Below are positions 1 to 64,000 of a DNA stretch of 64,000 nt, piece by piece (within the stretch, counting starts at the first letter, position 1; each line of letters begins with the position of its first letter). Source of the stretch: Dehalococcoidia bacterium. GTDB taxonomy: Bacteria > Chloroflexota > Dehalococcoidia > Tepidiformales > Tepidiformaceae. The stretch is taken from NCBI GenBank assembly GCA_020850615.1, contig JADZEI010000028.1, positions 1-64,000 on the forward strand, given 5' to 3'. The translations under genes were made by a program, and so were the position numbers. The notes under the pieces were generated by a model. That model saw only the letters and a program-made list of their open reading frames with translations, was not told the origin of the DNA and did no database searches.

Positions 1-1898
1 CACTCCACCACGCCCTGCGTGAGGCTCCAGCCCTGGAGCACGTAGCCCGGGGTGATGTCCTCGGTCACGACGACGGTCTCGTCCGCGTCGAAGCTGTACT
101 CGGTCGTGTCGGCGCCAGCGGCCACCGGGATGCCCATGTTGTCGCCGATGTTGACGGTGAACGTGTCACCCGCCGGCGCGCCGTCTCCGGTGACGATCTT
201 GCGGACCTTCACGAAGCCAGGCTGCTCTGTCACCGCTTCAGGCATGTTGTGGAACGTGCAGTTCACGACTTCGTCGGTGGCGATATCGATGGTCACCGAG
301 CTGCCGTCGACCAGAGGCGCCGCCGCCGAACCCGTGCACACGATCGAGTCGAGGTCCCAGCCCGCGACGTCCGCTTCGGTGAAGGTGTAGAGGCCCGGTG
401 TCAGCGGCCCAAACGTGCTGCTGTTACCCAGTGTCGCGTCGGTGTCGACATCGAGCGCGAACGTTTCGGACCCGGTCACCGTCGAGGTGAACCCGAAGTC
501 CGTCCCGTCGTCCTCGCCGTCGGGCACCGTCTTGGTCACGGTGATCGAGCCGAGCACCTCGACCGCGTCGGTGTCGTCGTTGACGACGGTGCAGGTCAGG
601 TCCGCGCCCGCGGTCATGTTCACCGTGCCGTCGGCGGCGCAGTCGCCAGCGAACGCGGTGGTGTACCCGGTGTAGAAACCCTCGCTCACGGTGTACGTGC
701 CCGCATCGAGCGTGTACGCGGTACCGGTGTCCGAACCCGCCGCCGGGCTACCGGCCACGTCCGTGCCGCCGCTCATCACAGAGATCATGAAGTCACCGGC
801 GACGCTAACGCCCTCGTCGTCGTTTACGACTTCCTTGATGACCGTCAGGGTGCCCGTCTCTTCGCTCGCAGCGATGTCGTCGTTGCGGACGGTGCAGGTG
901 TAGCTCTCGCCCGCGGCGAGCGTCACGGTCCCGTCGCCGTCACAGGCGCCGCGAATGCTGCTCTCGTAGCCGGGGTGCGGCCCTTCAGCGACGACGTAGT
1001 CGCCCGCGGGCAGAGAGTACGTCACGCCAGTTGCCGAACCAGAGTCGCTCTCGACTTCCGTGCCGCCCCGGGAGACGGAGATGGTGAAGTCACCTTCGGC
1101 GGCGATCCCGTCGTCGTCGTTCACCAGCTCCTTGATGATCGTCAGGCTTGCATTCCCGGTGCTGCCGCTGTCGTCGTTGCGGACGACGCAGGTGTAGCTC
1201 TCGCCCGCGACCAGCGTCACGCTGCCGTCGCCGTCGCAGGCGCCGCGGATGCTGCTCTCGTACCCGGGATGTGGCCCTTCGGAGACCACGTAGTCGCCCG
1301 CCGGGAGGTCATACGTCACGCCAGTGGCCGAGCCGGCGCCACTCTGGACGACCGAACCGCCCTGGGAGACGGAGATGATGAAGTCGCTTTCTACGGCCGT
1401 CCCGGGGCCATCGTTGACGAGCTCCTTGACGATGGTCAGGCTCGCCGTCTCCGGCTCCGTCTCGACCGGCGCGTTCACGAAGTTGCAGATCCAGTGCTGC
1501 CCCGCCTGGAGGTCCACGCTGGTGCCACCCGCGGGTGCCGCGCTGCGCGCCGTCATAGCGCCTTCGAGCGTGCAACCGAAGCTCAGCAGCTGCCAGCCAT
1601 CGGCCTTCATCTCGGTGATGGTGTAATACCCGGGCGCCAGCTCGTCGAAGGTCGTCGAGCCACCTCCTGCGAGTGAGAACCCGCCGCCAAGGCCGGTGAA
1701 CGCGAACATGGTGCCGTCGTCAGTACCGTCGACGGTCTTCATGACCGTGATCGAACCCGTCTCGGCCGACTGGGCGGTCGCCTGCCTGTCCCGGAGCCCT
1801 GCGACTCCTCCCGCGATTCCCAACGTTATTGCCAGGAGCGCGGCGAGGACGAGTACCCCTCTCCGCCTCCTGGACTTCCCGTACATCGCTAGTGTCAC
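1..1898 (-). CDS. Repeat-built secreted/surface protein, C-terminus cut by window start
   Basis: This minus-strand frame stays open to base 1, so only about 630 N-terminal residues are visible. I chose the GTG at 1898 because GGAGG lies 6 nt upstream; an ATG follows four codons later at 1886. The N-terminus is basic (KSRRRR) followed by a hydrophobic stretch (VLVLAALLAITLGIAGG) and ATA/AQS, a likely signal peptide. Then come tandem beta-sandwich modules of about 98-101 residues, each opening with S(L/I)T(I/V)xK and closing with a TC(T/V)VxNDD-like motif; module starts are near 1442, 1148, 851 and 548. This pattern resembles prealbumin-like/SpaA-type domains found in adhesins. I see no enzyme motif and the anchor would lie outside the window. 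The role in adhesion or surface layer is inferred from architecture alone. Confidence 0.8.
   Translation of the reverse strand, partial: MTLAMYGKSRRRRGVLVLAALLAITLGIAGGVAGLRDRQATAQSAETGSITVMKTVDGTDDGTMFAFTGLGGGFSLAGGGSTTFDELAPGYYTITEMKADGWQLLSFGCTLEGAMTARSAAPAGGTSVDLQAGQHWICNFVNAPVETEPETASLTIVKELVNDGPGTAVESDFIISVSQGGSVVQSGAGSATGVTYDLPAGDYVVSEGPHPGYESSIRGACDGDGSVTLVAGESYTCVVRNDDSGSTGNASLTIIKELVNDDDGIAAEGDFTISVSRGGTEVESDSGSATGVTYSLPAGDYVVAEGPHPGYESSIRGACDGDGTVTLAAGESYTCTVRNDDIAASEETGTLTVIKEVVNDDEGVSVAGDFMISVMSGGTDVAGSPAAGSDTGTAYTLDAGTYTVSEGFYTGYTTAFAGDCAADGTVNMTAGADLTCTVVNDDTDAVEVLGSITVTKTVPDGEDDGTDFGFTSTVTGSETFALDVDTDATLGNSSTFGPLTPGLYTFTEADVAGWDLDSIVCTGSAAAPLVDGSSVTIDIATDEVVNCTFHNMPEAVTEQPGFVKVRKIVTGDGAPAGDTFTVNIGDNMGIPVAAGADTTEYSFDADETVVVTEDITPGYVLQGWSLTQGVVE
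548..1442 (-). repeat. Tandem ~294-303 bp coding repeats
   Basis: Three consecutive in-frame repeats start at 1442, 1148 and 851, with spacings of 294, 297 and 303 bp down to the next, more divergent module at 548. The first two are nearly identical over long stretches (module core with PAGDYVV, GPHPGYESSIRGACDGDG), while the third is clearly related but diverged. They encode the extracellular modules of the surface protein. The near-identity of the first two suggests recent duplication or conversion. Confidence 0.8.
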
Positions 1899-1964
1899 GT
1901 GTGCCCTCCGTCTCTTGTCGGGAGTTACTGGCGCCGGGTGTCCCGGCAAGCGCGTCATCGGCCG

Positions 1965-1981
1965 CCTGCGCGAGGCGCAGG
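1965..1981 (-). promoter_or_regulatory. Leader hairpin upstream of surface protein
   Basis: CCTGCGC, a three-base loop and GCGCAGG form a perfect 7-bp stem about 70 nt upstream of the surface-protein GTG. A second 6-bp stem (GCCGGG/CCCGGC) lies at 1933-1947. Either could shape the 5' leader. I see no known riboswitch consensus, so a regulatory role is speculative. Confidence 0.3.
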
Positions 1982-2068
1982 CCCAGGCAGACACCGCCAT
2001 TCCGGCGGCGCCGCGGGTGTGGAGCTGAGATAGGTGGGTTCAGCCCTGGAACAGACCCCCGCGAGGCG

Positions 2069-2137
2069 TCAGACGAGAGTCACCATCAGCGCGGCGAGCG
2101 AGATCGCTATCAACGAGATCCCGAGCCCCAGCTGCAT
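2069..2137 (-). CDS. 22-residue hydrophobic small peptide
   Basis: The frame MQLGLGISLIAISLAALMVTLV is too short for standard gene calling. An exceptionally good ribosome-binding site (GGGGAGGTG) sits 4-5 nt upstream of its ATG at 2137. All but a few residues are hydrophobic, so it would form one transmembrane helix with almost no flanking charge. It is on the same strand as, and about 170 nt upstream of, the surface-protein gene, so the two could share a transcript. Possible roles are a membrane micro-protein or a leader peptide. It could also be a chance frame; the ribosome-binding site and composition are the only support. Confidence 0.45.
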   Translation of the reverse strand: MQLGLGISLIAISLAALMVTLV

Positions 2138-2347
2138 CGCGCACCTCCCCTGCCGCCTCCCGGCGGTCTGCGTCACAGCGTAGGCCCGGGCCCGTCGCGG
2201 CCCATTGCACGGCCCCGCGCATGCAATAACAGGCCGGTTTCAGAGGCGTGTCCCTTCCGCCCCGCAGCTTTGAAGCCCCACCCCGCCACCGCCGACGCCC
2301 ATCCGGTAGACTGCGCCCCGCAGAACAGCAGGGAGAAGGGAATCCGA

Positions 2348-3217
2348 ATGACACTCGAAGGAAAAGTCGCACTCGTAACCGGCGGAGGCTCCGGCATTGG
2401 CCGCGGCACCGCCGTCCGCCTCGCCCGCGACGGCGCGAACATCTGCGTCGCCGATATCGACATGGATGGCGCCGAAGAGACCGCCTCCATGATCCGCGAG
2501 TTCGGCCGCGACGCCATTACCGTCCGCGCCAACGTCGCCGCGAAGCCACAGGTCCAGGAGGCGTTCGACCGCTGCGTGAAGGACCTCGGCCGCCTCGATG
2601 TCGCCGTCGCCAACGCCGGCATCGGCCGCGGCGCCTCCGTCTTCGACATGGAGCTCAAGGACTGGCAGGACCAGGTCGACATCAACCTCACCGGCGTCTT
2701 CCTCACCGTCCAGGCGGCCGCCCAGCGCATGCGCGACCTCGGCAACGGCGGGCGCATCGTTTGCATCTCCTCGCTCGCCGCCCTCAACACCGGCGCGAAC
2801 ACCTGGTCCTACTCCGCCACCAAGGCCGGCGTCGCGATGATGGTCCGCGGCTGGGCGCAGGAGTTGGGCCCCCACGGGATTACCATCAACGCCATCGGCC
2901 CCGGCGTCATCGACACGCCCCTTGCCCACGCCCTCGCCGGCGACGAAGGCGGCCCCATCCGCACCAACCTCGAGCAGCGCACTCCCATCGGCCGCGTCGG
3001 CCGCCCCAGCGACATCGCCGGGCTCATCTCGTTCATGGCCGGCCCCGACGGCGAGTTCATGAGCGGCTCCTACGTCCTCATCGACGGCGGCATCCGCGAT
3101 GCCCGCCCGCCGATGGCCGAGGACCCGAACGACCCGCGCGTCCAGGAGATCATGCGCCACCAGGCCACCGGCATGGCCCGCCGCGAGAAGCTCCAGCCCC
3201 TCATCGACGCCCGCTGA
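2348..3217 (+). CDS. Short-chain dehydrogenase/reductase (SDR)
   Basis: This 289-residue classical SDR is an NAD(P)-dependent oxidoreductase of hydroxyl or keto substrates. The cofactor motif TGGGSGIG is at residues 11-18, Asp36 after the second strand favours NAD(H), NAG is at 89-91, and the catalytic set is Ser141/142, Tyr155 and Lys159 (YSATK). The ATG at 2348 follows a GGGAGAAGGG ribosome-binding site. The length is slightly above the usual 250 because of a roughly 30-residue charged C-terminal tail (about 260-289). The substrate cannot be read from sequence. The gene stands alone and ends at a strong terminator at 3234-3275. Confidence 0.92.
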   Translation: MTLEGKVALVTGGGSGIGRGTAVRLARDGANICVADIDMDGAEETASMIREFGRDAITVRANVAAKPQVQEAFDRCVKDLGRLDVAVANAGIGRGASVFDMELKDWQDQVDINLTGVFLTVQAAAQRMRDLGNGGRIVCISSLAALNTGANTWSYSATKAGVAMMVRGWAQELGPHGITINAIGPGVIDTPLAHALAGDEGGPIRTNLEQRTPIGRVGRPSDIAGLISFMAGPDGEFMSGSYVLIDGGIRDARPPMAEDPNDPRVQEIMRHQATGMARREKLQPLIDAR

Positions 3218-3233
3218 CGCCACTCCGGGACAC

Positions 3234-3275
3234 CGCCACGAGGCCGGTTTCGAATACGCCGGCCTCGTGGCGTTT
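3234..3275 (+). terminator. Rho-independent terminator of SDR gene
   Basis: CGCCACGAGGCCGG (3234-3247) pairs perfectly with CCGGCCTCGTGGCG (3259-3272) across an 11-nt loop and is followed by TTT. It lies 16 nt after the SDR stop codon. The 14-bp GC-rich stem makes this one of the clearest terminators in the window. Confidence 0.8.
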
Positions 3276-3390
3276 ACGCTGTTTCCTTCCTCCGCGCCGT
3301 TGTACCGTGCCCTCTCGAGGGGCGCGAATCTCGCGCATTCGGGGACGGCCGTGCCCATCCGCACGGCGCCCGCAACCAGGAAGGTATCCC

Positions 3391-4341
3391 GTGCAGTTCG
3401 ACAATCCCGTCACCCGCATGCTGGGTGTCGAAATCCCGATCCTCCAGGCGCCGATGGGCTACATCGCGAAGCCCGACCTCGTCGCCGCCGTCTCCGAAGC
3501 CGGCGCCATGGGCCTTGTGCCCGGCTCGCTCGGCATCGAAGAGGTGCGCGCCGACATCCGCCGCGTCCGTGAGCTCACCAGCAAGCCCTTCGGCATCAAT
3601 CTGCCCATCGCCTTCATCCGCGATGTCGCCATCGTCGACATGATCGTCGAGGAGGGCGTCCGCTTCGTCACCACCTCCGCCGGCTCGCCCGACACCCACA
3701 CCGCCCGCCTGAAGGACGCCGGCCTGACCGTCTTCCACGTCGTGCCCACGCTCCGCGCAGCCCAGAAAGCGGTCGCCGCCGGCGTCGATGGCCTCGTCGT
3801 CGAAGGCAGCGAGGGCGCCGGCTTCAAGAACCCGCGCGAAGTCTCGACGATGGTCCTGCTGCCGCTCATTGCCTCGCAGCTCGGCGTGCCGATCATCGCC
3901 GCCGGCGGCATCGCCGATGGCCGCTCCATGGCCGCCGCCTTCGCGCTCGGCGCCGAGGGCGTCCAGATGGGCACTCGCATGGTCGCAACGAAGGAATCGC
4001 CCGTCCACGAGAACATGAAGCTCGCCATCGTCGCTGCTGCCGAGACCGACACGCTCATGCTGAACAAGGAGCGCGGCAAGCCCGTCCGCGTCCTCCGCAC
4101 CCAGACCACCTCCGCCATGGAGTTCGACAACGCGCGCGACGCGATGGAGCTCCTCGGCGACATCGCCGCCCTCTACGAACGCGGCGACCTCGAGGCCTCG
4201 CTTGCCCAGTGCGGCCAGGTCGCCGGTCGCATCGACGCCATCGTCCCCGCCGGCGAAATCATCCGGAAGACCGTCGAAGAGTTCGATGCCGTCCTCCGCG
4301 GCATGGCCAACCACTACCTCGGCACCCCCACCCCCGCCTGA
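3391..4341 (+). CDS. Nitronate monooxygenase family flavoprotein
   Basis: This 316-residue TIM-barrel FMN protein belongs to the nitronate monooxygenase (2-nitropropane dioxygenase) family, which oxidises nitronates to carbonyl compounds and nitrite. The N-terminus (NPVTRMLGVEIPILQAPMG) is the family hallmark. A glycine-rich phosphate-binding segment (IIAAGGIADGR, then GVQMGTR) lies about two-thirds along. The GTG start at 3391 is preceded by AGGAAGG; the ATG at 3418 would remove the conserved N-terminal strand. Related enoyl-reductase-like or dioxygenase-like relatives share this fold, so the substrate is uncertain. It converges with the M16 peptidase gene. Confidence 0.88.
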   Translation: MQFDNPVTRMLGVEIPILQAPMGYIAKPDLVAAVSEAGAMGLVPGSLGIEEVRADIRRVRELTSKPFGINLPIAFIRDVAIVDMIVEEGVRFVTTSAGSPDTHTARLKDAGLTVFHVVPTLRAAQKAVAAGVDGLVVEGSEGAGFKNPREVSTMVLLPLIASQLGVPIIAAGGIADGRSMAAAFALGAEGVQMGTRMVATKESPVHENMKLAIVAAAETDTLMLNKERGKPVRVLRTQTTSAMEFDNARDAMELLGDIAALYERGDLEASLAQCGQVAGRIDAIVPAGEIIRKTVEEFDAVLRGMANHYLGTPTPA

Positions 4342-4357
4342 TATCCCGCCCCAAACT

Positions 4358-4380
4358 CCCCTCTCCCTCCGGGAGAGGGG
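4358..4380. terminator. Bidirectional hairpin between convergent genes
   Basis: CCCCTCTCCC (4358-4367), a 3-nt loop and GGGAGAGGGG (4371-4380) form a perfect 10-bp stem between the nitronate monooxygenase and M16 genes, which run toward each other. The following GCCGGGGGTGAGGG resembles a family of intergenic palindromes seen dispersed in many high-GC genomes. It may act as a terminator in both directions or be a REP-like repeat. Only one copy is visible in this window. Confidence 0.6.
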
Positions 4381-4447
4381 CCGGGGGTGAGGGCGCGCCG
4401 CCAACTCCCCCCGGGGTAGAACAGAATCCCTACCCGGGCCGAGGGCC

Positions 4448-7222
<2,775 letters not shown>

Positions 7223-7337
7223 AGCTGCTCCGCGGCGGGGGATGTTGGGCACAGTCTACGGCCCAAATCCGCAAGCGGACGGAACTATCACGGCCTTCGC
7301 GACGTAGTAATGATTGGTGCGTGGAGCAAACGGCCCA

Positions 7338-7368
7338 CCCGCCCGGGCGCACATGCGCCCCGGGCGGG
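7338..7368 (-). terminator. Terminator after copper-chaperone gene
   Basis: A GC-rich palindrome (CCCGCCCGGG...CCCGGGCGGG, loop around ACAT) lies 20 nt downstream of the PCuAC stop on the minus strand and is followed there by GTTTG. It probably ends the SCO1-PCuAC transcript. Confidence 0.65.
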
Positions 7369-7387
7369 CCCTGTTCTTCCTGGTGGC

Positions 7388-8032
7388 CTAGCGCATCGCC
7401 GTGCCAGTCGCGCTGGCCGTGGCCGTGCCCATCCCGTGGCCGCTCGTCGCCGTCCCGGTGCCCGACATGCCGCCCGAGCCCATGTCCATGCCGCCGCCCT
7501 GCTTCACTTCAGCCGTCACGTGGATCTTCCCCGCCTTCTCGAAGACCAGGTCGATCTCGACCTTCTGGCCCACGTCCAGCTTCTTGGTCGGCAGGTCCAT
7601 CAGCATGATGTGGTAGCCGCCCGGCTTGAGCTCCACGCTCGCATTCGCCGGGATCACCAGCCCGCCCGGGATCTCCTGCATCTTGCTCGTGTTGCCTTCG
7701 GTGATCACCTCGTGGATCTGCACCTTCGGCGAAACGTCGGCGGTCGCGCTCACCAGCCGGTCCTGCACGCCCGTGTTCTTGATCATCATGTAGGCCGCCG
7801 AAACGTCGTTCGTCGTCGCACGCGCCCACACCCCTGAGATCGTAATCGGGCTTGCGACCTGCGTCGCCGTACCGGTGGTCGTGGTCGCCGCGGTAGACGT
7901 GGTCGTCGCCGTCGCCGTGTCCGCCGCGTCGTCGTCATCGTCGTCCCCGCCGCAGGCGGCAGCCACCAGGCTCACGGATACAGCCGTCATCGCCAGCAGC
8001 AGCGCTACCCGGCGAGGTGTCCGGAAGTTCAT
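7388..8032 (-). CDS. PCu(A)C-type periplasmic copper chaperone lipoprotein
   Basis: This 214-residue secreted protein delivers Cu(I) to the CuA site of cytochrome c oxidase in characterised relatives. A signal peptide ends in the lipobox LVAAAC (Cys27), followed by an Asp/Thr-rich linker. The PCu(A)C domain contains the copper motif His...Met...His-x-Met (HEVITEGNTSKM and HIMLM). The C-terminus is rich in Met, Gly, Ser and His, perhaps an additional metal-binding tail. The ATG at 8032 overlaps the SCO1 stop codon as ATGA, indicating translational coupling; an upstream in-frame ATG at 8041 lies inside the ribosome-binding region. Confidence 0.93.
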   Translation of the reverse strand: MNFRTPRRVALLLAMTAVSVSLVAAACGGDDDDDDAADTATATTTSTAATTTTGTATQVASPITISGVWARATTNDVSAAYMMIKNTGVQDRLVSATADVSPKVQIHEVITEGNTSKMQEIPGGLVIPANASVELKPGGYHIMLMDLPTKKLDVGQKVEIDLVFEKAGKIHVTAEVKQGGGMDMGSGGMSGTGTATSGHGMGTATASATGTAMR

Positions 8033-8688
8033 TGTTCCCATCCTTCGTCAATCAGCTTGTTCAGGTCGTGCACCCAGTTCTCGAGCTCGAACCCGTTGGG
8101 GAACGCGAGCGGCGCAACGTTGTCTTCGGTGTAGGCCAGCACCAGCGCGGCATGGCTCACGGCGTAGTTGCCGTCGCCCAGGTCCGTGAACGTGGGATGG
8201 GCCATGTGCAGCTGGTCGTGCACCGAATTGATCTGTTCTTCGGTGCCGGTCAACCCGATGAACGATGTCGAGAAGTGGTCCAGCCACTTCCGCATCACCT
8301 CGGGCGTGTCACGCGCCGGGTCTGCCGTGATGAACACCACGTTCAGCTTCGCCGCGTCTTCCGCGCCCAGCTGCTCCATCGCGTCCGCGACCTCGAGCAT
8401 GTGCGTCGGGCAGATGTCCGGGCAGTGTGTGTAGCCGATGTAGAGGAGCGTCAGCTCCCCTTCGGTCTCCTTCCGGAGGTCGAACGGGTTGCCGTCCGTG
8501 TCCGTCAGGACGATGTCGGGCTTATCGAACGGGGGAGTGACGATGCCTCCGCGAAATCGGTCAGCGGTCGTGGTAGGCGAAGCGGTCGGGTCCGTGGAAT
8601 CGGACGCGTCGTCATCGCCGGAATTGCAGGCAGCGGCCGAAAGCACCGCGACGGCGCAGAGAGCCGCTGCGAGCGTCTTTCGCAGCAT
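8029..8688 (-). CDS. SCO1/SenC copper-dependent thioredoxin-fold lipoprotein
   Basis: This 219-residue protein belongs to the SCO family, which matures the CuA centre of cytochrome oxidase. It has a lipoprotein signal with Cys21 (SAAAC), a Thr/Asp-rich linker, and the copper/redox motif CPDIC (Cys89 and Cys93) with the conserved distal His near 180 (YAVSHAAL). All three copper ligands are present. It is co-transcribed with the PCu(A)C chaperone, overlapping by 4 nt, and follows a small His-rich membrane protein. The three genes make a plausible copper-insertion unit. Confidence 0.94.
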   Translation of the reverse strand: MLRKTLAAALCAVAVLSAAACNSGDDDASDSTDPTASPTTTADRFRGGIVTPPFDKPDIVLTDTDGNPFDLRKETEGELTLLYIGYTHCPDICPTHMLEVADAMEQLGAEDAAKLNVVFITADPARDTPEVMRKWLDHFSTSFIGLTGTEEQINSVHDQLHMAHPTFTDLGDGNYAVSHAALVLAYTEDNVAPLAFPNGFELENWVHDLNKLIDEGWEQ

Positions 8689-8729
8689 GGGGGTTCTCCT
8701 GTATCTGGGAGGCGAAGCGAACGGGCAGG

Positions 8730-9116
8730 TCAGGCCCCTCGCGGCGGCGGCGTGTCTGGTCCGCGCGCGTCGGCGCCAATGAGGGCGGCCGCGTCCCCGG
8801 GCGGTGCAAACGTCCTGATCTCGGCCGTCGCCGTGGCAAAAGCGGCGGCGAGCGTCGCAACCGGCACCGAGATGGTAGGCGGCGAATCCGTACAGCCCTC
8901 AGGGTCGCCGTGGCAGTGCGCGTCGTGGTCCCCAGCATGCTGGTGACCATCGCTGCGCTGCGCGAACCCGATGTAGTAATCCGTACCAGGGATGTCCAGC
9001 TGCAGCGTCCAGTGGCCCGCATACAGCAGAGACGGCAAGAAGGCAGCCAGCAAGAGCCAACTACCGCGCCGGTGGGCAATTCCCCACCAGTCCATGCGCC
9101 AGCGCTGTCGTTCCAT
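8730..9116 (-). CDS. Small His/Cys-rich membrane protein of copper cluster
   Basis: This 128-residue protein has no recognised family. From the ATG at 9116 (GTGGGG upstream) it has a basic tryptophan-rich N-terminus, one transmembrane stretch (about residues 20-36), then HWTLQLDIPGTDYYIGFAQ. Next come a His/Cys cluster (HQHAGDHDAHCHGDPEGC), a second hydrophobic stretch (VPVATLAAAFATATAEI) and a Pro/Asp-rich tail. Its position 41 nt upstream of SCO1 and its metal-ligand-rich loop suggest copper handling or an oxidase-assembly role. Function is inferred only from context and composition. The frame is open further upstream to 9281, but that part looks non-coding. Confidence 0.7.
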   Translation of the reverse strand: MERQRWRMDWWGIAHRRGSWLLLAAFLPSLLYAGHWTLQLDIPGTDYYIGFAQRSDGHQHAGDHDAHCHGDPEGCTDSPPTISVPVATLAAAFATATAEIRTFAPPGDAAALIGADARGPDTPPPRGA

Positions 9117-9219
9117 CCCCACAACCAGCGTAAGCGAGCCCGCGGGCAGCCGCGAGGGGCCGATCGGCCCTATCTTGCGCGGATTCGCGTATTCCGTACC
9201 GTGCCCATACGCTCCCACC

Positions 9220-9750
9220 GTGCGCGTCCTCATCACTGCCGAAGAAATCGCTTCCTGCGTGCGCGAGCTCGGTGCCCGCATCGCCGACGACTACCGCGAT
9301 TCGCCCGACCTCGTCCTTGTCGGCGTCCTCCGCGGCTCGTTCTGCTTCCTCGCAGACCTCGCCCGGGCCATTCACGTGCCCCTGCGCGTCGATTGCATCG
9401 GCCTGGCCAGCTACGCCGGCGACCGCGCCGGCGCCGTGCGCATCACCTCCGACCTCGTCGAGAACATCGAGGGCGCCGATGTCATCGTCGTCGAAGACAT
9501 CATCGAGCGCGGCTCCACCCTCGGCGCCGCGCTCGAGCTCCTCGCCGCCCGCCAGCCCGCAAGCCTCGCGGTCTGCTCCATCCTCCGCAAGGACGTCCCC
9601 CGCGAGCACGACATCGACGCCCGCTACGTCGGCTTCGAAATCGCCGACGAATTCGTCGTCGGCTACGGGCTGGACTACGCCCAGCGCTTCCGCAACCTGC
9701 CCTACATCGGCATCCCCGGCCCCGAAGACCTCGCCGCCCACCCGGGTTGA
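9220..9750 (+). CDS. hpt: Hypoxanthine phosphoribosyltransferase
   Basis: This 176-residue purine phosphoribosyltransferase converts hypoxanthine or guanine plus PRPP to IMP or GMP. Family landmarks run in order: LVGVLRGSFCFLADLARAI, VDCIGLASYAG, the PRPP loop (VIVVEDIIERGSTL) and the C-terminal YVGFEIADEFVVGYGLDYAQRFRNLPYIG. The PRPP loop has IERGST where most members read IDTGLT, a conspicuous substitution. The GTG at 9220 gives the normal family length. No clear ribosome-binding site precedes it, so the transcript may be leaderless. It is divergent from the copper cluster. Confidence 0.92.
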   Translation: MRVLITAEEIASCVRELGARIADDYRDSPDLVLVGVLRGSFCFLADLARAIHVPLRVDCIGLASYAGDRAGAVRITSDLVENIEGADVIVVEDIIERGSTLGAALELLAARQPASLAVCSILRKDVPREHDIDARYVGFEIADEFVVGYGLDYAQRFRNLPYIGIPGPEDLAAHPG

Positions 9751-9803
9751 CGCTCCCCCGGCCCGGGACAGACGATCCGCCCGTCCGCCATGGAGGGATC
9801 GGC

Positions 9804-10715
9804 ATGCGCCTCGGTATCTCGCTCACCAGCTTCCACGCCACCGATGATGTGCGCGCCGGTGCGCGCTGGATGATCGAACGCGCAGCTGCCGCCCGCGAAG
9901 CCGGCCTCGATTCGCTCTTCATCGGCGACCACCACGTGATGCCTGCCCCCTACTACCAGAACACGCCGATGTTGGGCCGCCTCCTCGCCGAATGGGACGA
10001 GCGCCCGGCCGGCTGCCTCTTCCTCATGCCGCTCTGGAGCCCCGTCCTCCTCGCCGAACAGGTCGGCACCCTCGCCTCCATCGCCCGCGGCCGCTTCATC
10101 ATCCAGTGCGCCATCGGCGACGGCCCCGGCCAGTTCGCCGGCATGGGCGTCGACATCAAGAAGCGCCCCTCCATGTTCGAAGAGGGCATCGACATCGTCC
10201 GCCGCCTGCTCGCCGGTGAGCGCGTCAGCAGCTCCGGCCGCTACCACATCGAGGGCGCACGGGTGAACCCGCTTCCGCCCGAGCCGGTCGAGTTCTGGGT
10301 CGGCGGCTCCGCCGATATCGCGATCGACCGCGCAGCCCGCGTCGGCGATGGCTTCCTCGGCGCCCCGAACGGCACCCCGGAGCGCTGCGCCCACGAGGCC
10401 GCCGTCTACCTCGATGCCTGCAAGCGCCACGGCCGCACCCCGACCGCGGTCGCTCTCCGCCGCGATGTCTACGTCGGCGCGACCGCGTCCGAAGCGCGCG
10501 CCATCGGCGAGCAGGCCATCGCCCAGGGCTACCGCGGCTTCGAAGCCGGCGCCCTCACCTTCGGCGATGTCGAGGAGGTGGCCGCGCAGTTCACGCAATA
10601 CGCCGCGATGGGCTACACCGACATCATCGTCCGCCACCTCGTCGACGACCAGGACCTCGTGCTCGGATCGCTCCGCCGGCTGGCCGACGTGCGCCGCCTC
10701 ATCGCCAGCGCCTGA
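9804..10715 (+). CDS. LLM-class flavin/F420-dependent oxidoreductase
   Basis: This 303-residue luciferase-like TIM barrel begins MRLGISLTSFHATDD, contains SLFIGDHH and LLAEQVGTLASIARGRF typical of the family, and has EFWVGGSADIAIDRAARVGDGFLG near the middle. Members use reduced FMN or F420. The aligned features look closer to the F420-type branch, but cofactor and substrate are not provable here. The start has GGAGGGATC upstream. It is followed 39 nt later by a nitroreductase-family gene, a plausible two-gene flavin redox operon. Confidence 0.88.
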   Translation: MRLGISLTSFHATDDVRAGARWMIERAAAAREAGLDSLFIGDHHVMPAPYYQNTPMLGRLLAEWDERPAGCLFLMPLWSPVLLAEQVGTLASIARGRFIIQCAIGDGPGQFAGMGVDIKKRPSMFEEGIDIVRRLLAGERVSSSGRYHIEGARVNPLPPEPVEFWVGGSADIAIDRAARVGDGFLGAPNGTPERCAHEAAVYLDACKRHGRTPTAVALRRDVYVGATASEARAIGEQAIAQGYRGFEAGALTFGDVEEVAAQFTQYAAMGYTDIIVRHLVDDQDLVLGSLRRLADVRRLIASA

Positions 10716-10754
10716 TCGCCCGCGAACCCGGCGACGCCGGTAGAATCCCGCGCC

Positions 10755-11252
10755 ATGGACACCTACGACGCCATCATCAAGAAGCGGGACCGCCGCCACT
10801 TCCTCGCCCGGCCCATCCCGGAAGAGACGCTCCGCCGCATCCTCCAGGCCGGCCGCATGGCGGGCAGCTCCAAGAACTCCCAGCCCAACCGCTTCGTCGT
10901 CGTCCGCGACCGCGAGCTGCTCGAACGCATGGCGGCGATGGTCCCGGTCGGCAAGTGGCTCTCCACCGCGGCCGCCGCGGTCGTCTTCGTCCAGGAAGGC
11001 CGCGCCCACGGCTTCGATGCCGGCCGCGCCGCCCAGAATATGATGCTCACCGCCTTCAACGAGGGCATCGGCTCCTGCCCGGCCCACCTCCCCGAAGCCG
11101 CACTCGCACAGATGCTCGGCATCCCCGAAGGCCTCTTCCTCGACCGCGTCATCGGCTTCGGCTACGTCGACCCCGAGCGCGACCGCCCGCCCTCCGCCGT
11201 CGCCCGCCAGCGCCTCCCCCTCGAGGACATCGTCCACTACGACCGCTGGTAG
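10755..11252 (+). CDS. Nitroreductase-family flavoprotein
   Basis: This 165-residue member of the FMN nitroreductase superfamily has the N-terminal MDTYDAIIKKRDRRHFLARPI (the R-x-x-R-x-F FMN-phosphate motif), SSKNSQPNRFVVVRD and the late GFGYVDPERDRPP segment. Active forms are usually homodimers with FMN at the interface. It is somewhat shorter than the common 190-220 residues. It lies directly downstream of the LLM oxidoreductase, suggesting linked flavin/NAD(P)H chemistry. The substrate is unknown. Confidence 0.87.
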   Translation: MDTYDAIIKKRDRRHFLARPIPEETLRRILQAGRMAGSSKNSQPNRFVVVRDRELLERMAAMVPVGKWLSTAAAAVVFVQEGRAHGFDAGRAAQNMMLTAFNEGIGSCPAHLPEAALAQMLGIPEGLFLDRVIGFGYVDPERDRPPSAVARQRLPLEDIVHYDRW

Positions 11253-11310
11253 CGGTAAGATCCTCGCTGGTCACTGCGCCCCCGCGGCTGCATGGCACTG
11301 GAGGCTCGCG

Positions 11311-12018
11311 ATGGACGGAAGACCGAGTCCGGTCCGCTGGGTCACGACACTCGTCGTGGCGCTCATCGGCGTGGTGGGCGTCGGAGCCGGGCTCGCGGTG
11401 GGCCTCGCCGCGGGCGACGACGATGGTGGCGACACCGTCGCGCCGACCGGCCAGGCCGGCAGCTCCCTGGTCGACGCCTCCAGCCTGCGCCAGCCGATCC
11501 ACGAACATGCCGACTTCGCGCTCGTTATTCGCGGCCAGCTCTTCGATTTCGGGCAGCCCCAGTTCCTCTCGACGGAGGAACGCGAACTGAACCCGAACGT
11601 CCACATCCACGACCCACGTCACACGGTCATCCACGTCCACCGCGAAGGCACCACCTGGGACGAGTTCTTCCGCTCGTTAGGCTTCGAGCTCAACGACGTG
11701 AGCCTCCTCGGCGAAGCCGGCAACGACTCCCTCGCCCTGCCCTCCGGCGAGGTGCTGAAAGCCACCGGCGGCGAGACCTTAAAGTTCATCGTCAACGGTG
11801 TCCCGGTCGATGGCATCGCCGGCATGAACATCGGCGCCCTCGACCGCGTCCTCATCAGCTTCGGCCCCGAGTCCCGCGAGGATGTGATCGCGACGCAGTG
11901 GCCGCTGGTCACCGACCAGGCGTGCATCCCCCAGGGCCTTTGCAGCGAGCGTGGAAGCGGCGCCGGCGAGCACGGCGAGCCGTGCGACAGCCGCCAGGCC
12001 AGCTGCGTCGGGAACTGA
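11311..12018 (+). CDS. Membrane-anchored His-rich protein of unknown function
   Basis: This 235-residue protein has a single N-terminal membrane helix (about residues 9-33) followed by an Asp/Gly linker and an extracytoplasmic domain. It carries two histidine clusters, HEHADFALVIRG and HIHDPRHTVIHVHREG, then WDEFFRSLGF and LKFIVNGVPV. This layout resembles small His-x-His domains often seen beside thiol-disulfide or VKOR proteins in actinobacteria and Chloroflexota, for which I know no assigned activity. Cysteines near the C-terminus (ACIPQGLC, EPC, ASC) may form disulfides. A metal-binding role is plausible but unproven. It converges with the nitrilase gene. Confidence 0.78.
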   Translation: MDGRPSPVRWVTTLVVALIGVVGVGAGLAVGLAAGDDDGGDTVAPTGQAGSSLVDASSLRQPIHEHADFALVIRGQLFDFGQPQFLSTEERELNPNVHIHDPRHTVIHVHREGTTWDEFFRSLGFELNDVSLLGEAGNDSLALPSGEVLKATGGETLKFIVNGVPVDGIAGMNIGALDRVLISFGPESREDVIATQWPLVTDQACIPQGLCSERGSGAGEHGEPCDSRQASCVGN

Positions 12019-12027
12019 CCGGCTCGG

Positions 12028-13578
12028 CTACCGCGTAAGCGGCCCGTACGCCTCGGGCACGCGATCGCGGATCACGTGCGTCCGCGGGGCGCGGTCCTTC
12101 CACCGCGAGAACATGCACGAGCCGCTCGCCGCCATCGCCACACCCGTCCCCGCCGGCACCGCCGTCAGCATCGCCCCGTCCGGGTTCGTGACCAGCCCCC
12201 CGCCCGGCCACGCAACCGCGCAATACACGCGGTTCTCGTCGGCGCGCGCCCGGGCCACGCGCTCGAGCATCGGGTGCGGTTCGAACGCCGTCCACGCCAG
12301 CACGTCCGCCCCGTCGAGCGCGAGCGCCCGCGGCACCTCCGGGACGAAGCCCTCCGCCCCCGCCAGCACGCCCACGTTGCCCACGGGCGTCGGCACCAGG
12401 ATCGCGTTCGTTTCGCCCAGCGCGAGCCCCTCGCCGTGTGTCGCCTGGTGTAGCGTCACGCCGTCCGCGGTGACCAGCGCCGCGAACTGCCGCGGCCCCG
12501 CCCCGTTCGCCGCGATGCCCGCAACAATGCCGCCGCCGTGCTCGCGCGCGGCCCGCTCCAGCACCGCCAGCCCGTCCTCCCAGCCGGCCCCGCCCGGCAG
12601 CCCGGCCGCGACCACGAGGTCGACGTCCTGCGCGCGCAGGGCCGCGAATCGCCGGGCCAGTTCGCTCGCGTCGAACGCCCCCTCCCCGGGAACCACCCCC
12701 ACCCGCCACCCAGCCTCCGCGGGCACAAGCGGCTGCGTCTCCAGCGCCAGGGCCCCGAGCGTCTCCGTCGGCCGCGTGAGCGCGCCGTACAGCGCCGGCC
12801 GCCTGGGCACGGGCGTGCCCGCCATCGGCTCCAGGTCGTACACGATCACGGCATCGCGGTCGCTCGGCCCGCACACCCGGCTTACGCCCGCCGGGTCGAA
12901 CACGCTCGACCGGCCGGCGTAGATGATCGACCCGTCCTCAGGGCCCCACTTGTCGGCGGCCACCACCCAGGCGCCGTTTTCGAACGCGCGCACGGGCATC
13001 AGGTACTCGCACTGCGTGGTCGTCAGCTCGCCCGGCGTCCGCCCCCACGAGACCCACGCCGTCAGGTCCACGATGACTTCGGCGCCGTTCACCGCCAGCA
13101 TCCGCGCGACCTCCGGCTGCCGCCCGTCGGCGCAGATCAGCACGCCGAACCGGCAGAACCCGGCATCGAACACCGGGAACGCGCGCCCGCGCTCGAACCA
13201 CGTGTTGTCGAAGTGCCAGAGGAAGCTTTTGTCGTACCGGCCAACACGCTCCCCTTCGGGCGAAATGACCACGCCGCTATTCGTGAGCGTCCCGCCGGCG
13301 TGCGGCACCGCCATGCCGGCTGCGAGCCAGTAGCCGTACCGCCGCGCCCGCTCCGCGAACATCCCGAGCACCTCCGCGTACGGTCGCACGCCCGGGCGGC
13401 TGTACGGATCGGCGTCGCGGACGTAATACGCCGGGTAGGCGCATTCGGGCAGCGCCACGAGCTGCGCCCCGGCCGCGCCGGCTTCGTCCAGCGCCCGGAG
13501 CAGGTTCTCCAGGTTCGTTTCGGCATCTTCGAGGTCGTACGCCCGCACCTGGCAGAGCGCGACGCGGAATGGCTGCAT
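12028..13578 (-). CDS. Tandem nitrilase-fold protein, second domain degenerate
   Basis: This 516-residue carbon-nitrogen hydrolase is about twice the usual length. The first domain (1-275) has the full triad: Glu45 (LPECAYP), Lys117 (RYDKSFLWH) and Cys149 (LICADGR). It therefore probably cleaves a nitrile or amide. The second domain (about 285-500) keeps the fold signature (RVGVVPGEG..., GNVGVLAGAEGFVPEVPRALALDGADVLAW) but has Ala-Gly where Cys is expected and no matching Glu or Lys. It is likely structural or regulatory. The ribosome-binding site GAGGAG is the last two codons of the upstream Uma2 gene, 3 nt away, implying coupling. Confidence 0.85.
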   Translation of the reverse strand: MQPFRVALCQVRAYDLEDAETNLENLLRALDEAGAAGAQLVALPECAYPAYYVRDADPYSRPGVRPYAEVLGMFAERARRYGYWLAAGMAVPHAGGTLTNSGVVISPEGERVGRYDKSFLWHFDNTWFERGRAFPVFDAGFCRFGVLICADGRQPEVARMLAVNGAEVIVDLTAWVSWGRTPGELTTTQCEYLMPVRAFENGAWVVAADKWGPEDGSIIYAGRSSVFDPAGVSRVCGPSDRDAVIVYDLEPMAGTPVPRRPALYGALTRPTETLGALALETQPLVPAEAGWRVGVVPGEGAFDASELARRFAALRAQDVDLVVAAGLPGGAGWEDGLAVLERAAREHGGGIVAGIAANGAGPRQFAALVTADGVTLHQATHGEGLALGETNAILVPTPVGNVGVLAGAEGFVPEVPRALALDGADVLAWTAFEPHPMLERVARARADENRVYCAVAWPGGGLVTNPDGAMLTAVPAGTGVAMAASGSCMFSRWKDRAPRTHVIRDRVPEAYGPLTR

Positions 13579-13581
13579 GGC

Positions 13582-14124
13582 TTACTCCTCGTCCAGCACG
13601 GCGAACAGCCCGGTCAGGCCGAGCTCGAAGCCAGGCAGCGCGGATGTGGTGAGCACGGCATCCCCGCGCAGCGTCGCGCCGTCATGCTCGCCGTCGAACA
13701 GCTCGACCGTGCGCGCCTCCGGGTCGACCAGCCAGCAGGCATCTGTGCCGTTCGCCCGGAAGAAGCGGCACTTGTCGCGCAGCCAGCTCAGGCTCTGCCC
13801 CGGCGACCGCACCTCCACGGCGAGCGTGGGCGGCGGCATCGGGCGCGCCCGGCGGTTCACCCCCGCCGCGTAGAAAGACACGTCTGGCAGGTAGAAGCGC
13901 TGGTCGCCGGTCGCGGTGAACCCCACGCGCCCTTCGACGCCGGGATGGCCGCCGTGAAGGCGGGCGTACGCATCGAGCGCGGCGAGCACCGCCCGCACCA
14001 TGTCGCTGTGCATCCAGTCGGGCATCGGCTTTTCGAACACCTCGCCGTTGACGTACTCGAGGTACGGCTTCTCCTCGGGCAGGGCGAGGTATTCCTCAAC
14101 GCTCAGGCGATGCCGGGTAACCAT
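13582..14124 (-). CDS. Uma2-family (PD-(D/E)XK-like) protein, copy 1
   Basis: This 180-residue DUF820/Uma2 protein has the predicted nuclease core YLPDVSF...LAVEVRSPGQS...WLRDKCRFF, followed by WLVDPEARTVELF. It is a tandem duplicate of the next upstream gene. Residues 1-39 are identical between the copies and residues 93-180 nearly so, whereas 40-92 are strongly diverged. Uma2 proteins are abundant in Cyanobacteria and Chloroflexota; their biological role is not established despite the endonuclease label. The stop codon overlaps the ribosome-binding region of the nitrilase gene. Confidence 0.9.
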   Translation of the reverse strand: MVTRHRLSVEEYLALPEEKPYLEYVNGEVFEKPMPDWMHSDMVRAVLAALDAYARLHGGHPGVEGRVGFTATGDQRFYLPDVSFYAAGVNRRARPMPPPTLAVEVRSPGQSLSWLRDKCRFFRANGTDACWLVDPEARTVELFDGEHDGATLRGDAVLTTSALPGFELGLTGLFAVLDEE

Positions 14125-14717
14125 GCCGCCAGTGTACCGGATCCGCGGCCGCCTACTCCTCGTCCAGCACGGCGAACAGGCCAGTCAGGCCGAGCCCGAA
14201 GCCGGGCAGCGCGGCCGCGGTGAGCACCGCATCGCCGCGCAGCGTTGCGCCGTCATGCTCGCCGTCGAACAGCTCGACCGTCCGCGCCTCCGGGTCCACC
14301 AGCCGGCAGACGTCGGTGCCGTTCGCCCGGAAGAAGCGGCACTTGTCGCGCAGCCACGTCAGGCTCTGCCCCGGCGACCGCACTTCCACCGCCAGCGTCG
14401 GCGGCGGCATCGGCCGGTGGCGGTAATCCCGCCCCGGCGCGAAGTAGAGCAGGTCTGGCAGGTAGAACCGCACATCCTCCCCGGGCGGGAACCCCACCCG
14501 CCCTTCGGGCCCCGAGAACCCGCCGCGCGCGCGACGGTACTCGCGCAGCGCGGCGGCCAGTTCATCCACGATTGCGGCGTGCATCCAGTCGGGCATCGGC
14601 TTTTCGAACACCTCGCCGTTGACGTACTCGAGGTACGGCTTCTCCTCGGGCAGGGCGAGGTATTCCTCAACGCTCAGGCGATGCCGGGTGACCATGCCGC
14701 CAGTGTACCGGATCCGC
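14011..14717 (-). repeat. 571-bp tandem gene duplication (Uma2 pair)
   Basis: About 135 bp covering the 5' flank and first 39 codons is almost base-for-base identical at 14011-14145 and 14582-14717, one a/g difference near the start codon being visible. The 3' half of each gene is also near-identical. The unit spacing is 571 bp. The divergent centre between near-identical flanks is what sets this apart from a simple recent duplication. Confidence 0.85.
14153..14695 (-). CDS. Uma2-family (PD-(D/E)XK-like) protein, copy 2
   Basis: This is the 180-residue upstream partner of the Uma2 tandem pair. The core residues are kept (FYLPDLLYF, LAVEVRSPGQS, WLRDKCRFF). The central segment (residues 40-92) differs from copy 1, while the N-terminal 39 residues and C-terminal half match almost exactly, as does about 20 bp of 5' flank. 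The pair is therefore a mosaic duplication with a 571-bp period. The substrate is unknown. It sits 28 nt upstream of copy 1 in the same direction. Confidence 0.9.
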   Translation of the reverse strand: MVTRHRLSVEEYLALPEEKPYLEYVNGEVFEKPMPDWMHAAIVDELAAALREYRRARGGFSGPEGRVGFPPGEDVRFYLPDLLYFAPGRDYRHRPMPPPTLAVEVRSPGQSLTWLRDKCRFFRANGTDVCRLVDPEARTVELFDGEHDGATLRGDAVLTAAALPGFGLGLTGLFAVLDEE

Positions 14718-14723
14718 AGCCGC

Positions 14724-15515
14724 CTACCGGTTCTTCCACACCGGGTCGCGATGCTCGATGAACGACATCACGCCCTCCTTGTGGTCCTCCGTCTTGAACA
14801 GCCCATTCAGCACCGCGCTGTGGTCCTTGAGGTGCTCCAGCGGGTCGCGCGTCAGCCCCTGGTAGAGCAGTCGCTTCGACTCCGCCGTCGCCTGCGGCCC
14901 GCCCTTGCTCACGCTCGCGGCCAGCGCCATCGCCCGGTCCATCAGCTCCGCGTCCGGCACCACGTCGAGCACGTAGCCGATCTCCTTCGCGCGCTGTGCC
15001 GAGATGATCTCGCCCGAATACAGCAGGTGCGCCGCATTCTGGAGCCCAACCACCCGCGCGAGCAGCCACGTCCCCGCGCCCGTGTCCGGCACCAGGCCGC
15101 GGTGCACGAACACCCACCCGAACCGCGCCGACTCGCCCGCGATGCGCAGATCGCACTGCAGCGTGAACTCCGCGCCGAGCCCGACGGCCGCGCCGTTGAT
15201 CGCGCCGATGACCGGCTTCTGGATCGCGGCGAGCGTCCACGGCGCCGGCTGCTGGCTGTTCGCGTACTTCGCGTACCCTTCGACCCGCGCGGTGCTCGGC
15301 GCGCCCTGTGCCAGCTGCTGCAGGTCCGTCCCCGCGCTGAACGCGCGCCCCGTGCCGGTCACCACCACCGCGCGCACGTTGTCGTCGCTGCCGATCTGCT
15401 TCACCGCGTCCTCGATCAGCGCCAGCATCTCGTACGAGATCGCGTTCAGCTTCTCCGGGCGGTTGAACCGCATGACGGCGACCTTGCCGTCCACGCTGTA
15501 TTCGAAGTCAGCCAT
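14724..15515 (-). CDS. Enoyl-CoA hydratase/isomerase family protein
   Basis: This 263-residue crotonase-fold protein has the oxyanion-hole segments FSAGTDL and INGAAVGLGAEF. The second catalytic position reads GLVPDTGAGTWLL, so an Asp replaces the usual second Glu. That is characteristic of PaaG/isomerase-like members rather than classical hydratases. GGAGG lies 6 nt upstream of the ATG. It probably acts on an acyl-CoA in a beta-oxidation or aromatic-degradation step. It is followed by the Uma2 pair with no obvious functional link. Confidence 0.9.
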   Translation of the reverse strand: MADFEYSVDGKVAVMRFNRPEKLNAISYEMLALIEDAVKQIGSDDNVRAVVVTGTGRAFSAGTDLQQLAQGAPSTARVEGYAKYANSQQPAPWTLAAIQKPVIGAINGAAVGLGAEFTLQCDLRIAGESARFGWVFVHRGLVPDTGAGTWLLARVVGLQNAAHLLYSGEIISAQRAKEIGYVLDVVPDAELMDRAMALAASVSKGGPQATAESKRLLYQGLTRDPLEHLKDHSAVLNGLFKTEDHKEGVMSFIEHRDPVWKNR

Positions 15516-15576
15516 GACGTGCCTCCAGCCGGCCCGCGGGCCGGGAATTCGTGCGCCAAGGATGGCGGATCGCCCG

Positions 15577-16065
15577 TTACGCGTCGAATGTCCACCGCGT
15601 CGCCGCCGCGCCGAACCGCTCCGCCGCCTCGATGAACCCGAACGCGCGCCGAGGCGTCACCGTGAAGACCCCCGCGAGCTGGTCCGCGGTCAGCTCGAAG
15701 TCGTACTTCGCCCGGTACGCCGCCAGGAACGCGTCCATCCGCCCCGCCTCGATGCCAGCCACGGCGTCGCCTTCGAGGATGACCGCCTCGTCCGCGCCCT
15801 CGATCGCGACCGTGCACGCCGCGTTCGCCGCGAGATTCCGGGCCTTTCGCGACCCCGTGTCGGTGCTGAACACCAGCACGTCTCCCAGCCACACCGCCCA
15901 GACCGGCATCACGTGCGGCCGCCCGCCCGCCCCAACGGTCGCGACGAAGTAGTTGCGCGCCCCGGCCAGCCGCTCCTTCGCCCAGGCCCACTCCAGGAGC
16001 CCGGCCTCCGCCGGGGCGAGCCCATACCCTGGCATGTGTGGCCGGCTGGCCCGTGGCTGGACCAC
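15577..16065 (-). CDS. Pyridoxamine 5'-phosphate oxidase-like (split-barrel) protein
   Basis: This protein of about 162 residues has the split-barrel flavin/F420 fold: NYFVATVGAGGRPHVMPVWAVWLGDVLVFSTDTGSRKARNLAANAACTV followed by EDAVILEGDA-type strands. Short proteins like this are often F420-dependent reductases or PPOX-class enzymes; the cofactor cannot be decided here. I take the GTG at 16065, 4 nt after the phosphotriesterase gene stop; an ATG at 16035 is the alternative start. Tight spacing suggests one transcript with the upstream gene. Confidence 0.85.
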   Translation of the reverse strand: MVQPRASRPHMPGYGLAPAEAGLLEWAWAKERLAGARNYFVATVGAGGRPHVMPVWAVWLGDVLVFSTDTGSRKARNLAANAACTVAIEGADEAVILEGDAVAGIEAGRMDAFLAAYRAKYDFELTADQLAGVFTVTPRRAFGFIEAAERFGAAATRWTFDA

Positions 16066-16069
16066 CGCG

Positions 16070-17014
16070 TCAGTACCCCTGCGTCTGTTCGAACAGCCGC
16101 TTCGGGTTCAGCCGCGTCATCTGGTCGATCGCCGCCTCGCTCACCCCGCGCTCCCGCAGCATGGGCACGATCGTCGTCGGGATGTGCGTCGGGTTCCACT
16201 GCGGCAACATCTGCTCGACGATCCCCTCCGGGATCATGTCGATGTGGCACGAGCTGTCGTGCGAGAGCGTGATCCGGTTGGCGTAGCCGCGTTCCACCAG
16301 CGCCGTCACCATGTCGGCGCGTTGCGCGTCCGTCCGCGGCGCCTGCAGCCCGATCCGGTCCATGCCACAGTAGCTGCCGTTCTGGATGATCCGGTCCAGG
16401 TAGTCGATGTCGCCCGAGTCGTCCGAATGGCCGATCACGGTCCGCCCGAGGTCGACGCCTTCCTCCTTGAACACCCGCTGCTGGTCGAGCCCGGTGCGGT
16501 TCGCCGGGTACGTGTGTGTGCAGATCGGCACACCCGTCGCCCGGTGCGCCTTGGCCGACGCCCGTAGCACCCGTTCGTTCATCGGGTGCATCTCCGGTTC
16601 AGTCGCGCACTTGATCACGCCCGCGCGCACCCCCGTTGTGCTGATCCCCTCCGTGATGTCCTTGACGAACCGGTCGACCATCGCCTCGTCCGGCCGGTGG
16701 TGGAAGTAGAACGGGACCTGGTAGTACAGCCCCGTCGCGACGATGATCTGCATGCCCGAAAGCTGCGCCGCCTCCCGGATGAACGCGGGGTCCCGGCCGA
16801 GGTCGATCGGCGTCAGGTCCACCATCGTGTCCACGCCCGATGCCTTCGCCCGCTTCAGCTTCTCCACCGCCGAGGCCATCGTCGCCGCCCGGTCGAACAG
16901 CTCCGGGTACTGCTGGTACATCGGCGGCCACATCACCAGCACGTGTTCGTGCATGAGCGTGAACCCGAGCTGCTCCGTGTCCAGCGGTCCCGTCGCCGAT
17001 TGAATCGTCGCCAT
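16070..17014 (-). CDS. Phosphotriesterase-family metal hydrolase
   Basis: This 314-residue amidohydrolase-superfamily protein has the full binuclear metal set: HxH in LMHEHVL near the N-terminus, the bridging Lys in GVIKCATE, His in ICTHTYP and VIGHSDDSG, and Asp in LSHDSSC. Family members hydrolyse organophosphates or lactones (phosphotriesterase-like lactonases), so a lactonase is a fair alternative. The ATG at 17014 has GGGAGGGAC 3-8 nt upstream; the open frame beyond it has no start signal. It is paired with the split-barrel gene and divergent from the membrane glycosyltransferase-like gene. Confidence 0.92.
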   Translation of the reverse strand: MATIQSATGPLDTEQLGFTLMHEHVLVMWPPMYQQYPELFDRAATMASAVEKLKRAKASGVDTMVDLTPIDLGRDPAFIREAAQLSGMQIIVATGLYYQVPFYFHHRPDEAMVDRFVKDITEGISTTGVRAGVIKCATEPEMHPMNERVLRASAKAHRATGVPICTHTYPANRTGLDQQRVFKEEGVDLGRTVIGHSDDSGDIDYLDRIIQNGSYCGMDRIGLQAPRTDAQRADMVTALVERGYANRITLSHDSSCHIDMIPEGIVEQMLPQWNPTHIPTTIVPMLRERGVSEAAIDQMTRLNPKRLFEQTQGY

Positions 17015-17200
17015 CTGTCCCTCCCGTCTGTGAGCGCGCACGATACGCCGCGCCGCCCGGGCCGCCAATGGCGCGTATCAACGCCACCGATGTCCTTGCC
17101 ACGCTGCGAACCGCCGTTCACCTGCCTTCGTATTAACAGACTGAGGGTTACCGGTGGCGGTGGTACGCTCGTCGAACGGCTGCGAAAGCCACGGAGGCCT

Positions 17201-19042
17201 ATGAGCGTTCTCACGCGCGCCCGCACACGACGCGCCACCCAGCCCGGCCCGCGCCCCGCCGACCCGGAGGCCGCTCGCCTCTATCGCATCGCGCTCCTGG
17301 CCGCGATCGTGCTCGGCATCGCCATTCGCGCGTTCCATGTGCTCAACGCAGACTTCCCGCTCAACGATGGCGCCCTCTTCTACGTGATGGTCCGGGACCT
17401 CCAGGCGAATAGCTACCAGCTCCCCGCGTTCACCACCTTCAACGACGCGGACATCCCCTTCGGCTACCCGCCGCTCGCCATGTACGTCGCGGCCTTCCTC
17501 GATGACATCACGCCCATCGGCCTGCTGACCTGGTTCCGCCTCCTGCCCATGCTCGCGACCTGCGGCACGGTGGCCGCTTTCGCCCTGCTCGCCCGCGACC
17601 TCCTGCGTTCCCGGCTCGCTGTCGTCGGCGCGGTCCTCGCCTTCGCCCTCATCCCGCGGACGTTCATCTGGCTGCTCATGGGCGGCGGGCTCACGCGCTC
17701 GTTCGGCCTCCTGTTCGCGCTCCTCGCGCTCCACCAGGCCTACCGCCTCTATGCGGCGAAGGACCGCCGCTACCTGCCGGGCGCGATTCTCCTCTCCGCC
17801 GCCACCGTCCTCTCGCACGTCGAGACGGGCTGGTTCCTTGCGTTCAGCATCGGCCTCTTCTGGCTCGCGTACGGCCGCCACCGGCACTCGATCGTCAGCT
17901 CCGCCGCCCTCGCCGGGGGCACGGTCCTGCTAACCGCTCCCTGGTGGGGCACCGTCCTTTCGTACCACGGCCCCGGGCCGTTCCTCGCCGCCCAGGAGGC
18001 CGGCGGCTCTTTCTTCACCGATGCGGGCGTCCGCCGCCACGTCTGGCTCTCGCTCGCGCGTGTCGTCGCCACGAGCGAGCCCTGGTACCCCCTTCTGGGC
18101 ACCATCGGCTTCGTCGGCGCGGTCATCAGCATCGCCTCGCGGCGCTACGTCCTCGCCGCCTGGTGGGTGGCCGTCGCCGTCTTCGATCCCCGCGCCTACC
18201 CCACCCTCGCCTCGGTGCCTGTTGCCCTGCTGGCCGGCGTCGCCGCCCGCGAGGCCATCTTCCCGCTGCTCATCCGCATGGCCCACGGCATCCACGCCCC
18301 GCACCTCCACTTCGGCCACGCGGAGCCGCATGCGAACGGCCACACCAACGGCCACGCGAACGGCCACGCGCCGCTCCCCGCTACAGCCGGCGGCCAGCTC
18401 GCGTCCGTGGTCCGTTCTCCCGCCGGCGTGCTCGCCGCCGCCTCCCTTGTCTTCATGGTCGCTGGCGCCCTCATCACGAAGGGCGGCCTCGCAGGCGAGG
18501 GCGTCTACCTCAACCCCCTGCGCGAAGACGAGCGCGACCTGATGGCATGGGCCGCAGCCGCGACCCCGCCGGATAGTCGCTTCCTCGTGGCTCCACGCAG
18601 CTCCTGGGAGACGGACCGCGAATCCGAGTGGTTCCCGCTCCTCGCCAACCGCGTCAGCGTCGCCACCGTCCAGGGCTTCGAATGGATCGACGACGGCGGC
18701 TTCGAGGAGCGTCAGGAGCTCTTCTGGGATGCCTACGACTGCGGCTTCAAGACCACCGAATGCCTCGACGAGCTCCTCGAGGACTACCCCGACGCCGGGT
18801 TCGACTACATCTGGGTGCCGCGCATCAACGGCGTCCAGTGCTGCGGCACCATGGTCGACTCCCTCGACGACGACCCCAACTACACCCGCGTCCACGACGC
18901 GGACGGCGGCACCGTCTGGCGCCGCGAGCCTGAAGCGGACATCGACGCCTCGACGGGGCTGCCCGCGACTCCCCAGGGCGACCATCCGTCGCCCGGCCAC
19001 CTCGCGCTCCCGGAAGATGAGACGGTCGCCGGCGGCGGCTGA
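17201..19042 (+). CDS. Multi-pass membrane protein, GT-C glycosyltransferase-like
   Basis: This 613-residue integral membrane protein has about nine to ten predicted helices in its first two-thirds and a soluble C-terminal domain (about 430-613). The first loop carries NDGALFYVMVRDLQ, an acidic motif like the catalytic loop of ArnT/PMT-type lipid-linked sugar transferases, followed by FGYPPLAMYV. A His-Asn-Gly repeat (HANGHTNGHANGHA) links the membrane and soluble parts. The soluble domain has paired cysteines (ECLDEL, VQCCGTM). Donor and acceptor are unknown; GT-C is a fold-level inference. GGAGG precedes the ATG at 17201. Confidence 0.8.
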   Translation: MSVLTRARTRRATQPGPRPADPEAARLYRIALLAAIVLGIAIRAFHVLNADFPLNDGALFYVMVRDLQANSYQLPAFTTFNDADIPFGYPPLAMYVAAFLDDITPIGLLTWFRLLPMLATCGTVAAFALLARDLLRSRLAVVGAVLAFALIPRTFIWLLMGGGLTRSFGLLFALLALHQAYRLYAAKDRRYLPGAILLSAATVLSHVETGWFLAFSIGLFWLAYGRHRHSIVSSAALAGGTVLLTAPWWGTVLSYHGPGPFLAAQEAGGSFFTDAGVRRHVWLSLARVVATSEPWYPLLGTIGFVGAVISIASRRYVLAAWWVAVAVFDPRAYPTLASVPVALLAGVAAREAIFPLLIRMAHGIHAPHLHFGHAEPHANGHTNGHANGHAPLPATAGGQLASVVRSPAGVLAAASLVFMVAGALITKGGLAGEGVYLNPLREDERDLMAWAAAATPPDSRFLVAPRSSWETDRESEWFPLLANRVSVATVQGFEWIDDGGFEERQELFWDAYDCGFKTTECLDELLEDYPDAGFDYIWVPRINGVQCCGTMVDSLDDDPNYTRVHDADGGTVWRREPEADIDASTGLPATPQGDHPSPGHLALPEDETVAGGG

Positions 19043-19045
19043 GCC

Positions 19046-20332
19046 CTACGGCTCCAGCGGGTGCATCACCAGCCCCGTCCCCAGCTTGGGGTGGAAGAAC
19101 GTCGACTTCTGCGGCATCCGCTCGTTCTTGTCGGCCAGGTCCAGCACCTGTTGCACCGTCACCGGGTTCAACAGGAACGCGACCTCGCCCGCGGCCGCGC
19201 GTTTCAGGGCCACCGGCGCGTCATGCTCGTACTCCACCACGCCCAGCCGCAGGTCGTCGTCCGTGATCTCCCACAGCGGCGTCAGGACGCCGTAGCGCAG
19301 CAGGTTCGGCGGCGTCCGCACCCAGTCGGCCGAATGCCCGGCCGGTGCCAGGGCTTCGAACACCGACTCGTCCCGCGGCGTGAGGATGTGCGTCGCCCCC
19401 GGCGCCAGGTTGATCGCGACGATGCTCGATGGCCGCGATTCCAGCATCCGCAGCAGCTCCTCGGCCCACGCCTCGTGGTCGCCGCTGCCGGCCACCGGCT
19501 CGATGCTGAACCGCTCCGCAAGCCGCGCCTCCCAGTCCGCCGGCGCCGCCTTCGGCACCACGCGGTGGATCGCCCGGATGATCAGCCCGGGGTCCGACAT
19601 CGGTACGATAGCCGACATCGCGAACCGCGCCGGGTGGTCGCGCTCCAGCGCCGGCCGCTCGGCGATGCGCGCGTCCCGGTAGTTCACCGCCGTCTCGTAA
19701 CGGTGGTGCCCGTCGGCGATGTAGAAGCTCTCCGCCAGCAGTGGCGCCACCTGGCGCATCTCGTACCGGCCCGCCGGCACCACCCAGAGGCGGTGCGTCT
19801 CGCCGTCCGCGCTCGTCCCGGTCACGTCCGGTCCCCGCGAGGCGATCGTCTCGTCGATGAACCCGCGGAGCTGCCCCGCCCGGTCCCGCGCGATCATGAA
19901 CACCGGGCTGAACTGCACCCGCGTCGCTTCGAGCAGCTTCAGCCGGTCCTCCTTCGGCCCCGACATGGTGAACTCGTGGGGCTTCACAGCGCCCTCTTCC
20001 CAGGGCTGCGCCTCCACCGCCGCCAGCATCGCCCGCCGCGTGTACGCCTGCCCGTGCAGCTCGAACACCTGCTCGTAGACGTAGAGCATCGGCTCGCCGT
20101 CGCGCTGCATCGCGCCGCCCGCTTCCCACGAGCGCAGCAGCTCCGCGACGCGCCCGTAGCGCTCCTCGCCGCCGCTCGCGAGCTCGAGGTGCACCGCGTT
20201 GTACGGGCTTCGCGACTCCAGCGCCTGTTGCTGCGCCGCCGAGATCACGTCGTACGGCGGGGCCAGCAGGTCATCGAGCTTGCCCGCCCCGGTCGTGTAT
20301 CGAAGCCCGCGAAAGGGGAGAAACTGCGGCAT
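19046..20332 (-). CDS. DUF1015 family protein
   Basis: This 428-residue protein is a full-length DUF1015 member. Landmarks are the N-terminal PFRGLRY, LAPPYDVIS, the block FYIADGHHRYETAV and a C-terminal NPVTVQQVLDLADKNERMPQKSTFFHPKL. The conserved DGHHR motif suggests an active site, possibly ParB/nucleotide-hydrolase-like or kinase-related, but no activity is firmly assigned. GGAGG lies 9 nt upstream of the ATG at 20332. It converges with the membrane gene and diverges from the HIT gene. Confidence 0.9.
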   Translation of the reverse strand: MPQFLPFRGLRYTTGAGKLDDLLAPPYDVISAAQQQALESRSPYNAVHLELASGGEERYGRVAELLRSWEAGGAMQRDGEPMLYVYEQVFELHGQAYTRRAMLAAVEAQPWEEGAVKPHEFTMSGPKEDRLKLLEATRVQFSPVFMIARDRAGQLRGFIDETIASRGPDVTGTSADGETHRLWVVPAGRYEMRQVAPLLAESFYIADGHHRYETAVNYRDARIAERPALERDHPARFAMSAIVPMSDPGLIIRAIHRVVPKAAPADWEARLAERFSIEPVAGSGDHEAWAEELLRMLESRPSSIVAINLAPGATHILTPRDESVFEALAPAGHSADWVRTPPNLLRYGVLTPLWEITDDDLRLGVVEYEHDAPVALKRAAAGEVAFLLNPVTVQQVLDLADKNERMPQKSTFFHPKLGTGLVMHPLEP

Positions 20333-20413
20333 CTAGGAGCGCCTCCATGGAAAGTAACCCGGGGACCCGGTTTGTACGAGGCACCGGGCGAACCTAGAAT
20401 CGAGGCCGCCCCC

Positions 20414-20743
20414 ATGCGCCAGTACTGTGTTTTCTGCAACATCGTCGCCGGGAGAGAACCCGGCACCGTCGTCTACGAAGACGACGACGTGATCGTCATC
20501 CAGAACATCCTGCGCTGGGTCCCGGTCATGCTCCTCGCGATGACCAAGGAACACACCACCCAGGACGAGCTCTGGTCCGAACACATCGCCAAAGTCGGCA
20601 AGATCGCCCACCAGATCGGCGCGCAGCTCTGCCCCGGCGGCTACCGGCTGCTTTCGAACTTCGGCTACAACGCTATGCAGAGCCAGGAGCACGGCCACCT
20701 GCATATCCTCGGCGGCACCTTCCTCGGCCACTACGTCGGCTGA
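20414..20743 (+). CDS. HIT-family protein
   Basis: This 109-residue histidine-triad protein begins with a CxxC-containing segment ([13 protein letters not shown]) and ends with the HIT active site HGHLHILGG; the triad is read as His-x-His-x-His via EHGHLH. HIT enzymes hydrolyse nucleoside phosphoramidates or adenylates. The sequence between ([22 protein letters not shown]) fits the usual beta sheet. Its stop overlaps the RNase PH 3' end by 13 nt on the opposite strand. The start has GAGG about 10 nt upstream. Confidence 0.88.
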
Positions 20744-21462
20744 CCGCTGAGCGCGTCGCGCTGCTTCTCGAACAGCTGCAGGATGCCCGCGCGGGCCAGG
20801 TCCACCAGCTCGTCCATGCCCGCCCGCGTGAACGGCTTCCCCTCCGCCGTGCCCTGCACCTCGACGAACGCATCTTCGCCCGTCATCACCACGTTGAAGT
20901 CGACCTCCGCCGTCGAGTCCTCCTCGTAGCACAGGTCCAGCATCGGCACGCCCTTCACGATCCCGACCGAGATCGCCGCGACCGGCGAGAGCAGCGCCGC
21001 CGGCGAGACCGCGTTCGCCGTGATCAGCCGGTTGATCGCCTGCGAAAGCACCACGTAGCCGCCCGTGATCGATGCCGTCCGCGTGCCGCCGTCCGCCTGC
21101 AGCACGTCGCAGTCGATCGTGATCGTCCGCGGCCCGAGCAGCTCCAGGTTCACCACCCCGCGCAGCGCCCGGCCGATAAGCCGCTGGATCTCCTGCGTCC
21201 GCCCGCCGGGGCGCCCGCGCTCCACCTCGCGCTGGCTCCGGGTGTGGGTCGCGCGCGGCAACATGGCGTACTCGCCCGTCACCCAGCCGCTTTGCGTGCC
21301 GCGCAGGAACGGCGGCTGTCGGTCCTCGACGCTCGCCGCGCAGAGCACGCGCGTCTTGCCGAACTCGACGATGCAGCTCCCTTCGGCGTAGTCCAGCACG
21401 TGGGGCGTGATCTTCACCGGCCGGAGCTGGTCCGGACGGCGTCCGTCGATGCGCAGGGTCAC
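20731..21462 (-). CDS. rph: Ribonuclease PH
   Basis: This 243-residue phosphorolytic 3'-5' exoribonuclease trims the tRNA 3' end. Family blocks are [13 protein letters not shown] at the N-terminus, [29 protein letters not shown] and the phosphate-site segment [23 protein letters not shown]. Later it has [16 protein letters not shown] and [17 protein letters not shown]. The GTG at 21462 has GGAG 7 nt upstream and gives the normal length; the frame extends upstream without coding character. Confidence 0.96.
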
Positions 21463-21586
21463 AGGGGCACTCCGTGGGCGGCCATCGTGGCGCCAATAGC
21501 AGTGTCCTGAGACTAGCCCGCACCGGCCCGTCGCGCAAAGCGCCGCCCCGGAACCGCGGCATTGCGCCACCCCCGGCGCATCGCCC

Positions 21587-23923
21587 TCACCGCTCCGACC
21601 ACACCCGCACCCGCCCATCGCGTATCGTCAGCCGCACCCGCCCGTCCCGGTCGGTCCGGACGAGGCGCGTGCCGCCGAGCGGCGCCAGGGTCTCGTCCGC
21701 CGGGTGCCCGTACGTATTCGTCGCCCCCACCGAGATGATCGCGAGCCCCGCGCCCACCGCATCGAAGAACGCCGGGTCGCTCGACTTCGACCCATGGTGC
21801 GGCACCTTCAGCACGTCCGCCCGCACGTTCGTGCTCGCCATCAGCTCCCGCTGCCCGCCTGCTTCGATGTCGCCCGCCAGCAGCAGCGACACGCCCTCGT
21901 ACGTCACGGCGAGCACTACCGAAGCGTCGTTCACCTCCCGTGGTAGGTAGCCCGCCGCCGGCCACAGCACCTCGAACCGCAACCCGTCGACCTCCCACGC
22001 GTCGCCCCGCGCGACGGGGACCGGCCGGTGGTCCGCCGTCGCCAGGAACAGTTCGTGAATCGCGCTGTCGTGTGGCGTCCCCGCCGCCAGCACTTCCCCG
22101 GCTTCGTACCGTCCGAACAGCTCCGGCAACCCGCCCAGGTGGTCGGACTGCGGGTGGGTCAGGATCACCGTCTCGATCTTGCGCTCCCAGTGCGGCAGCA
22201 CCGCGCTCAACTCCCGCGCGAGCTCGATGCCGCTCGGCCCGCCGTCGATGAGGACCCGCTCTCCGCCCGGCGTCGTCAGCAGGATCGCGTCGCCCTGGCC
22301 CACGTCCAGCACGTCGACCCGCAACGCCCCAGGACCCCGCATCGGTAGCAACGTCAAAGGAAGCGCCACCGCGGCCACCGCGCAGGCCGTTCCCGCCATT
22401 GCCGTCCGCCGCACCGTGCGGATGCCCGGCGCGGGCTCCGCCGGTGCCCGTACCGGCGGCAGGAACCGGTACGCCGGCCAGCCCGCCAGGCACAGCGCCG
22501 CACAGGCCAGGAGCACGAGCCCGGCGTTCCCCGGCGGCACATCAATCGCCGCCCCGGGCACATCCGCGAGCAGCTCCGCGAACCCGATCACGAACGCCAG
22601 GAGGTAGTACGCCCCGAAACCCGTGAACCACCCCGCGGGCTCCCACGCCATGCCCGCGATCGCCGTCAGCGCCGCTGCCCAGAACACCAACATGAACAGC
22701 GGCTCAATCACTACGTTCGCGACGACGCCAATCACCGACACCCGCCCGAACGTGTACCAGCTGATGGGCACCGTCGCGAGCGTCGCCGCCAGGGAGAGCG
22801 CCGTGGTTTCGAGCACGAGGGACGGCACCGCACCCTCTACCCGTAGCCACGTGACCGCCCGGTCGAGCCCGGCTCGCACCCACGGCCCGAAGACCACCAG
22901 CCCCGCCGTCGCTGCCACGCTGAGCTGGAATCCCACGTCCGCAGCCGACGACGGCCGGAACGCGGTCATCGCAATCACAGCAGCCGCCAGCGCGGGCAGT
23001 GAGCTGCGCGGCCGCCCGATGGCATAGCCAAGCAGCACCACGCCCGCCATCAGCCCCGCGCGGACCACCGAGAACGAGAACCCGGCGACGCCGATGTAGC
23101 CCGCGACCGTCAGCGCTGCCGGCAGCAGCGCCCACCGGTGCGGCACCACCCGGACGAGCACCAGGAACACCACTGCCGATACCAGCGCCACGTTCGCCCC
23201 GGAGACGGCCGTGATGTGCGCGAGGCCCGTTGTCCGGAAGTCCTCTGCCACGTCGTCCGGCAACTCGTCGTCCCGCCCGAAGACGATCCCGGCCCCGAGC
23301 GACGCCTCCGGCTCCGGCAACGCCCGCTGGAGCGCGTCCTCCAGGCGCAGCCGGAACCGCGTGGCCCACCGCTGCGGCGACCCGCTGCCGTCCCCCGTCT
23401 GTTCGAAGCCATACGCGAACGCCGTCGCGACGATGCCCCGCGTGGCGAGGTAGCCGCGGTAGTCGAAGTCCTCGAACACGGGCGGTTCCTCCAGCTCCGC
23501 CGTGAACCGGACGCGGTCGCCGGGCAGCAGCTCCGTGTACTGCGGGAACGTCGCGAGCACGGCGCCACCGCTGGCCGCGGTCCGGTCGCCGCTGGTCACG
23601 CGCTCCACCTCGACGCGGTGGCGCACGCTCGTCCGGCCCGGGTCCGGCTCCGAGGCGATTCGCCCCGCGACGGTGACCTCCTGCCCGACGAACCGTGCGA
23701 TATCGGGCGGTGGCCGCTCGTACCACGCCTCGAATCGCACCCCCGCGACCAGCGCCAGCACCGCTGCGACGCCCATCCACGCCGCGACCTTCCGCCCGCG
23801 CCACAGCCAGGCCGCAGGCGCCAGGGGCGCAAGCCACGCGGCGGCGATCCACCCGGGCGCGCCCCACACGCCGACCGCCGCCATCGCCAGGAGCCACACG
23901 AGCGCAAGCGCGGGGAGAATCAT
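21587..23923 (-). CDS. comEC: ComEC/Rec2-type DNA-uptake channel
   Basis: This protein of about 778 residues has the three ComEC parts. An N-terminal DUF4131-like region with membrane helices and an OB-like domain (about 70-180) comes first. The polytopic Competence domain (about 220-500, including [14 protein letters not shown] and [15 protein letters not shown]) follows. Last is a C-terminal metallo-beta-lactamase domain with [25 protein letters not shown] and [11 protein letters not shown]. The complete HxxxDH-type motif suggests nuclease activity as in full-length ComEC. The start at 23923 is tentative because no strong ribosome-binding site is visible; GTG/ATG codons upstream to 23973 are alternatives. 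No com pilus genes are nearby. Confidence 0.9.
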
Positions 23924-23979
23924 CGCGGCCGGATTGTGGCAGACGCCCGCCACAGTGCGAAGCACCGCTGACATCGCGG

Positions 23980-23999
23980 CCACGGCCGTGGGGTATACT
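23980..23999 (+). promoter_or_regulatory. Palindromic operator and -10 of toxin-antitoxin operon
   Basis: A perfect 12-bp palindrome, CCACGGCCGTGG (23980-23991), abuts TATACT (23994-23999). TATACT lies only 6 nt upstream of the antitoxin ATG, so transcription would start at or next to the ATG (leaderless message). A palindrome touching the -10 element is where an autorepressing antitoxin would be expected to bind. The binding role is inferred. Confidence 0.5.
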
Positions 24000-24005
24000 G
24001 CCTCC

Positions 24006-24290
24006 ATGGGAAGCCGCGAAAAGCTCCACTGGCTGCTCGACCAAATCCGGGACGAGGACCTCGACCGGGCAGAGCACGCCCTCGGCGAGCTCCAGCCCGA
24101 CCCCATGCTGCGGCTCCTCTACACCGCCCCCTACGACGACGAGCCCTACACCGAAGAAGAACGAGCTGTCGTCGAGTCGAGAATCGCTTCCGGCGGGGGG
24201 GTGTCACACGAGGTCGTTGTGGCTATCCTCGATGCCCTATGCGAGGAAGCATCTGGGACGGCCAGGCCCTACTCGAGCTCGTCGAGCTAA
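24006..24290 (+). CDS. Predicted antitoxin of RelE/ParE-type pair
   Basis: This 94-residue acidic protein starts MGSREKLHWLLDQIRDEDLDRAEHALGELQ and has the antitoxin-like segment DPMLRLLYTAPYDDEPYTEEERAVVESR...VSHEVV, similar in layout to uncharacterised antitoxins that precede ParE/RelE toxins. It contains a run of seven G (about 24195-24201) that encodes Gly-Gly-Gly. The start ATG overlaps a likely leaderless promoter. It overlaps the toxin start by 52 nt, consistent with translational coupling. Assignment rests on this pairing rather than a recognised DNA-binding fold. Confidence 0.7.
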   Translation: MGSREKLHWLLDQIRDEDLDRAEHALGELQPDPMLRLLYTAPYDDEPYTEEERAVVESRIASGGGVSHEVVVAILDALCEEASGTARPYSSSSS

Positions 24291-24496
24291 GTCGCACCGA
24301 TAGCCGCCAGGCCCGCCGAATCGTCGAGGCCGTCGTGCGGCTGGGCGAGTCGCGGCAGGGTGACTTCAAGAAGCTGCAGGGTTCGTCCGGCCGCTGGCGC
24401 CTCCGCGTCGGCAATTGGCGCGTCATCTTTGTGTTCGAAGAAAGCGTAGCCGTCCGCGTGATTCAGCTGGTGCAACGGCGCGACGCTTACGACTAG
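24239..24496 (+). CDS. RelE/ParE-superfamily toxin
   Basis: This 85-residue basic protein has the ParE/RelE fold signature: DSRQARRIVEAVVRLGESRQGDFKKLQGSSGRWRLRVGNWRVIFVFEESVAVRVIQLVQRRDAYD. The (L)(R)VGxWRVIF(x)(x) strand and terminal R-RDAY(D) are classic. RelE members cleave mRNA in the ribosome while ParE members block gyrase; which applies here is unknown. It overlaps the upstream antitoxin by 52 nt and is the second gene of a two-gene operon divergent from comEC. Confidence 0.88.
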   Translation: MRGSIWDGQALLELVELSRTDSRQARRIVEAVVRLGESRQGDFKKLQGSSGRWRLRVGNWRVIFVFEESVAVRVIQLVQRRDAYD

Positions 24497-24583
24497 CCCG
24501 TTTGACTCCCTCCCGCTCCCTCCGTAGATTCCGGGACGGCGCAGCCGTTCACGCGGCACGAACCGCCAGGGAGCTCTGATCGC

Positions 24584-25777
24584 ATGGTCTCGCAGCAGCG
24601 CGATGCCGCCATCGTCGGCATCCACGAATACCCGCTCCGCAAAGCCCCCGGGATGACACCCCTCCACATCAAGGCCGAGTCCGCCGAGCGCGCGCTCGCA
24701 GACGCGGGCCTCAAGTGGAGCGATGTCGACGGACTCTACGACGCCCAGGATGGGCCCGGCATGTCCGGCCTCAGCCTCGCCGAATACTTCGGCTTCAAGC
24801 CCAACGTCATCGACACCACCGCCGTCGGCGGCAGCTCCTACGAGTTCCACGCATCGCACGCCAAGCGCGACATCGCCGGCGGACGCTGCAAGGTGGCGCT
24901 GCTCACTTACGGTTCCACCGCCCACAGCGACTCCCGCGCCATCGGCACCGGCGGCATGGGCGGCGTCGGCCCCGCCAGCGCGATGTCGAACATGCAGGAC
25001 CCCTGGGGGATGACGCTCATCTCCAACTACGCGATGGTCGCGCACCGCCACATGCACCAGTACGGCACCACGAGCGAAGACCTCGCCCGCATCGCCGTCG
25101 CCACCCGCGCCCACGCCATGCGCAACCCCGAGGCGGTCAAGGCCATGACCGACCTCCTCTACGAGAACATCCGCGAGGTCACGACCGAGGAAGTCGTCAA
25201 TTCGCGCATGGTCGCCGACCCGCTCCACCTCCTCGATTGCTGCATGGTCAGCGACGGCGGCGGCGCCGTGGTCATCGCCTCCCGCGATGTCGCCCGCGAC
25301 TGCAAGAAGCCGCCCGTGTGGATCCTCGGCGCCGGCGAGGCCACCAAGTACAGCGAAAACGGTGGCGACCTCACGGTCAGCGCCGGCGCCCAGTCCGCCC
25401 CGCGCGCCTTCGGCCAGGCCGATGTCCGCCCCGACGAGATCGATGTTGCGATGATCTACGACTCGTTCACGATCACGGTCATGGTCATGCTCGAAGACCT
25501 CGGCTTCTGCAAGAAGGGCGAAGGCGCCGCGTTCGTGCGCGAACATGGCCTCCGCTTCGACAGCCCGACGGGCCCCGCGCTCAACACCGACGGCGGCGGC
25601 CTGAGCTCGAATCACCCCGGCATGCGCGGCATCTTCCTGCTGCTCGAAGCCACCCGCCAGCTCCGCGGCGAGTCCACCTCGCAGCGGCAGGGTGCGAAGC
25701 TCGCTGTCGCCCACGGAAACGGCGGCATGCTCGCCACCAGCCACACCGGTGGCACCATCATCCTCGCGAGGGACTGA
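24584..25777 (+). CDS. SCP-x thiolase-like protein lacking catalytic Cys
   Basis: This 397-residue thiolase-superfamily protein has the overall SCP-x/acetyl-CoA C-acetyltransferase-like length and domain order. Where active thiolases have the nucleophilic Cys it reads TTAVGGSSYEFHAS, and the late C-x-G motif is replaced by NGGMLATSH. Tyrosines such as in MIYDSFTI are kept. This fits the aldolase-like Ltp2 subgroup, which cleaves hydroxyacyl-CoA thioesters with a DUF35 partner rather than doing thiolysis. The stop is 1 nt before the DUF35 GTG (GACTGACGTG), a tight pair. The aldolase role is inferred. Confidence 0.88.
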   Translation: MVSQQRDAAIVGIHEYPLRKAPGMTPLHIKAESAERALADAGLKWSDVDGLYDAQDGPGMSGLSLAEYFGFKPNVIDTTAVGGSSYEFHASHAKRDIAGGRCKVALLTYGSTAHSDSRAIGTGGMGGVGPASAMSNMQDPWGMTLISNYAMVAHRHMHQYGTTSEDLARIAVATRAHAMRNPEAVKAMTDLLYENIREVTTEEVVNSRMVADPLHLLDCCMVSDGGGAVVIASRDVARDCKKPPVWILGAGEATKYSENGGDLTVSAGAQSAPRAFGQADVRPDEIDVAMIYDSFTITVMVMLEDLGFCKKGEGAAFVREHGLRFDSPTGPALNTDGGGLSSNHPGMRGIFLLLEATRQLRGESTSQRQGAKLAVAHGNGGMLATSHTGGTIILARD

Positions 25778-25778
25778 C

Positions 25779-26186
25779 GTGGCACGACCGCAACCGCGAT
25801 TCCCCGAACCCGATACGCAGCCCTTCTGGGATGCCACCCGCGAACATAAGCTCATGTACCAGGTGGATCCCGCCACGGGCGATGTCATCTTCTACCCGCG
25901 CCGGCACTCGCCCTACACGGGCAGCCGCGACCTCGAATGGCGCGAGTCGAAGGGCGAGGGCACGGTCTACACGCACAGCGTTGTCCGCCTGAACCGGCAC
26001 CCGTCGTTCGCCCAGCTCGGCCCCTACGCCGTCGCGTACGTCGACCTCGACGAAGGGTTCCGGATCATGACGAACATCGTCGGCGTGGAAAACCCCGTGA
26101 CCGATGTGAAGATCGGCATACGCGTGAAGGTGCGGTGGGAAGACCAGGAGAGCGGCATCGCGCTCCCCATGTTCGAACCCGCGTAG
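25779..26186 (+). CDS. DUF35 OB-fold protein without Zn-ribbon cysteines
   Basis: This 135-residue protein is the usual partner of SCP-x thiolases. Normally DUF35 proteins begin with a rubredoxin-like zinc ribbon (Cys-x2-Cys pairs) before an OB fold; here the corresponding segment is FYPRRHSPYTGSRDLEW with no cysteine. The OB-fold part (VYTHSVVRLNRHPSFAQLGPYAVAYVDLDEGFRIMTNIVG) is intact. The GTG start follows the thiolase stop after one base. It likely forms a complex with the upstream protein; loss of the zinc site suggests a structural variant. Confidence 0.85.
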   Translation: MARPQPRFPEPDTQPFWDATREHKLMYQVDPATGDVIFYPRRHSPYTGSRDLEWRESKGEGTVYTHSVVRLNRHPSFAQLGPYAVAYVDLDEGFRIMTNIVGVENPVTDVKIGIRVKVRWEDQESGIALPMFEPA

Positions 26187-26229
26187 AACGTCCGAAGGGC
26201 TCGCCGCCGGGTGAGCCCTTCGCACGTTC
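26186..26229. terminator. Bidirectional hairpin after DUF35 gene
   Basis: GAACGT-C-CGAAGGGCTC (from 26186) pairs with GAGCCCTTCG-C-ACGTTC (to 26229) around a 10-nt loop, a 16-bp stem with one C-C mismatch. It starts on the last base of the DUF35 stop codon. The chorismate mutase gene converges from the right, so it may serve both directions. There is no T-tract. Confidence 0.65.
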
Positions 26230-26262
26230 CGGACCCGGCCGCCTGTCTCGCGCGGAGAATCC

Positions 26263-26559
26263 CTAGACGGCGCTCTCCTTGATCGCCCGCAGCGTCCGCT
26301 CTTCGAGCCGGTACGCCTCCGCGAGCATCAGGTCGTAGAACGCCGCCGCGAACTCTGCGCCGAACCCGTGCTGGCCCGCCAGCCGGCGGTACTCCCCGCG
26401 CACTTCGTTCTCGCGGTCCGGCTGGTGTAACGGCAGCTCCGCGGCGTGCTTGATCATCGCCGCCTCCCGGCAGAGCGCGAACCGCCGCCCGAGCGCCTTC
26501 ATCAGCTCGCGGTCGACCGCATCGATCTCCGCGCGCAGGTGCACGAGCTGGTCGCTCAC
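26263..26559 (-). CDS. AroQ-class chorismate mutase
   Basis: This 98-residue all-helical protein has the AroQ signature LRAEIDAVDRELMKALGRRFALCREAAMIK near its N-terminus, with further conserved Arg/Lys/Glu through EYRRLAGQHGF. It converts chorismate to prephenate for Phe/Tyr synthesis, alone or as a regulatory/secreted variant. The GTG start at 26559 overlaps the stop of the upstream Uma2 gene (GTGA), so translation is coupled. No other shikimate gene is nearby. Confidence 0.85.
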   Translation of the reverse strand: MSDQLVHLRAEIDAVDRELMKALGRRFALCREAAMIKHAAELPLHQPDRENEVRGEYRRLAGQHGFGAEFAAAFYDLMLAEAYRLEERTLRAIKESAV

Positions 26560-27143
26560 TCCGCGACCCCGGCGCCCCACAGGCTCTCGACCTCGACCCC
26601 GAACCCCGGCAGCACCGCGCTCTCGAACCTGCCGCCCGGCGTGGGTGCGAGTTCGTACACACCGCGCGCCCCCAGCCGGTAGAACTCCGCGACCCGGCGC
26701 TGCGGGTCGAGCAGCCAGTACTCGGGCACGCCGCCCGCCTCGTACTCCAGGTACTTCTCGCCCCGGTCGAGGTTGATGGTGCTCGGGCTCGTGATCTCCA
26801 CGACCACATCCGCCGGCCCTTCCAGATAGTTCCCCCTGAACCGGTCCGCATGCTCTGGCAACACCACGAGGATGTCCGGCGCCCGCCCCGGCTTGCCGGG
26901 CGCGATCCGCATCGTGAATGTCTCGTAGCAAACCTCGGTGCCGCGGTGCGAGAGTTCGTATGCGAGCAGAAGGCGCGCGACGCGCTTGCTCAGCCGCTGG
27001 TGCGCCAACGATGGCCCGCTCATGTGGATCACCTCCCCGCACACCCACTCGACCTTGCCCTCGAACTCCGTCGCGAGGAACTCGTCCCAGGTCATCCGCT
27101 CAGGTGCGGGAGGCTGTGGTGGTGCGCTCACTACCTGCGTCAT
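26556..27143 (-). CDS. Uma2-family protein (third copy)
   Basis: This 195-residue Uma2/DUF820 protein is not closely related to the tandem pair at 13.6-14.7 kb. It has GRAPDILVVLPEH, DVVVEITSPSTINLDRGEKYLEYEAGGVPEYWLLDP and a DLRR-like C-terminus, the full PD-(D/E)XK-like core. It is translationally coupled (GTGA) with the chorismate mutase gene; the functional link is obscure. It is divergent from the small plus-strand gene at 27282. Confidence 0.88.
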   Translation of the reverse strand: MTQVVSAPPQPPAPERMTWDEFLATEFEGKVEWVCGEVIHMSGPSLAHQRLSKRVARLLLAYELSHRGTEVCYETFTMRIAPGKPGRAPDILVVLPEHADRFRGNYLEGPADVVVEITSPSTINLDRGEKYLEYEAGGVPEYWLLDPQRRVAEFYRLGARGVYELAPTPGGRFESAVLPGFGVEVESLWGAGVAE

Positions 27144-27281
27144 GTGCTACCTCGGCTGCCATGATATCAGCCGCCCCCCGGCGCCACTCGCCACGAACCC
27201 GCCACCTTCCCCGCGCCTGTGTTGCACGCGCGCGATCCATCCGCTGCCACCCTCCGACCGAGACCCCGATGGAGGTACGCC

Positions 27282-27563
27282 ATGACCGAGCGCCAGACCC
27301 GCTACCGCATCCCCCAGCCCGGCGCCGTGCCCGACCCCGAGGCCGAGGACGCTGCCCTCACCGGCGACGTGCCGCCGCCCGCACCGGGTATGGCCGGCGA
27401 ATCCGCACCGGGCCAGCCGTCGCGCGCCGAGATCTTCGCCATGGACCCCGAGCTCGCCGCGGACGACGTCCACCCCGGGACCCCACCGCTCCCGGTCGGC
27501 CCGGCCCGCTGGGACTACGCGGCCGAAGACCCCCACTACACGGCCGACCCCTCCGGCGAGTAG
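27282..27563 (+). CDS. Hypothetical Pro/Ala/Asp-rich protein
   Basis: This 93-residue soluble acidic protein has no recognised domain. It starts MTERQTRYRIPQPGAVPDPE and is Pro/Ala/Gly-rich throughout, probably intrinsically disordered. A strong ribosome-binding site (GGAGG, 7 nt upstream) supports the ATG at 27282. It precedes the zinc-ribbon gene by 41 nt in the same direction. Its function is unknown. Confidence 0.6.
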   Translation: MTERQTRYRIPQPGAVPDPEAEDAALTGDVPPPAPGMAGESAPGQPSRAEIFAMDPELAADDVHPGTPPLPVGPARWDYAAEDPHYTADPSGE

Positions 27564-27604
27564 CGCCACTGCAGCGCGCCACCCGCCCGGTCGATTCTCC
27601 TGGT

Positions 27605-28288
27605 ATGCGGAGGCTCACCGATGACGAGTGGCTCGCGCGCGTGCGCGCGGGCGTGGCCGATGGCCAGGACTGGGAGACCGCCGTGGGCCGGGCGAGTGAC
27701 GGCGCGCCCGGAGATCCTCCCGCTCTTGCGTCGGCGGATGCGCCGGGCCAGGCCGAGCAGGCGCAGGCCCGCGTGTACCCCTGCCCCTCCTGCGACCAGC
27801 ACTGGCCGCTGGAGGTCTACCGCCGCTACGAGCTCGTCACGACCGTCCCGCTGCGCTACTGCACCCGCTGCTACGGGTTCTGGGCCGCCGGCGATGCTCT
27901 CGCACGCGGCGTGCGCGACCCCTTCGATGAGCACCACGCATTCTCCGCCGCGGTCGCGCCCACGCGTTGCCGCGCCTGCGGCGGCCACCGGTTCACACCC
28001 GAGGGGAAGTGCCGCGGCTGCGAGAAGCCCGCGATACCCTACAACTGCCCCGGTTGCGGCGTCCAGATGGAGCGGTACAAGGACAAGGGCGTGACCGTCG
28101 ACAGATGCAAGGCCTGCCAGGGCACCTGGTTCGAAACCGGGGAGATCGCCCGGATCTACGGACTCGCGCCTGTCCAGGGTTTGGCCATGTCCCAGGTCGA
28201 CGAAAACGCCCCGGACAACATCCCGCCGCCCGCGTTCCTCGCACTCAACGTGCTGGCGCGGCTCTTCCTGCCCTGGCTCCCGTTCTAG
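27605..28288 (+). CDS. Multi-zinc-ribbon protein (zf-TFIIB-like C-terminus)
   Basis: This 227-residue protein has at least three Cys-pair modules: YPCPSCDQHW with RYCTRCYGFW, TRCRACGGHRF with GKCRGCEKP, and a zf-TFIIB-type module NCPGCGVQMERY...DRCKACQGTWFETGEI (about 144-180). A hydrophobic C-terminus (FLALNVLARLFLPWLPF) could be membrane-associated. This pattern suggests a nucleic-acid- or protein-interaction adaptor; no enzyme motif is present. It ends sharing the CTAG with the convergent small membrane gene. The ATG at 27605 has no obvious ribosome-binding site. Confidence 0.75.
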   Translation: MRRLTDDEWLARVRAGVADGQDWETAVGRASDGAPGDPPALASADAPGQAEQAQARVYPCPSCDQHWPLEVYRRYELVTTVPLRYCTRCYGFWAAGDALARGVRDPFDEHHAFSAAVAPTRCRACGGHRFTPEGKCRGCEKPAIPYNCPGCGVQMERYKDKGVTVDRCKACQGTWFETGEIARIYGLAPVQGLAMSQVDENAPDNIPPPAFLALNVLARLFLPWLPF

Positions 28289-28443
28289 AAACGGCGCAAG
28301 CCTATCGCGATCGGGACCCCAAGGAGCACGGCACCGATGAACCCGCCTACCGGGTCTCCGGTCGCGATCCCAAAGCCCGTCCCAAGGGGCAGGGTGATCG
28401 CCAGGCTCACCCACCAGGCGTGCCTGGCGGCCCCGTTCGTCAC
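28285..28443 (-). CDS. 52-residue small membrane protein downstream of sufT
   Basis: This small protein of two predicted helices (WWVSLAITLPLGTGFGIATG and GGFIGAVLLGVPIAIGLRRF) starts at a GTG that shares one base with the sufT stop (TAGTG), so it is translationally coupled to the end of the suf operon. It is too short for routine calling. I know no family. Its stop overlaps the convergent zinc-ribbon stop within a shared CTAG. A role in Fe-S biogenesis is only implied by position. Confidence 0.6.
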   Translation of the reverse strand: MTNGAARHAWWVSLAITLPLGTGFGIATGDPVGGFIGAVLLGVPIAIGLRRF

Positions 28444-28766
28444 TACCAGATGCCCAGCATCATCTTCACGTCGTCGCTCGCCATCGTCCGCGGGTCCCAC
28501 GGCGGGTTCCAGACGATCTGCACGTCGACGTCCCGCACCGACGGCAGCTCCTTTAGCTTCGCGTACGCTTCGCCGCGGATGACCGGCCCCAGCGGGCAGC
28601 CCGGGCTCGTGAGGGTCATCGTCACGTACACCGTGCCGTTGTCGTACTGGATGTCGTAGACGAGCCCGAGCTCCACGATGCTCATGTTGATCTCAGGGTC
28701 CATCACCTCCGCCAGCTTCGTGCGGAGCTCGTCGTAGGTCGGGATCGCGGTGGCCGCTTCGGTCAT
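28443..28766 (-). CDS. sufT: SufT-like MIP18/DUF59 protein
   Basis: This 107-residue MIP18-family protein has DPEINMSIVELGLVYDI, VTMTLTSPGCPLGPVIRGEAY and VDVQIVWNPPWDPRTMASDD; the single conserved Cys in SPGCPLG is present. SufT proteins assist maturation of Fe-S proteins. Its ribosome-binding site (AAAGGAG) is the last codons of sufU, whose stop lies 7 nt upstream of this ATG, so it is clearly part of the suf operon. Confidence 0.92.
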   Translation of the reverse strand: MTEAATAIPTYDELRTKLAEVMDPEINMSIVELGLVYDIQYDNGTVYVTMTLTSPGCPLGPVIRGEAYAKLKELPSVRDVDVQIVWNPPWDPRTMASDDVKMMLGIW

Positions 28767-28772
28767 GGGGGA

Positions 28773-29225
28773 TTACTCCTTTGCTGGTGAGCCCGCCTGC
28801 GCGAGCGCGTCTTCGAGGACTTTCACGCCGAGCAGCGCGCACTTCACGCGGACCGGGAACTTCGCCACGCCCTCCAGCGCTTCCAGGTCCCCGAGGTCCG
28901 GCCCCGGCGCCACCGACTCGGTCAGCATCGCCTTGAACTGGCCCGAAATCGCGTGCGCGTCCGCCGTCGAGCGGCCCTTCACCTGCTCGCTCAACATCGA
29001 GACGCTCGACTGGCTGATCGAGCATCCCTGCCCGCGGAACCGGATGTCCGCGATCTGCCCGCCGTCCACCCGCAGGTCAATCGCGATCTCGTCGCCGCAC
29101 ACCGGGTTCAGGCCCTCTGCCCGCTGCGTCGCGTCGGGGAGCTCCCCGCGGTTCCGCGGCTTCTTCGCGTGGTCGAGGATGATCTCACGGTAGAGGTCGT
29201 CGAACTGCGGCTCAGCTATCGCCAT
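28773..29225 (-). CDS. sufU: SufU Fe-S scaffold/sulfurtransferase
   Basis: This 150-residue SufU protein accepts sulfur from SufS. Its three zinc/sulfur cysteines are at 43 (NPVCGDE), 68 (GQGCSIS) and 129 (RVKCALLG), and the SufU-specific insertion between the second and third is present. I use the ATG at 29225; an upstream TTG at 29231 is the alternative. It overlaps the end of sufS by 14 nt, indicating coupling in the same order found in many Gram-positives. Confidence 0.93.
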   Translation of the reverse strand: MAIAEPQFDDLYREIILDHAKKPRNRGELPDATQRAEGLNPVCGDEIAIDLRVDGGQIADIRFRGQGCSISQSSVSMLSEQVKGRSTADAHAISGQFKAMLTESVAPGPDLGDLEALEGVAKFPVRVKCALLGVKVLEDALAQAGSPAKE

Positions 29226-30453
29226 CTGCAAACACCCGCCGGGCGTGCTCGATCGATTCGACGAGCGCGTCCACTTCTTCCGGAAGATTGTAGACGTAGA
29301 AGCTGGCCCGGTTCGTTGCGGATACCTGTAGCCGGCGCATCAGCAGCTGCGCGCAGTGGTGCCCCGCCCGGATCGCCACCCCGTGACCGTCCGCGATCGT
29401 GCTCATGTCGTGCGGGTGCACGCCATCGACCGCAAAGCTCACCGCACCGCCGCGATGCTCGACGTCCATTGGCCCGTGCAGCGACACCCCCGGGATCCGC
29501 AGGAGCGTGTCCATCGCGTACGCCGTGATCGCCTTCTCGTGCTCCCGCACGTTGGCCATCCCCAGCCCGCCGAGGTAATCGATGGCCGCGCCGAACGCGA
29601 TCACGTCCGCGATGTTCGGCGTGCCCGCCTCGAACTTGTGCGGGACGTCGGCCCAGGTCGAGTGCTCCTGGCGCACCAGCGAGATCATCTCGCCGCCGCC
29701 GAGGAACGGGTCCATCTCCTCCAGCAACGAGTGCCGCGCCCACAGGACGCCGACGCCGGTCGGGCCGAGCATCTTGTGCGACGAAAGCGCGAAGAAGTCC
29801 ACCCCGAGCGCGGCCACGTCCACCGGCAGATGCGGCGCGCTCTGCGCCCCATCCGCCAGCACCAGCGCGCCCGCGCTGTGGGCGATGGCCGCGATATCCG
29901 CCACCGGATTGATCGTCCCGAGCACGTTCGAGGCGTGCACCACCGACACCAGCTTCGTCCGCGGGCCCACCAGCTCCCGGAGATGGTCGAGGTCCACCTC
30001 GCCGCCCGGCGTGAGCCCGACGTACCGCAACACCGCACCCTTGCGCCGCGCCAGCAGCTGCCAGGGCACGATGTTCGAATGGTGCTCCATCAGCGTGAGC
30101 ACCACCTCGTCGCCTTCGCCCACGTGCATGTCCGCCCATGCCCGCGCCACGAGGTTGATCGACTCGGTCGCGTTCCGCGTGAACACGATCTCTTCGGGCC
30201 GGCCGGCACCGATGTGCGCCGCGACCTTGCCCCGCACCGCCTCGTACTGCTCCGTCGCCTGCTGCGCGAGCGTGTGGATGCCGCGGTGGATATTCGCGTT
30301 CGTCGTCTCGTAGTACCGGACGAGCGCGTCGATCACCTGCCGCGGCTTCTGCGTCGTCGCCGCGTTGTCGAGATACACGAGTGGGCGCCCGTTGACCGTC
30401 TGCGCGAGGATGGGGAAGTCCTCACGGATCCGGGCGGCGTCGAACATGCCCAT
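29212..30453 (-). CDS. sufS: SufS cysteine desulfurase
   Basis: This 413-residue PLP enzyme releases sulfur from cysteine as a persulfide. The PLP lysine is Lys227 (ALSSHKMLGPTG) and the persulfide Cys is Cys367 (RAGHHCAQLL), both intact. The group II cysteine desulfurase pattern and its place between sufD and sufU confirm the role. It precedes sufU with a 14-nt overlap. Confidence 0.95.
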   Translation of the reverse strand: MGMFDAARIREDFPILAQTVNGRPLVYLDNAATTQKPRQVIDALVRYYETTNANIHRGIHTLAQQATEQYEAVRGKVAAHIGAGRPEEIVFTRNATESINLVARAWADMHVGEGDEVVLTLMEHHSNIVPWQLLARRKGAVLRYVGLTPGGEVDLDHLRELVGPRTKLVSVVHASNVLGTINPVADIAAIAHSAGALVLADGAQSAPHLPVDVAALGVDFFALSSHKMLGPTGVGVLWARHSLLEEMDPFLGGGEMISLVRQEHSTWADVPHKFEAGTPNIADVIAFGAAIDYLGGLGMANVREHEKAITAYAMDTLLRIPGVSLHGPMDVEHRGGAVSFAVDGVHPHDMSTIADGHGVAIRAGHHCAQLLMRRLQVSATNRASFYVYNLPEEVDALVESIEHARRVFADGDS

Positions 30454-30488
30454 GCCGTCCCCCTTCAGCGGCGTCCTCGCCGCGTGAG

Positions 30489-31778
30489 TTAGATGTCCTC
30501 GCCGAGCCCCACGCCGAGCTCGGCCGCCACCTCGTCCCGCAGCGCGGGGTCGGGGATGCGGTCGATCACCTGGCTCAGGAACCCGGCGACCAGCAGCCGT
30601 TCGGCCACCGCGTGGGGGAGCGCACGGGCCTCGAGATAGTACAGCTGCTCTTCGTCCACCGGGCCCGCCGTCGCACCGTGGCTCGCCCGGATGATGTTGT
30701 TCGTCAGGATCTCGAGCACCGGGTCGCTGTCCGCCTTCGCTGTCTTGCTCAGCAGCAGGTTCCGGTTCTCCTGGTTCGCGTCCGCGTTCCGCGCTTCCAG
30801 CCCGACCCGCGTCATCCCGTAGTACACCGACCGCGACGAATCCCGGAGCGCGAACTTGAACAGCAGGTCGCTCCGTGTGTCCGCCGCGATGTGGTCCTGC
30901 GTCGTGTAGAAGTCCGCGTGCTGGTTGCCCTTCCCGACGCCCAGCCCGAGCAGCTCGCTCGAAGACCCGCGGCCCACCAGCGACGACTCGATGTGCGACT
31001 TCACGACCTGCCCGCCGGTTACCACCGAGAGGCTCACCACCGAGGCGTCCTTCCCGGTAACGGTCCGCTGCTCCGCGAACACGCGGGTGCCGTTGCCCCA
31101 GCGGTGCAGCGCCGTGTACCGCACTTCCGAACCCGGGCCCGGCAGGATCTCCACCGCCGGCAGCACGACGATGTCGCCATCCGCCGACCGGTACTCTTCG
31201 ATCACGCTGACCCGGCTGTTCGCCTCGGTCACGATCAGCGTGTGCGGCGCAGCCAGCTGCTTCTCCGCCGTCAACGTCCGCACAATCCGCACCGGCTCGC
31301 CGATCTCCGCGTCCTTCGTCGCGTGCACCAGGAGCCCGCCGCGCTCGAAGGCGTAGTGCAGCGCCGTCAGCCGGTTGCTCCCGGGCGCCACCGCCGTGCC
31401 CAGCCGCGCATCGATGATCGCCTGGGTCCGCGCGTCGCCGTTCCGCTCGAACGGCACCACGTCGAGGCCCTGCGCCCGGATCTCGACCGAGACCGTCTCG
31501 CCGTCCACCTGCCGCACGACACCGGCGTACGCGCCGTCGATCGCCGGCACCTCGGCGCCGCTACCGCCACTCACCGGCCGGTACTCGTCGAGCGCGAACC
31601 CGCGGATGTCCAGGTACTTCCACGGCCGCTCGCTCGGCGTCGGGACCCCGAGCTCGGACGCGAGTTGCGCCGCCCGGGCGCGCAACTCCGCCACCTTCGG
31701 GCTATCGTGCGCCGCTTCTCCCAGGGCGCGGCTCGCGGCCGCGTCGAGCGCGGTGTTCGCCGTCACAGCTGTGCTCAT
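30489..31778 (-). CDS. sufD: SufD Fe-S assembly scaffold subunit
   Basis: This 429-residue SufD has the typical beta-helix core and the SufB/SufD C-terminal block (ASHGATAGPVDEEQLYYLEARALPHAVAERLLVAGFLSQVIDRI). In SufB2C2D-type complexes it pairs with SufB on the SufC ATPase. It lies between sufB and sufS in the same direction. The His in ASHGA, one of the residues needed for cluster assembly at the SufB-SufD interface, is present. Confidence 0.95.
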   Translation of the reverse strand: MSTAVTANTALDAAASRALGEAAHDSPKVAELRARAAQLASELGVPTPSERPWKYLDIRGFALDEYRPVSGGSGAEVPAIDGAYAGVVRQVDGETVSVEIRAQGLDVVPFERNGDARTQAIIDARLGTAVAPGSNRLTALHYAFERGGLLVHATKDAEIGEPVRIVRTLTAEKQLAAPHTLIVTEANSRVSVIEEYRSADGDIVVLPAVEILPGPGSEVRYTALHRWGNGTRVFAEQRTVTGKDASVVSLSVVTGGQVVKSHIESSLVGRGSSSELLGLGVGKGNQHADFYTTQDHIAADTRSDLLFKFALRDSSRSVYYGMTRVGLEARNADANQENRNLLLSKTAKADSDPVLEILTNNIIRASHGATAGPVDEEQLYYLEARALPHAVAERLLVAGFLSQVIDRIPDPALRDEVAAELGVGLGEDI

Positions 31779-31850
31779 TCACCATCTCCACCGGCCACCC
31801 CGAACAGGGGCAGCCGCATCACATCGTCGTCGTCGCCGGTCAGCCTCGGC

Positions 31851-33257
31851 CTACCCGACCGCGCCTTCCATCTGCATCTCGATCAGGCGGTTCAGCTCGA
31901 CGGCGTACTCCATCGGCAGCTCCTTCACGATCGGCTCGACGAAGCCGTTCACGATCATCTTCGCCGCCGCTTCCTCGCTCAGCCCGCGGCTCATCAGGTA
32001 GAACAGCTGGTCCTCGCCGAGCTTCGAAACGTATGCCTCGTGCTGGATGTGCACGTCTGGCGCGTCCACTTCCATCGTCGGGTACGTGTCCGACCGCGAT
32101 GTCTCGTCGATCAGCAGCGCATCGCACCGCACGTTCGACTTCACGCCCTCGCAGCCCTCGTACACCTTCAACAGGCCGCGATAGCTCGTCCGCCCACCGT
32201 CCTTGCTCAGCGACTTTGAGATGATCGTCGAGGTCGTGTTCGAAGCCGCGTGCACGATCTTGCCGCCCGCGTCCTGGTGCTGCCCTTCGCCCGCGAACGC
32301 TAGCGAGAGGATCTCGCCGTGCGCCCCCGGCTCCATCAGGTACACCGACGGGTACTTCATCGTCAGCTTGGAACCGAGGTTGCCGTCGACCCACTCCATG
32401 ACCGCGTCCTGGTAGGCCACTGCCCGCTTCGTCACGAGGTTGTAGACGTTGTTCGACCAGTTCTGGATCGTCGTGTAGCGGACGCGCGCGCCCTTCTTGA
32501 TCACGATCTCGACCACCGCGCTATGCAGCGAGTCCGAGCTGTACACCGGCGCCGTGCAGCCCTCGACGTAGTGCACCTGGCTGCCTTCGTCCGCGATGAT
32601 CAGCGTGCGCTCGAACTGGCCCATGTTCTGCGTGTTGATCCGGAAGTACGCCTGCAGCGGGATGTCCACCTTCACGCCCTTCGGCACATAGATGAACGAA
32701 CCACCGGACCACACCGCGCTGTTCAGCGCCGCGAAGCGGTTGTCCCCGGGCGGCACCACCGTCCCGAAGTGCTCCTTGAAGATGTCCTCGTGCTCCTTGA
32801 GGCCCTGGTCCGTGCCGACGAAGATGACGCCGAGCTTCTCCAGGTCCTCCCGGATGTTGTGGTACACCACTTCCGAGTCGTACTGCGCGCCCACGCCCGC
32901 AAGGTACTTCTTCTCCGCCTCCGGGATGCCGAGCCGGTCGAACGTGTTCTTGATGTACTCCGGCACGTCCTCCCACGAGCGCTCGTCCCGGTCGGTCGCG
33001 CGCACGTAGTAGTGGATGTCGTCGAAGTCGATCTCGTTGAGCTGCTCGCTGCCCCACGGCGGGTCCTTCCGCTCGCGGAACAGGTCCAGCGAGCGATGCC
33101 GGAATGCGCGCATCCAGTCGGGCTCGCCCTTCATGCTCGACATCACGTCGATGAGCTCGTGGTTGATGCCCTTGTTCGCCTTGAAGAGCGCTTCCGCGTC
33201 GTCGTGGAAGCCCCACTTGTAGCCGTCTTCGCGGATCAGTTCCGCTGGTGTGGTCAT
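31851..33257 (-). CDS. sufB: SufB Fe-S scaffold
   Basis: This 468-residue SufB is the scaffold on which clusters are built. Markers are [34 protein letters not shown], the central beta-helix ([24 protein letters not shown] with a conserved Cys) and the C-terminal [25 protein letters not shown]. The ATG at 33257 has GGGAGGGAC upstream; the frame runs further but without coding character. It follows sufC by 16 nt. Confidence 0.96.
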
Positions 33258-33273
33258 GCTGTCCCTCCCTGGG

Positions 33274-34032
33274 TCAGGCTGTCGCCAGTGCGGCTTCGAT
33301 TTCGTCGTAGCCCGTCTCTTCGAGCTCGAGCGCCAGCTCCGGCCCGCCCGACCGCGCAATCCGTCCATCGATGAGCACGTGGACGAACTGTGGCTTGATG
33401 TAGTTCAGCAGGCGCTGGTAGTGCGTGATCAGCAGCAGCCCCATCTCCGGGTTCATCAGCGCGTTCACGCCTTCCGCCACCGTCCGCAGCGCGTCGATGT
33501 CCAGGCCCGAGTCCGTCTCGTCCAGCACCGCCATCGACGGCTGGAGCATCGCCATCTGGAGCATCTCGGCCCGCTTCTTCTCGCCGCCCGAGAAGCCGTC
33601 GTTCACATAACGCCGGGCGAACTCCTGGTCCATCTTCAGCAGGTCCATCTTGCTGAAGAGCAGCTCGCGGAACTCGCGGATCGGCACATCGCCGCCGCGC
33701 CGCGCGTTCACCGCCTGGCGCAGGAAGTTCACCATCGTCACCCCGGGGATAGCCACCGGATACTGGAACGCCAGGAACAGCCCAAGCCGCGCACGCTCGT
33801 CCGGCGCCATGTCGTTCAACGGCGTGCCCTTGAACAGGATCTCCCCGCCCGTCACGTCATACCGCGGGCTGCCCATCAACACGTTCGCCAGCGTGCTCTT
33901 GCCCGAACCGTTCGGGCCCATGATCGCATGCACTTCGCCGGCATTGATCGACAGTGAAAGGCCCTTCAGGATCTCCTTGCCGTCGATGTTGGCGTGCAGG
34001 TCGCGGATTTCCAACAGCGGTGCGCTGGTCAT
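33274..34032 (-). CDS. sufC: SufC ATPase
   Basis: This 252-residue ABC-type ATPase of the SUF complex has Walker [10 protein letters not shown] (39-47), the Q-loop near [12 protein letters not shown], signature FSGGEKKR and Walker [13 protein letters not shown], followed by the switch His in [10 protein letters not shown]. It is soluble and works with SufB and SufD. It starts 14 nt after sufR. Confidence 0.96.
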
Positions 34033-34046
34033 ACGGTTCGTTTCTC

Positions 34047-34676
34047 CTAGTTCACGTCAATTGTGTCGTTGGGTGCGCGGTCCGTGCGCACGATGTACTC
34101 GCATACCGGCGCCCCATCGACGATCCGGTGGACTTGTTCAACGTCTTGCCCGAGCAACAGCTCGATCGCCTTGCGGTCGCTTTCGCAGGGCAGGTTCGAA
34201 ATCTCGGCCGCCTTCCGGTAGGGGCAGCAGCCGTTCACCAGGTGGATCGCCTCCCCCTCCCGGTGCCACCGCTCCAGGATCCCCTCCTGGCGCAGGCTCT
34301 CGGTCACCTGGATGACGCGCAGCTCCGGCGGGATGTCGGCCAGCTCGTGGCGGTGCTTCGACGCGACTGATTCCGCCATCCGACCCGAAACCTCGGCCAC
34401 CACGTCCTGCCGCTCCGAAAGACCCTCGAGCATCCGCTCCAGGAGCCCCGTGTAGCCCGTGGCGCCCATCGCCCGCTCCGTGGGGTAATAGGCGTGGAAC
34501 GGCCGCCCGGTGTGCTGCCGTACGCTCCGCACGTCCACCAGACCATCGGCGCGAAGGTTGTCGAGGTGCCGCCGGACCGCCGCCGCGGTTATCCCCAGCT
34601 CCTCTGCCAGCTCTTCGACGCGCACTTCGCGCCGTTCTACGATGAGCTCAAGCACGCGGTCACGAGTCCCTTGCAT
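34047..34676 (-). CDS. sufR: SufR-like Fe-S-sensing repressor
   Basis: This 209-residue protein has an N-terminal winged helix-turn-helix ([22 protein letters not shown], about 20-45) and a C-terminal cluster domain with Cys151, Cys164 and Cys192 (spacing X12 and X27) plus Cys150. This matches the cysteine pattern of the cyanobacterial SufR group, which represses suf operons when loaded with a 4Fe-4S cluster. It is the first gene of the suf operon and overlaps its own presumed operator region at 34720-34735, so autoregulation is likely. Confidence 0.9.
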
Positions 34677-34719
34677 GCCGTCTATGGTACCTGCCGGGAA
34701 GCCGCTTATTCAACGTTTC

Positions 34720-34735
34720 TCAACATTGATGTTGA
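34720..34735. promoter_or_regulatory. SufR-type operator upstream of suf operon
   Basis: TCAACA-N4-TGTTGA contains CAAC-N6-GTTG (34721-34734), the inverted repeat recognised by cyanobacterial SufR. A further half-like TTCAAC lies just to its left. It sits 44-59 bp upstream of the sufR ATG (34676), across the region where the minus-strand promoter should be (TTGAAT/TACCAT with 18-bp spacing is a possible -35/-10). Binding is predicted from the motif match. Confidence 0.75.
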
Positions 34736-34754
34736 AAAAGTCCCTCAATGCCAG

Positions 34755-35720
34755 CTATCGGCGCTCTCGATGCCGCCCGCCAGCCGCGACCGCGGGCCGC
34801 GCCGCTACCGCCGCCGGCGGAACAACCGGAGATGCCTCCCGCCCGGGCGACACTTCCGGGTGCCGCAGCGCCCGGATGAACTCCGCCCCGAGCAGCAGGA
34901 TCGACGCGTTGATGAACATCCAGAACAGGAAACCCAACGCCGTCCCGAACCCGGCGTAGATCGCCGTGTCGCTTTCGAAGGGCAGGTTCGCCAGCACGTA
35001 CGCGTAGCCGTTCTTCGCCACCTCGAACATCAGCGTCGCCGCCGCTGCGCCGGTCAGCGCCTCCGGCCAGCGCGGGCGCACGCTCGGCACGTAGCGGTAC
35101 AGCAGCGCGAACATCGCGTACGAAACCAGCGCCGGCAACACGTAGCCCGTGACCCGCAGGGCCGCGTTCTCGTGCGGCTTGAACGGCCCCAGCTCGGCGA
35201 GCCGGTCCACCACCTGCTGCACCGACGCCGTGAGCAACAGCGAGATGAGGATGAGCACACCAAGGCTCGGGATCAGCCCCAGGTCCACCACCTTGCCGCG
35301 CCAGTACGGGCGCCGTTGCTGGCGGTGGCTCGCCGCGTTCAGCCCCCGCCGTACCGCCGCGAAAATCCCGCTCGCCGACCACACCAGCGCAATCGCACCG
35401 AACCCGAGGCTCGCCAGGCTCACCTGCTGCGCCCGCCGCACGATCTCGTCGACGCTCTCCCGCACCGAGGCCGATTCCTCCAGCGGCACCTGGTCGAACA
35501 CGAACTCGACGATCCGGTCGCGGTCCACCACCAGCCCGAACACGGACAGCACGATCAGCGCGAGCGGGACGACCGAGAAGATCGCGTAGTACGCGATCGC
35601 CGCGGCATACGTGCCGCAGCTGTCCTCCATGTAGAGGCCGATCGTCCGGGCGAGCACGCCAGCCGGCTTACGCACCGCCGGCGGCGTCTGCCCCCACAGC
35701 TCCCGCAATCGGCGCGGCAT
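34755..35720 (-). CDS. YihY/BrkB-family membrane protein
   Basis: This roughly 321-residue integral membrane protein has about six predicted helices and the family pattern (CGTYAAAIAYYAIFSVVPLALIVLSVFG, then VWSASGIFAAVRRGLN). Family roles are unsettled; it is not RNase BN as once annotated. I use the ATG at 35720 (GGAAGAG upstream) rather than the TTG at 35753; the start overlaps the 3' end of treT by about 53 nt. The C-terminus is a Pro/Ala/Arg-rich tail. Confidence 0.9.
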   Translation of the reverse strand: MPRRLRELWGQTPPAVRKPAGVLARTIGLYMEDSCGTYAAAIAYYAIFSVVPLALIVLSVFGLVVDRDRIVEFVFDQVPLEESASVRESVDEIVRRAQQVSLASLGFGAIALVWSASGIFAAVRRGLNAASHRQQRRPYWRGKVVDLGLIPSLGVLILISLLLTASVQQVVDRLAELGPFKPHENAALRVTGYVLPALVSYAMFALLYRYVPSVRPRWPEALTGAAAATLMFEVAKNGYAYVLANLPFESDTAIYAGFGTALGFLFWMFINASILLLGAEFIRALRHPEVSPGREASPVVPPAAVAARPAVAAGGRHRERR

Positions 35721-36987
35721 GCGCACTCTCTTCCGTCGCCGAGCCTTCGGCAACTTCCAGCATCATCCGCAGATAATCGTGCAGATACCGGGTGATGAGG
35801 AAGTGGTCGCGCACATGTTCGCGCCCCCGTTCGCCCATCCGGTTGCGCAGGTCCCGGTCGCGCAGCAGCTCCGCCAGCCGTTGCGCGCACTGCTGCGACG
35901 AGTCCACCAGGTAGCCACACTCGCCCTCGAGGATCTGCAGCGGGATGCCGCCGACGTTCCCGCCCACCACCGGCCGCCCCTTCCAGAGCGCCTCCGACAC
36001 CGTCAGCCCGAACCCTTCCCGCGTCGACTTCTGGATGACCACGTCCGATGCGTGCTGGAACGCGTTCACCTCCGCGTTTCCCACGCCGTTCATGTTCGTC
36101 AGGATCTTGATGTCCCAGTCCTCGCCGGCCCGGCGGATGACCTTTTCGTACCACTCCCAGCCTTCGGGGTCGTCGCTCGCCATCGACCCCACGAGGATGA
36201 GCTGCACGTCCGGGAACTCCGCCTTCACCTCGCGGTAGGCCGAGATGACCCCCAGCGGGTCCTTCCACGGGTCGAACCGCGAGACCTGCGTCAGGATCGG
36301 CCGGCTCGGGTCCACGCCGAACCGGTCGAGCACCGCCTTGACCTGCATCTCGCTGCACGGCTCGTTTTTGTGACTCAGTGGGTCAATGGCCGGCGGCGCG
36401 ATCTTCAGGTGCCGCTCCGGCACGCCCTGCCGCACGTACTGACGCATCGTCCAGATGCTCCCGTCGTACTCCTCCACGAACGGCCGCAGCATCTCCCAGG
36501 CCTGCTGCTGAGCGTCCGTCAAGTCGATGTGGCAGCGCCAGATGAAGTGCCCCTGCGGGTTCCGCCCCGAATCGCGCAGGATATACAGCAGCGGCGCCGG
36601 CTGCGGGTCGTGGACAATCACAAAGTCGTAATCCGACCAGTTCTCCGCGTTCAGCTTGTTCTGGTTCACCCAGATGTCCCGGTCCTGCGGCCGCCACGGG
36701 TGGTTCTTCCCCTGCAGCGCGTTGTGCATCGCTTTCGTCACGGTGAAGAACTCGTCGCTCCCCGTGAGCACCTTCCAGTCGCACTGCAGCCCCAGGTCCC
36801 GCATCAGCGGCACCATGCTCGTGAGGATCTCCGCGACACCGCCGCCATACGCCGTCGCGTTGATGTGCAGCACGCGCGCGCCGGCCAGCTTCGCCGCGTC
36901 TTCGCGGATAGCCTCGATCACGCCTTCGCGTACCGACTCGCGATACCGCTCCAGCTCACGCGGCGCAACGCCGACGGTGGTCAACAT
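35668..36987 (-). CDS. treT: Trehalose glycosyltransferring synthase (TreT)
   Basis: This 439-residue GT4 glycosyltransferase has the TreT blocks INATAYGGGVAEILTSMVPLMRDLGL, VTKAMHNALQG, WRCHIDLTDAQQ and the C-terminal REGFGLTVSEALWKG E-x7-E motif. The enzyme makes trehalose from NDP-glucose and glucose, giving an osmo- and thermoprotectant. The N-terminal HINATAYGGG segment is the donor-loop hallmark. GAGG lies 9 nt upstream of the ATG. It overlaps the YihY gene at its 3' end, suggesting a shared transcript. Confidence 0.93.
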   Translation of the reverse strand: MLTTVGVAPRELERYRESVREGVIEAIREDAAKLAGARVLHINATAYGGGVAEILTSMVPLMRDLGLQCDWKVLTGSDEFFTVTKAMHNALQGKNHPWRPQDRDIWVNQNKLNAENWSDYDFVIVHDPQPAPLLYILRDSGRNPQGHFIWRCHIDLTDAQQQAWEMLRPFVEEYDGSIWTMRQYVRQGVPERHLKIAPPAIDPLSHKNEPCSEMQVKAVLDRFGVDPSRPILTQVSRFDPWKDPLGVISAYREVKAEFPDVQLILVGSMASDDPEGWEWYEKVIRRAGEDWDIKILTNMNGVGNAEVNAFQHASDVVIQKSTREGFGLTVSEALWKGRPVVGGNVGGIPLQILEGECGYLVDSSQQCAQRLAELLRDRDLRNRMGERGREHVRDHFLITRYLHDYLRMMLEVAEGSATEESAHAAPIAGAVGADAAGGA

Positions 36988-37044
36988 GTGGCAAACCTCG
37001 TTTCCGTTCTCCCACCAGCGTAGCCATCCCCGCCACTGACCGCC

Positions 37045-38169
37045 TCAGTTACCGCCCTGCCCGGCGGCGAACGTAGCGAACTTGCAACCCGCTGCCGCCG
37101 CGATCGCCGCGTCCCACTGCGGCCCCACCACATCCCACCCGTACCCTGCCGCGGCCGTCCGGAAGGGCTCCGCCCCCGGTCGTGGCCCCTCCACCAGCGC
37201 CCGCAACTTCGCCCGGAAGTCCGGCTCAGAGTCGAACAGGCACATGTCGTGCAGCGCCGCGGGAACGAGCGCCGGGTAGTTCAGCGCTCGCGGTGCCAGC
37301 GGCACGCACCCCGCGTGCATCGCCTCCACCATCCCGACGCCGAAGAACTCATGGCGCGCCGTGCTCACGACGATGTCGGCGCCAGCGAGCAGCTCCAGGT
37401 ACCGCTCGCGCGTGGGCGCCATCCCCGCGTGTACTACCCGTGCCCCGAGCTCTGCCGGCAGCTCCACCAGCGCCGGGTGCGGGTTGGGCCCCGGGTCCCC
37501 GAGCAGCATCACCTCGAACGGCACCCCATCCTCGGCCAGCCACCGCAACGTCCGCGCGAACAGGTCCGGCGACTTGTCGAACTCCCAGCGCGATGTCCAC
37601 GCGATCACTGGCACCGCCTCCGCCGCGCGCGTGGGCCGCTCCGGCTCCGGCAGGTCCAGGCCCACCGGCAGCACCGCGCTCTTCGCCGCGATCGCATCGA
37701 TCGTCCCCGGCACGAGCCAGTTGTTCGGCTCCTCTGCCAGAGTCCGCAGCGCCCCGAGGAACTCCTGGAGGTGGAACGCCGAATTGAACGCCACCGCGTC
37801 CGCGACCAGCGCCGAGTGGTAGTTGATCGCCCCGAACCAGGAGTTCAGCTTTGTCCCGCGGATGCGCGGATAGGTGAACTGGTTCTCGTGGAAGTACACC
37901 ATCACCGGTGTCCCGGCGAACCGCCCGCGCGTCAGCGCCAGGAACAGCGGCACGTCCAGCATGTCAGTCGCGATCACCAGGTCGAACGGCCCGTCGAGCC
38001 CAGCCGCCTCGCCCGCCATCTCGATCGCCCCTCGCCGCATCCGCCGCCGCCACTCGCCCTCCGGCAGCGTCAGCAGCACCACTTCGTGGCGCGACGCCCG
38101 CACCAGCCCGTCCGTGAACGCGCGGTGGCTCCCGCCGTAGAACGGTTCGACGAACAACACGCGGGCCAT
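37045..38169 (-). CDS. DUF3524 GT4, tRNA-queuosine mannosyltransferase family
   Basis: This 374-residue GT4 protein has the DUF3524 N-terminal hallmarks VLFVEPFYGGSHRAFTDGLV, ATDMLDVPLF and MVYFHENQFTYPR, followed by GT4 donor motifs (ARHEFFGVGMVEAMHAG). Its closest studied relatives (GTDC1/QTMAN) transfer mannose to queuosine in tRNA-Asp. In a bacterium such a glycosyl-queuosine modification would be noteworthy. The alternative is a generic sugar transferase with a coincidentally similar N-terminus. No queuosine-synthesis gene is in this window. Confidence 0.85.
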   Translation of the reverse strand: MARVLFVEPFYGGSHRAFTDGLVRASRHEVVLLTLPEGEWRRRMRRGAIEMAGEAAGLDGPFDLVIATDMLDVPLFLALTRGRFAGTPVMVYFHENQFTYPRIRGTKLNSWFGAINYHSALVADAVAFNSAFHLQEFLGALRTLAEEPNNWLVPGTIDAIAAKSAVLPVGLDLPEPERPTRAAEAVPVIAWTSRWEFDKSPDLFARTLRWLAEDGVPFEVMLLGDPGPNPHPALVELPAELGARVVHAGMAPTRERYLELLAGADIVVSTARHEFFGVGMVEAMHAGCVPLAPRALNYPALVPAALHDMCLFDSEPDFRAKLRALVEGPRPGAEPFRTAAAGYGWDVVGPQWDAAIAAAAGCKFATFAAGQGGN

Positions 38170-38204
38170 GGGGAGGAAGATACGCCGGGCGCGCCGCCGC
38201 CGGC

Positions 38205-38573
38205 CTAGAGGTGGCCCAGCTCCGCCAGCCGGTCAAGCGCCTCGTGCAGCTCCCGGTCGGCGTCATCGATCGCCTTGTACTGGCTCACCAGGTGCCCGCC
38301 CCATTTCTCCACCAGGTACCAGTCATCGTCGATGATGAAGTCCGGCCGTGGCTCCACGCGCGGGTCCTTGTCGAAGCACCCGTCGACCAGCTCGACCAGC
38401 CCGTGCAGCTCCACCACGCGTTCCACGTACTGCTGTCCGCCCGCCGACCACACGAACACGCCGTGCCCGGCTTCGCGCAGCCGCCGCATCGCATCGTGCG
38501 CACCCGGCCGGAGCGCGTTGAACTCCGCCGTCGGCAGCACCAGCGTGTGGTCCACGTCGAAGAAGATGTTCAC
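38205..38573 (-). CDS. Small HAD-family hydrolase-like protein
   Basis: This 122-residue protein begins MNIFFDVDHTLVL, the HAD nucleophile motif, and has VFVWSAGG (motif II-like) and DFIIDDDWYLVEKWGG (motif IV-like). The size is at the low end, without a cap domain. It starts at a GTG 4 nt after the preceding gene's stop. It could be a phosphatase or a non-catalytic HAD. It is probably co-transcribed with the gene at 38577. Confidence 0.78.
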   Translation of the reverse strand: MNIFFDVDHTLVLPTAEFNALRPGAHDAMRRLREAGHGVFVWSAGGQQYVERVVELHGLVELVDGCFDKDPRVEPRPDFIIDDDWYLVEKWGGHLVSQYKAIDDADRELHEALDRLAELGHL

Positions 38574-38576
38574 GCC

Positions 38577-39011
38577 CTACGCCTCCGCGACGTCCAGGCC
38601 CCACACCGGCCGGAAGCGCCACGTGCGGATGCCCTTCACCTTGATCCCGTGCTTCTTCAGGAGCGCCCGCGTCTCCGGCACGCACCCGGAGGGCACGTAC
38701 AGGTAGAGGTCCCCGCACTTCGAATACGGCAGCCACTGCTCGACCGCCGACTCGTCGTTGATGCTGTCCGCCGTCTCGACCTCGGCCATCATCTTCAGCC
38801 AGACGCCCGGCCGCCGCACGACGACGATGTCCGGGTAGAGCGGCTTCCCGTTGTGCTCGCCCACGCTCATCCGCGGCGTTGGCTCATTGACCAACGTCTC
38901 GAGGTCGGCGAACTCGTCGTTCGGGAACGGGAACTTCACTTTCGCGATTTCGGCTACCGTGCCGAGATGTCGCTGGTCACGCAGGTACTTCAGGACCACG
39001 CCGTACCTCAC
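38577..39011 (-). CDS. PD-(D/E)XK-like protein of unknown function
   Basis: This 144-residue protein has no name I recognise. YPDIVVVRRPGVWLKMMAEVETADSI has the PD...ExE arrangement seen in PD-(D/E)XK folds (compare Uma2), followed by EQWLPYSKCGDLYLYVP and a helix-turn RALLKKHGIKVKGIRTWRF. The start (GTG at 39011) is tentative: no ribosome-binding site is seen but a TAGGAT hexamer precedes it. It is followed at once by the small HAD gene, 3 nt after its stop. Confidence 0.65.
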   Translation of the reverse strand: MRYGVVLKYLRDQRHLGTVAEIAKVKFPFPNDEFADLETLVNEPTPRMSVGEHNGKPLYPDIVVVRRPGVWLKMMAEVETADSINDESAVEQWLPYSKCGDLYLYVPSGCVPETRALLKKHGIKVKGIRTWRFRPVWGLDVAEA

Positions 39012-39121
39012 CGGTGCGCATTTTGGCTGCTCGCAAATCCTACCCGAACCGCGCCCAACCGGCGAACAGAAGGGGCGCCGTAGCGCCCCCTCCGCGTCGA
39101 TTCCCTCGTGCCGGCCCTGAC

Positions 39122-40708
<1,587 letters not shown>

Positions 40709-40763
40709 CTACTGTTACCCTCACCTGCCCGTGACCGGGAAAATTCGCCCTAGCGTAACGCGC

Positions 40764-40804
40764 CTATAGCCGAACTGTGAATAGACGCACCCGAGCTATA
40801 GCCG
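40764..40804. promoter_or_regulatory. CTATAGCCG direct repeats upstream of pckA
   Basis: CTATAGCCG occurs at 40764-40772 and 40796-40804, spaced 32 bp (three helix turns), 56-96 bp upstream of the pckA start. Spacing by whole turns is what a dimeric or cooperative regulator would need, and the TATAG overlaps possible -10 sequences on the minus strand. No known regulator is implied. Confidence 0.35.
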
Positions 40805-40942
40805 CAAATGATACGCGCATTGCCCTAACGATCGCGACCCTCCAATCCCATCCGGGAAGAGCCACGTCCGCGCTATCGCTGCGCCCGGCGTGGATAGCCT
40901 CGGCCCATGACTCCTGCCGCCGCGTAGCTCGCCTGAAAACCA

Positions 40943-40970
40943 CGAAGGGGAGCCAACTGGCTCCCCTTCG
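40943..40970 (-). terminator. Terminator after biotin-carrier gene
   Basis: CGAAGGGGAGCCA (40943-40955) and TGGCTCCCCTTCG (40958-40970) form a perfect 13-bp stem, about 24 nt after the stop codon of the biotin-carrier gene on the minus strand, followed there by TGGTTTTC. It is the clearest factor-independent terminator of the window. Confidence 0.85.
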
Positions 40971-40993
40971 GTTCTCCGCACTCCCGGCGGCGG

Positions 40994-41503
40994 TTACTCG
41001 ACCACGACGAGCGTGTCGCCTTCCGTCACCTTCGCGCCTTCCGCGACCGCCACTTCCGTGACGGTGCCCTCGGCCGGCGACTTGATCTCGTTCTCCATTT
41101 TCATCGCTTCGAGGATCAGAAGGACGTCGCCCGCCTTCACCGCGTCGCCCGGCTTCACCCGCACGCTGAGGATCCTGCCCGCGATCTGCGCCCGGATGGC
41201 GCCCTTCGCGGCCGCCCGCTGGGCGCCACCACCACCAGCCGCCTTCTGAGGACGCGGCGCCGGCCCGCCCAGGCGCCCGTCGATCTCGACCGTGAACGGC
41301 CGGTAGTCCACCGCCACCTGCATGCCGCTTTCGCGCTGGTCCGCCGGCGGCAGCTGCACGCGGTAGGCCACGCCACCCGAGTTCACCGTCATGTACGCCC
41401 CATCGTTGCGCACCGTCACCGGGAACTCCTTGCCGTCGACCACCACGGTGTCGCCGCGTACCTCGACCTCGTAGGCGCGCCCGCCAATCGTCACTTTCGC
41501 CAT
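40994..41503 (-). CDS. Biotin-carboxyl carrier protein/domain
   Basis: This 169-residue carrier has an N-terminal small beta domain (about 1-75), an Ala/Gly/Lys linker and a biotinyl domain with the invariant EAMKMEN motif; the biotinylated lysine is Lys135. It carries CO2-biotin between carboxylase half-reactions. Its ATG is 12 nt after the stop of the pyruvate-carboxyltransferase subunit, so it is co-transcribed with it. No biotin carboxylase is encoded nearby. Confidence 0.9.
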   Translation of the reverse strand: MAKVTIGGRAYEVEVRGDTVVVDGKEFPVTVRNDGAYMTVNSGGVAYRVQLPPADQRESGMQVAVDYRPFTVEIDGRLGGPAPRPQKAAGGGGAQRAAAKGAIRAQIAGRILSVRVKPGDAVKAGDVLLILEAMKMENEIKSPAEGTVTEVAVAEGAKVTEGDTLVVVE

Positions 41504-41515
41504 CGTCTCGTCTCC

Positions 41516-43012
41516 CTACCGCAGTTGCCGCAGCCGGCCGAAGTCCCGCCAGGCCCCGCCGCTATTCCCCGCCGCCGCGGGCGCCGCTGCCGGTGCCGCA
41601 GCTGCGGCCGGGCGCCGTTCGCCGATCGCCAGCGCGCCGACGACCGCCGCCACGAGCTCCCGCTCGGGCCCGCCGCCTTCGTTCCGCCACTGGAGGAACT
41701 CCTTCGCCGGCTGGGGGAACATCACGTAGCTGAGGACGTCGTCGATGTCCTTCGCGAGCTCGCCGGCCTCGGCGGTCGCCGCCTCCATCTCCGGGGCCAG
41801 GTCGTCCGCCGGCCGGTGGTCGATCGGCTTCTCGTCGCCGAGGATCGCCTGCAGGATCTCCGGCGCGATCGGCTGGGCCGTCTTGCCGTACATGCCCTTC
41901 GCCAGGTTCTTCGTCTCGCGCGTCACGCTCCCGTACCGCTTGCCGGTCAGCACGTTCAGCACCGCCTGTGTCCCGACGATCTGCGAGCTCGGCGTGACCA
42001 GCGGCGGGTAGCCCAGGTCCTCGCGCACCTTCGCGTTCTCGTCGAGCACGTTGTTCAGCTTCGCCTCGGCGCCCTGCTCGCGCAGCTGCCCCACCAGGTT
42101 CGAAATCATCCCGCCCGGAACCTGGTGCTGGAGCACGCCCGCGTCGATCCCGAGCAGCCCGCTCTCGAACTTCCAGTACTTCCGCCGCACGTCCTTGAAG
42201 TACGCCGCAAGATCCCCGAGCTTCTTCAGGTCGAGCCCCGTCGCGCGCTCCGGGTACTCCGCCAACGCGGCGACCAGCGTCTCCGTCGCCGGCTGGCTCG
42301 TGCCCCCCGCGAGCGAGCTGATCGCGCAGTCGATCACGTCCGCCCCCGCAGCCGTGCCCTCGAGGTACGCCATCTCTGAATAGCCGGAGGTGTCGTGGCA
42401 GTGCATCTGCAGCAGCATGCCCGGGTGGTCCGCCTTGATCCGCGAGACCAGCGCCTTCGCCATGCCCGGGCTGAGGATGCCCGCCATGTCCTTGATGCAG
42501 AGCGAGTCCGCGCCCATCTCCACCATCTGCGTCGCCATCTCCGCGAACGCTTCGACGGTGTGCACCGGGCTCGTCGTGTAGCAGAGCGCACCCTGCACGT
42601 GCCCGCCGGCCTTCTTCACTGCCCGGAACGGCACCTCCAGGTTCCGCACGTCGTTCAGCGCGTCGAAAACCCGGAAGATGTCCATCCCGTTCTGGACCGA
42701 CCGGTCGGCGAACGCGAAGAGCACGTCGTCCGCGTAGTGGCGGTAGCCCACTGCGTTCTGCCCGCGGAGCAGCATCTGCGTCGGCGTCTTCTTCAGCCGC
42801 TTCTTGATCTCGCGCAGCCGCTCCCAGGGGTCTTCTTTCAGGAACCGCATCGCTGTGTCGAACGTCGCGCCGCCCCAGCACTCGATGCTGTGGTAGCCCA
42901 TTTCGTCCATGGCTTCGAGCGCCGGGATCATGTCCTCCGTGCGCATGCGTGTCGCAAGCAGCGACTGATGGCCATCCCTGATGGCCGTCTCCATGATGCG
43001 GACTTTCGTCAT
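41516..43012 (-). CDS. Pyruvate/oxaloacetate carboxyltransferase (5S/PycB/OadA type)
   Basis: This 498-residue subunit has the HMGL-like TIM barrel beginning MTKVRIMETAIRDGHQSLLATRM (metal-site Asp and His), ECWGGATFDTAMRFLKEDPWERL, the carboxylated lysine segment SLCIKDMAGIL, MHCHDTSG (metal histidines) and the C-terminal PycB domain (QIVGTQAVLNVLTG). It could be subunit B of a two-subunit pyruvate carboxylase, the alpha subunit of an oxaloacetate decarboxylase, or the 5S unit of transcarboxylase. The absence of a membrane beta/gamma subunit disfavours OadA. Confidence 0.93.
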   Translation of the reverse strand: MTKVRIMETAIRDGHQSLLATRMRTEDMIPALEAMDEMGYHSIECWGGATFDTAMRFLKEDPWERLREIKKRLKKTPTQMLLRGQNAVGYRHYADDVLFAFADRSVQNGMDIFRVFDALNDVRNLEVPFRAVKKAGGHVQGALCYTTSPVHTVEAFAEMATQMVEMGADSLCIKDMAGILSPGMAKALVSRIKADHPGMLLQMHCHDTSGYSEMAYLEGTAAGADVIDCAISSLAGGTSQPATETLVAALAEYPERATGLDLKKLGDLAAYFKDVRRKYWKFESGLLGIDAGVLQHQVPGGMISNLVGQLREQGAEAKLNNVLDENAKVREDLGYPPLVTPSSQIVGTQAVLNVLTGKRYGSVTRETKNLAKGMYGKTAQPIAPEILQAILGDEKPIDHRPADDLAPEMEAATAEAGELAKDIDDVLSYVMFPQPAKEFLQWRNEGGGPERELVAAVVGALAIGERRPAAAAAPAAAPAAAGNSGGAWRDFGRLRQLR

Positions 43013-43094
43013 CCTGCAGGCCTTGTGGAAACGAGGATCCGGCAGAGCCGGGCGCCCTCAACGCTACCACGCGGCCCCCGTGGGGGCGAACCTC

Positions 43095-43952
43095 CTACCG
43101 CGACACGCCCACCGGCTCTCCGCCGATCAGCTCCATCAGCGTATCCACCTGCGCTATCAGCTTCGTGAAATCGGCCGGCGAATCGTCCGACACCACCGGA
43201 GCGTCCGGTACGACATAACCCGGCAACACGCCGTGCGCCGTGCAATACCGGTCGGCCGCGGCTACCACGCCCGCGAGGCTCGCGTCCGGCTCGCCCGCCG
43301 CATGGTGCGCCCCGATCGCTTCCCGAATGCCGTCCGGCAGGTTCCACCGCTCCGCGAGCAATCCGCCGATCTCCGCGTGGTCGTACCCCAGGAGCTCCTG
43401 CTCCACCGTGTCGAACGGCTCCTCCCGCCGCATCGCCTCCGCGATCGCCTGGTCCACGCCCGCCGGGTCCGCGAAGTAGATCGCCAGCCGCCCGATGTTG
43501 TGCAGGATGCCCGCCGTGAACGCGCTCGGCACGTCCAGCCGGTGCGTCTTCGCCGCCAGCTCGCTCGCCTTGAACGCCACCGCGATCGAGTGCCGCCAGA
43601 ATGCCGAGATCCGGAAGAGCGCGTTCAGCGCGTCCGGCGCATACGTCCCCGCGATCGCGCTGCTCATCGCGATGTTCCGCGCCTGCACGAAGCCCAGCAC
43701 CACCAGTGACTCCTGGACCGAGGTCACCTCCCGCGCGCGCCGGTACGCCGCCGAGTTCGCCACCCGCAGCATCGTCGCGCTCAGGCCCGGGTCAGCCGAG
43801 ACGATCAGCGCCAGGTCCCCCGCCGACGACTTCGGGTCCTGCGCCACCTGCATCACGCGGAGCGCCACCGCCGGGAGTGGGGGCAGCGATGCCACCGCCT
43901 TGAGCACATCTTCGCGGGACTTCCGCGGGGTCGGTCGCGTCTCGATCGTCAT
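43095..43952 (-). CDS. HDOD-domain protein
   Basis: This protein of about 285 residues consists of an HDOD (HD-related output) domain: SLPPLPAVALRVMQVAQDPKSSAGDLALIVSADPGLSATMLRVANSAAY, then GILHNIGRLAIY and IGAHHAAG. HDOD domains usually lack HD phosphohydrolase activity and act in signalling, stress or motility. The N-terminal TIETRPTPRKSRED tail is basic. I use the ATG at 43952 (GAGG upstream); the frame opens to 44000. No partner domain or response regulator is adjacent. Confidence 0.9.
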   Translation of the reverse strand: MTIETRPTPRKSREDVLKAVASLPPLPAVALRVMQVAQDPKSSAGDLALIVSADPGLSATMLRVANSAAYRRAREVTSVQESLVVLGFVQARNIAMSSAIAGTYAPDALNALFRISAFWRHSIAVAFKASELAAKTHRLDVPSAFTAGILHNIGRLAIYFADPAGVDQAIAEAMRREEPFDTVEQELLGYDHAEIGGLLAERWNLPDGIREAIGAHHAAGEPDASLAGVVAAADRYCTAHGVLPGYVVPDAPVVSDDSPADFTKLIAQVDTLMELIGGEPVGVSR

Positions 43953-44037
43953 GCTGCGCCTCGTGATCGTCGTATCACTCTCCAGCTTCGCCATGCGCAT
44001 CCGGCGACGGCAGTAGGGTTTCCCCCGCTTTGCGTCT

Positions 44038-45260
44038 CTAGAACACCTCTGGACACCAGGTTGCCACCGGCCACCGGAACATCGCGTCTACCCGCTGCAC
44101 CGTTTCCGGCGTCGCCACCCGCGCGCGGCCCGTCGCCACGAACGGCTGCAGCGAGAACGACCCCATGTACAGCGCGCCCAGCTCCGCCACGCCGAGGCGC
44201 ACGTCCGGCTCCTCGCTCGTTGGCACGCAGAGCGCGCCGCCCTTGTCCGCCTCCAGCGCGAACCGCCCGCTCGCCGCGCCCAGGAACGGGTCGGCCACCT
44301 CGAACACCAGCCGGTCCGCCGCGGAATACCGCCGCGCCGAGAGCGCCCGCGGCACGTTCAGCACCCGGATCCAGAGCGCGTCGTGGTACCTCCGCGTCAG
44401 CCGGCGCGGGTCCTCCAGCATGAAGTAGAGCGGCTCCTCCGGGCTCCGTTCGGGCGCCTCGATCGTGCCGATGAGGTCGACCCGAAGACGTATCGCCAGA
44501 GCGCGCTGTACGCCGCCGGCGTCTCGGCGATGAGCGCCAGCACAATCAGCTGCCCCTTCGCCACCCACTCGCTGTAGTCCGGCTTCGTCCGGTAGATCAC
44601 GTACCCGAGCTCGCGCTCGCCCTCGCGATACACCGCGTAGCGGTGCTCGCTCGCGCCGTTTCGGCCCCATTCCGGGTCCTGCAGCACCCGGTGCTCCCAC
44701 CAGTTCTTCGTGTGCGAATAGAACCCCGGGATGCCCACGCGCGTCCGGTCATACACCGGCGGCAGCACCGCAGCTGCCTCCGCGGCGCTCACCAGCCGCA
44801 CGCTCCCGCTCGACGGGACATCGTGCCGGATCCGCGCGTGCACCCGTTCGATGCTCAGGTCAGCGTTCTGCGACGCCATCCCGTATCCGAACCGCTCGTA
44901 GATCGGCGCCTCCGAGGCCCAGAGCGCCGCGACCGCCTCGCCGCGCGCCTGGATGCCGCGCAGCTGCACGTCCATCATCCCGGTCAGGATGCCCCGCCGC
45001 CGGTCCGTCGGCTGCACCGAGACCATCGTCACGCCGGCCACCGGCGTCACGCCGCCGGGCACCGTCATGTCGAAGGTGAACACGCCGGACGTGCCAACCA
45101 GCCGCTCACCGTCGAATGCCGCGGTGCTCCGCTCGGCCTCGAAGTTCGCCGCGCGGTGCTCCAGCGCGTCCGCGTGGAATGGGTGGCCGAAGGCGAGCGC
45201 CTGGGCACGCGAGAACTGCTCGAGCTCGCTCATCGCGATCGGCCGGTATTGAATGGTCAT
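44038..45260 (-). pseudogene. Eis-like GNAT acetyltransferase split by frameshift
   Basis: The reading frame from ATG 45260 (GGAGCGCAGG upstream) encodes an Eis-type N-acetyltransferase (MTIQYRPIAMSELEQFSRAQALAFG, VTMVSVQPTDRRRGILTGMM). It runs into nonsense after ALWRYVFG; the C-terminal half continues in another frame from VDLIGTIEAPERSPEEP to the stop at 44038. The break is at a G run (CCC at 44481-44483 on the plus strand) where one extra G would restore GVDLIG. The two halves together make a normal Eis-length protein of about 405 residues. It may be a real frameshift, a programmed slip or a sequencing error. Confidence 0.85.
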
Positions 45261-45345
45261 CCTGCGCTCCGCCCGCGTGTCGCGGGGAAACGGGAAGCCT
45301 AGCAGCCGCGGGGCGCCCACGTGTGTGGCGCGCTTCGCACTCCCG

Positions 45346-46113
45346 CTACAGCGCCGCCACCAGCGCCGGCAGCACCTCGCCCAGCTGCTCCCGGATGACG
45401 AAACGCGCGTACTCGTCGAATGGCGTTTCCTGCGCGTTCAGGATGGCCAGCGTCGCGCCGTTGCGCAGTGCCGTCGGCACCAGCCCCGCCGCCGGGTACA
45501 CGCCCAGCGTCGTCCCGATCGCGAGGAACAGGTCGCACTGCTCCGCCGCGTGATCCGACCAAGCCAGCACGTCCGGCACCAGCGCCTGTCCGAACGAGAT
45601 CGTCGCCGTCTTGAGGATGCCACCGCAGCTCCGGCAGGGCGGGTCATCCTCGCCCGCCTCCACCCGCCGCAGCACCCGCTCGATCGGCCCATGCTCGCCG
45701 CACTGCATGCAGGTGAACTCGTGGATCGTCCCGTGGATTTCGATGACGCGTTCCGGCGAGTTGCCCGCCTTCTGGTGCAGCCCGTCCACGTTCTGCGTCA
45801 CGATCGTCTCGAGCTTCCCCCGCCGCTCCAGCTCCGCCAGCGCGAGGTGGCCCGCATTCGGCTCGGCCTGCCACATCGCGCTGCCCAGGCGGTTCCGCCA
45901 CGCGTTCACTCGCGCGTCCCGGTTCGCCATGTAGTGCTGGATCGTGGCCGTCTTCTCTGCTGCCGGGTTCTTCGTCCACACGCCCTTCGGCCCGCGGAAG
46001 TCCGGGATCCCCGACTCCGTCGAGATCCCCGCCCCGGTCAGCGCCATCACGTAGCGCGCCTCGCGGACCATCCCGGCCAGCTCCTCCACCTGCGCCTGCG
46101 TTCGTGCATCCAT
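45346..46113 (-). CDS. Sir2-family NAD-dependent protein deacylase
   Basis: This 255-residue sirtuin has GAGIS (27-31), the substrate/NAD segment TQNVDGLH (about 106-113), catalytic His127 (EIHGTIHEF) and a structural zinc site with Cys pairs CMQC (135, 138) and CRSC. It removes acyl groups from lysines and so might reverse modification of acyl-CoA synthetases. The ATG at 46113 has no strong ribosome-binding site. It lies between the carboxyltransferase and the acetyltransferase remnant, a suggestive acyl-related grouping. Confidence 0.93.
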   Translation of the reverse strand: MDARTQAQVEELAGMVREARYVMALTGAGISTESGIPDFRGPKGVWTKNPAAEKTATIQHYMANRDARVNAWRNRLGSAMWQAEPNAGHLALAELERRGKLETIVTQNVDGLHQKAGNSPERVIEIHGTIHEFTCMQCGEHGPIERVLRRVEAGEDDPPCRSCGGILKTATISFGQALVPDVLAWSDHAAEQCDLFLAIGTTLGVYPAAGLVPTALRNGATLAILNAQETPFDEYARFVIREQLGEVLPALVAAL

Positions 46114-46155
46114 GGCGCGAACGGTAGCCCGTCCCGCCGCCCGCCGCAAACGAAA

Positions 46156-46185
46156 GCGCCCACACCTCCGCAGAGATGTAGGCGC
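46156..46185 (-). terminator. Terminator of acyl-CoA carboxyltransferase gene
   Basis: On the minus strand GCGCCTACATCTC pairs with GAGGTGTGGGCGC around TGCG (13 bp with two wobble pairs), followed by TTTCGTTTG. It lies about 24 nt after the stop of the carboxyltransferase gene at 46209, so it is a good rho-independent terminator. Confidence 0.75.
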
Positions 46186-46208
46186 CTGGAATGCGTCGCC
46201 GTAGCCGC

Positions 46209-47759
46209 CTACAGCGGGATGTTCCCGTGCTTCTTCGGCGGGTTCCGGTCCGCCTTGTGCTGCAGCATCTCAAGCGACCGGATGATCTTCGACCGCGTCT
46301 GGCGCGGGTCGATCACGTCGTCGATGAAGCCGCGCCCCGCCGGGATGTACGGGTTCGCGAACTTCTGCCGGTACTCCTCGATGAGCTCCTTGCGCCGCGC
46401 CTCCGGGTCCTCCGCCTTCGCGATCTCCTCGCGATAGACCACGTTCACCGCGCCGTCCGGGCCCATCACCGCCACTTCGCCCGTCGGCCACGAAAGGTTC
46501 ACGTCGCCGCGCAGGTGCTTCGAGCCCATCGCCAGGTAGGCGCCGCCCACCGACTTCCGCAGCAGCACCGTGATCTTGGGCACGGTCGCCTCGCTGTACG
46601 CGTACAGCATCTTCGCCCCGTGGGTGATGATGCCGCCGTACTCCTGGCTCGTCCCCGGGAGGTAGCCGGGCGTGTCGACCAGCGTCACCACCGGCACGTT
46701 GAAGCAGTCGCAGAAGCGCACGAACCGCGCCGCCTTCCGCGCCGCGTTGATGTCGAGCGCGCCCGCCAGCATCATCGGCTGGTTCGCGATGATGCCCACC
46801 GGCCGCCCGCCCATCCGCGAGAAACCCACCACGATGTTCGTCGCCCAGAGCTCATGAACTTCCATGAAGTCGCCGTCGTCCGCCAGCCGGTGGATCACGT
46901 CGCGCACGTCGTACGGCCGGTTCGGCTCCGCCGGCACCACGGAGAGCAGGTCCTCGTCGGCGCGGTCCGGGTCATCGCCCGACTGGACGATCGGCGGGTC
47001 CTCGGCGTTGTTCGAAGGCAGGAACGCGAGCAGCCGCCGGACCTCCGCCAGCGTCTCTTCCTCGCCGTGCGTGCTGAAATGCGCCACGCCCGAGCGCGAG
47101 GCCAGCGACAGTGCGCCGCCGAGCTCTTCGTGGCTCACTTCCTCGCCGGTCACCGCCCGGATGACGTCCGGGCCCGTGATGTACATCTGGCCCGAGCCCT
47201 CGACCGCGAAGACGAAGTCCGTGAGCGCCGGGCTGTAGGCACCGCCGCCCGCCGAGGGCCCCATCGCCACGCTGATCTGCGGGATGACCCCGCTCGCGAG
47301 CGTGTTCATCGCGAAGATCTCGCCGAAGCCGCGCAGCGCCTCCGAGCCGTCCTGGATCCGGGCGCCGCCCGAGTCCTGCAGCCCGATGACGGGCGCCCCG
47401 GTCGTGATCGCCAGGTCCAGCACCTTCAGGATCTTCTCGCCGACCGTCTCGCTCAGCGACCCGCCGACAATCGTGAAGTCGTAGGCGAAGATGTACACCG
47501 GCCGCCCGTCGACCTTGCCCCAGCCGGTCACGACCGCCTCGCTGATCGATGCGCCGGCGGCCGAACCGCGCGGGCGCACGAGCGGGTCAATCTCTTCGAA
47601 GGTGCCGGGATCGAGCAGGAGGTCGATCCGCTCGCGCGCGGTCAGCTTCCCACGCGCGTGTTGCGCTTCGATGCGCTTGGGGCCGCCACCCTGCGCGACC
47701 TGCGCCTTCAGCTCCTGCAACTCGGCGAGCTTCTGCTCGGCGGTCATCATTTCGGTCAT
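46209..47759 (-). CDS. Acyl-CoA carboxyltransferase (PccB/12S/MmdA type)
   Basis: This 516-residue carboxyltransferase has the paired crotonase folds of propionyl-CoA carboxylase beta/methylmalonyl-CoA carboxyltransferase: GKLTARERIDLLLDPGTFEEID, GLQDSGGARIQDG, MGPSAGGGAYSPALTDF, then VDTPGYLPGTSQEYGGIITHGAK and the end KHGNIPL. The oxyanion-hole GG motifs are present. It needs a biotin carrier; the only one in the window is at 40994. The gene is about 3 kb from the 5S-type subunit and biotin carrier, which together could form a transcarboxylase. A stand-alone PccB is the default reading. Confidence 0.93.
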   Translation of the reverse strand: MTEMMTAEQKLAELQELKAQVAQGGGPKRIEAQHARGKLTARERIDLLLDPGTFEEIDPLVRPRGSAAGASISEAVVTGWGKVDGRPVYIFAYDFTIVGGSLSETVGEKILKVLDLAITTGAPVIGLQDSGGARIQDGSEALRGFGEIFAMNTLASGVIPQISVAMGPSAGGGAYSPALTDFVFAVEGSGQMYITGPDVIRAVTGEEVSHEELGGALSLASRSGVAHFSTHGEEETLAEVRRLLAFLPSNNAEDPPIVQSGDDPDRADEDLLSVVPAEPNRPYDVRDVIHRLADDGDFMEVHELWATNIVVGFSRMGGRPVGIIANQPMMLAGALDINAARKAARFVRFCDCFNVPVVTLVDTPGYLPGTSQEYGGIITHGAKMLYAYSEATVPKITVLLRKSVGGAYLAMGSKHLRGDVNLSWPTGEVAVMGPDGAVNVVYREEIAKAEDPEARRKELIEEYRQKFANPYIPAGRGFIDDVIDPRQTRSKIIRSLEMLQHKADRNPPKKHGNIPL

Positions 47760-47800
47760 GCACTGGCCCCCTGGGGTCTGCTTCCGGCCCGCAGAATAAA

Positions 47801-47820
47801 CCCGGCGAATCGTCGCCGGG
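47801..47820 (-). terminator. Stem-loop between ycaQ-like and carboxyltransferase genes
   Basis: CCCGGCGA, a 4-nt loop and TCGCCGGG are followed on the minus strand by TTTATTC. It could terminate the upstream YcaQ-like gene. A possible -10 (TAGTAT, 47853-47858) lies between that gene and the hairpin, so the hairpin could instead be in the leader of the carboxyltransferase gene. Confidence 0.55.
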
Positions 47821-47922
47821 ATGGCAGGTCCGGAGCCTGAGGAATCCGCCAGATACTAGCATGGGCTCCGCTAGGTGCTACGTTCCTCCCCCGTCCCGCA
47901 ACGCCGCTGCGATAGGACGTGG

Positions 47923-49164
47923 CTATGGATAACCCAGCGCCTCCCGCAGCAATGGAGGGTCCGCCATCCGCACCACGACCTCCGGCGTGCGGTGCCAGCG
48001 GGCGCACCGCTCCAGCACATCTCGCAGCCCCGCGACTAGCTCGTCGCTCACCGCGACGCCCTCCTCGAGGTGCAGCGCTTTCACTTCGAACACGCCCTCC
48101 CGGCGGTGCGCCTTCGCGTCCAGCCGCCCCACCAGCGCGTCGCCGTGCAGGATCGGCAGCGAGAAGTACCCGTATCGCCGCTTCGACGCCGGCGTGTAGC
48201 ACTCGATCCGGTAGTCGAACCCGAACAGGTCCAGCGCCCGCTCGCGGTCCCAGCACACGGGGTCGAACGGCGACAGGAGCGTCGTCCGCTCCGGCTGTGC
48301 ATCCCGCGCCCGGTCGATCAGCTCCAGGTTGTCCTGGTGCACGAGCCCCGGCCGGTCCCAGCCCTCCACCTCCACGAGCAACAGCTCGTCATCTGCCGTC
48401 GCCTGGTCCACGGTGTGCACCGCCATCCCGCGCGCCAGCTTCGTGAGCGGCACCCGCGGCTGAAGGAACATTAGGTACCCCGGCAGCCACTCCGCTTTCG
48501 CCACCCCCAGCGCCCTCGCCGTCCGCAGCAGCAACGCCCGCTGCGACTCCTCCCACGACGGCACCGGCTCGCGCACCACCGCCGGCCGCACCCGCTCGGC
48601 CAGGTCGTACACCCGCTGGAAGTTCTGCCGCCGGGCGATCATCAGCTCGCCCACGCCGAACAGCACCTCCAGGAGCTGCTTCTCGGCCTTCCAGTCCCAC
48701 CAGCCGTTCCCCTTCTGCCCCTCTGGCCGCTCGAAGTCCGCCGAGCGCACCGGCCCGTTCTCCCGGATGTACGCCACCAGCGCGTCGGCCTCTGCCCGGT
48801 GTTCTGCGAGCCACCCGTTCCGCCGCCGGTTCAGCGGCGCGCCGGGGTGCAGCATCCGCCGCCGGTAGAGCGGGTACTCCTCCTCCGGCAGGAAGCACGC
48901 CGCGTGCGCCCACCACTCGAAGAGCGCACCTTCCGCAAGCAACTCGTCCAGCCACGCCGGCTCGTACTCGCCCAGCCGGCTCCAGAGCACGAAGTACGGG
49001 CTCCGCGCCACCACTGCGATCGTGTCGATCTGCAGCGCCGCCATCCGCCGGATCGTCGCCAGCACGCCGTCCTTCGTCGCCGGCCTCTCGGGCCACGGCT
49101 CGCCGAGCCCCTGCGCTGCCAGCAGTACCCGCCGCGCCTCGATTCGCGACAGTTTCGTCGTCAC
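47923..49164 (-). CDS. ycaQ: YcaQ-like DNA glycosylase (winged-helix)
   Basis: This 413-residue protein matches the YcaQ/AlkZ family: an N-terminal ARRVLLAAQGLG, the catalytic QxD as QIDTIAVVARSPYFVLWSRLGEY, FEWWAHAACFLPEEEYP, and a C-terminal LLSPFDPVCWDRERALDLFGFDYRIECY followed by GYFSLPILHGDALVGRLDAKAHR. The studied members unhook DNA interstrand crosslinks and remove N7-alkylated bases. Nothing nearby ties it to a specific toxin or antibiotic cluster. Confidence 0.9.
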   Translation of the reverse strand: MTTKLSRIEARRVLLAAQGLGEPWPERPATKDGVLATIRRMAALQIDTIAVVARSPYFVLWSRLGEYEPAWLDELLAEGALFEWWAHAACFLPEEEYPLYRRRMLHPGAPLNRRRNGWLAEHRAEADALVAYIRENGPVRSADFERPEGQKGNGWWDWKAEKQLLEVLFGVGELMIARRQNFQRVYDLAERVRPAVVREPVPSWEESQRALLLRTARALGVAKAEWLPGYLMFLQPRVPLTKLARGMAVHTVDQATADDELLLVEVEGWDRPGLVHQDNLELIDRARDAQPERTTLLSPFDPVCWDRERALDLFGFDYRIECYTPASKRRYGYFSLPILHGDALVGRLDAKAHRREGVFEVKALHLEEGVAVSDELVAGLRDVLERCARWHRTPEVVVRMADPPLLREALGYP

Positions 49165-49218
49165 ACGCGGCAGCGTACGCCCTTCATCGCCGATCGGGAA
49201 CGCACGCTGCCACCCGCG

Positions 49219-49788
49219 TCAGTACCCCCGGCTATCCCAGAACAGCTCCTTCGCGCCCGCCCGGTGCACCTGGTACCGCGCCGCCACGAAGAGCAGGTCG
49301 CTCAGTCGGTTCAGATAGGCGATCACCTGCGCGCCGATCGGTTCGTGACGCGAAAGCGCCATCGCCACCCGCTCCGCCCGCCGGCACACGGTGCGCGCCA
49401 CGTGCAGCTGCGCCGCCGAGAGGTCGCTTCCCCCCGGCAACACGAAGCTCTTGAGCGGCGCCAGCTCGGCGTTCCAGGCGTCGATCCAGCCCTCGAGCTG
49501 CTCCACGTGGCGCGGCTCGATCTGCGGCACCGGGATCCGCTCCTTGTCCGCCTCCAGGATCGCCAGGTCCGACCCGAGGTTGAACAGCACCTGCTGGATC
49601 ACGAAGAACTGCTCCCGCATCGACGCGTCCAGCCCCGCCGCCACCGCCACGCCGATCACCGAGTTCAGCTCGTCGACCGTCCCATACGCCTCGATCCGGA
49701 GCGAGTCCTTGGGCACCCGCTGCCCGCCGACCAGCGCCGTCGTCCCGTCGTCCCCCGCCCGCGTGTAGACCCGATTGATGTGGACCAT
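49219..49788 (-). CDS. pduO: ATP:cob(I)alamin adenosyltransferase (PduO type)
   Basis: This 189-residue PduO-type enzyme adenosylates cob(I)alamin. The ATP-binding N-terminal motif YTRAGDDGTTALVGGQRV, VDELNSVIGVAVAAG and the C-terminal RLSDLLFVAARYQVHRAG are present. It would supply adenosylcobalamin, for example to methylmalonyl-CoA mutase, which fits with a propionyl-CoA-type carboxylase 2 kb away. The ATG at 49788 gives the normal length; the frame is open further upstream but without coding features. Confidence 0.95.
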   Translation of the reverse strand: MVHINRVYTRAGDDGTTALVGGQRVPKDSLRIEAYGTVDELNSVIGVAVAAGLDASMREQFFVIQQVLFNLGSDLAILEADKERIPVPQIEPRHVEQLEGWIDAWNAELAPLKSFVLPGGSDLSAAQLHVARTVCRRAERVAMALSRHEPIGAQVIAYLNRLSDLLFVAARYQVHRAGAKELFWDSRGY

Positions 49789-49945
49789 GCCGCCAGCATC
49801 GCGCACCCAAACCCGCCCGTCGACCCCTTCTGCCGCGACGCACCGGCTTGCCCGGGCACGGCTACAGCCGACAGCCGACAGCCATCTGGCACCCCCGCCC
49901 CCGAACGCACAGAATAGGGACACATTCCAGCCACGGACTTCGCCC

Positions 49946-50185
49946 ATGACCAGCCCGGCCCAGAACCGCTGCATCCGCTGCTACTCCCGCTACTCCACGC
50001 CGCCCTACCTCATGGCCGGCCGCCCCTACTGCTGCCAGAGTTGCTCCGTCGGCTCCGCCTGCGAGCACCAGGGCATCCATCGCGCCGCCAACGTCCGGCG
50101 CTTCGACTCCAACTTCGACCGCTTCCGCCAGGTCGTCCGCGAGAAGAGCCCGTACGAAGAGAGCCGCCCCGGGACCCACGAGTGA
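49946..50185 (+). CDS. Small Cys-rich protein
   Basis: This 79-residue protein has closely spaced cysteines (NRCIRCYSRYS, PYCCQSCSVGSACEH) suggestive of a zinc ribbon or treble clef, then an Arg/Phe-rich tail (VRRFDSNFDRFRQVVREKSPYEESRPG). The ATG at 49946 has no good ribosome-binding site. Its stop overlaps the next gene's GTG (GTGA), so the two are translationally coupled. No family is recognised. Confidence 0.65.
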   Translation: MTSPAQNRCIRCYSRYSTPPYLMAGRPYCCQSCSVGSACEHQGIHRAANVRRFDSNFDRFRQVVREKSPYEESRPGTHE

Positions 50186-51024
50186 CCGCCCCCTCCCGGC
50201 CGCTGCCCGCCCCCGGCGAGGTCCGGGAGTACCGCGTCCGCGCCCACAACGGCGCGGTCCACTCCACCAACAAGATCCACGACGACACAGTCGCGAAGGA
50301 GTACGGCTTCGCGGGCGGCCTCGTCCCCGGCGTCACGGTCTACGCCTACATGGCCCGGCTCGTAGTCGAGCTCTTCGGCCCCGCCTGGCTCGGCGAAGGC
50401 CGCCTCTCCGGCCGCTTCCACAAGCCCCTCTACGAAGGCGAGCTCGCCACCGTCCGCGTCACTGCGAACGCCGGCGGCACCCTCGCCGTCGAAGTCCTGA
50501 ACCCCGCGGGTGACCTCTGCGCGACCGGCGAAGCCGGCTGGCTCCCGGAAGAGGCCGTCATCGCGACCGCGGACCTCTTCCCCCGCGCCGCGCTGCCCAA
50601 CCCGCGCCCGCCGGCCAGCCAGGCCGCCTTCCGCGCGAGCCCCGTCCTCGGCTCACTCGACGAGACCTTCGATGCCGGCGAACCCAACGAGACCTTCCTC
50701 GCCGAGATCGCCGATGACCTCCCGCTTTGGCATGGGGGCGCCGCTGTCGCCCACCCCGGCTGGCTCATCCGCAAGGCCAACGCCATCCTCGTTGCCAACG
50801 CCGACCTCGGCCCCTGGATCCACGTCTCCAGCGATGCCATCTTCGTGCGGCCCGTCGCCCCCGGGACGCACCTCTCGACCCGCGCCCAACTCCTCGACGT
50901 CTTCGAACGCAAAGGACATAAGTTCGTCGACCTCGACGTCGCGGTCTTCGACGGCGACGACCAGCTCGTCATGCGCGCGCACCACACCTCGATCTACGAA
51001 CCACGCCGCGCCGCCACCGATTGA
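50182..51024 (+). CDS. MaoC-like hot-dog dehydratase-related protein
   Basis: This 280-residue protein has a MaoC-like N-terminal motif (HNGAVHSTNKIHDDTVAKEYGFAGGLVPGVTVYAYMARL) and a second hot-dog-like half (DEALR-type strands, then APGTHLSTRAQLLDVFERKGHKFVDLDVAVFDGDDQLVMRAHHTSIYEP), suggesting a tandem hot-dog protein. MaoC-type enzymes hydrate enoyl-CoAs. The HD in IHDD may include the catalytic pair; confirmation would need a structural alignment. It is coupled (GTGA) to the upstream Cys-rich gene. Confidence 0.82.
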   Translation: MTAPSRPLPAPGEVREYRVRAHNGAVHSTNKIHDDTVAKEYGFAGGLVPGVTVYAYMARLVVELFGPAWLGEGRLSGRFHKPLYEGELATVRVTANAGGTLAVEVLNPAGDLCATGEAGWLPEEAVIATADLFPRAALPNPRPPASQAAFRASPVLGSLDETFDAGEPNETFLAEIADDLPLWHGGAAVAHPGWLIRKANAILVANADLGPWIHVSSDAIFVRPVAPGTHLSTRAQLLDVFERKGHKFVDLDVAVFDGDDQLVMRAHHTSIYEPRRAATD

Positions 51025-51055
51025 CCGGCGCACCGCACGGCATGAGGATCCGTCC

Positions 51056-51358
51056 ATGGCCCTCTACGAATACCTCTGCCCCGACTGCGGCACGCGCACC
51101 GAGAAGCGCATGCCCATGTCCGATGTCGTCCAGTTGATCCCCTGCCCATCCTGCGGCAAGCAGGCCCGCAAGACGCTTGGTGGCTTCGCCGTTACCGGCC
51201 GCGCCGAGGCCAGCGTCGGCGATGGCCCCGCCCCCTGGGAGGACGGCGGCGCCGCCGCCGATTCCGGCGACGGCGGCCACTCCCATGACTTCGGCGGCCA
51301 CGGTCACTCGCATGGCCCCGGCGGCCACAGCCACGGCCCGGGCGGCCACTCGCACTGA
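51056..51358 (+). CDS. FmdB-family zinc ribbon with His-rich tail
   Basis: This 100-residue protein starts with the FmdB-like zinc-ribbon MALYEYLCPDCGTRTEKRMPM...IPCPSCGKQARKTLGG (two CxxC pairs). It then has an acidic linker and a C-terminal tail of repeated Gly-His-Ser-His-Gly-Pro (from about residue 77). FmdB proteins are proposed regulators of formamidase or amidase genes; the His-rich tail, unusual for this family, could bind Ni, Zn or Cu. GAGGATC lies upstream of the ATG at 51056. Confidence 0.85.
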   Translation: MALYEYLCPDCGTRTEKRMPMSDVVQLIPCPSCGKQARKTLGGFAVTGRAEASVGDGPAPWEDGGAAADSGDGGHSHDFGGHGHSHGPGGHSHGPGGHSH

Positions 51359-51377
51359 CGCCGGCGGTACCAAGACA

Positions 51378-51403
51378 TGAGCCGGGCCCATGGGCCCGGC
51401 TCA
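51378..51403. terminator. Perfect palindrome between convergent genes
   Basis: A 26-nt perfect palindrome (TGAGCCGGGCCCA then TGGGCCCGGCTCA) starts 20 nt after the FmdB-like stop codon and is followed by CGTATTT. It sits between the FmdB gene and the convergent lipoprotein gene, so it can terminate either transcript. Confidence 0.75.
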
Positions 51404-51461
51404 CGTATTTCCGCTTCGAATGCGCGGTCCGGCCAAGCCCGGACGCGCGGCTGAACCCGGA

Positions 51462-52091
51462 CTAGAAAATCATCCCCGCCGCGATGCAGTCCTCGTCCTC
51501 GGACGCAGCTGCGTTCAGCCGGTCCTCGATGTCCTTGTCGGCGGCCGGCAGGTCGCCCATCTCCTCGAACGCGTTCATGTCGCCCTTCTTCAGCTTCGCC
51601 ACCGCGTCCTTCGCCTGGTCGACCGCCTGTTCGTGGTACTTCTTCAGGTCCTTCGGCGGGTCCGCGTCCTCCCACGCCTGGACGAGCTTGTCCATCGGCT
51701 CCGCCAGCGCCTTCGCCGCCGCCGCCTCGTCCTCGGCGTCGACCTCCATGACCGCCTCGAACAGCTCCTCTTCGAACTGGATCAGCGCGCTGCAGATCTG
51801 GCTGACGTACTTCTTGTCAGCGCTCGTCGCATTGCTGCTGCTCGTGGACTCCTCGTCCTCGTCTTCCTCGTCCTTGCTGCTGCTCGTGGACTTCTTGTCG
51901 TCTTCGTCGTCGTCCTTGCTGCTGCTCGTAGACTTCTTCTCGTCCGCGTCGTCGTCCTTGCTGCTGCTGCTCGAACTCTTGCTGTCGCTGTCCGAATCGT
52001 CGTCATCGTCGCCGCCACCGCATGCAACCAGCAGCATCGCCGCCAGCGCCGGCACGAGCAGGAGCCAGCTAAACCGCTTCCAGTGAGTCAT
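51462..52091 (-). CDS. Lipoprotein with Ser/Asp/Lys repeats
   Basis: This 209-residue predicted lipoprotein has a signal peptide ending LLVAC. Next is a low-complexity spacer with three copies of a KKSTSSSKDDD-like unit (about 40-85), then a globular acidic C-terminal domain with conserved Cys (SQICSALIQFEEEL and DEDCIAAGMIF). It is paralogous to the lipoprotein at 52269 (same MTxWKxF signal, ...PPKDLKKYHEQAVDQ versus PPSDLKDWHSDAVDA). Function unknown; cell-envelope location is likely. The leader has a hairpin shared with its paralogue. Confidence 0.82.
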   Translation of the reverse strand: MTHWKRFSWLLLVPALAAMLLVACGGGDDDDDSDSDSKSSSSSSKDDDADEKKSTSSSKDDDEDDKKSTSSSKDEEDEDEESTSSSNATSADKKYVSQICSALIQFEEELFEAVMEVDAEDEAAAAKALAEPMDKLVQAWEDADPPKDLKKYHEQAVDQAKDAVAKLKKGDMNAFEEMGDLPAADKDIEDRLNAAASEDEDCIAAGMIF

Positions 52092-52123
52092 ACGCCTCTA
52101 GATTCCTCTCCTCTGAACTACGC

Positions 52124-52141
52124 GAGAACGCAATGGTTCTC
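52124..52141 (-). promoter_or_regulatory. Leader hairpin of lipoprotein gene (copy A)
   Basis: GAGAAC (52124-52129) and GTTCTC (52136-52141) form a hairpin 33 nt upstream of the ATG at 52091, with AGAGGAGAGGA as ribosome-binding site in between. The same arrangement (AGAACCG/CGGTTCT, GAGGAGAGGA) precedes the paralogue at 52769. Shared position and sequence suggest a conserved regulatory leader. Confidence 0.5.
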
Positions 52142-52223
52142 TCCCAACGAACGGCACGCCGCCCGGACCTCCGCAGGGGGCCCCCCGGGGCTCACGCTGC
52201 CCCGGCGAACCGGGTGACACGAA

Positions 52224-52249
52224 GAAGCCGGGCCGCGAGGCCCGGCTTC
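52224..52249 (-). terminator. Terminator between lipoprotein paralogues
   Basis: GAAGCCGGGCC (52224-52234), GCGA and GGCCCGGCTTC (52239-52249) form an 11-bp stem, 20 nt after the stop of the lipoprotein at 52269 on the minus strand, followed there by TTCGTG. It separates the two paralogous genes into distinct transcripts. Confidence 0.7.
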
Positions 52250-52268
52250 CACAGTCACGTGCGCGGGA

Positions 52269-52769
52269 TCAGGCGCCGAAGAACCCGCCGCCCAGTTCCT
52301 CACTGGCCTGGCAGTCTTCGTTGTCCTCAGCGATCTTGCCGAGCCGCTCCGCAACATCCTCAGGCATGTCCGGGATGTCACCGAGCGCATCGTTCTCGAG
52401 TGCGCCCGCATCGCCGTCCTTCATCGCCTTCACCATGTCGTTCAGCGCGTCGACCGCATCGCTGTGCCAGTCCTTAAGGTCGGACGGGGGCTTCGCATCT
52501 TCGAACGCGTTGGCCAGGCTCTCGAACGGCTTCACGAACGCGTCGATCATGTCGTCTTCGTTCGTCGACTCGAGGTCGAGGTCCTCGAACGCCGCCCCGA
52601 AGTCTTCCATGAAGTCGTTCATGCCCTTGCAGATGTCCGCGACGTATTCTTCGTCGCTCCCGGTCCCCCCGCCGGAACCGCCGTCATCGTCGCCGCCGCA
52701 GGCGACGAACACACTGGCCGCCAGGGCCGGCATCAGCAGCAGCCCCGCGAACTTCTTCCAATTGGTCAT
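52269..52769 (-). CDS. Lipoprotein paralogue without repeat spacer
   Basis: This 166-residue protein parallels the lipoprotein at 51462: signal peptide ending VFVAC, an acidic/Gly spacer (GGDDDGGSGGGTG) and a C-terminal domain with conserved Cys (ADICKGMNDFMEDF and NEDCQASEEL) and PPSDLKDWHSDAVDALNDMVKAMKDGD. It lacks the KKSTSSS repeats. The two probably arose by duplication followed by expansion of one spacer. No domain of known function was recognised. Confidence 0.8.
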   Translation of the reverse strand: MTNWKKFAGLLLMPALAASVFVACGGDDDGGSGGGTGSDEEYVADICKGMNDFMEDFGAAFEDLDLESTNEDDMIDAFVKPFESLANAFEDAKPPSDLKDWHSDAVDALNDMVKAMKDGDAGALENDALGDIPDMPEDVAERLGKIAEDNEDCQASEELGGGFFGA

Positions 52770-52804
52770 ACGGTTGTTGGTGTCCTCTCCTCTTTGCTAC
52801 CAGG

Positions 52805-52821
52805 AGAACCGCGACGGTTCT
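52805..52821 (-). promoter_or_regulatory. Leader hairpin of lipoprotein gene (copy B)
   Basis: AGAACCG (52805-52811) and CGGTTCT (52815-52821) form a 7-bp stem, 36 nt upstream of the ATG at 52769, matching the position and sequence type of the hairpin in the paralogous leader. Confidence 0.5.
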
Positions 52822-53113
52822 ACCTCGATGTACGGCACGCAGCGTGCTCGCACGCAGGGTCATCGTATGCGACATACCTCACGCGGGGCCGTTTTCGACA
52901 GCCAACATGACGACTTGCACTACGTCGGTCGCCCGGGCATACCGGTTGGTATGTAACATGTGAGGGATTCCCCTCACGAAGCTGGCGGCGTTCTTCCCTT
53001 CGCCACTGCCTCGAACGACGGCCTCCCGCGACCCTGCCTGGAATCCTCGGGTTCGTTGCCGTACTCGCCGCCGCCGGCAGCTCACCTGGGCCCGTTGGTC
53101 TTGGGCGCACGAA

Positions 53114-53141
53114 GAAGGGCCGGTCATGCGACCGGCCCTTC
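53114..53141 (-). terminator. Terminator of acyl-CoA dehydrogenase gene
   Basis: GAAGGGCCGGTC (53114-53125), a 4-nt loop and GACCGGCCCTTC (53130-53141) form a perfect 12-bp stem about 25 nt after the dehydrogenase stop on the minus strand, followed there by TTCG. Confidence 0.75.
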
Positions 53142-53165
53142 GTGCTGTCTCGCAGTGTGCGGGAC

Positions 53166-54275
53166 TTAGATTTCGAGCATCTGCGCGACGCGCTCGCGAT
53201 GGAAGTCGCCGTCGCCCCAGAACAGCTCCGCACGCTTCTGGCGGCGGAAGAAGAGCTGGATGATGTAGTCCTTGGTGAAGCCGATACCACCATGGATCTG
53301 CTGGCCATGGGCCACCACCCGGCGGCTGGCATCGCTGCACCAGGCCTTCGCCATCGCCACGTCCATCTCGGCCGAGTCTTCGTTCTCGCTGGTCGCCCAG
53401 GCGGCCTTGTACATGATGAACCGCATGCCATCCACGTCGGTCACCATGTCGGCGGCCTTGTGCTGGATCGCCTGGAACGAGCCAATCGGCCGGCCGAACT
53501 GCACGCGCTCCTTGGCGTAGTTCACCGAGATCTCGAAGTCCCGCTGCGCCAGACCGACGAGGTAGGCGCACTCGAGCACCGTCGCCATGTTCCGCAGCCG
53601 GTTGCCCGTCGCGGTGTCCATGTCGATCACGTCCGCCGCGCCGACCTTCACGTCCTTGAAGATCACTTCGCACTGCTTGTCGCTGGCGATGGTCTTGAGG
53701 ACGTTCACTTCGATGCCCGCCTGGTCGCGGTTCACGAGGAAGGTGCTCAGGCGGCCGTCCGGCTTCCACGCCACCACGTGCAGCACGTCGGCAATGTGGG
53801 CGTCCGGCACGAACAGCTTCGTCCCGTTGAGGACGAAGTCGCTGCCCTGCTGGCTGACCTTCATCTCGATGCCCTCGTGGTCCCAGCGGCCACTCGGCTC
53901 GGTGATGGCGTAGGTGTGGATGTGCGAGCCATCCGCGATCTTCGGCAGGTGGGCCGCCTTCTGGGCGTCCGTGCCGGCGAGGATGAGCTCAGCCGCGCAC
54001 ACCTGGTCCGGGATGAACGGCCCCGGGACGAGCGCCCGGCCGAACTCTTCGACCAGCACGCAGAGATCGAGGAACGAGAAGCCCGCCCCGCCGTGCTCTT
54101 CCGGGACCATCAGACCCTGCCAACCGAGGTCGGCCATCTTCTTCCAGAGCTCCGGGCTATAGCCCTTCTCGTCCTCTTCCATCGCGCGGACGTGCTCTTC
54201 CGGGCACTCCTTCTCGAGGAATTCACGGGCCGAGTTCTTCAGCAGTTCCTGTTCTTCGCTAAGGCCGAGATCCAT
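53166..54275 (-). CDS. Acyl-CoA dehydrogenase
   Basis: This 369-residue flavoprotein has the acyl-CoA dehydrogenase fold: an N-terminal helical domain (EEHGGAGFSFLDLCVLVEEFGRAL), the middle YAITEPSGRWD and FVLNGTKLFVPDA strands, and a C-terminal helical domain with ERVQFGRPIGSFQAIQHKAADM and GGIGFTKDY. The position after GGIGFT that often carries a catalytic Glu has Lys-Asp here, so the base may be elsewhere. Substrate range is unknown. It is 166 nt downstream of acpP, probably a separate unit with its own terminator. Confidence 0.92.
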   Translation of the reverse strand: MDLGLSEEQELLKNSAREFLEKECPEEHVRAMEEDEKGYSPELWKKMADLGWQGLMVPEEHGGAGFSFLDLCVLVEEFGRALVPGPFIPDQVCAAELILAGTDAQKAAHLPKIADGSHIHTYAITEPSGRWDHEGIEMKVSQQGSDFVLNGTKLFVPDAHIADVLHVVAWKPDGRLSTFLVNRDQAGIEVNVLKTIASDKQCEVIFKDVKVGAADVIDMDTATGNRLRNMATVLECAYLVGLAQRDFEISVNYAKERVQFGRPIGSFQAIQHKAADMVTDVDGMRFIMYKAAWATSENEDSAEMDVAMAKAWCSDASRRVVAHGQQIHGGIGFTKDYIIQLFFRRQKRAELFWGDGDFHRERVAQMLEI

Positions 54276-54441
54276 GCGGCTTCTGTCCCTTTCGGTTGAG
54301 CTGTTTGGTCCGTGCCACTCCGCGTGGCTGCGGGCTCTGTCTGTGCGGGCGGGAGTCTATCACGTTCTTTCGCGGCACGCGAACAATGCCACGCGTCTGC
54401 CGATCCGAGCTTCGTCGGCCGCAAAAGCGGCCCGCGTGCCC

Positions 54442-54693
54442 CTATTCGAGACCCTGCGCTTTGAGGAAGTCCAGGATGTCCTGCACCGTGCGGATGTTCT
54501 CCGCATCCTCGTCCCGGATCTCGAACTCCGCCTCGTCCGCGAACGACTCCTCGATCGCGATCGTCAGGTCCACGATGTCGAGTGAGTCCGCGCGCAGGTC
54601 GTCGATCAGGTTCGCCGTCGGCGTCACTTCGTCGGGGCTCACCTTGAGCTGCTTCACCACGACATCGCGCACGCGTTCGAAGAGGTCGGCCAT
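54442..54693 (-). CDS. acpP: Acyl carrier protein
   Basis: This 83-residue ACP has the phosphopantetheine site Ser37 in RADSLDIVDL, with the usual acidic helix (IEESFADEAEFEI). It carries growing acyl chains for the adjacent synthases. It is the last gene of the fabD-KAS-KAS-acpP block, 85 nt downstream of the second KAS, with a ribosome-binding site (GGAG) upstream. Confidence 0.95.
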   Translation of the reverse strand: MADLFERVRDVVVKQLKVSPDEVTPTANLIDDLRADSLDIVDLTIAIEESFADEAEFEIRDEDAENIRTVQDILDFLKAQGLE

Positions 54694-54778
54694 TCGGGTT
54701 TTCTCCAGGCGGGCGCGACAGGCGCCGGCTACGTCATCCAGCGTGGCGAATCCGCCACGGGGCTTCGGCGATGCTACG

Positions 54779-56017
54779 TCAGGGCTGGTATTTGCGGAAG
54801 ATCACGCACCCGTTCTGCCCGCCGAACCCGAACCCGTTCGCCGTCGCCGCCCGCACCGTCATCTTCCGCGCCTTCAGCGGCGTGTAGTCCAGGTCGCACT
54901 GCGGGTCCGGCGTCTCCAGGTTGATCGTTGGCGGCACCACACCGTCGTGGATCGCCATCACCGCTGCCAGCGCGCCCACAGCTCCCGCCGCGCCCAGCAG
55001 GTGGCCCACCATCGACTTCGGCGAGCTGATCGCCAGCCGCCCCGCCGCCTCGCCGAACGCCCGCTTGATCGCGACCGTCTCGCCCACGTCGTTCAGCGGG
55101 GTGCCCGTCCCGTGCGCCGCGATGTAGTCGATGTCCTCCGGTTTCATCCCGGTGAGCCGCAGCGCCTCGCTCATCGCCTGTGCCGCCCCGCTGCCGTCTT
55201 CCCGCGGCGCCGTGATGTGGTACGCGTCCGCGCTCAGCGCCCCGCCCGCGAGCTCCGCGTACACCCGCGCGCCGCGTGCCTTCGCCCGCTCCTCGGATTC
55301 GATGACCATGACGCCCGCGCCCTCGCCGAACACGAACCCGTCCCGGTCGAGGTCGAACGGCCGGCTCGCGCGCTCCGGCTCGTCGTTGCGCCGGCTGAGC
55401 GCCCTCATGTTCGCCAGCGCGGCGATCGGCAGCGGGTGCAGCGCCGCCTCCGTGCCGCCCGCCAGCACAACGTCCGCAAGGCCCGTCTCGATGAGCATCT
55501 TCGCTTCGATGTACGAATACAGCCCGCTCGCGCAGGCGGCCACGCTCGCCAGCGCCGGCCCCCGCAGCCCCAGGTGCATCGAAACCTGGCACGCGCCCAT
55601 GTTCGGCGCCATCGTCGGCACGTAGAACGGGCTCACCCGGCTCGGGCCCCGCTCCTTGAGCACCTGCATCTCTTCCATCGTGTCGATCGCGCCGCCCGCG
55701 CCCGTCGCGATCGCCGTCGCCGCCCGCGGCCGCTCCTCGTCGTTGAGCACCAGTCCCGCGTCGTCGGCGGCCATTTGCGCCGCCGCCACCGCGAACTGCG
55801 CGAACCGCGACATCCGCCGCGCGCCCTTCGCGTCCATGTAGTCCCCGGGCTCGAAGTCCTTCACCTCGGCCGCTATCTTCACGGGCATGTCGCTCGTGTC
55901 GAACCGCGTGATCCGGCTCACGCCCGAAACGCCGGCGACGAGGTTCGTCCAGAACTCGCCCGCAGTAAGCCCGATGGGCGTGATCGCCCCCAGGCCGGTC
56001 ACCAATGCACGCGTCAC
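54779..56017 (-). CDS. fabF: Beta-ketoacyl-ACP synthase (FabF-like), second copy
   Basis: This 412-residue condensing enzyme has Cys162 (VAACASGLYS), His in AHGTGTPLN and His in VGHLLG, the FabF Cys-His-His triad, and GFGFGGQNG near the C-terminus. It elongates malonyl-ACP-derived chains. It is the second of two consecutive KAS genes, beginning 17 nt after the first. The pair resembles kasA/kasB or a KS-alpha/beta arrangement, but both copies keep the triad. Confidence 0.94.
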   Translation of the reverse strand: MTRALVTGLGAITPIGLTAGEFWTNLVAGVSGVSRITRFDTSDMPVKIAAEVKDFEPGDYMDAKGARRMSRFAQFAVAAAQMAADDAGLVLNDEERPRAATAIATGAGGAIDTMEEMQVLKERGPSRVSPFYVPTMAPNMGACQVSMHLGLRGPALASVAACASGLYSYIEAKMLIETGLADVVLAGGTEAALHPLPIAALANMRALSRRNDEPERASRPFDLDRDGFVFGEGAGVMVIESEERAKARGARVYAELAGGALSADAYHITAPREDGSGAAQAMSEALRLTGMKPEDIDYIAAHGTGTPLNDVGETVAIKRAFGEAAGRLAISSPKSMVGHLLGAAGAVGALAAVMAIHDGVVPPTINLETPDPQCDLDYTPLKARKMTVRAATANGFGFGGQNGCVIFRKYQP

Positions 56018-56033
56018 TTGTTGCTCCCTGGCG

Positions 56034-57272
56034 TCAGTTCACTTCCCGGAAGATCACGCACGAGTTGTGACCCCCCAGCCCGACCGACGTCGTCATCGCC
56101 GTCTCCACCCGCATCGCCCGGGCCACGTTCGGGACGTAGTCCAGGTCGCACTCGGGGTCCGGCGTGGTGTAGTTGATGGTCGGCGGCACCTTCTGGTCGC
56201 GGATCGCGAGGATGCAGGCGAGCGCTTCCACGCTCCCCGACGCCCCCATGCAGTGCCCCGTAATCGGCTTCACCGAGCTGATCGCGGCCCGATATGCCGC
56301 GTCGCCCATCACTTCCTTGAAGACCATCGTCTCCACGCGGTCGTTCAGCGGCGTCCCGCTGCCGTGCGGGTTGATGTAGTTGATGGTCGCCGGGTCGATC
56401 GCCGCCTTCCGCACGGCCGCGTTCACCGCGCGCTTCAGCCCGCGGCCCGTCTCGTGCAGCGCGATCATGTCGTACGCATCGTTCGAGCTCCCGTAGCCGG
56501 TGACCTCGCAGTAGATCCGCGCCCCGCGCGCCTTCGCGTGCTCGTACTCCTCGAGGATCACCGCGCCCGCGCCTTCGCCGCTGATGAACCCGTCGCGGTT
56601 CAGGTCGAACGGCTTGAGCGCCTTTGTCGGGTTCTCGTTGTCTCCCGCCAGCGCCCGCATCGAGCACCACGTCGCGTGGTAGATCGGCAGCAGCACCGCC
56701 TCCGAGCTCCCCGCGATGATCGCGGTTGCGTCGCCCCGCCGGATCGTCTCGAAGGCCTCGCCGATCGTCCCGCCGCCCGTCGCGCAGGCGCTCACGACCG
56801 CCATGTTCGGCCCGCGCGCCCCCGTCGCGATCGCGATGTGCCCGCTCGCTGCGTCGGGGATGAAGTTCGCGACCAGGAACGGCGTCACCCGCCGCGGCCC
56901 CTTCGTTTCGAGGATGCGCTGGTGCTCGATGACCATCTCGGTGCCGCCGCCGCCCGCGCTGAAGATGACGCCGATGTTCTCCGCGTTCTCGTCGGTGATC
57001 GCGAGCTGGCTGTCCGCCAGCGCCTCCAGCGCCGCTGAAACCCCGAACGTCACGCCGCGGTTCATGTACCGCTGCTGCTTCGCGTCGACGCGGTCGCCCA
57101 GCGAGAAGTCCTTGACCTCGGCCTGGATCCGGATCGGGAACGGCTCCGGGTCGAACAGCGTGATCGGCCCGATCCCGCTGCGCCCCGCGAGCATCGCCTG
57201 CCACGTCTCTTCCGCGGTGTGCCCCACCGCCGTGACCGCCCCGACCCCCGTGACGACGACCCGGCCTGTCAC
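56034..57272 (-). CDS. Beta-ketoacyl-ACP synthase (FabF-like), first copy
   Basis: This 412-residue FabF-like enzyme has Cys163 (VSACATGGGT), His in INPHGSGTPLND and His in TGHCMG. The HGSGT and TGHCMG variations and the ACATGGG loop set it apart from the downstream paralogue. The GTG start at 57272 overlaps the fabD stop (GTGA). Two FabF-like paralogues in one operon suggest specialisation, perhaps different chain lengths or a branched/hydroxylated lipid. Confidence 0.93.
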   Translation of the reverse strand: MTGRVVVTGVGAVTAVGHTAEETWQAMLAGRSGIGPITLFDPEPFPIRIQAEVKDFSLGDRVDAKQQRYMNRGVTFGVSAALEALADSQLAITDENAENIGVIFSAGGGGTEMVIEHQRILETKGPRRVTPFLVANFIPDAASGHIAIATGARGPNMAVVSACATGGGTIGEAFETIRRGDATAIIAGSSEAVLLPIYHATWCSMRALAGDNENPTKALKPFDLNRDGFISGEGAGAVILEEYEHAKARGARIYCEVTGYGSSNDAYDMIALHETGRGLKRAVNAAVRKAAIDPATINYINPHGSGTPLNDRVETMVFKEVMGDAAYRAAISSVKPITGHCMGASGSVEALACILAIRDQKVPPTINYTTPDPECDLDYVPNVARAMRVETAMTTSVGLGGHNSCVIFREVN

Positions 57273-58258
57273 AGTGCCGCCGCTTCGACGAGCTTGAAGT
57301 TCTCCCCCAGGAGACCCTCATGGTCGTCGCTCAGGCTCAGGCTGTTCACGTCATAATCGATGCGCCGCACCAGCCGCGTGAGCACGTTCCCGGGCCCCGC
57401 CTCGATGAACAGGTCCACGCCCTGCGCGCGCATCTCCTCCACCGACTTCTGCCAGCGCACGCCCGCCATCAGCTGGTCGCGCAGCTCCACGTACACCTCG
57501 GGCTGCGTCTCCAGCAGGTCCGCGTTCACGTTGCCCACGAGCGGCGCCGCGGGGTCCCGCATCGGCAGCCGCTGGAGCAGCCGGTTCATGCCCTCGCTCG
57601 CGCGCGTCATCAGCGGCGAATGCGATGCGATCGTGATCGGCAGGCGCACCACCCGCCGGGCGCGCGCCTTCTCGGCCAGCTCCATCGCCGCGCGCAGCGG
57701 CTTCATCGCCCCCGAAATGACGTTCTGCCCCTCGCAGTTCGAGGTCGCGAGCCCGACGTAGCCGTCCTTCGAAGCCTCCCGGCAGATCTCGATGACCTTC
57801 TCTTCCGAGAGCCCGAGGATCGAGGCCATGCCCCCGGGGAACTCCCGGCCCGCCTCGTCCATCAGGATGCCGCGCTCCTTCACGAGCAGCGCACCCTCCT
57901 CGAACGTGAGCGAACCCGCGGCCACCGCGGCGGTGAATTCGCCCAGCGAATGACCCGCGAACACGTACGGTTCGAGCCGGTGGTCCAGCGCGGCCCACCG
58001 CTCCTGGAGCGCCGCGAACCACGCGATCGACGTCACGAACGTCGCCGGCTGCTGGTTGATCGTGCTTTCGAGCTCGTCCTCGGGCCCTTCGAAGCACAGC
58101 TTCGAAATCTTCATGTCGAGCACTTCGTCCGCACGGCGGAAGACGTCCCGGGCGGCCTTCGATACCTTCGCGAGGCGTTCGCCCATGCCCACGTGCTGGG
58201 AACCTTGCCCGGGGAAGATGACGGCGAGCCGGCGCCATGACTTCACGGCCTGGTCCAT
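57269..58258 (-). CDS. fabD: Malonyl-CoA:ACP transacylase (FabD)
   Basis: This 329-residue transacylase loads malonate onto ACP. GQGSQ is at 17-21 and the nucleophile Ser104 is in AGHSLGE, with the partner His in ASHSPLM. I use the ATG at 58258 with GGGAGGGAG upstream; the frame reaches 58315 without a better start. It is the first gene of the fatty-acid synthesis block and overlaps the next gene by 4 nt. Confidence 0.95.
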   Translation of the reverse strand: MDQAVKSWRRLAVIFPGQGSQHVGMGERLAKVSKAARDVFRRADEVLDMKISKLCFEGPEDELESTINQQPATFVTSIAWFAALQERWAALDHRLEPYVFAGHSLGEFTAAVAAGSLTFEEGALLVKERGILMDEAGREFPGGMASILGLSEEKVIEICREASKDGYVGLATSNCEGQNVISGAMKPLRAAMELAEKARARRVVRLPITIASHSPLMTRASEGMNRLLQRLPMRDPAAPLVGNVNADLLETQPEVYVELRDQLMAGVRWQKSVEEMRAQGVDLFIEAGPGNVLTRLVRRIDYDVNSLSLSDDHEGLLGENFKLVEAAAL

Positions 58259-58469
58259 CGCGGTGTGACTCCCTCCCTGCCTGCCGCGCGCAATCAGCGC
58301 ACTCGGCTTCACCAAAGCGTATCAGAGCCGCCCGTCAAGGGAAGAGCGGCGAAACTGCAACCCTTTCGCACAATGCAAACCATCGCATCGCAAACGATTC
58401 ACCCGACCGCAATCGCCGCACCAGCAGCCGAGAGCCAATAGCCAGCAGTCAGCTGCTACGATCACCCCC

Positions 58470-58691
58470 ATGGACGAACGTTCCACCGGCTTCCTGATCG
58501 CCGCACTCGGCGCGGCCGCGGTGGTCATCGGGCTGCTCGTCGCGGCCGGCGCCCTCTCCTGGTTCGGCCGCCTCCCCGGCGACATCCGCTATGACGGCGG
58601 CAACGTCCGCGTCTTCGCGCCGATCACGACGATGATCATCGTCTCGGTCGTCCTCAGCATCGCCCTCTACATCGCCCGCCGCCTATTCTGA
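58470..58691 (+). CDS. DUF2905 small membrane protein
   Basis: This 73-residue protein has two transmembrane helices (FLIAALGAAAVVIGLLVAAGALSWF and APITTMIIVSVVLSIALYIARRLF) around the DUF2905 hallmark GRLPGDIRYDGGNVRVFAPIT. The family has no assigned function. It is divergent from fabD, and 26 nt upstream of the reductase gene at 58718, possibly in one transcript. Confidence 0.9.
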   Translation: MDERSTGFLIAALGAAAVVIGLLVAAGALSWFGRLPGDIRYDGGNVRVFAPITTMIIVSVVLSIALYIARRLF

Positions 58692-58717
58692 GCCCACCGC
58701 TCGAGGTACCTCCGCCC

Positions 58718-59452
58718 GTGCCGAAGCCTGACTACACGTCGCTCGAACTGCCCCCGCCGCCGCCCGGCCGCCCCTACGTCATCCTCAACATGGTCATGTC
58801 CGCCGATGGCAAGGTCGTCGTCGAAGGCACCGAGCAGGGCATCGGCTCGAAGGTGGACCAGCGCCTCATGCGCGAGCTCCGCGTCAACGCCGACGTCGTC
58901 CTGAACGGCGCCTCCACCCTCCGCGCCAGCGGCACCTCCTCCCGCCTCGGCGATGAGCAGCTCGAAGCCCTCCGCGTCGAACGCGGCAAGCCCCGCTTCC
59001 CCGTTGCTGCGGTGCTCTCCCGCTCCGGCGACCTCCCGCTCGACCGCATCTTCTTCACCGCGCGCGACTTCCCCGCCGTCGTCTACCTCTCCGATCTCGC
59101 CCCCGCAGCCCGCCGCGAGGCGCTTGTCGCAACCGGCCGCGACATCCACATCGTCCCCGGCGGCCGCGAAGTTGCCGCGATGCTCCGCCACATGCGCGAA
59201 GAGCTCGGCGCCGCCGTGCTGCTCTGCGAAGGCGGCCCCGACGTCAACGCCCAGATGTGGGCCCACGGCTTCGTCGACGAGTACTTCGTCACGCTCGGCC
59301 CGGTCATCGTCGCCGGCCGCGACACCCTCACCGCCGCCGAGGGCCCGCGCGCCTTCGCCCGCGACCAGCTCCCCCACCTCGACCTCGTCTCCGCCATCCC
59401 CAACGAAGAGACGAACGAGGTCTACCTCCGCTACCGCACCCGCCGCACCTGA
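58718..59452 (+). CDS. RibD C-terminal/dihydrofolate-reductase-like reductase
   Basis: This 244-residue protein has the RibD-C reductase fold: YVILNMVMSADGKVVVEGTEQGIGSKVDQRLMRELR, DVVLNGASTLRASG, then LLCEGGPDVNAQMWAHGFVDEYFVTLGPVIVAG. Relatives reduce the ribosylamino side chain in riboflavin synthesis or act as stand-alone NADPH reductases. Without a RibD deaminase domain, riboflavin synthesis is a guess. The GTG at 58718 is the start. It precedes the uvrA promoter region by about 14 nt. Confidence 0.85.
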   Translation: MPKPDYTSLELPPPPPGRPYVILNMVMSADGKVVVEGTEQGIGSKVDQRLMRELRVNADVVLNGASTLRASGTSSRLGDEQLEALRVERGKPRFPVAAVLSRSGDLPLDRIFFTARDFPAVVYLSDLAPAARREALVATGRDIHIVPGGREVAAMLRHMREELGAAVLLCEGGPDVNAQMWAHGFVDEYFVTLGPVIVAGRDTLTAAEGPRAFARDQLPHLDLVSAIPNEETNEVYLRYRTRRT

Positions 59453-59465
59453 CAGCACGCTGACA

Positions 59466-59479
59466 AGAACACCCGTTCT
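59466..59479. promoter_or_regulatory. LexA-type SOS box before uvrA
   Basis: AGAAC-ACCC-GTTCT contains GAAC-N4-GTTC, the Gram-positive LexA core. It lies about 95-108 bp upstream of the uvrA GTG. TGC-TACACT (TG-x extended -10, TACACT at 59488-59493) follows directly, so LexA bound here would block the promoter. This makes uvrA a likely SOS gene. Confidence 0.75.
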
Positions 59480-59572
59480 ATTCCTGCTACACTGGCAGAC
59501 GCCCCGGCTGCGCGGATCTACACTCGGATCCCGTCCCTACGCCAACCCGGGATCCCCCTTCGAGAACCGCCC

Positions 59573-62824
<3,252 letters not shown>

Positions 62825-62930
62825 CCCGGCACCTCGCGCCTGCTGACCTCCTGAGCCCGGCCACGCCCCTGTAGCGGCGCGCCGCGCCGGCGTGATGCGG
62901 CTGCAGCCCCCGCCCGCGTACCGTCCGCCT

Positions 62931-63548
62931 ATGACCCGAGCCCGAATCGACGCCCCCGGCCGCCAGGCCCTCGCCCGCCTCGCCGAAGACCTCGACGCCC
63001 TGAACCTCGCCTGGGCGGTCGTTGGCGGCATCGCAGTCCAGGCCCACTGCGGCTCTGGCGCCACCGATGACATCGATGCCGCCGTCGCCGTCGCCGATGA
63101 CGCCACCGCCGAGCTCGTCGTCCGCGCCCTCCAGGACCGCGGCTACGCCCTCGTCACCTCCGTCGAGGACGAGGCTACCGGCCGCCTCGCCTCCGTCCGC
63201 CTCGACGTGAAGGGCGACGAGGACCGCGTCCAGCCGGTTCAACTCCTCTTCGCCTCGTCCGGCATCGAGCCCGAGCTCGCCGCCGCCGCCACCCGCCGCC
63301 CTATCGCTGGCACGGACGTGCCCGTCGCCGCGGCCGGGCATCTGCTCGCGCTCAAGGTCCTCGCCCACGATATCGGCCGCCCCCAGGACGGCGAGGATAT
63401 CGCCGCGCTCCTCCGCTGCGTCGGCGAGGACGCCCTCCAGCAGGCCGAGGATGCCTTCGTCCTCATCACCGACCGCGGCTTCAACCGCGACCGCGACCTC
63501 ATGGCCGATTACGAGCGCTTCCTCGCCCGCGAGCCCGCCACCGGCTGA
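62931..63548 (+). CDS. AbiEii/MenT-like nucleotidyltransferase
   Basis: This 205-residue protein has the DNA polymerase-beta-like nucleotidyltransferase core: LNLAWAVVGGIAVQAHCGSGATDDIDAAVAV (GG then a D-x-D metal pair), followed by VRLDVKG and a Lys/Asp-rich C-terminus (LKVLAHDIGRPQDGEDIAALL). Such proteins act as toxins in AbiE or MenAT systems or as antibiotic nucleotidyltransferases. I find no antitoxin gene beside it. The ATG at 62931 lacks a ribosome-binding site; a GTG 39 nt upstream is an alternative start. Confidence 0.75.
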   Translation: MTRARIDAPGRQALARLAEDLDALNLAWAVVGGIAVQAHCGSGATDDIDAAVAVADDATAELVVRALQDRGYALVTSVEDEATGRLASVRLDVKGDEDRVQPVQLLFASSGIEPELAAAATRRPIAGTDVPVAAAGHLLALKVLAHDIGRPQDGEDIAALLRCVGEDALQQAEDAFVLITDRGFNRDRDLMADYERFLAREPATG

Positions 63549-64000
63549 CTACCGCAGCAGGTCCCGGCAGAACGCCCGGATCGCCCCGTTCAGCAGCTCC
63601 GCCCGCTCCCACTGCATGAAGTGGCCGCAGTCGCGCACCAGGAACGGCCCCACCCGGTCGGGGAACACCACCTCCGCCATTCGGTCGAACTCGGGGTAGA
63701 TCACGTGGTCGCTCGGCCCGAACAGCAGGAGCGTGTGCGTCGGGTTCGGGCCCGCCATCGCCGATGGCTCGCTCCGCGCGGCCGCGCTGAACGAGCTCTC
63801 GTAGCCCCCGAAGCTCGCCCGCAGCTTCGCCCCGTCCGCGAACGGCTCCGTCATGAAGTCCGTCGCGTCGTCGTCGAAGGCGCCCGGGTGCGCCCAGAAC
63901 CGCGAGCCGTAGAACGTCGCGATGTACCGGCGCCGTTTCTCGGGCGTGTCCAGCTCCGCCGCCAGCCCGTCCGGGTCCGTGCCCTGCCGCCGGAAGTAGT
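63549..64000 (-). CDS. Alpha/beta hydrolase, N-terminus cut by window end
   Basis: The frame stays open to the last base, so only the C-terminal 150 residues are visible. It reads into HTLLLFGPSDHVIYPEFDRMAEVVFPDRVGPFLVRDCGHFMQWERAELLNGAI, the Asp and His motifs of the alpha/beta hydrolase fold (acid in GPSDHV, catalytic His in CGHFMQWE). Epoxide hydrolases and haloalkane dehalogenases share this layout. The nucleophile elbow lies outside. It converges with the nucleotidyltransferase gene, their stops being adjacent. Confidence 0.85.
   Translation of the reverse strand, partial: YFRRQGTDPDGLAAELDTPEKRRRYIATFYGSRFWAHPGAFDDDATDFMTEPFADGAKLRASFGGYESSFSAAARSEPSAMAGPNPTHTLLLFGPSDHVIYPEFDRMAEVVFPDRVGPFLVRDCGHFMQWERAELLNGAIRAFCRDLLR

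Follow-up and report, generated by a model that had tools for sequence, protein, structure and literature searches.

A QTMAN-family gene and its neighbourhood

Analysis of the window (the whole stretch of 64,000 nucleotides studied here) confirmed the noted open reading frame at exactly 37045–38169, on the minus strand; it begins with ATG, comprises 374 codons, and has one stop. This gene is real, far beyond chance. The first-pass annotation had assigned to it the DUF3524 hallmarks EPFYGGSH, HENQFTYP, and TDMLD, fused to a GT4 donor domain as in animal QTMAN (GTDC1), the enzyme that transfers alpha-mannose onto the allylic 3-hydroxyl of queuosine-34 (Q34) in tRNA-Asp. All three motifs were located (residues 8–15, 94–101, and 68–72, respectively), and the QTMAN_N domain matched over the entire profile (1–168 of 168; 167.2 bits, E 3.6e-49, cut-off 25 bits). 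The fusion was also confirmed, with the donor half scoring 30.8 bits to Glyco_trans_1_4 (PF13692; cut-off 27) and having the EX7E motif of GT4 enzymes (E274 and E282). The positions of these features are listed in Table 1.

Table 1. Features at and around the QTMAN homologue (window coordinates).
Feature	Position	Strand	Basis
Predicted Q-tRNA (mannosyl)transferase, QTMAN_N + GT4, 374 aa	37045..38169	-	Pfam, alignment, AF2 model, Foldseek
QTMAN_N (PF12038, formerly DUF3524), acceptor half of GT-B fold	37657..38163	-	Pfam
GT4 donor half, residues 187–323	37201..37611	-	Pfam, alignment
HAD-like small protein, directly upstream	38205..38573	-	Domain match; relatives at same position in the group's loci
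TreT-like GT4 (trehalose transferase type), directly downstream	35668..36987	-	TreT_GT1, 174.8 bits
Open frame between PEPCK and the HAD-like gene	38577..39119	-	C-terminal part protein-like
Genes reading as SUF iron-sulphur cluster assembly	29212..34676	-
SufR-like regulator	34047..34676		47 bits to TIGR02702, below its cut-off

The QTMAN_N Pfam family already includes bacterial sequences. In our family alignment, whose members come from several phyla and are 27–63% identical to the window protein, 55 of 55 aligned members matched both QTMAN_N and a GT4 model. There were 17 invariant columns, with S14, H15, R43, P88, H94, E95, Q97, and P101 invariant in the QTMAN_N half; in the donor half, W191, R194, and K199 were singled out together with the EX7E glutamates. 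An AF2 model built from the 55-sequence alignment (pLDDT 95.1, pTM 0.92) confidently predicts a GT-B fold. The best Foldseek matches in the PDB were to GT-B/GT4-like enzymes, including glycogen synthase, GlgM, MshA, sucrose-phosphate synthase, BshA, TreT, and PimA, with TM about 0.6–0.7 for most and 10–18% identity in the structure alignments. PimA with GDP-Man was among the best of these, and PimA was also among the better PDB matches by sequence profile (E about 1e-8). A sequence search of PDB structures found no solved close relative covering the whole protein.

The HAD-like gene lies 35 bp upstream and the TreT-like gene 57 bp downstream of the QTMAN homologue, all on one strand, and the adjoining TreT reported in the annotation is confirmed. 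The ORF families of both neighbours recur in 12/12 loci of the same bacterial group (the window plus 11), where neighbours were identified by cluster membership and position, not by scanning every copy for domains. Outside this group, the adjacent genes include ThiI, oxaloacetate decarboxylase beta, a DEAD helicase, UDP-glucose/GDP-mannose dehydrogenase, DHQ synthase, and MatE, among others, and in two Actinomycetota loci (L048 and L121) the homologue directly follows thiI, a tRNA-modification gene. As its neighbours vary across lineages, the gene behaves as a stand-alone housekeeping gene rather than as part of a polysaccharide cluster. Adjacency to tgt or queA was not seen in the coordinates of the surveyed carrier genomes, a point against a role in Q modification. 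No tandem repeats were found near the gene.

The nearest named relatives that have the gene are Dehalococcoidia and Tepidiforma (Chloroflexota), whose proteins are 55–64% identical to that of the window and group with it in a well-supported clade in a tree of 75 proteins. A mobile origin was considered and is unsupported, since the phage and plasmid matches were weak, covered the donor half only (about 29–30% identity), and no relative was found on a viral contig.

Queuosine genes in the same genome and in other carriers

The genome, a 95-contig assembly of 4.17 Mb from a Chloroflexota bacterium near Tepidiforma, has the window as its contig C28. The annotation had proposed a search for tgt, queA, and queG elsewhere in the genome, and all were present over their cut-offs: tgt on contig C67 (468 bits, cut-off 306.75), queA on C45 (435 bits to PRK00147, cut-off 324; 379 bits to TIGR00113), and queG on C85 (289 bits, cut-off 200). 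The genome also has queF, on C21 (104 bits, cut-off 27.3). A genome without queuosine-modification genes, which had been named as grounds for abandoning the assignment, is thus not what was found. GluQRS (YadB) is the bacterial glutamyl-queuosine synthetase, which decorates the Q cyclopentene ring on tRNA-Asp; its best match in the genome (229 bits) fell below the equivalog cut-off of 276.7, and the 543-aa frame concerned looks like GltX. As a separate observation, TGTs of the window's family (L093, which is the G000 TGT, and L094, L095, L106, and L107 of f1) read LDHVV or LDHVL where most bacterial TGTs have DEC, with GGLxVGE kept.

Among 400 Chloroflexota genomes, a TGT match was present in 46/47 carriers of the QTMAN homologue versus 269/353 non-carriers (Fisher 9e-5, shared ancestry ignored), and tgt exceeded the curated cut-off in 45/47 versus 265/353 (Fisher 4e-4, on the same basis). 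The sole carrier with no TGT match (G328) has queA, another (G370) has a lower-scoring TGT-like protein only, and two carriers of family f80 (G198 and G261) match QTMAN_N weakly, at 43–48 bits. The 356 Actinomycetota genomes included 19 carriers, which we compared with 61 sampled non-carriers. In that phylum, all 19 carriers had queA over the cut-off, versus 31/61 non-carriers (Fisher 2.6e-5), and all 19 had tgt, versus 35/61 (Fisher 1.6e-4); these p-values, too, take no account of common descent and are a guide only. A further 33 carriers came from sequence searches: 32 had queA over the cut-off, the remaining one (G419) had a partial queA match, and 29 had a tgt match.

Two points weigh against the association. 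tgt is common regardless of the gene, being present in 315 of the 400 Chloroflexota, and in families f48 and f56 it occurs without either queA or the QTMAN homologue; these families are possible queuine salvagers with no Q glycosylation. That G010 (f40) has tgt and lacks the homologue indicates that gene loss happens too. Overall, the gene appears to go with Q in tRNA, be it synthesized or salvaged.

TGT pockets of carriers without queA

Among the 47 carriers in Chloroflexota, 33 (families f40, f60, f70, and f73) had neither queA nor queG over cut-offs. No full-strength QueF was found among the 17 queA-less carriers examined, in which matches were 22–28 bits or absent, with three just above the lenient cut-off. 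We read the QueF-like frames in these genomes (220–290 aa) as T-fold relatives and not QueF. The TGT pocket was GG-SLG in all 15 TGTs examined from queA-less carriers, versus GG[LYV]xVGE in every queA-containing genome examined. Queuine-salvaging TGTs typically have GG[LS][AS]G and preQ1-type enzymes GGLAVG (Quaiyum et al. 2024, PMC11570991). Relative to the latter, GG-SLG is one residue shorter and has lost the valine, which, together with the missing full-strength QueF, makes preQ1-tRNA unlikely in these carriers. GG-SLG differs from the published salvage pattern at one place, so queuine use remains a prediction, though from their sequences these carriers likely do use salvaged queuine. If so, they would import queuine, and the presence of the homologue would track Q of either origin. 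A simple rule that a genome without queA has no Q function was dropped once these pockets were read. Several Chloroflexota carriers also have a second TGT-like protein (L088, L089, L090, L091, and L092), of about 270–316 bits, whose GGWPLD pocket is neither preQ1-type nor queuine-type.

Proposed function and comparison with known systems

We hypothesize that the gene encodes a retaining GT-B/GT4 enzyme of the QTMAN (GTDC1) family that would glycosylate queuosine-34 in tRNAs with GUN anticodons. preQ1 would be made via QueF, inserted by TGT, and converted to Q by QueA and QueG, and the glycosyltransferase would then act on the Q-tRNA. Its donor would most likely be GDP-mannose, giving an alpha-mannose on a hydroxyl of the Q cyclopentene ring. 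The family, fold, catalytic motif, Q genes of the same genome, co-occurrence with Q genes in two phyla, and queuine-like TGT pocket of queA-less carriers are established, and we consider it likely that the enzyme acts on Q in tRNA. The best explanation overall, which we hold with reasonable though lesser confidence, is a bacterial QTMAN-family Q-tRNA glycosyltransferase, probably a mannosyltransferase. That it both acts on Q in tRNA and transfers mannose is probable, but less securely so. The first-pass annotation had linked the gene to Q-tRNA by homology only; the co-occurrence survey supports that acceptor, whereas the prediction of mannose, of tRNA-Asp, and of the hydroxyl comes from homology alone.

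An enzyme that glycosylates Q with a sugar, tRNA, or hydroxyl unlike those of animal QTMAN (e.g., glucosyl-Q, or Q in tRNA-Tyr, His, or Asn) seems rather unlikely to us. Such a difference would fit the identity of only 27–63% between members and the window protein, as well as the gammaproteobacterial members, which form a distant clade in the 75-protein tree, have D rather than E at the start of EX7E, and in four genomes coexist with GluQRS, so that specificity may differ there. Animals themselves vary, as manQ was found on tRNA-Tyr in Aedes aegypti (PMC11705514). However, the invariant residues run family-wide, and direct evidence for another sugar is absent.

We regard as unlikely that the protein is a small-molecule or polysaccharide GT4 (trehalose, glycolipid, or capsule) paired with the TreT-like protein and a HAD-like phosphatase, with the Q link a false lead. 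The constant company of these two genes in the window's own lineage counts against our assignment, as it could point to sugar metabolism, and the fold resembles those of TreT, GlgM, and MshA. Other lineages have different neighbours, though, and this explanation accounts neither for the tgt co-occurrence seen in two phyla nor for the queuine-like TGT pockets of queA-less carriers. Glycosylation of a different tRNA or nucleotide substrate of TGT-bearing cells is very improbable; the 33 Chloroflexota carriers that lack queA, and so may lack Q, would allow it, but the queuine-like TGTs read from them and the missing full-strength QueF argue against it.

The presence of a same-family enzyme and key queuosine genes in one genome suggests that, with Q as the acceptor, bacteria, like animals, may add a sugar to their tRNAs. 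More tentatively, mannosyl-type Q may be old and widespread in bacteria, among them Chloroflexota, Actinomycetota, and Desulfobacterales, and certain Chloroflexota without queA may, like animals, import queuine and glycosylate it once a queuine-type TGT has inserted it. Glycosylated queuosine has been described in animals, and in the open-licence literature, outside of which most subscription papers and preprints lie, we found no bacterial case and no published bacterial enzyme of the QTMAN kind. What is new here is that the gene and Q go together in more than one phylum and that some carriers are predicted to use queuine. If bacteria do make glycosylated Q, then the enzyme predates animals or has moved between domains, the role of the Q sugar in decoding becomes open to study in bacteria, and the queA-less carriers would parallel, among bacteria, the way in which animals use queuine.

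The window protein shares the GT-B fold and EX7E motif with PimA, which uses GDP-mannose, and with MshA, GlgM, and TreT, but these are not QTMAN_N proteins and align with it at only the 10–18% identity noted above. Like the protein predicted here, GluQRS is a bacterial enzyme that decorates the Q ring, although its fold and substrate are unrelated, and it is below the cut-off in the window's genome. The closest likeness in architecture and predicted acceptor is to animal QTMAN, a full-length QTMAN_N fused to a GT4 donor domain and predicted in the window protein to act on tRNA Q, a likeness based on domain matches. The window enzyme differs in that it belongs to a bacterium with the genes to make Q.
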